Shown: in pieces, positions 1 to 20,505 of the stretch
Layout of the letters: the number at the start of each line of letters is the position of its first letter
Position numbering within the stretch: the first letter of the stretch is position 1
DNA from: a virus
Strand: one strand, 5' to 3'
DNA: 20,505 nt
IMG/VR virus record: IMGVR_UViG_3300000116_000325
Location: 1 to 20,505 of that record
Notes under the pieces: model-generated
The model's input: only the letters and a program-made list of their open reading frames with translations
What the model was told of the DNA's origin: nothing
Database searches by the model: none
Translations under genes and position numbers: made by a program

Positions 1-24
1 TAGAAAATAAAATATATTATTTAC

Positions 25-53
25 TTGACAAAACCTGTTACCCCTGGTACTGT
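25..53 (+). promoter_or_regulatory. sigma70-type promoter with extended -10
   Basis: TTGACA at 25-30, a 17-base spacer, TG at 45-46 and TACTGT at 48-53. The hexamer is a weak -10, but the TGn extension and perfect -35 compensate. It lies directly upstream of the first gene (start 78), which has an AAGGA ribosome site at 66-70. It resembles the promoters at 1640 and 2911 and is probably an early promoter read by the host polymerase. Confidence 0.65.
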
Positions 54-77
54 AATAATATAAGAAAGGAACTTATT

Positions 78-329
78 ATGAAACTAGTATATGAAACACA
101 AATCGTGATAGAGAACAAATGTGGAGGTGGCAACATCTTTGTGTTCGATGTCTCTATCGAGGAAGCACAGTCTGAAGACTACTCTCGTTTCTATAACGAG
201 ATGGACTTGCCAGACGGTGAAGATTATTGGGAATGTGTCCGTGCTGAATACCTCGTGGACGAGTGCGATTGGGCAGAATGGTTGGAGGATTGTCCAACAT
301 ACCTACATGAGGGGATAGTATATGGGTAA
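78..329 (+). CDS. hypothetical acidic protein, 83 aa
   Basis: Small acidic protein rich in Asp, Glu and Trp; I recognise no family. It starts at ATG 78 behind a good ribosome site (AAGGA, 7-base spacer) and is the first gene after the promoter at 25-53. Its last 8 bases overlap the start of the metalloprotease gene, so the two are translationally coupled. Shape and position suit an early phage accessory protein, but no function can be assigned. Confidence 0.75.
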   Translation: MKLVYETQIVIENKCGGGNIFVFDVSIEEAQSEDYSRFYNEMDLPDGEDYWECVRAEYLVDECDWAEWLEDCPTYLHEGIVYG

Positions 330-933
330 TGCACTAAAACTAAAATATCGAAAATATCTAGGTGAGTTTCATCAAAGACAAAATCGTGGTGCAAACTATA
401 CACGCGATACTGAAAAAAGAAAAACTTATCGTGCTGAATGGGCATACACCAGAAACATGGGTGGTAAAGATATGTTCGAATCTATTGAGGAAGCAGAGAA
501 GTTTGCTAAAAGAATATACAAGTCTAAGACTTGGAATAAACTTTGGGAAGAAAACTTTAGGAGTTGGGAAACTCAAAGAGTAGGAACTAGAAAACCTTCT
601 ATACTTGCGGCAGAAAGACAGTCAAAAAGACTTGGTGGATATACAGATGGTCATAGGGTTACTCTTTATAAGAGTGGTCTTTGTAAGTATACCCTACTTC
701 ATGAACTTGCGCATTGCCTCGGTCATATGCATCATGGTCGGTCATTCCGTAAAACAGTACTTACTTTGGTAGGAACCTTTCTAGGTGCAGACCACAAGAA
801 GGAACTGAAGAGATGTTTCAAAGACCAAGGTCTCAAGTATGGAGACGCAAGGAAACCAAAGACATTTGAACAATGGCAGAAGTCTTATACACATATGATG
901 TTGTTGAGACATAGACAAAGGCAAGCAAAATGA
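322..933 (+). CDS. SprT-like zinc metallopeptidase, 203 aa
   Basis: Carries the zinc-protease motif HELAH (H127, E128, H131) followed by a His-His-Gly turn (H138, G139) and a Phe at 142. This is the HExxH...HGxxF arrangement of SprT/WLM-type metallopeptidases, where the third histidine completes the zinc site. The N-terminal 90 residues are basic and aromatic with no recognised domain; the C-terminal 50 residues are also basic, which would fit a nucleic-acid-associated enzyme. SprT-family proteases cut DNA-protein crosslinks in cells; that role is only inferred here. The start at ATG 322 follows an AGGGG ribosome site and overlaps the previous gene. Its stop overlaps the next ATG (ATGA). Confidence 0.75.
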   Translation: MGNALKLKYRKYLGEFHQRQNRGANYTRDTEKRKTYRAEWAYTRNMGGKDMFESIEEAEKFAKRIYKSKTWNKLWEENFRSWETQRVGTRKPSILAAERQSKRLGGYTDGHRVTLYKSGLCKYTLLHELAHCLGHMHHGRSFRKTVLTLVGTFLGADHKKELKRCFKDQGLKYGDARKPKTFEQWQKSYTHMMLLRHRQRQAK

Positions 934-1094
934 GTAGAGAACTATATGTGAAAAGAATTAAGAATGCCTATGAAGCATCGTATAGATGTGAAGGGGGTTC
1001 TTGGGGTCGCGGATATTGGAATAGTGTAGTTGAACAACTTCACAGGAACTATTGGCGAGGAATAGAACAAATAAAAAACGATTTACACAGGTAA
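930..1094 (+). CDS. hypothetical small protein, 54 aa
   Basis: A short reading frame filling the space between the metalloprotease gene and the gene at 1101. ATG at 930 overlaps the preceding stop as ATGA, a good ribosome site (AAAGG, about 917-921) precedes it, and the TAA at 1092-1094 lies 6 bases before the next ATG. The product is basic with many aromatic residues and matches no family I know. The tight fit between neighbours is the main reason to believe it is translated. Confidence 0.6.
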   Translation: MSRELYVKRIKNAYEASYRCEGGSWGRGYWNSVVEQLHRNYWRGIEQIKNDLHR

Positions 1095-1100
1095 GAAGGT

Positions 1101-1643
1101 ATGAATATATTTCATGTAGATACTGACCCAAAGATTTGTGCCGAACAGATGTGCGACAAACATGTGGTGAAGATGGTGATTGAGACTGCTCAGTTACTAT
1201 CAACCGCGCATCGTGTTGTAGATGGCAAAGAGTATAAGGGTAAGACAAAGTCTAATCGTAATATCAAACGTTGGTTACATCCTAACTCAGAGATGGAAAC
1301 AAAACTTTACAAAGCATGTCATGTCAATCACCCCTCTACTATTTGGACAAGAGAGACTTCATCAAACTATGAATGGTTGTATACACACTTCGTTGCGTTG
1401 TGTGATGAATACACTCATAGGTATGGTAAGGTACATATGACTGACACTAAGTTACGTAATACATTATCTCGAACACCTCGTAATCTTTTACAGGGTGGAG
1501 TAACTGAGTTCAAACAATGTATGCCTGACTACTGTAAACGCAAGAACCCTATCGAGGCATATCGCGTTTACTACATCAATGAAAAGAAAGATTTCGCTAG
1601 ATGGACGAAAAGAAATATTCCATCTTGGTATATTAGTGCTTGA
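1101..1643 (+). CDS. conserved phage protein, distantly like pyrimidine-dimer glycosylase family, 180 aa
   Basis: Recognisable as a conserved protein of marine T4-like phages: an N-terminal segment with CDKHVVKM (18-25) and ETAQLL (28-33), a central HPSTIWTRE (77-85), then an EY-HRYGK segment (103-110). The spacing of a basic helix near the N-terminus followed by HPS..W and a Cys/Glu-containing helix resembles the Pyr_excise-type family around T4 endonuclease V, but I cannot show the catalytic residues are kept, so DNA repair is only a suggestion. Start ATG 1101 lies next to an AAGG sequence with unusually short spacing. Its TGA stop (1641-1643) is embedded in the -35 element of the next promoter. 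Confidence 0.6.
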   Translation: MNIFHVDTDPKICAEQMCDKHVVKMVIETAQLLSTAHRVVDGKEYKGKTKSNRNIKRWLHPNSEMETKLYKACHVNHPSTIWTRETSSNYEWLYTHFVALCDEYTHRYGKVHMTDTKLRNTLSRTPRNLLQGGVTEFKQCMPDYCKRKNPIEAYRVYYINEKKDFARWTKRNIPSWYISA

Positions 1644-1657
1644 CTTATTGTGTCAAG
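1639..1657. repeat. inverted repeat over the -35 element
   Basis: CTTGAC at 1639-1644 and GTCAAG at 1652-1657 are perfect inverted arms around a 7-base loop. The left arm is the -35 region of the promoter at 1640-1668. With no following T-run this is not an intrinsic terminator; a repressor or activator site is the better guess. A similar, shorter dyad (TGACT at 2912-2916, AGTCA at 2921-2925) sits at the same place in the gp32 promoter. Confidence 0.5.
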
Positions 1658-1668
1658 TATGATATAGT
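1640..1668 (+). promoter_or_regulatory. sigma70-type promoter with extended -10
   Basis: TTGACT at 1640-1645, a 17-base spacer, TG at 1660-1661 and TATAGT at 1663-1668. Transcription would start near 1675, ahead of the ribosome site AAAGG (about 1690-1694) and the ATG at 1705. The -35 contains the stop codon of the upstream gene. It shares the 11-mer CTTGACTTATT with the gp32 promoter. Confidence 0.8.
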
Positions 1669-1704
1669 GTAATATGTAACAACTAATAAAGAAAGGTTTA
1701 TAAT

Positions 1705-1890
1705 ATGAATTATAGTTGGGAAAAAAGAAGACGTCGTGAAAACAAGAAAGTGGTTGAGGATATGTTCTCTGGGGACTATGACAAAGACTACAAGAAAGGT
1801 ATTTCCTGGGGAAACGATAATAAATATGCAGACTCACTCGTAGGTGATATCTGTCGTAATACAAGAGCATACGAAAATGACTGGAATTAA
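1705..1890 (+). CDS. hypothetical protein, 61 aa
   Basis: A small, highly charged protein with an Arg/Lys-rich N-terminus (residues 6-15) and Asp/Tyr/Lys-rich middle. I recognise no family. It is the first gene after the promoter at 1640-1668 and has a good ribosome site (AAAGG). It ends 1 base before the ATG of the SH3-like gene at 1892, so the two are probably expressed together. Real gene by context; function unknown. Confidence 0.7.
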   Translation: MNYSWEKRRRRENKKVVEDMFSGDYDKDYKKGISWGNDNKYADSLVGDICRNTRAYENDWN

Positions 1891-1891
1891 T

Positions 1892-2152
1892 ATGACATAT
1901 GATGAAATAGTAAACACACTCCGAGAGGGTGTAGTAAAGTTATCCTTTACGAAAGTGAAGGATGGTGGTGTTCGTGACATGACAGCAACCTTGAAATCGG
2001 ATTTGATACCCGAAGATAAGATGCCTAAAACAGATGCGAACGAGAAACTTCAGAAGAACCAAACTGCGGTACGAGTATTTGATACTGACCTAAGTGAATG
2101 GAGAAGTTTCCGCGTTGATAGTTTACTAACCTTCAATCGCGCCACCGCATAA
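1892..2152 (+). CDS. SH3 beta-barrel fold (DUF2693-like) protein, 86 aa
   Basis: Resembles the small phage family often named SH3 beta-barrel fold-containing protein: an N-terminal helix, then VVKLSFTKVKDGGVRDMTATL (about 14-34), LIPED (38-42), and the hallmark C-terminal segment RVFDTDLSEWRSFRVDSL (61-78). These proteins are widespread in T4-like phages and of unknown function; a nucleic-acid or RNA-polymerase contact is possible but unproven. A longer in-frame start exists at 1844, but it overlaps the previous gene by 47 bases; ATG 1892, directly after the upstream TAA, gives the family length. Only a weak GGA precedes it, so coupling to the upstream gene is likely. Confidence 0.7.
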   Translation: MTYDEIVNTLREGVVKLSFTKVKDGGVRDMTATLKSDLIPEDKMPKTDANEKLQKNQTAVRVFDTDLSEWRSFRVDSLLTFNRATA

Positions 2153-2153
2153 T

Positions 2154-2621
2154 ATGGCAAAGAAGAAACGTAAACTCACTGAGGAACAGCGTCTTGCCGC
2201 GAGTGAACGTCTTGCGAAAGCACGACTTGCTCGTGGGCATGATGGTAGTGCATCGGTTCATGAGGACATACGAGACTTACCTGAAGACCATGCCTTGCAT
2301 TGGAAGAAAGTGAAACAGTGGATAAAGAACTGTGAACTTGATATCAAAACAAAGGACATGCGTCTGAAGAGAGACTCAAAGAATTGGAAAGAACGTAACG
2401 ACTATACGAAACTCCAAGTCTATATTGCTAACATGAAGACCTATCTCAAAACTGGGGTATGGTTAGATATGTTCTATGGTGATGAGATGCAACACAAGAC
2501 AAGGTGGACTGTTCTCAAAAAAGGTTACCACGATAATGGTGAAGTGAAACGTGTCACGGGTCTTTGGTATGATGATATCGGAGTATGGGACAAAACAAAG
2601 AAAGATGAATATGAAAGTTGA
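2154..2621 (+). CDS. conserved marine T4-like phage protein, 155 aa
   Basis: Begins with a lysine-rich helix followed by TEEQRLAASERLAKARLARG (about 9-28), a pattern I associate with a conserved protein found just upstream of gp33-gp32 in marine T4-like phages. The C-terminal half holds a YIANMKTYLKTGVWLD segment (about 90-105) and a GLWYDDIGVW segment near the end. It begins 1 base after the preceding stop and has no clear ribosome site, so it probably relies on coupling. It overlaps the start of gp33. In T4 the gene before 33 is 59 (helicase loader), but this protein is shorter and I see no similarity to gp59. Function unknown. Confidence 0.65.
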   Translation: MAKKKRKLTEEQRLAASERLAKARLARGHDGSASVHEDIRDLPEDHALHWKKVKQWIKNCELDIKTKDMRLKRDSKNWKERNDYTKLQVYIANMKTYLKTGVWLDMFYGDEMQHKTRWTVLKKGYHDNGEVKRVTGLWYDDIGVWDKTKKDEYES

Positions 2622-2886
2622 TTTTATACAAGGTGGTTCTGATGCCCCCGAAGAAAAGAATGAAAGTAATTTTCTAAGTAAGAAAATGTTCAGTAAGTCA
2701 GTAGAAGATACCGTAAGGAAAATGTCTATGTCTTATATGGATGCCGTAGTATATCTCTGTGATGAGATGACAATCGAGATTGAAGATGTGAAGAAATATT
2801 TATCAACACCTATCAAAGAGAGGATTGAGGCAGAAGCAATGAACCTAAACTTTCTTGAGAAGTCTCAACCATTACCCACAACATAG
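2605..2886 (+). CDS. 33: late promoter coactivator gp33, 93 aa
   Basis: Homologue of T4 gp33, the small protein that binds the RNA polymerase beta flap and links the sigma-like gp55 to the sliding clamp gp45 during late transcription. The diagnostic part is the C-terminal helical half: SYMDAVVYLCDEMTIEIEDV (about 43-62) followed by a KERIEAEAMNLNFLEK segment (about 69-84), which follows the pattern of cyanophage gp33. The N-terminal 25 residues look disordered. The frame extends upstream to 2551, but ATG 2605 or 2611 limits overlap with the previous gene to 17 or 11 bases; which is used is uncertain. Position directly before gp32 matches T4. The TATAAATA promoters in this window are the expected targets of the system it serves. 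Confidence 0.8.
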   Translation: MNMKVDFIQGGSDAPEEKNESNFLSKKMFSKSVEDTVRKMSMSYMDAVVYLCDEMTIEIEDVKKYLSTPIKERIEAEAMNLNFLEKSQPLPTT

Positions 2887-2904
2887 GAGGAAAAAATGTT
2901 ATAA
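2885..2904 (+). other. two-codon minigene with consensus Shine-Dalgarno
   Basis: AGGAGG at 2885-2890, five A bases, then ATG TTA TAA at 2896-2904. This is a textbook ribosome site followed by a start codon and a stop after one further sense codon. It begins inside the gp33 stop codon and would only be translated from transcripts reading through gp33. The lambda bar minigenes have the same form. It may equally be a relic or chance. Confidence 0.4.
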
Positions 2905-2907
2905 ATA
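2900..2907 (+). promoter_or_regulatory. T4-type late promoter octamer
   Basis: Exact TATAAATA 76 bases before the gp32 ATG and just upstream of the sigma70 promoter at 2911-2939. T4 gene 32 is likewise served by promoters of more than one class, which would keep gp32 expressed early and late. Confidence 0.65.
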
Positions 2908-2910
2908 CAC

Positions 2911-2939
2911 TTGACTTATTAGTCACAATATGCTATAAT
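2911..2939 (+). promoter_or_regulatory. strong sigma70 promoter for gp32
   Basis: TTGACT at 2911-2916, a 17-base spacer, TG at 2931-2932 and a perfect TATAAT at 2934-2939. The predicted start near 2946 leaves a leader of about 37-40 bases before ATG 2983. The -35 overlaps an inverted repeat, TGACT (2912-2916) and AGTCA (2921-2925). This is the best sigma70 promoter in the window, as expected for an abundant protein. Confidence 0.9.
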
Positions 2940-2982
2940 ACAAACAATACAAAAAACACAAAACATACAAGGAAAAATATAT
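2940..2982 (+). promoter_or_regulatory. A-rich unstructured gp32 leader, candidate autoregulatory operator
   Basis: The leader between the promoter and the gp32 ATG is almost only A, C and T; its only G bases are the pair in the AAGGA ribosome site (2969-2973, 9 bases before ATG). T4 gp32 represses its own translation by binding cooperatively to an unstructured AU-rich leader covering the ribosome site. This leader has the right composition for the same control. I see no clear upstream pseudoknot, so the nucleation site is not identified. Confidence 0.45.
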
Positions 2983-3909
2983 ATGTCTTTTGCTAATCTA
3001 AAATCTAATCGTACTGATGTTTCTAAACTCGCGAATGCCGCGGCAGAAATGTCAACCACAAAAAAATCCACAAATAAATATGAAGACTTACGGTTCTGGA
3101 AACCGACTGTAGATGAGTCTGGCAATGGTTATGCTGTTGTAAGATTTCTTCCTGCAGGAGAAGGTCAAGAGTTACCTTGGGTAAGATACTTTGACCATTT
3201 CTTTAAGGGTAATACTGGTCAATGGTATGTAGAGAAATCTCGTACTACATTGGGTGGTGAAGCAGACCCTGTGAGTGAATACAACTCACGACTTTGGAAC
3301 TCTGGTATAGAGGCAGACAAAGAAACTGCTCGTGCTCAAAAGAGACGACTACATTATGTAACCAACATTATGGTGCTGAGTGACCCATCTAATCCTTCCA
3401 ATAATGGTAAAGTATTCCTTTACGACTTTGGTAAGAAAATCTTTGATAAGATTATGGATAAGATGCAACCTGAGTATCCTGATGAAACTCCTGTGAATCC
3501 ATTTGATTTCTGGAGTGGTGCTGACTTCCAACTTAAGATACGCAATGTTGCGGGATATCGTAACTATGACAAGTCTGAGTTTAAGTCACCGTCACCTCTA
3601 TTAGAAGGTGATGAAACTAAACTAGAAGCAACCTATAATACTATGCATGACATGAGTGAGTTTACTGACCCATCATCATATAAGTCTTATAATGATTTGA
3701 AAGCACGACTTGAAGTTGTGTTAGGTCAAGCAACTGGTTCTGGTTCTACTATGAAAAATGAATCATTACAACAAACTGCTGAGACTGTAGGGTCTAAGTC
3801 AGTTGAACCTCAAGTGATTCCATCTGCTCCTCAACCGAAGGTAGCGATGGCGTCTGAGGGAGATGATGATACGTTATCCTACTTCGCGAAACTCGCGGCA
3901 GAGGATTAA
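2983..3909 (+). CDS. 32: gp32 single-stranded DNA binding protein, 308 aa
   Basis: Homologue of T4 gp32, which coats single-stranded DNA during replication, recombination and repair. Recognisable parts: an N-terminal basic segment for cooperativity (about 1-32), the core starting at LRFWKP (36-41) with GNGYAVVRFLP (47-57), the KVFLYDFGKKIFDK strand-helix near 142-155, GYRNYDKSEF near 190, and an acidic tail ending DDDTLSYFAKLAAED. The tail binds replication partners in T4. The protein contains no cysteine, so the Cys/His zinc site of T4 gp32 is missing: residues 84-104 occupy its place and read DPVSEYN-LWNSG as in other marine T4-like phages. It has its own strong promoter and a terminator at 3914. 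Confidence 0.93.
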   Translation: MSFANLKSNRTDVSKLANAAAEMSTTKKSTNKYEDLRFWKPTVDESGNGYAVVRFLPAGEGQELPWVRYFDHFFKGNTGQWYVEKSRTTLGGEADPVSEYNSRLWNSGIEADKETARAQKRRLHYVTNIMVLSDPSNPSNNGKVFLYDFGKKIFDKIMDKMQPEYPDETPVNPFDFWSGADFQLKIRNVAGYRNYDKSEFKSPSPLLEGDETKLEATYNTMHDMSEFTDPSSYKSYNDLKARLEVVLGQATGSGSTMKNESLQQTAETVGSKSVEPQVIPSAPQPKVAMASEGDDDTLSYFAKLAAED

Positions 3910-3913
3910 GACT

Positions 3914-3943
3914 AAGGGGAGACTTTCGGGTCTCCCTTTTTTT
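3914..3943 (+). terminator. intrinsic terminator after gp32
   Basis: GGGAGAC (3917-3923) pairs with GTCTCCC (3930-3936) around a 6-base loop, followed by seven T bases at 3937-3943. The stem can extend outward through G-U and A-U pairs. It lies 4 bases after the gp32 stop and its T-run touches the end of the convergent minus-strand gene. Read from the minus strand it lacks a T-run, so it is directional. Confidence 0.92.
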
Positions 3944-5438
3944 ATCCCATACCAGGAATAAGATTACTACCATATCCTACAGGAATTCCAAATCTATCTT
4001 CTCTATTAAATGCGTCAGAAATCATACCTGAAACACCACCTCCGCTATTACTGACATTATTGGTTTGACTATTGTTTGGAGCATTGACTATTACTGGTGA
4101 ACTTCCTAACAACTGACTATTTGAGAATAAAGTACCTCTTGCTATGTCGTCTTCAATCTTTTTAAGGCGTTTCTCTTTTTTTACTCTGTCAATCTCTATC
4201 TGGTTAAGTCTATTATTTATTAATAACTTCATTTTTTCATCAGGTTCTATTCCTAATCTTTCAAACTCTTTTTTGAGTGTTTCAGTTTTACCAGGTATAC
4301 CTGCTCTTTCTAATTGTCTTTCAATGAACAAATCCCCTACACCTAACTTACCTGCATCTCTATCCTCTAGTTGCTTTCTTGACATTTGACCAAATCCGCC
4401 TGGAAGAACAGTGCCTAATGTAGCAACAGTATCTCCTAAAACATTCATAACTGGCGCACCTATTCCTTCATTAAATCCAAATAAAGTCCCTCGGAAAGCA
4501 CCCATTTCTTCCATTGCTCTATCTTGAACTTTAAATCTTGCCATTTGTTCTGCAAACAACGTATTAAACCTTGCATTGTGCTTTTCTCTAAATGTTCCAT
4601 TTTTAAGTATTGCCTCTTGCATTTCTGTTTGCTTGTCTTGAAGAAATTGATTGTTAAACATTCTTCCTAAAATACCAGATGCATTAGATATAAATTTATT
4701 TCCTTCATCATTCATTCTTGCGTTTAATGCACCTAAACCAAATTGTTCTCTAAATTTTAAAACATTAAATCTTGACTTCTGGTAAAAACTCAACTCCTCA
4801 CCATCAATCTCTTTAAACTGTTCGTTTCTCTTTTTGACCTGTTCTACTTTATCCTTTCCCATACCTACTGCTCTCATAATATTATTTAATATTGGAATGC
4901 GACCAAAGGCATCATGCATCTCCTTTTCATTTTTACCCATAATTCTTTTATTTATTTCTTCTGCCCTGTTTTGCGTTTCTTCATTACCCTTCAGTATTCG
5001 TTCTAATTTGTTCTTCATCTCTAGAATAGGTGTTTTGATTTTTAAAAGTCCATATAAAGCAAGACCTAATCCTGCAATTCCTAATAATAATAATCCAAAA
5101 AACTTCAGTGTTTTCATAGAGAAGAGTTTGAACTCCCCATCACCTTTTTTCTTATCTTTTTTCTGATTGTTGAAGAAACCAAATAATTTAGAGAACTTTC
5201 CATCATCCTTTTTATCTTTACTCTTTTTTTCGGTTTTTTCTTCGTTTTTATCACCTTCTTCAGAGTCTTTATCTTTTTCTAAACCTTTAAAATGTTTATC
5301 AAATATTTTTATTTGACTTACTAATAAAGCATTTGTTGTGTCAACCTTTTCCGCAGTTTGCTGGGTAAAAAACGCAGTTTCTCCGAGTGCCGCTTGTTGT
5401 TCTTCTTGCATCTTTTCTGTTACATCTTTTAATGCCAT
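3942..5438 (-). CDS. probable tail tape measure protein (gp29-like by position), 498 aa
   Basis: Long, mostly helical protein with one hydrophobic segment (about 111-132) after a very Lys/Asp/Glu-rich stretch (51-102), many charged helical repeats in the middle, and a Ser/Asn/Gly-rich C-terminus (about 440-475). In tailed phages the tape measure gene follows the tail chaperone pair, and this gene directly follows gp26 and its -1 frame extension. A helical, membrane-segment-bearing protein at this place fits. T4 gp29 has 590 residues; if tail length scales with the tape measure, the tail would be somewhat shorter than T4's. I cannot see sequence identity to gp29, so the call rests on position and shape. 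Start ATG 5438 has an AAGG ribosome site. A different structural protein remains possible. Confidence 0.55.
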   Translation of the reverse strand: MALKDVTEKMQEEQQAALGETAFFTQQTAEKVDTTNALLVSQIKIFDKHFKGLEKDKDSEEGDKNEEKTEKKSKDKKDDGKFSKLFGFFNNQKKDKKKGDGEFKLFSMKTLKFFGLLLLGIAGLGLALYGLLKIKTPILEMKNKLERILKGNEETQNRAEEINKRIMGKNEKEMHDAFGRIPILNNIMRAVGMGKDKVEQVKKRNEQFKEIDGEELSFYQKSRFNVLKFREQFGLGALNARMNDEGNKFISNASGILGRMFNNQFLQDKQTEMQEAILKNGTFREKHNARFNTLFAEQMARFKVQDRAMEEMGAFRGTLFGFNEGIGAPVMNVLGDTVATLGTVLPGGFGQMSRKQLEDRDAGKLGVGDLFIERQLERAGIPGKTETLKKEFERLGIEPDEKMKLLINNRLNQIEIDRVKKEKRLKKIEDDIARGTLFSNSQLLGSSPVIVNAPNNSQTNNVSNSGGGVSGMISDAFNREDRFGIPVGYGSNLIPGMG

Positions 5439-5461
5439 ATCTTTACCTTATTGCTCTAGAA

Positions 5462-5635
5462 TTATTTATTCTTTTCTGCCTCTTCCTCAAGATGTGTTTC
5501 CAACAATGTCAAATAAACTTCTCTTTCCCAAGGCATCATATGATTGATATCAGTAAGAGAATAATTGAAATGTTGCATCAACGCGAAATTGGTTTGATAA
5601 TGATTAATCAAACTATCATGTGAGAGGCATACTAA
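5462..5635 (-). CDS. -1 frame extension of gp26, gp51-like tail chaperone segment, 57 codons
   Basis: An open frame on the minus strand from the end of gp26 to a TAA at 5464-5462. It is exactly -1 relative to gp26 and stays open from the T-tract onward. The only ATG starts that would give a free protein are at 5578 (38 aa) and two codons farther in, and none has a ribosome site. The product contains FNYSLTDINHMMPWEREVYL (from residue 4 of the 38-aa form) and an acidic end. A DI-xM-PxERE-Y motif of this kind is typical of small tail-assembly chaperone C-termini. Expression as a gp26 fusion of 292 residues by frameshift is the preferred reading; independent translation from ATG 5578 is the alternative. 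Confidence 0.65.
   Translation of the reverse strand, partial: LVCLSHDSLINHYQTNFALMQHFNYSLTDINHMMPWEREVYLTLLETHLEEEAEKNK
5463..5470 (-). promoter_or_regulatory. near-consensus late promoter ahead of the tape measure gene
   Basis: Minus-strand AATAAATA (one mismatch to TATAAATA) ends 24 bases before the ATG at 5438 and overlaps the stop of the gp26 extension. Spacing suits a late start with a short leader containing the AAGG ribosome site. With one mismatch in AT-rich DNA, chance is not excluded. Confidence 0.4.
5592..5613 (-). other. stem-loop downstream of the slippery site
   Basis: On the minus strand GTTTGAT (5613-5607) pairs with ATCAAAC (5598-5592) around an 8-base loop. It begins 21 bases after the T-tract slip site, farther than the usual 5-9 bases for a frameshift stimulator, so its role is doubtful. 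Confidence 0.35.
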
Positions 5636-6339
5636 AAAAAATCTGAGAGACCCTCCAATGTTAATTTGTTTTCTCTATTACAAGCAGAACAAGTCCACTC
5701 AATCTTTTTCTGTAGTGAAGGAGTACTATCAATAAACTCTGTAACTTTCTCAAATTGTTGAGTTGTCATAGAGTCAATAAACCCTGTTATTTCGTCTAAA
5801 CTCCACTCCGTTATTCTTTCGTCTGGTGTGTTTATAGAAACTATACAATCCTTTACCATAATCATACCGAACTCTGAACCTGTCATACCTTCTTTATAAT
5901 TATTAATAAATGCTAGATAAGTTGGATATCTTAATTCTATACTTATTTCTTCGTTTAATTCTATAGTGGGACTTTTTGGATTATCTTGAACAATTTCCAC
6001 ACTCGTCAAGTCAACAACAACTTCTGTACTTGCTTCACAATCTTCCTGTTGACATTTTGCGTTAAAGTTTGAGGTTTCTCCTACAGACCTTGCGCGTATT
6101 TGTGTAAACATATATTCAACATCATATGTTGTTAATGTTTTTGGATTTACTGTATCATATACACACGCAACAATAGTATCTATCATTGCTCTCATAGAAA
6201 GTTTTTCATCTTTAGACTCAAATGCTTGTAAAAGTATTTTCTCTTCTTTTACAAAATAAGGTCTGAAAGTTATTTTCTTTTTTGAAGAGGGTATCTCAAG
6301 TTCATATCTGATTGATTCATTTAATTTAGGTAGTGCCAT
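5632..6339 (-). CDS. 26: gp26-like baseplate hub / tail assembly chaperone (T4_baseplate family), 235 aa
   Basis: Resembles T4 gp26 and the T4_baseplate family of marine T4-like phages: an N-terminal beta-rich part with ITFRPYFVKEEKILLQA (23-39), a middle KDCIVSINTPDERITEW (about 163-179), and a C-terminal zinc-ribbon-like end. Two cysteine pairs (C96/C101 and C217/C220) probably bind one metal ion. The protein ends LEGLSDFF, where FF is encoded by the T8 slip site. T4 gp26 belongs to the hub assembly pathway. Position just before the tape measure, together with the -1 extension, makes it look like the short form of a lambda G/GT chaperone pair. A GGAG lies 14 bases before ATG 6339, which is longer than usual. 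Confidence 0.75.
   Translation of the reverse strand: MALPKLNESIRYELEIPSSKKKITFRPYFVKEEKILLQAFESKDEKLSMRAMIDTIVACVYDTVNPKTLTTYDVEYMFTQIRARSVGETSNFNAKCQQEDCEASTEVVVDLTSVEIVQDNPKSPTIELNEEISIELRYPTYLAFINNYKEGMTGSEFGMIMVKDCIVSINTPDERITEWSLDEITGFIDSMTTQQFEKVTEFIDSTPSLQKKIEWTCSACNRENKLTLEGLSDFF
5635..5641 (-). other. candidate -1 ribosomal frameshift slippery heptamer
   Basis: Minus-strand codons at the end of gp26 are GAT TTT TTT TAG. The heptamer T TTT TTT (5641-5635), part of a T8 run, fits X XXY YYZ. A one-base backward slip replaces the TAG stop with TTA and continues for 57 codons to 5462. The T8 run could also permit polymerase slippage with the same outcome. Confidence 0.7.
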
Positions 6340-6371
6340 AATATTTATTTTTTCTCCATAGTAATATTATA

Positions 6372-7076
6372 TTAAAAGATTTTTCTTAGTATTCCACCAA
6401 GTAGTGCTTCGCCTAGTTGACTTCCTGGTGTTTTAAAGTTTTTGCTTTCCCAATTTTTGTAAGATAGTTGAACAGTAACTTCCATCAATCCACCCTCACC
6501 AGTTGCGAGAGGTAATACATTCATTGATGTAGGAAAAGCATTTATAAGTTTACATTCATATACAACATCTTCTGGTAATATAGCATTGAGGTCGAACTCA
6601 CCTTGTGCGAAATCTAGGGGTCCAAGTCTCGGTAATCTTCCCCTAATACTTGATGGTATCTTACCCGCATCAAATAACTTCTTTCTTGCAATAGGAAATG
6701 CTACCCCTTTTTTGAGTTGTTGTATTACTACAGTTTTGGTGTAATCACTATGATAACCTATAGTTTGTGTTTCTTGATTAAACGCAAGGTTTTGCCATTC
6801 TTCAAAATAAGACCTTGTTTTATAATCATTCAAAATATAAAAAGACATAGAAACATCTGAAACTAAATATCCATATGCAACCTTTTCTACTTCAGTTCCT
6901 GAACGAGAATCAGTCGTTGTTATTTGTCTCCCTGGAAGGTCACATCTAGTACAAAGTATTGTCACTTCTCTTGCGTTATCATTAATAGGAGGTAACTGAA
7001 CCCTGAACATATTGCCCATTGCCATACCGCCACCAGATGATACCTCTGAAAGGAAATCGTCTATACTTACTGCCAT
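6372..7076 (-). CDS. tube-fold baseplate protein (gp19/gp54-like), 234 aa
   Basis: Pattern of the T4 gp19 tail-tube fold as found in tube and baseplate-tube initiator proteins: DLPGRQITTTDSRSG (about 46-60), VAYGYLVSDVSMSFYILNDYK (66-86) and FEEWQNLAF (91-99), the latter matching the F..W..LA loop of tube proteins. C-terminal strands end in LSYKNWESKNF. With 234 residues it is longer than a plain tube subunit (about 160) and shorter than T4 gp54 (320). Because gp48 lies just across the divergent promoter region, a gp54-like role capping the baseplate and starting the tube is the best guess. It lies 3 bases downstream of the previous stop with a TAGG ribosome site. A hub adaptor is also possible. 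Confidence 0.6.
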   Translation of the reverse strand: MAVSIDDFLSEVSSGGGMAMGNMFRVQLPPINDNAREVTILCTRCDLPGRQITTTDSRSGTEVEKVAYGYLVSDVSMSFYILNDYKTRSYFEEWQNLAFNQETQTIGYHSDYTKTVVIQQLKKGVAFPIARKKLFDAGKIPSSIRGRLPRLGPLDFAQGEFDLNAILPEDVVYECKLINAFPTSMNVLPLATGEGGLMEVTVQLSYKNWESKNFKTPGSQLGEALLGGILRKIF

Positions 7077-7079
7077 ATC

Positions 7080-7667
7080 TTAACCTATCATCTTTCTTGA
7101 ATCTTTATACGCAGTAAGAGGATTAGGTATCTTCTCAAACTGTGCAATCGGAAGGAATGTTGCAATCTCCCATTCAGGGGCAGGTACTCTCGCGAACTGA
7201 CTTTTTACATGTGCAGTAAGATAATGTTTGAAACAGGGTTTGAAATATCTCATGCTACTCATACCCTTGAGTCTTTCATATGTAATCTCAAACTTTGCGT
7301 TAGGCGACTTCTTACTTGTTGCAACTTCCATTAATGAGTCTAACATCTTTGCCCTTAGTATAGGGGGAAGGTAGTGAAGATTCAATCCATAGAAACCTTT
7401 CTCTGCTGGACCAACTACAACGACCAAAGGAAATCTATCATAATAAGGTAGTGTATCTTTTGTCTTTGGGTCATAGAAGAACATCTGCATAGAACCAACG
7501 ATTTCTGTTGCACCTCTTTCAATAGGGTCTTCTCTCATTAGTTCTCTACGATTGATTCCACGCAATGCTTTTGCACGTTGACGAAACCACTTACGGGATT
7601 CATCGGTACGAGGGTTTACTCCTGCGCGGAATGCTTCTCTAGATAGGGTATCGAATATCTTACTCAT
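7080..7667 (-). CDS. conserved phage protein next to gp4, function unknown, 195 aa
   Basis: Highly conserved-looking protein: AGVNPRTDESRKWFRQ (15-30) at the start, then MQMFFYDPKTKDTLPYYDRFPL (60-81) and GFYGLNLHYLPPILRAKMLD (91-110), and a basic, aromatic C-terminal half. I recall this pattern in marine T4-like phages as an unnamed virion-associated or hypothetical protein, but I cannot attach a proven function. Position directly after gp4 could suggest head completion or DNA-end protection (T4 gene 2 sits next to 4), which is inference only. It has no ribosome site: an exact TATAAATA ends 5 bases before its ATG, predicting a leaderless late transcript. Confidence 0.6.
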   Translation of the reverse strand: MSKIFDTLSREAFRAGVNPRTDESRKWFRQRAKALRGINRRELMREDPIERGATEIVGSMQMFFYDPKTKDTLPYYDRFPLVVVVGPAEKGFYGLNLHYLPPILRAKMLDSLMEVATSKKSPNAKFEITYERLKGMSSMRYFKPCFKHYLTAHVKSQFARVPAPEWEIATFLPIAQFEKIPNPLTAYKDSRKMIG

Positions 7668-7672
7668 ACGTC

Positions 7673-7680
7673 TATTTATA
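7673..7680 (-). promoter_or_regulatory. T4-type late promoter, leaderless arrangement
   Basis: Exact minus-strand TATAAATA (7680 to 7673), then GACGT, then ATG at 7667. With the usual late-promoter geometry the transcript would begin at the A of the ATG. It occupies almost the whole 13-base gap between gp4 and the next gene. Confidence 0.7.
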
Positions 7681-8166
7681 CTATTTCTTACGACGTTTGT
7701 AAGGTTTTATTGGTTTTAATGGTTTGGTTGACTTGGGAATAAGACCCTTCAATGGTTGTGTTTTTTCAGTCCATATCTCAAAGTGCCATCCCCTGTCCTT
7801 GGCATATTCTTCTGCCGCTCTCCATTTGTTCATGTTCTTAACATAAGTCAAACTCTCGGTGAGATATCTCTTTGTTCTTCTTGCACCTTTAGGAGGTCTT
7901 GTTTGTCCGTCAGGTTTTATTTCTACAAGCACTGTTGTACCATTTTTGTAGACTATCTTCAAGTCCATAAAGTATCGGTGGTACTTCCTATCTACTTCAT
8001 ATAGATATGGTATAACAACTTCTTCGGAAGACCACTTAATAATATTAGAAGTTTCGTCACAGTGTTTGAAAGCATATCTTTCCCATAAAGAACGATAAAC
8101 AACCTTAGTTGGGTCACCTTCATACTTAGATGGATTTTTTACTGAATATCTTCCTGAATATGCCAT
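7681..8166 (-). CDS. 4: gp4 head completion protein, TnsA/PD-(D/E)xK nuclease fold, 161 aa
   Basis: Homologue of T4 gp4 (also called gp50/65), which completes the packaged head before tail joining. The signature is clear: GRYSVKNPSKYEGDP (5-19), YRSLWERYAFKHCD (24-37), a HRYFMDL segment (63-69) and VEIKPDGQTRPP (81-92). D68 and E82-I83-K84 form the D...ExK core of the restriction-enzyme-like nuclease fold shared with TnsA, and E29 is the matching N-terminal acid. The C-terminal 30 residues are rich in Lys and Pro, likely a DNA-binding tail. It is the first gene of the minus-strand operon, with an AAGG ribosome site. In T4 it neighbours gene 53, which here lies just across the divergent promoter region. 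Confidence 0.88.
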   Translation of the reverse strand: MAYSGRYSVKNPSKYEGDPTKVVYRSLWERYAFKHCDETSNIIKWSSEEVVIPYLYEVDRKYHRYFMDLKIVYKNGTTVLVEIKPDGQTRPPKGARRTKRYLTESLTYVKNMNKWRAAEEYAKDRGWHFEIWTEKTQPLKGLIPKSTKPLKPIKPYKRRKK

Positions 8167-8174
8167 AAAAACCT

Positions 8175-8182
8175 TATAAATA
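8175..8182 (+). promoter_or_regulatory. T4-type late promoter for the baseplate operon
   Basis: Exact TATAAATA followed by G, 38 bases before the gp48 ATG, in the 53-base divergent gap between gp4 and gp48. It is well placed to start the long plus-strand structural operon. Confidence 0.8.
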
Positions 8183-8219
8183 GACTTGACGAATATAAAC
8201 TATTTAGTAGAGAAAATAA

Positions 8220-9413
8220 ATGCCATTTGCGACCCCACCAGACATTAACAAACCTAACCAACCTATTAACTCTCAGAATGTTTATGGGGGGGAAAGTAGT
8301 GAAGTTATAGTAACTGCACAAAGAAGAAGAGCAGACCTACGATATCCTCTTGACCTTGGAGTAACTGCAGGTTTAGACAGTTATATTGAATTTAGATTAG
8401 TTGACGAAGAAACTCTTGATATAGGTAATGTGGTTGAAACTGTAGTAAAGGCGGCAGTTGAACTCAAGGATAAAGCAGTTAAACTTGGTGAGGTACTTAT
8501 AGATGGTGCTACGGGTAATCCAGAACAAACACAAGAGGCAATAGACTTCATTGAAGGAGGAGTACGTAATTTTACACGAGGTGGTGTGCAAGTTGCAGGA
8601 GCATTAGCAGAAAGCATTCAAACAAATATTAAGCAAGGAACACAATCAAAGTTTTTAGACGATGGTGAAGTTTATTATCAAGAACCTAGTACAGAAAAGG
8701 GTAGAGTAGTAAAACTTTATATGCCTCCTAGTTTTTCTTATTCTGACGGTGTAAACTATGATAATGTTGAATTAGGTGTTGGTGGTGCTATGAGTTTAAA
8801 TACTTTAACTAAAGATAGAAAAACAAGCGTACTCAACGATGCACTATCATTAGGTGCAAGTACTATAGGTGCAATGGCAGCGGGTAATTCTGAAATGACC
8901 TCTCTTGCTTACCAAAGAGTAGCAGGAAAACTTTCTAGTGTTCTAGGTGTTGAACAACTCGCAAGTGGTACGGGAATGGCAGTAACAAAAGCGGCAACAA
9001 GAATTGTTACCAGTCCTAATGTAAGGGTTCTTTTCAACAGTACAAATATGAGAAACTTCTCTATGACATTTAATCTTATAGCATCATCAGAAAAAGAAGC
9101 AAAAGAAATAAAAGAAATTGTAAAACATTTTAGAGCAAACCTTTATCCTACCGCAAAGGTAGCAGAGTTTGGTGGTAAACCTGTAGAGTTAGGATTAAAA
9201 TTTCCAGATAGGTTTGTTATTAATATGATGTTTAAAGGTAAAGAAGTTTTCACTAAAATAAAACCTTGTTACTTGACAGGTGTTCAAACCGTTTACAATG
9301 CTGAACAAACAGGAATGCATTCTGACGGGAATCCTTACAAGGTTGATGTAACACTTAACTTTGCAGAATCACTTGCTATAAATAGGCAAGATGTAGAATA
9401 TGGGGGATACTAA
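8220..9413 (+). CDS. 48: gp48 baseplate tail-tube cap, 397 aa
   Basis: Homologue of gp48, the baseplate protein on which the tail tube begins to polymerise. Diagnostic parts are VVKLYMPPSFSYSDGVNYDN (about 158-177), the ELGVGG that follows, and the tube-fold segment VLFNSTNMRNFSMTFNLIAS with a KEAKEIKEIVKHFRANLYP helix (about 270-312). The length is close to T4 gp48 (364). The first 50 residues are Pro/Asn/Arg-rich and probably extended. It is the first gene of the plus-strand operon, behind the late promoter at 8175, with only a weak ribosome site. Its stop overlaps the gp53 start as TAATG, and an internal TATAAATA near its end may give gp53 an extra promoter. Confidence 0.8.
   Translation: MPFATPPDINKPNQPINSQNVYGGESSEVIVTAQRRRADLRYPLDLGVTAGLDSYIEFRLVDEETLDIGNVVETVVKAAVELKDKAVKLGEVLIDGATGNPEQTQEAIDFIEGGVRNFTRGGVQVAGALAESIQTNIKQGTQSKFLDDGEVYYQEPSTEKGRVVKLYMPPSFSYSDGVNYDNVELGVGGAMSLNTLTKDRKTSVLNDALSLGASTIGAMAAGNSEMTSLAYQRVAGKLSSVLGVEQLASGTGMAVTKAATRIVTSPNVRVLFNSTNMRNFSMTFNLIASSEKEAKEIKEIVKHFRANLYPTAKVAEFGGKPVELGLKFPDRFVINMMFKGKEVFTKIKPCYLTGVQTVYNAEQTGMHSDGNPYKVDVTLNFAESLAINRQDVEYGGY
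9377..9384 (+). promoter_or_regulatory. possible internal late promoter before gp53
   Basis: Exact TATAAATA followed by GG inside the last codons of gp48, 28 bases before the gp53 ATG. The distance is close to that of the late promoter at 20410. It must also encode Ala-Ile-Asn-Arg, so coincidence is possible. Confidence 0.5.
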
Positions 9414-10171
9414 TGCCTACTTCATATTTCAAAAACTTTGCTACTATAGGTTACAGATTTGGTGACAACGAACTTCCTGTTGCCTTCAAACAACTTTCTC
9501 AATATGTTTCTGTATTAGAAGAAACATTTAATAATGCTACTCTGTTTAACAAATACACAGTAATAGCAGGAGAGAGACCCGACACATTGTCGTTTAAACT
9601 CTATGGAACAACAGACCATTATTGGACATTCTTTCTTATGAACGAACATCTCCGTGAGTCAGGTTGGGCAATACCGTCTTATGATTTACTTGATGAAGCA
9701 AAGTCTCGTTATCCTTATAGGACTGTAACAACAAACACAGATGTCTCTGCAAACTTTCCAGTAGGTCAAGTCGTGACAGGAGCATCAAGTGGCACAACAG
9801 GAACTATCATTCGTAAGATACCCGATTTAGGTCAACTTGTAATTGATACAGGTGCAGAACCTAATACTGACAAATTCAGTTCTACCGAAAACATAACATA
9901 TCAAGATACTGATGGCAATATACAATCTGCAGTTCTCATTGCAGAATCCGAACAATATAATTCTGTTCATCACTATGAAGATGCAGATGGAGTTTATCAA
10001 GACTTAACATTATTTGATTTTGGAACAGTAGGTGCATCTTTGACCCCTGTTACATATAGAGACAGAATTGAATCAAGAAACGATGAGTTGAAAGAGATTG
10101 TTGTTATCAAACCAAGTGCTATTGATGGAGTATCCCTTCAATTCAAAAAACTTATGAAACAAAGATTATAA
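9413..10171 (+). CDS. 53: gp53 baseplate wedge protein with inserted domain, 252 aa
   Basis: Homologue of T4 gp53, a wedge subunit that holds neighbouring wedges together. It starts SYFKNFATIGYRFGD (4-18) and has the LysM-like fold of gp53 at about 45-80: NKYTVIAGERPDTLSFKLYG then DHYWTFFLMN. T4 gp53 has 196 residues; the extra length is a beta-rich insertion at about 113-180 with VGQVVTGASSGTTGTI (117-132), a motif seen in other phage structural proteins. The C-terminal ESRNDELKEIVVIK segment returns to the usual end of the family. The start overlaps the gp48 stop (TAATG) and a GGGGG ribosome site precedes it. Confidence 0.85.
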   Translation: MPTSYFKNFATIGYRFGDNELPVAFKQLSQYVSVLEETFNNATLFNKYTVIAGERPDTLSFKLYGTTDHYWTFFLMNEHLRESGWAIPSYDLLDEAKSRYPYRTVTTNTDVSANFPVGQVVTGASSGTTGTIIRKIPDLGQLVIDTGAEPNTDKFSSTENITYQDTDGNIQSAVLIAESEQYNSVHHYEDADGVYQDLTLFDFGTVGASLTPVTYRDRIESRNDELKEIVVIKPSAIDGVSLQFKKLMKQRL

Positions 10172-10177
10172 AATATA

Positions 10178-11611
10178 ATGCAACAAAATAATCAAAAGGC
10201 ACAATATACAATAACATCTGCTGTCATTCACGCGGATAGGTTTACTATTACGAGTAGCAAAAGTGAAACGAGACTTGCAGACTTTGAAGTTTTTAGTGAT
10301 ATAGTAGAACTTGTCATCTATGAATCTCTTGACAAATTATACCTTACAGGACAAGTTTCTATTATAGATAAACAAGGACTTTTTTCCACTATACAATTTC
10401 AAGGAACCGAAAAAATAACCTTTGCGATTAGTACTGCAGATGTAAATGATACTCCAATTATATTCAATAAAACTTTTATAATGAGTGAGATTATAAGTCA
10501 AACTAAACATAAATCGGGAAAGTCAAGTCTTTTTGTATTTAATCTTATAGACGAACATGGATTTCTTGGTCGTGTTTCTAAGATAAGTAAATCCTATAAT
10601 GGAAGTCTTGAAAGAATTATAAAGAATATCTTACAAAATGAACTTGGTAGAACAGTTGATATTGCCTATACGGGTGCTAAGAGTGGTGATGAAGAGTTTA
10701 GTATTCAAGGAGATATCACATGTATCATTCCAAATATGACTCCAATCACTGCCATAAATTGGTTGTGTAATAGAATAACAACAGATAATGGTACTCCTTA
10801 CTTTGCGTATTCAACACTCAATTTACCTAATCAAAAAGGTGAGAGTGACGAATCACAATTAGATGATGAAGATAAAGCAAAAGGTAATCTTATCAGAATT
10901 GGTAACTTAGATACTATGTTGACTCAAGAAGCATTCAACAATATACCGTTTGTATACAACCCCAACTCTAGAAGTGGTTTACGGTCAAATGTTATTGACC
11001 AACTTTTTAAAATTAAAAACATAAGTTTTAATAGAACATCAAATACATTAAAATTATTAGAACTTGGAGCAGTTTCATCAGAATACTCAAACACAAATTT
11101 AGGAACAGGTGAAGTATTCACAACAAAACATGTATTGAGTGACCAACTTAGAAATCTATCAAGTAATGCTATTATAGGAAAAAACGATGAAACCATACAG
11201 AATGTTTTTGATGAAGAATTATTATTGAAAGGTTCTAGGGTTGAAACCTATTCTGCAAAAAATTATCATACAATAACTTCTACAGGAACATATGGTAATT
11301 TGAAAAGTTATCATGATGAGACAGACGAGAATAAATTTAAAGTGAAAATCTCTTCAACCGCAATTAAAAATGTTCTTCATAAAAATAGTATAACTATTGT
11401 TGTAGAAGGGGCATCACTTGCTATTGGTAGAGTTACTGTTGGAGACATTATAAATATTGTTGTTGTAAGTGATAATGTAGATGACGAAGGTAATGGTGTA
11501 CCTGATATGAAAAATTCAGGAAAACATTTAATATATGACCTCAAGCATACCTTTTCAGGTGAGATACATAATGCTACATTAACCCTTTGTAAATTGGAGT
11601 CTATTCAGTAA
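10178..11611 (+). CDS. 27: gp27-like baseplate hub protein, 477 aa
   Basis: Matches the pattern of T4 gp27-type hub proteins of marine myophages: an N-terminal tube-like domain with LVIYESLDKLYLTGQVSIID (about 46-65), a KSYNGSLERIIKNILQNELG helix (about 138-157), then IIPNMTPITAINWLCNRI (about 184-201), the hub-domain signature also present in gpD/VgrG-type hubs. T4 gp27 has 391 residues and forms the trimer that carries gp5. The gene directly before a gp5-like OB protein agrees. There is no ribosome site before ATG 10178; the upstream AT-rich stretch resembles but does not match a late promoter. The stop overlaps the next start as TAATG. Confidence 0.75.
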   Translation: MQQNNQKAQYTITSAVIHADRFTITSSKSETRLADFEVFSDIVELVIYESLDKLYLTGQVSIIDKQGLFSTIQFQGTEKITFAISTADVNDTPIIFNKTFIMSEIISQTKHKSGKSSLFVFNLIDEHGFLGRVSKISKSYNGSLERIIKNILQNELGRTVDIAYTGAKSGDEEFSIQGDITCIIPNMTPITAINWLCNRITTDNGTPYFAYSTLNLPNQKGESDESQLDDEDKAKGNLIRIGNLDTMLTQEAFNNIPFVYNPNSRSGLRSNVIDQLFKIKNISFNRTSNTLKLLELGAVSSEYSNTNLGTGEVFTTKHVLSDQLRNLSSNAIIGKNDETIQNVFDEELLLKGSRVETYSAKNYHTITSTGTYGNLKSYHDETDENKFKVKISSTAIKNVLHKNSITIVVEGASLAIGRVTVGDIINIVVVSDNVDDEGNGVPDMKNSGKHLIYDLKHTFSGEIHNATLTLCKLESIQ

Positions 11612-12423
11612 TGTTAGAATACTATGGTGATAGCACTCGTTGGTTCATAGCAACAGTTGTAAACTCAACTCCTCCAACAGGATATGAAGGACGAGTAAAG
11701 ATACGCATACACGGATTACATAGTTCATCTACACAAGATATTCCAGAAGACCATTTACCTTGGGCACAATGTGTTCTTCCAACTACCGAAGGTGGAGTAT
11801 CGGGTATTGGTAAAATACCTCGTGTTCTGCCCAGTGCATTAGTGTTCGGAATATTTATGGATGGTAAGAACTCACAGACACCTATCGTGTTGGGTTCGTT
11901 TCCTAAAATAGAAAGTCCTTCCGAGATACAAAAACTAACAAAACAAAGTAGTGTTGAACAAGGTGCGGTTCTTGCAAGTACATTGGATATAAAGAATATA
12001 ATACTTGATGTTCCAGATGCAACAATTAAAAATAATAGGATTGAGTTTTGTTTACAGTTTTTTCTTAACTTAGGATACAGTTATATTCAAGCAAAAGGTA
12101 TTACCGAAAATCTTTCACAAAAAGGAATGGTTTCAGGATTTAGGGGAGAAAATGAAAGTGGTCGATTTGGTATTGCGGAATGGTCAGGAGAAAGATTTAA
12201 AAATCTAAAAGCATTCTCTGAAACTTTCAAACTATTTACAACACAACTTGAATTTATTGCATTTGAACTAAACGGAACACAAAGGTCTGCCAATATCCGT
12301 TTATTACAGACAGATAGGTATAGTGGAGAAAAAGGTTCCTTAAATATATTTGCTAAATACTATTTGAAATTAGATTTGCTTCAATTAGAACAACTTGAAA
12401 GCAAAGGAGATTATAGTGAGTAA
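11611..12423 (+). CDS. 5: gp5-like hub protein: OB fold plus degenerate-looking tail lysozyme domain, 270 aa
   Basis: Residues about 8-98 match the T4 gp5 N-terminal OB fold: RWFIATVVNSTPPTGYEGRV (10-29), a KIRIHGLHS strand, DHLPWAQCVLPTTEGGVSGIG (48-67) and TPIVLGSFP. Residues about 145-235 match the phage tail lysozyme (Phage_lysozyme2) domain: FFLNLGYSYIQAKGITENLS (150-169), GRFGIAEWSGERFKNL (184-199) and TQLEFIAFEL (211-220). In active members the N-terminal helix carries an ESG with the catalytic Glu; here the matching place reads QKG (K171), suggesting lost or altered catalysis. There is no beta-helix needle at the C-terminus, unlike T4 gp5; that part is encoded separately at 14830. A GGAG ribosome site precedes the TAATG overlap. 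Confidence 0.8.
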   Translation: MLEYYGDSTRWFIATVVNSTPPTGYEGRVKIRIHGLHSSSTQDIPEDHLPWAQCVLPTTEGGVSGIGKIPRVLPSALVFGIFMDGKNSQTPIVLGSFPKIESPSEIQKLTKQSSVEQGAVLASTLDIKNIILDVPDATIKNNRIEFCLQFFLNLGYSYIQAKGITENLSQKGMVSGFRGENESGRFGIAEWSGERFKNLKAFSETFKLFTTQLEFIAFELNGTQRSANIRLLQTDRYSGEKGSLNIFAKYYLKLDLLQLEQLESKGDYSE

Positions 12424-14833
12424 AATAATCAATAGTTTAAATACTGAACTAAAAAGAAAGTCTGATAAACTTGCTCAAAGAACTTTGATGCCTAAAGTTA
12501 AAAAGATTAAAAATCTTGATGGCGCAATTAGATATGCGTCAGGATTGGGTGAGATTCAAGTTAATACTAATTTCAATGTTCCTACTTTTGGTGGTGCAAA
12601 CAGATTAATAGGAACTCAACTTGATAGATTAAATATTCAAACACAATCTATAATAGGAAATAACACAGACGGAGAAGTTTTTGGTGGATTTGCTAAGTCA
12701 ATTGGTAATACAGATGGTGAAGTAGGTCTTGTTAAGTTTGTGAGTACTGCAGGGTTAGATAATGTTGTTACTCCAAACTTTAAAGTATATGCTTCTGGCG
12801 CACCACAAGCAATTAGTATAGCAAGTAAAGATATAGAGAAAAAGATAAATATTCAAAAGGTAGAAATAAATACTTTTCTTGATAGTCTACCTCAAGTTCT
12901 TGGAAGACCTTCGGGTGGTTTCCTTGGTTCCATTCTCAAAGTTGCAGGTATAACAGGAGGTTTAAATGGTTTGTTACAACAGATATCTCCTCTTGCAAAT
13001 ATATCAAATCAATTAAATAATATCAAAGACCAAGTTTTAGACCAAACAGGAATAAGCGGTTTTCTTGACCAAGTTAATAGTCTGGCAGATAATGTAACAA
13101 ACTATGTTAATACTTCTCTAGATGCAGTTTCAACTTCTCTTGGAGAAGCAATCGGTAATCCTTTATCAGAATTAGATAATGCTTTAAGTATTAATATTGG
13201 AGAAGAAACTTTTAGCACTAACCTTGGTGGATTCGCGAACGATTTATTAGAAAGTGTTACTGGAGACCTTCGTTCTCGTGCAAACAATTTTATTTCAGGA
13301 GCAATACCTGATGTTGAAATAGGAGGATTAGTTAGTGGTATTGTAAGTGATGATATTACGGAAATAGTATCTTCTGTTGGTAGGATAACTCAATATGACA
13401 ATGTAGTAAGAGAAAACCTTACTTTATTTGAACCTTGGAGTGCTGTTGAAAATGCTTCATCTCCAAGGGAAGCAATTTTTCAGATAGAAACGAACGGTAA
13501 GAAGAACGGAGCAAGTGCGGCAAATATTTCTTATGTGCAAGGTTTATATGCATCAATAATATCAAAGACCGAAAATAACACTTTCAATGCAGGACTATCT
13601 TCTGTTATTGCTACAGGTTCAAGTCCTTTACTTTCTGTCAATCCATTACCCCTTTCAAAGAAGTTTAGTTATGTTTCGTCTATAGAAGAACTTGAACTAG
13701 AGATATCAAGTAGACTTGTAGTAAGTGCCGCAAGGGAAGTAAGTAGTGTTGTTATTCATGCAACAGAAACATTCACAAATAAGAATATAGGTGCAGAAGA
13801 AATAGATGCAATACAGAAAAAACTAGGTGAAGATGAAATAGGTTATCACTATGTGATTAGAAGAGACGGAAGACTTCAACGCGGAAGACCTGTTGAGAAA
13901 GAAGGAAGTCATTGTCCCACAGGCAACTACGACGAAACTTCTATAGGTATTGTAATGGTAGGGGGTATTAATCGTGCCTCTACAGAACAGTCCTTTGAAA
14001 CCTCTAGTGCTTCATTTACACGCGCACAATATAACACATTAGAACAATTCCTTCAAGTGTTTTATAATAACTTTTCTGGTGGAGAAGTATTTGGTCATAG
14101 TGATATTGAAACAGATGAACTAGACCCTTATTTTGATGTGAGTGAATATATACTATCGTTATTTGGTAAAATAAATTCTTCATCATTAGGTGTTCGTGAA
14201 ATTGAAGGTGATTTTGAACCTACTGCTCCTGAAGGTATAACTGAAGAAACAGGACTAAATGCTCCAACAACTCGTGTTCAAGTTACTCCCGAAGAATTAA
14301 ATGTTGCTCCAGACGAAGTTCCAAAGGATGTTGAAGTTGTGGTTGATAATGATTCTAAGTTTAAAGTTATATATGAACCACAAAAAAAGAACTCCAATTT
14401 ACCTGTTGACCCTGATGCTTTATTAGATGATATACCAAGTAAGTTACAGAAACTTGCGAATTATATGAAAAGAGATATAAGAGTTACAAGTGGATATCGT
14501 GACCCAGAGCATAATAGAAGGGTAGGTGGTGCAAAGGGGTCTCCACATCTAACACGAAAGGCAGTAGATATAAGTAGAAGTGATAGGGCACCAACTGAAG
14601 GAGGATGGAGATACACATCGTCCTTGATGAGTGATGCCCAAGTTGCTGATTTGGTGCAAAAAGCGTCCGAGTTGGGATTTAAAGGTATTGGAATATATAA
14701 TGATTATTTGCATCTTGATACTAGGTCGGGCAAAAAATGTTGGGCAACATCTAAAATAGTGAGAGTTTCTTCTATTCCAAGATTTGCACAGATAGCAACA
14801 GTTCTAAGAAATAATAATTGGGATAATGTATGA
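12416..14833 (+). CDS. tail-associated dual wall hydrolase: amidase plus M15-type peptidase, 805 aa
   Basis: Residues 1 to about 420 are helical and Gly/Ser/Asn-rich with no recognised domain, probably a structural anchor. About 425-600 is an amidase of the AmpD/T7-lysozyme/PGRP type: SSVVIHAT with H448, GYHYVIRRDGR (476-486), GSHCP with H499, and GHSDIETDELDPYF with H561 and D570; the likely zinc ligands are H448, H561 and D570. About 645-790 is an M15-type peptidase: VTSGYRDPEHN, SPHLTRKAVD (H711, D718) and YLHLDTR (H766), the three zinc ligands. It would cut the glycan-peptide bond and a peptide cross-bridge in the wall. GTG 12416 is preferred over TTG 12395 because AAGGAG lies 6 bases upstream; it overlaps the gp5-like gene by 8 bases. 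Confidence 0.8.
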   Translation: MSKIINSLNTELKRKSDKLAQRTLMPKVKKIKNLDGAIRYASGLGEIQVNTNFNVPTFGGANRLIGTQLDRLNIQTQSIIGNNTDGEVFGGFAKSIGNTDGEVGLVKFVSTAGLDNVVTPNFKVYASGAPQAISIASKDIEKKINIQKVEINTFLDSLPQVLGRPSGGFLGSILKVAGITGGLNGLLQQISPLANISNQLNNIKDQVLDQTGISGFLDQVNSLADNVTNYVNTSLDAVSTSLGEAIGNPLSELDNALSINIGEETFSTNLGGFANDLLESVTGDLRSRANNFISGAIPDVEIGGLVSGIVSDDITEIVSSVGRITQYDNVVRENLTLFEPWSAVENASSPREAIFQIETNGKKNGASAANISYVQGLYASIISKTENNTFNAGLSSVIATGSSPLLSVNPLPLSKKFSYVSSIEELELEISSRLVVSAAREVSSVVIHATETFTNKNIGAEEIDAIQKKLGEDEIGYHYVIRRDGRLQRGRPVEKEGSHCPTGNYDETSIGIVMVGGINRASTEQSFETSSASFTRAQYNTLEQFLQVFYNNFSGGEVFGHSDIETDELDPYFDVSEYILSLFGKINSSSLGVREIEGDFEPTAPEGITEETGLNAPTTRVQVTPEELNVAPDEVPKDVEVVVDNDSKFKVIYEPQKKNSNLPVDPDALLDDIPSKLQKLANYMKRDIRVTSGYRDPEHNRRVGGAKGSPHLTRKAVDISRSDRAPTEGGWRYTSSLMSDAQVADLVQKASELGFKGIGIYNDYLHLDTRSGKKCWATSKIVRVSSIPRFAQIATVLRNNNWDNV

Positions 14834-16518
14834 CAACTAAAAAAGACAATTATAAAGCAAGAACAGAGGAAGAGGGTTTAGGTATTGGTTCCGAACTATC
14901 TGTTGGTGTTCCTGATAATGGCATGCAAAATGCTTCGGGTGATTATCCTAAGAGAGAATATAATTTTGGTTCTTCGGTTAACAAAGCAACAGTTGGAACC
15001 AAGGTAAACAAACTCTACACAGGTGGTGGAGATATAGGTGTTCCTTTAAATATTCCAGAACAGATGCCTTCTCAGTATCCATTCAATCAAGTAGATGAAA
15101 CTCCTAGTGGACATGTCATTGAGATGGACGATACTCCAGGAGGAGAAAGAGTTCTTATAAAACATCGTAAAGGTTCTGGTGTAGAATTACGCGCAGATGG
15201 AACTGTTGTGATATCTGCTTTGAATAATAAGGTTGAGGTGACAGGGGGAGACCAAACTGTTATTATTGAAGGTCATGGTAATCTCGTATACAACGGAAAT
15301 CTTAACCTCAAAGTAAGTGGTGACTATAATGTTGAGGTTGGCGGTAACTACAATGTAGATGTTGCAGGTTATGCTCAAAAGAGAATCGGAGGATTCTATT
15401 CCAAAGCGGTTACAGGAAATGTCGCGCAAAAATACATGGGAAGTAAATCAGAGAAGATTTTAGGTAATAGTATCACTCTTAGATTAGGTGATGATGACTA
15501 TATTGTTAAAGGAACAAGAAATGATGTTACCGATGGTAATCATGAAATTTCCTCTGGTGAAAACTTACTCATTTCTGGTGAAAAAACTGCAGAGATGATA
15601 GGTAGAAAAACTTCTATTACAGGGTCAGATATAATAAATGTTCAAGGTTCTTATGGAACTATTGGTGGTGCGTTCGTTAGATTTACAGGGCAGACTTACT
15701 CAGGGGCACTTAAAAAAAGAGTTTACGGTGGTGGAGATAATTATGTCACAGGGGGAACACCAAGTGTTGATTCTGATGGTAGTGGAAATATATCAATTTC
15801 TGGTATTGACAGTGGTTCTTCAGGTGTTTTATCTTCAAGTGATTCTGATGGTGAAGGTAATGTTGCAACAACATATTCTTCAGGAGAGGACTTTGCTTCA
15901 AGTTCGGATTATGAGACTGCAATATTCCACGGAAGTCTTCATGGTGTTGCAAAGAAAGCACAAATGGCAGATAATGCAAACAAATCTATTATGGCAACAG
16001 TATCAATGAATGCGGTTTCTTTAAATCCATTATTTGCAATTGGTGGTTTGAAAGCATTACCAAAAAGTTCTTTATTATCCAACTTCAACTTAGAAGCAGA
16101 AGATGTTCTTCATGCAACTGTTGAACCCGATAATATCGCCAAAATTGCTCTAGGTAAAATACCTCAAAATGATGAAACAAGCGCACATCTAAAAATTAAC
16201 CCCATAAAAGTAGTAAGTGTTGACCCTGATGACTATGTACGAGACCTCAGTTATGGTAAAGAACATTATAATCAGACATTCTTAAAAACACCTAGAACTG
16301 CAGAAATAAGAAGTGCGTTCAGAAATAAAGAGACAAGAGAGGATGGTATTTTAGGTGCTACTCTTGTTGCGGAAGGACTGTTAAATCAGAACTATAATTC
16401 TAAGGTTCCAAGTGGGAAATTAAGTGGAAGAGTTGTTGGTAAAGAAGCAAGTTCAAAATATGGTTATACACCGATAGGTAATTCTATAGAGAATAGAGGA
16501 AAAAGGTTTAGAAAATGA
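14830..16518 (+). CDS. gp5C/VgrG-like beta-helix spike protein, 562 aa
   Basis: Residues about 91-300 form a repetitive beta-strand region starting PSGHVIEMDDTPGGERVLI (92-110), then KHRKGSGVELRADGTVVISA (111-130), followed by short V/I-x-G-rich strands. This is the pattern of the triple beta-helix needle of T4 gp5C and VgrG spikes. A Gly/Ser/Asp-rich linker follows (about 300-355), then a separate domain starting FHGSLHGVAKKAQMADNAN with an AEIRSAFRN segment and a polar end. In T4 the needle is the third part of gp5; here it is its own gene two genes after the OB protein. It overlaps its neighbours on both sides (ATGA). The needle would form the membrane-piercing tip at the hub. Confidence 0.72.
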   Translation: MTTKKDNYKARTEEEGLGIGSELSVGVPDNGMQNASGDYPKREYNFGSSVNKATVGTKVNKLYTGGGDIGVPLNIPEQMPSQYPFNQVDETPSGHVIEMDDTPGGERVLIKHRKGSGVELRADGTVVISALNNKVEVTGGDQTVIIEGHGNLVYNGNLNLKVSGDYNVEVGGNYNVDVAGYAQKRIGGFYSKAVTGNVAQKYMGSKSEKILGNSITLRLGDDDYIVKGTRNDVTDGNHEISSGENLLISGEKTAEMIGRKTSITGSDIINVQGSYGTIGGAFVRFTGQTYSGALKKRVYGGGDNYVTGGTPSVDSDGSGNISISGIDSGSSGVLSSSDSDGEGNVATTYSSGEDFASSSDYETAIFHGSLHGVAKKAQMADNANKSIMATVSMNAVSLNPLFAIGGLKALPKSSLLSNFNLEAEDVLHATVEPDNIAKIALGKIPQNDETSAHLKINPIKVVSVDPDDYVRDLSYGKEHYNQTFLKTPRTAEIRSAFRNKETREDGILGATLVAEGLLNQNYNSKVPSGKLSGRVVGKEASSKYGYTPIGNSIENRGKRFRK

Positions 16519-17117
16519 ATGTACTCCCTGACCCAAAATATAATCCCGACTTACATGGTTTTGTAAATTCTAAAACAAGACTTGAACGTGGGATAACTAT
16601 GGCAAAATTCTTAGGTGCATATGGAGACAAAACATCTTTGAATCATATAAGAAATGAATCTGTACGCAAACAGATTGCTCGTAACCTAACTTTACATGCA
16701 AGAGCAATAAATATGGTGAACGGTAATACCAATAGATTTAATGATGTAAGAATTATTGTAAGTGAAGGAATCTATAATAGACAGGCACTCTCAGATTTTG
16801 ATAGTCAGGAGATGATAGAAAAAGCATTTGGAGAAACTGTATATTATCAAGTCATAGATACTGATGGTAAGATTGACTTTGAGAAAACATTTGATGTTGC
16901 AGAATATTGGAAAGACCATATAAAATTTAAGGAACTTGTATTAGATTATGATGAGTATAATACAGACGGAAGTTTAACAGGACAGATTGGATTGACAATG
17001 CCAATTGTTCCAACCTCATATGATATCATTGATTCTGAGTTTAAACAAAAAATAAATACAGTGTTTAATAATAATATTTTTACTAAAAACGAACTTACCG
17101 AAATAATTCCAAGATAA
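16515..17117 (+). CDS. hypothetical protein between spike and gp25 genes, 200 aa
   Basis: I recognise no named family. Visible features are KTSLNHIRNESVRKQIARNL (about 39-58), a helical NLTLHARAINMVN stretch, RFNDVRIIVSEGIYNR (about 74-89) and an acidic C-terminal half. The gene starts inside the spike stop (ATGA) with an AAAGG ribosome site, and it is in the middle of the hub/wedge operon, so a virion or baseplate-assembly role is likely. The first segment looks like a conserved motif of marine phage baseplate-region proteins, but I cannot tie it to a T4 gene number. Confidence 0.55.
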   Translation: MNVLPDPKYNPDLHGFVNSKTRLERGITMAKFLGAYGDKTSLNHIRNESVRKQIARNLTLHARAINMVNGNTNRFNDVRIIVSEGIYNRQALSDFDSQEMIEKAFGETVYYQVIDTDGKIDFEKTFDVAEYWKDHIKFKELVLDYDEYNTDGSLTGQIGLTMPIVPTSYDIIDSEFKQKINTVFNNNIFTKNELTEIIPR

Positions 17118-17131
17118 ACCGATTAAAAACA

Positions 17132-17139
17132 TATAAATA
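17132..17139 (+). promoter_or_regulatory. T4-type late promoter, leaderless arrangement for gp25
   Basis: Exact TATAAATA followed by GAACT and then ATG at 17145. With standard late-promoter spacing, the RNA would begin at the A of the start codon. No AGG or GGA sequence lies in the 27-base gap. Confidence 0.75.
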
Positions 17140-17144
17140 GAACT

Positions 17145-17594
17145 ATGACAAGAAGAGCATACTCACAAGAAGACGCAAATTTAGGAACCAACTCAGTTTC
17201 TATATCACGAAAGCGTGAATATAAGGATATAGACCTGACACTCGCGGTCAAACCAACGAGTGGTGATGTCTACAAGAAACTTGATGCGGCATCAGTTAAA
17301 CAATCAGTAAAAAATCTTATCATGACGAACCAACTTGAAAAACCATTTAGACCTAAATTTGGTGCAAATATAAGAAGTTTACTTTTTGAATTGATTGATA
17401 ATAATTCAGATGTATTAGTTAGGAAAAGACTTTTTTCTGCAATAACAAGGTCTGAACCAAGAGTAAGAGTATTAGATATTCAAGTATCCTATACTGATAA
17501 CTATAGTAATACTTTAGACACCACAATAACATTTAAAGTTTTGAACTCACCAGAGGTGTTTCAAATAACTACAAATCTCGCAAGGTTAAGATAA
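17145..17594 (+). CDS. 25: gp25 baseplate wedge protein, 149 aa
   Basis: Homologue of T4 gp25 (GPW_gp25 family), the wedge protein whose EPR motif orders the sheath handshake in contractile systems. Recognisable: SVSISRKREYKDIDLTLAV (17-35), SVKQSVKNLIMTNQLEKPFRPKFG (50-73) and SEPRVRV with E104, P105, R106. Length is slightly above T4 gp25 (132). There is no ribosome site, and an exact late promoter sits 5 bases before the ATG. The next gene (gp6) starts 1 base after its stop, and gp25 and gp6 belong to the same conserved wedge core. Confidence 0.93.
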   Translation: MTRRAYSQEDANLGTNSVSISRKREYKDIDLTLAVKPTSGDVYKKLDAASVKQSVKNLIMTNQLEKPFRPKFGANIRSLLFELIDNNSDVLVRKRLFSAITRSEPRVRVLDIQVSYTDNYSNTLDTTITFKVLNSPEVFQITTNLARLR

Positions 17595-17595
17595 A

Positions 17596-19422
17596 ATGGC
17601 AACAACAATAAATTCAACAGATTTAGATTTTGATTCAATAAAGAATAATCTCAAGACTTCTCTTCAAAATTCTGGAGAGTTTAATGATTATAACTTTGAA
17701 GCATCAGGTCTGTCAAGTATATTAGATGTACTTGCATACAATACACACTACAATGGTCTTATCGCAAACTTTGCATTAAACGAATCTTTTTTGAGTACTG
17801 CACAACTTAGAGGTTCTGTTTTATCTCTTGCAGAGGGTATTGGATATGTACCACGCTCAAGAACTTCATCTCAAGCACTCGTAAACCTATCATTAAATTT
17901 GAGTGGAGTATCAGGTAGACCATCTACTGTCCAAATAAATGATGGGTTAAAATTTAATTCAAGTGTTGATGATTTAAACTATGTGTTTCAAACACGAGAA
18001 GATTTAACTGCAACCGATGATGGTAATGGAATATATTCTTTCAAAGATGTATCAGGAAGTGCCAATATAAAAATACTTGAAGGTACATTAAGAACTAAAA
18101 CTTTCCTTGCTTTGAAATCTTCGGACAATCCAATTTATGTCATACCCGACAAGAACCTAGACATATCAACTACTATTGTAAGAGTTTTTGAATCACCCTC
18201 TTCTTCTTCCTTTGTTACATATGGTAACTTACAGAACGCAAGAACAATAAATGAAAACTCTACACTGTATATACTAAGAGAAGCACCAAATGGTTTCTAT
18301 GAATTATCTTTTGGTAATGGTGTTACATTAGGTAAAGCACCTTCTGTTGGTAGTAAAATAGAAGTAGAGTATCTTTCTACTGCAGGAATACTCGCAAATA
18401 CTGCAAAGATATTTACTGCACAAAACTCAATAACAATAAACTCTGTGAACTATCCTGTTACAGTTTCTACTGTATCAAATGCTATTGGTGGTAACGCAAA
18501 GGAAACAATAGAGAGTATTCGTAAGAATGCACCATTCCAATATGCATCACAAAACAGAATGGTAACTGCAAGTGATTATGCTTCATTAATACTCAAGAAC
18601 TATTCTACATTTATAAGTGACATACAATCCTTTGGTGGAGAAGATGCTCTTGAACCAGAATATGGTACAGTATTTGTTTCAATACTTTTCAACGATGATG
18701 TTGATGCCGCAACACAACAAAACATTAAAGACGAGGTAGTACAATTGTCGGACGAGTTGTCAGTTGCATCTTTCACTACTAAGTTTGAAGACCCTATCAC
18801 AACATTCATTGAAGTACAAACATTCTTCCAATTTAATGATAATTTAACAACACTCGCAAGAAATACTATACAGAATAATGTCAATGATGTTATATCAACT
18901 TACTTTACAAACAACACAGGTAAGTTCAATCAGTCATTCAGAAGGTCAAACCTATTGTCCTTAGTAGATGCTTCTAGTGCGGCAGTATTATCTTCAAGAC
19001 AAGATGTAAAATTACAAAGAAGATTTACACCAACTTTGACTGCGGTACAAGACCATAAGTTAAGATATGCCGCACCTCTTGCAACACCCGATGATGTTAA
19101 TTATAGAGTTACGAGTGACCAATTTACTTTTGGTGGTAATGCATGTATATTAAGAAACAAATTAAATACAAACAAACTAGAAGTATTTGATACGGCACAA
19201 AATGTTGTGGTAGTAGATAATGTTGGAGATTACTCTGGAGACACTATCAATATAGTAGGTCTAAGAGTTGATGCAATATTAGGTGGAAATGGTTTCATTA
19301 AATTAAGTGCAACTCCTGCAAACCAGAGTGCGGTTGCGCCACTAAGACAAGATGTTATTAGACTTGACGGAGATAAGTCATTCACTTCAATCGTTGATGT
19401 GGAAGATGGAGTTATTAGTTAA
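17596..19422 (+). CDS. 6: gp6 baseplate wedge protein (gpJ-like), 608 aa
   Basis: Homologue of T4 gp6 (660 residues), the dimerising core of the baseplate wedge that forms the inner ring. The N-terminal signature is strong: LDFDSIKNNLKTSLQNSGEF (10-29), then LSSILDVLAYNTHYNGLIAN (39-58) and ESFLSTAQLRGSVLSLAEGIGYVPRS (63-88). The middle has ETIESIRKNAPFQYASQNRMVTASDY, the baseplate-J-like segment. It begins 1 base after gp25 with an AAGG ribosome site. The stop overlaps the next ATG (TAATG). Confidence 0.93.
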   Translation: MATTINSTDLDFDSIKNNLKTSLQNSGEFNDYNFEASGLSSILDVLAYNTHYNGLIANFALNESFLSTAQLRGSVLSLAEGIGYVPRSRTSSQALVNLSLNLSGVSGRPSTVQINDGLKFNSSVDDLNYVFQTREDLTATDDGNGIYSFKDVSGSANIKILEGTLRTKTFLALKSSDNPIYVIPDKNLDISTTIVRVFESPSSSSFVTYGNLQNARTINENSTLYILREAPNGFYELSFGNGVTLGKAPSVGSKIEVEYLSTAGILANTAKIFTAQNSITINSVNYPVTVSTVSNAIGGNAKETIESIRKNAPFQYASQNRMVTASDYASLILKNYSTFISDIQSFGGEDALEPEYGTVFVSILFNDDVDAATQQNIKDEVVQLSDELSVASFTTKFEDPITTFIEVQTFFQFNDNLTTLARNTIQNNVNDVISTYFTNNTGKFNQSFRRSNLLSLVDASSAAVLSSRQDVKLQRRFTPTLTAVQDHKLRYAAPLATPDDVNYRVTSDQFTFGGNACILRNKLNTNKLEVFDTAQNVVVVDNVGDYSGDTINIVGLRVDAILGGNGFIKLSATPANQSAVAPLRQDVIRLDGDKSFTSIVDVEDGVIS

Positions 19423-20402
19423 TGCCTCACAATAACGATAACACTCTCAAGGATTTAAACCGACGCGACCTTGCGTTTGGTAAATATTCTGTAAAGGAAA
19501 TTCTTCCTGAGTTTTTCCGTACAGAGTATCCTAAGTTAATCACATTACTTGATGAGTATTATCATTTTGAGAAGTCCGATGACTCTCCTTCTAAACTTGT
19601 GGACGAACTCTTTCTCAGTAGAGACATAACACAGAATGACCTTGACTTACTCACCTTTATTGAAGATGAGTTGTTATTGGGTCAGTCTTTCTTTGAAGGT
19701 TTCCAAGACAAACGCGCGGCATCAAAATACTCTAATGTGTTGTTTAGGTCAAAGGGTACAAAGTATTCTATACAACAATTCTTTAGAACATTCTTTGGTA
19801 TAGACCCTGACATCGTATACACAAAGAATCAAGTATTTAATGTGGGTGATGATATTGGGGCAGAGAGTCAGAAGTTTATTACCAACAATAAGTTGTATCA
19901 GAAACACGCAATACTTATTAAGTCAGAACTTGAACAGAACAAATGGAAAGATGCATATAAACTTTTCGTTCACCCTGCAGGAACCTTTCTAGGTTCAGAA
20001 ATACAAATAGTAAGTAGTGTTGTTGATACAGTTATTGCTCCAGATGTTACTATCCAAGAACCTGCACCAATCGCGGTATCAAGTGTTGCGAATCTATCAC
20101 CTCTTGCATTTATTGACCATACATCACTTGTAGATGATTTCAATACTGACTCTTCAGGAATACTCAGTAGGATAAGACCAGAACTTGTTAATCCAAGTGA
20201 GTTCTCAACCTTTACTGTTCAAGAGATAAATAATCAGTATGGAAGTTTACGAGAGGCACAGATTGCATCCTCACCAACCTTTGATGATTCAGACCAAGAC
20301 TTCTCTAACAACTTCTCGTTCGAGACATTAGACCAAGGAAGACATGTATTTTATAGTGCAGACTCCGACCAATATTTATTAAATCTTGGACATCTGAGTT
20401 AA
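19422..20402 (+). CDS. gp7-like baseplate wedge protein, 326 aa
   Basis: Shows the pattern of a conserved marine T4-like baseplate protein found after gp6: SVKEILPEFFRTEYPKLITL (23-42) with DEYYHF, a SRDIT-x-NDL segment (66-74), and LFRSKGTKYSIQQFFRTFFG (107-126). In T4 gene 7 follows 6 and encodes a 1032-residue wedge protein; this one is far shorter, so it may be a reduced gp7 or a different wedge protein carrying the same N-terminal domain. Start ATG 19422 overlaps the gp6 stop and has a GGAG upstream. A late promoter follows its stop. Confidence 0.6.
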   Translation: MPHNNDNTLKDLNRRDLAFGKYSVKEILPEFFRTEYPKLITLLDEYYHFEKSDDSPSKLVDELFLSRDITQNDLDLLTFIEDELLLGQSFFEGFQDKRAASKYSNVLFRSKGTKYSIQQFFRTFFGIDPDIVYTKNQVFNVGDDIGAESQKFITNNKLYQKHAILIKSELEQNKWKDAYKLFVHPAGTFLGSEIQIVSSVVDTVIAPDVTIQEPAPIAVSSVANLSPLAFIDHTSLVDDFNTDSSGILSRIRPELVNPSEFSTFTVQEINNQYGSLREAQIASSPTFDDSDQDFSNNFSFETLDQGRHVFYSADSDQYLLNLGHLS

Positions 20403-20409
20403 AAAAGTA

Positions 20410-20417
20410 TATAAATA
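20410..20417 (+). promoter_or_regulatory. T4-type late promoter
   Basis: Exact TATAAATA followed by G, 8 bases after the gp7-like stop and 24 bases before the ATG at 20442, with an AGGA ribosome site between. This is the classic late-promoter layout in the window. Confidence 0.8.
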
Positions 20418-20441
20418 GAATAAAGAATTAGGATATTATAA

Positions 20442-20505
20442 ATGGCAAAGCAAACATTAAATAAGGGAAGTTCTGCGAACGACGGCACAGGTGATACACT
20501 TCGTG
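20442..20505 (+). CDS. partial structural protein, N-terminus only
   Basis: Runs off the window. The 21 visible residues include KGSSANDGTGDTLR (8-21), the start motif of many marine phage fibre and baseplate-pin proteins (normally followed by a segment ending KVN-NF). T4 genes 8-10 follow 7, so a gp10-like or fibre-attachment protein is likely, but the C-terminal part that would decide is missing. Confidence 0.6.
   Translation, partial: MAKQTLNKGSSANDGTGDTLR

Follow-up and report, generated by a model that had tools for sequence, protein, structure and literature searches.

The 20,505-base stretch of viral DNA analysed here (hereafter the window) carries on its minus strand a gp26 gene whose final codons are GAT TTT TTT TAG. 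A slippery heptamer, T TTT TTT in the zero frame, lies within a tract of eight T (T8) and directly abuts the UAG stop (Table 1). In the -1 frame, the sequence remains open for 57 codons, from a first codon at 5635-5633 to a TAA stop at 5464-5462, and its translation, LVCLSHDSLINHYQTNFALMQHFNYSLTDINHMMPWEREVYLTLLETHLEEEAEKNK, contains the motif DI-NHMM-PWERE-Y. Joined to the 235 residues of gp26, these 57 codons would give a predicted fusion of 292 residues. The initial annotation had described the gp26 end, the T8 tract, the heptamer, the -1 frame, the 57 codons and the 292 residues, all of which are confirmed from the sequence. The same applies to the chaperone-like motif and to the lack of a start of its own: the first nine extension codons of the window contain no ATG, the sole possible start being a TTG at the ninth. 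When the last 20 codons of the 24 ATG-started reading frames of at least 90 amino acids in the window are compared, some of these frames not being real genes, gp26 is the only one with six equal bases in the slip register.

Table 1. Positions of the predicted genes, signals and further features of the window
Feature	Position	Strand	Basis
gp26, putative short tail assembly chaperone (TAC-N-like), 235 aa, PF12322	5632..6339	minus	Pfam, phrog_150, AlphaFold2
Slippery heptamer T TTT TTT, zero frame, abutting the UAG stop	5635..5641	minus	sequence; conservation of T TTT TTN
T8 tract	5634..5641	minus	sole A/T run of at least 8 in the window
-1 frame extension, 57 codons plus stop, gp51 C-terminal domain (TAC-C-like)	5462..5635	minus	phrog_634, phrog_150, hhalign, pN/pS, predicted helices
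Predicted frameshift product, 292 aa (TAC-NC-like), co-linear with T4 gp51	5462..6339	minus	predicted from sequence
SD-like GGAGGG, 9 nt before the heptamer, candidate stimulator	5651..5656	minus	anti-SD pairing -9.8 kcal/mol
Hairpin, arms 5613-5607 and 5598-5592 (7 bp), candidate stimulator	5592..5613	minus	folding and covariation
Next gene, 498 aa, presumed tape measure by position	3942..5438	minus	long ORF follows in most loci
Preceding gene, tail-tube-family protein (phrog_45)	6372..7076	minus	phrog_45, E 8.3e-35
OB-fold and tail lysozyme protein	11611-12423	plus	domain match
812-aa protein with Amidase_2 and Peptidase_M15_3 domains	12395-14833	plus	overlaps the first of the three ORFs in another frame
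Weak match to the gp5 C-terminal trimerisation domain, below cut-off	14830-16518	plus	domain search

The extension is separated by 23 bases, from its TAA, from the ATG of the next gene at 5438. Among the 69 non-redundant loci whose sequence continues for 1500 nt or more past the extension, 55 have a downstream open reading frame of at least 400 amino acids, and the 498-residue protein of the window is presumed to be the tape measure on the basis of its position. The claim of the initial annotation that the extension ends just before the tape-measure gene is, in this respect, not confirmed: T4 gp29 has no similarity to the profile of the downstream ORF, and a search of 50,697 phage records with the 498-residue protein gave no match at E 0.01. 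Inspection by eye reveals one strongly hydrophobic segment in this protein, near residues 107-130.

On the plus strand of the window, at 11611-16518, a gp5-like hub lysozyme is apparently split over three adjacent ORFs; the two extra wall hydrolases within one hub-region protein look unusual. A pyrimidine dimer DNA glycosylase (Pyr_excise, E 3.4e-10) is encoded at 1101-1643, also on the plus strand, alongside structural genes. The ORF at 322-933 (plus strand) contains the motif HELAHCLGH, zinc-metalloprotease-like when judged by eye, and gives no Pfam match at E 0.001.

Family and fold of gp26 and its extension

The gp26 protein matches the Pfam family T4_baseplate (PF12322) over profile positions 3-218 of 219, with an E value of 9.5e-48 and 163.2 bits against a cut-off of 24.5, and phrog_150 (baseplate hub) with an E value of 7.6e-52. 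Its AlphaFold2 model has a mean pLDDT of 87.8 and is matched in Foldseek by 61 predicted viral proteins at E 0.001 or below, many of them named baseplate hub. Foldseek of the same model against the PDB gave no significant match (2ob9 appears at E 0.33), the PDB sequence search with the gp26 profile returned nothing meaningful, and the NCBIfam search nothing useful. VIA-align gives its two best placements on residues 1-95, namely 3fgx, an uncharacterised protein, at Z 8.0, and the tail assembly chaperone of HK97, 2ob9, at Z 7.3, whereas the third row drops to Z 2.8; best Z values of 7-8 are common in this procedure without true kinship. Taken together with the short/long architecture of the locus, these values from the predicted model support assignment as a putative tail assembly chaperone, for which the Z values alone would not suffice. 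The record of phage Meroveus already labels gp26 and gp51 as tape measure protein assembly chaperones.

The family names given by Pfam and phrog speak instead for the baseplate hub, and a 2010 review, in the part of its text that is available, describes gp26 and gp51 as hub assembly chaperones and mentions genetic support for gp26 in the hub (PMC3004832). Both points favour a reading in which gp26 and the extension are hub parts or hub assembly factors, with the frameshift producing a hub variant. This reading is regarded as improbable. The short/long architecture and the slip site match those of lambda G/GT, the HK97 tail assembly chaperone and 3fgx are the two best structural matches, and papers citing Vladimirov et al. 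2022 treat the genes, in their accessible passages, as tail assembly chaperones (PMC10885494, PMC12846349).

The extension matches phrog_634 (baseplate hub assembly catalyst, gp51) with an E value of 8.8e-24, and also positions 236-281 of 282 of phrog_150. The extensions of alignment A6 behave alike, phrog_634 being matched by 19 of 19 and phrog_150 by 18 of 19. Furthermore, the extension profile aligns with residues 206-245 of T4 gp51 (hhalign, E 2e-5), and the predicted structure consists of two long helices (pLDDT 80.7). In eight of the twelve pairs compared, pN/pS in the -1 frame is 0.08-0.22, and in the other two frames of the same eight pairs it is at least 0.87 wherever the ratio could be formed. 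Of the remaining pairs, a ninth, nearly identical, gives 0.00, and three without synonymous change are uninformative. The extension is under purifying selection as a protein in the -1 frame. The phrog_634 match, the presence in 93 of 93 IMG/VR loci and the low pN/pS indicate that it is more than a chance reading frame.

In T4, gp26 consists of the Pfam domain only, whereas gp51 carries PF12322 at residues 1-201 (E 3.9e-52) and then the extension, spanning phrog_150 positions 13-280 of 282 in one piece. The two T4 proteins are detectably related, with an E value of 2e-6 in a single comparison. Since gp51 comprises a whole gp26-like domain followed by the extension, it and the predicted frameshift product are co-linear, so that the short and the long forms are encoded in T4 as two genes. 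As regards the gp51-like segment of the initial annotation, the homology of the extension to the gp51 C-terminus stands, but the equation of gp51 with this segment does not, because T4 gp51 also possesses a full gp26-like domain.

Conservation of the slip site

Conservation was assessed in 112 loci, comprising 93 from IMG/VR, the window and 18 phage records; 103 of them are non-redundant at 90% gp26 identity. The sample is not random: the IMG/VR loci were found with gp26 and include the best 80 of 596 confirmed loci, and the phage records were hand-picked for diversity, with 21 regions of gp26-plus-extension layout out of 677 records (among the 50,697) that match gp26 at E 0.01. Phages Mosig, phiM9 and Cygsa01 were read separately, outside the 112. 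The T TTT TTN heptamer and the -1 extension occur together in 93 of 93 IMG/VR loci, one extension being ended by the contig end; the last codon of the heptamer is TTT in 67, TTC in 18, TTA in 7 and TTG in 1. The shared T-tract and -1 frame that the initial annotation had proposed to look for in alignments of related phages are thus found in every one of these loci. In the non-redundant set, window included, the heptamer is present in 102 of 103 loci; as it was also the search pattern, the informative count is that of 102 hits and 1 miss. Both heptamer and extension are likewise present in Sinorhizobium phiM9 and Pelagibacter phage Mosig.

The codon before the heptamer is GAT, AGT, AAT, TCT or GCT. 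According to pairwise placement, the spacing between the heptamer and the extension core is 8 nt in 93 of 101 heptamer loci (L048, which reaches a contig end, is left out) and 5, 11 or 14 nt in the other eight. The zero-frame stop directly follows the heptamer in 58 of the 93 IMG/VR loci and comes at least one codon later in 35. The frameshift register, more than the stop position, is held across loci. With regard to codon choice, gp26 has a GC content above 0.45 in five heptamer loci, four of which mostly use TTC for Phe but retain TTT at the slip site (TTT versus TTC counts: RL38J1 0/13, Atu_ph04 1/10, S-B68 0/7, Moby 3/7); the fifth, Ahp1 (GC 0.47), favours TTT anyway, by 6 to 3. The corresponding log10 P of -35.7 treats the loci as independent and is conditional on the residues.

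At the gp26 3' end of phages having separate genes 26 and 51, the heptamer is found in none of eight controls (T4, JQD51, Roth19, Dhakavirus CLBP2, Serratia PS2, Meroveus, G2248 and Acj133); in each of the seven apart from T4, the presence of a divergent gp51 reading frame was verified. Phage RB43, of which only gp51 was looked at, is outside these eight. Four of the controls keep the Phe-Phe pair as TTC TTT, still without the heptamer. Collectively, the 102 heptamers in 103 loci, the fixed spacing and the absence from all eight controls support the -1 frameshift, fusing gp26 to a gp51-like segment, that was originally proposed.

The length of the T run is six in 38, seven in 18 and eight in 46 of the 102 heptamer loci. 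The T8 of the window and of these 46 loci would suit a transcriptional origin of the fusion, in which RNA polymerase slips on the tract and mRNAs with one extra U encode the long protein. Six or seven T, however, are short for transcriptional slippage, and heptamers ending in TTC, TTA or TTG also occur. In addition, the SD-like and hairpin signals described below, if real, fit ribosomal slippage better, and transcriptional slippage appears very improbable. The same counts bear on the idea that a homopolymer indel, whether a sequencing error or a mark of gene decay, split a single frame. Homopolymers are error-prone in sequencing, and T4 does carry the same protein as one frame; nevertheless, the same frame relation recurs in 93 of 93 IMG/VR loci and in cultured phage records, the extension is under purifying selection, and 38 of the 102 loci have only six T. 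Given this agreement among independent records, error or decay is rejected in practice, its probability being negligible.

Alternatively, the extension could be a small gene in its own right, a gp51 fragment that is never fused and whose translation begins past the gp26 stop through re-initiation or coupling. Several records annotate an ORF of its own at this place. Within the first nine codons of the extension frame, an ATG is present in 14 of 103 loci, namely S-PM2, P-SSM4, P-SSM2, S-CAM7, S-B68, ValKK3, Moby, RL38J1, Atu_ph04, D528 and four IMG/VR loci, and any of ATG, GTG or TTG in 46 of 103. Vibrio phage D528 (L026) and Pseudomonas phage Cygsa01 (L124) have the -1 extension without the heptamer, with an ATG overlapping the gp26 stop, and have perhaps switched from frameshifting to coupled translation. 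Near-junction starts in some loci thus make separate translation possible in those lineages. The relatives that the initial annotation had named as evidence against fusion, with a ribosome site and ATG of their own or with neither tract nor the same phase, therefore exist in part, in the form of the 14 ATG-bearing loci and of D528 and Cygsa01, which lack the heptamer; neither the window nor any of its eleven nearest loci (L001-L011) has an ATG near the junction in the extension frame. Against a separate gene as the general rule, 89 of 103 loci, window included, lack such an ATG, 13 of the 14 loci that have one also hold the heptamer, and T4 encodes the fused form in one frame. Furthermore, the SD-like element lies 8-10 nt before the heptamer and farther still from starts past the stop. 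A separate gene is accordingly considered unlikely, and fusion by -1 frameshifting is the preferred reading.

In the cyanophages S-PM2, P-SSM4, P-SSM2 and S-CAM7 (L017, L018, L111 and L112), the extension is annotated as a separate gp51, called from a start shortly past the gp26 stop; the heptamer and the same register are present there as well. These annotations are probably incomplete. The suggestion that frameshifting explains why gene 51 is hard to find in marine genomes would hold for records with gp51 absent or misplaced, but has to be restricted in that many cyanophage records do annotate the extension, as a small gp51.

Candidate stimulatory elements around the heptamer

Predicted pairing with the anti-SD sequence of 16S rRNA peaks just upstream of the heptamer, with a mean of -5.87 kcal/mol versus -4.75 for synonymous permutations (z -9, n=102), the largest |z| in a scan 40-90 nt upstream being 3.5. 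An SD-like core of at least 4 nt is located within 25 nt upstream in 88 of 102 loci, as opposed to 28% of 2435 control stretches, and ends 8-10 nt before the heptamer in 75 of those 88. Taken individually, 72 of the 102 loci beat their own synonymous null. The separate-gene phages keep part of this signal (mean -4.88 vs a null of -4.18, compared with -5.97 vs -4.88 for heptamer loci), and a protein motif therefore explains some of it. From its sequence and position, the SD-like element is a candidate that possibly stimulates slippage.

Downstream of the heptamer, the folding-energy excess over 72 nt reaches z -13 (n=92, with 10 of 102 loci dropped). Three control regions in gp26 also show a smaller excess (z -4.2, -6.6 and -6.3; n=88, 92 and 92), and for this reason a localised window test is preferred. 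In this test, which dropped 9 of 102 loci, folding energies compared with a synonymous null give z -8.4, -13.1 and -12.8 for windows starting at +13, +18 and +23 (93 loci; the one from +18 extends to +49), -3.1 at +8, and values from -0.6 to +1.4 at +3 and from +28 on. The localised signal spans about +18 to +54.

A hand-named helix at about +20 to +45 has a covariation score of 0.228, reached by 0 of 500 shuffles (mean 0.178), and of at most 0.123 when slid out of register. In this helix 63.5% of cells pair, and the covariation score, the paired cells and the double-change cells all beat 500 of 500 shuffles. The helix pairs with double changes (6 vs 6.0) and the pair types (20 vs 18.6), the two measures least misled by kinship, show no excess over shuffles, and RNAalifold on 84 extension cores returns no consensus pairs. 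In a pair-by-pair synonymous test, which like alignment A3 left out 18 of 102 loci, the top rank, at about +4.2, goes to a stem formed within columns 12-20 and 29-37; as other stems reach -5.3, this test alone is weak.

Stem-loops of the dnaX type lie 5-9 nt past the heptamer, and the hairpin of the window, 21 nt past it, falls outside this spacing. A start at about 20 nt is, to our knowledge, farther than that of known stimulators, so the hairpin may rely on another geometry of pausing or may serve a further function. On folding and covariation, it is a candidate whose stimulation of slippage is possible. In the part of the open-access full text that is available, no report of the SD-like element or the hairpin at this site was found, which is weak evidence of absence; the SD-like element 8-10 nt upstream and the candidate hairpin about 20 nt downstream are possibly new. 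It is a tentative and rather doubtful proposal that the chaperone ratio in marine and related T4-like phages would be set by a conserved three-part signal, made up of the SD-like element 8-10 nt before U UUU UUN, the heptamer itself and the hairpin about 20 nt after it, the hairpin being kept by synonymous selection, and that the T4 group lost this signal when the long form became gene 51.

Interpretation and relation to known systems

The locus is most readily interpreted, with a probability of roughly 0.9, as a lambda G/GT-type tail assembly chaperone gene of a T4-like phage, expressed through -1 frameshifting. Most ribosomes would stop at UAG and produce gp26, the short chaperone. A minority would slip back by one base on U UUU UUU and read UUA GUA UGC and onwards, giving a 292-residue protein composed of gp26 and a helical gp51-type domain. 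If the two proteins work as lambda gpG/gpGT do, the part that they share would coat the tape measure, and the extension would recruit the tail tube protein. Slippage itself, its rate and the chaperone function are predicted here from the DNA.

The frameshift mechanism is not new, T4-like chaperones and poly-T signals being already in print; the phage of the window, together with its close relatives in IMG/VR, adds new members to this kind. The available part of one paper mentions poly-T slippage signals in the TAC-N genes of T4-like phages (PMC12846349), and the available part of another describes some T4-like phages with a short gene and a fusion gene in place of the frameshift (PMC10885494). 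For an abundant group of marine phages, the present reading provides an explanation of genes 26 and 51 that is clean and testable. In cyanophages, the small 'gp51' ORFs would most likely be the tail of the frameshift product, not simply separate genes, and T4 gp51 would be the same product as a gene of its own, which accounts for records with gp51 absent, misplaced or given a doubtful start. Should the SD-like and hairpin stimulators be real, the short-to-long chaperone ratio would become measurable in non-enteric hosts.

Vladimirov, Gautam and Davidson (2022; Virology 566:9-15) reportedly found that frameshifting is kept in several T4-like groups and that T4 uses genes 26 and 51; the T4-like tail assembly chaperones of that work are the same genes as those of the window's locus. 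In T4 itself, gp26 is homologous to the short form and gp51 is co-linear with the 292-residue product, but T4 lacks the heptamer and encodes the two forms by separate genes that lie on opposite strands. The slip site of lambda G/GT is G-rich, whereas that of the present locus is U UUU UUN, with a tape measure that is presumed. As described in the available part of a 2016 review (PMC5009743), a single lambda gene likewise yields a short and a long chaperone, gpG and gpGT, through -1 slippage close to its 3' end; among long-tailed phages, T4 is named there as the exception to a wide conservation of G-T frameshifting. The tail assembly chaperone locus of Vandenendeviridae and Andersonviridae (phage Adele), a different phage group, likewise shifts to the -1 frame close to the 3' end of TAC-N and shows a conserved GTTTTT motif, as stated in the accessible text of the corresponding paper (PMC12846349). 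With the E. coli dnaX signal, as presented in the part of the source available (PMC5600365), the window would share an upstream SD-like element, a heptamer and a downstream stem-loop, the first and the last being candidates here. It differs from dnaX in that its heptamer is U-rich and its candidate hairpin starts about 20 nt away.
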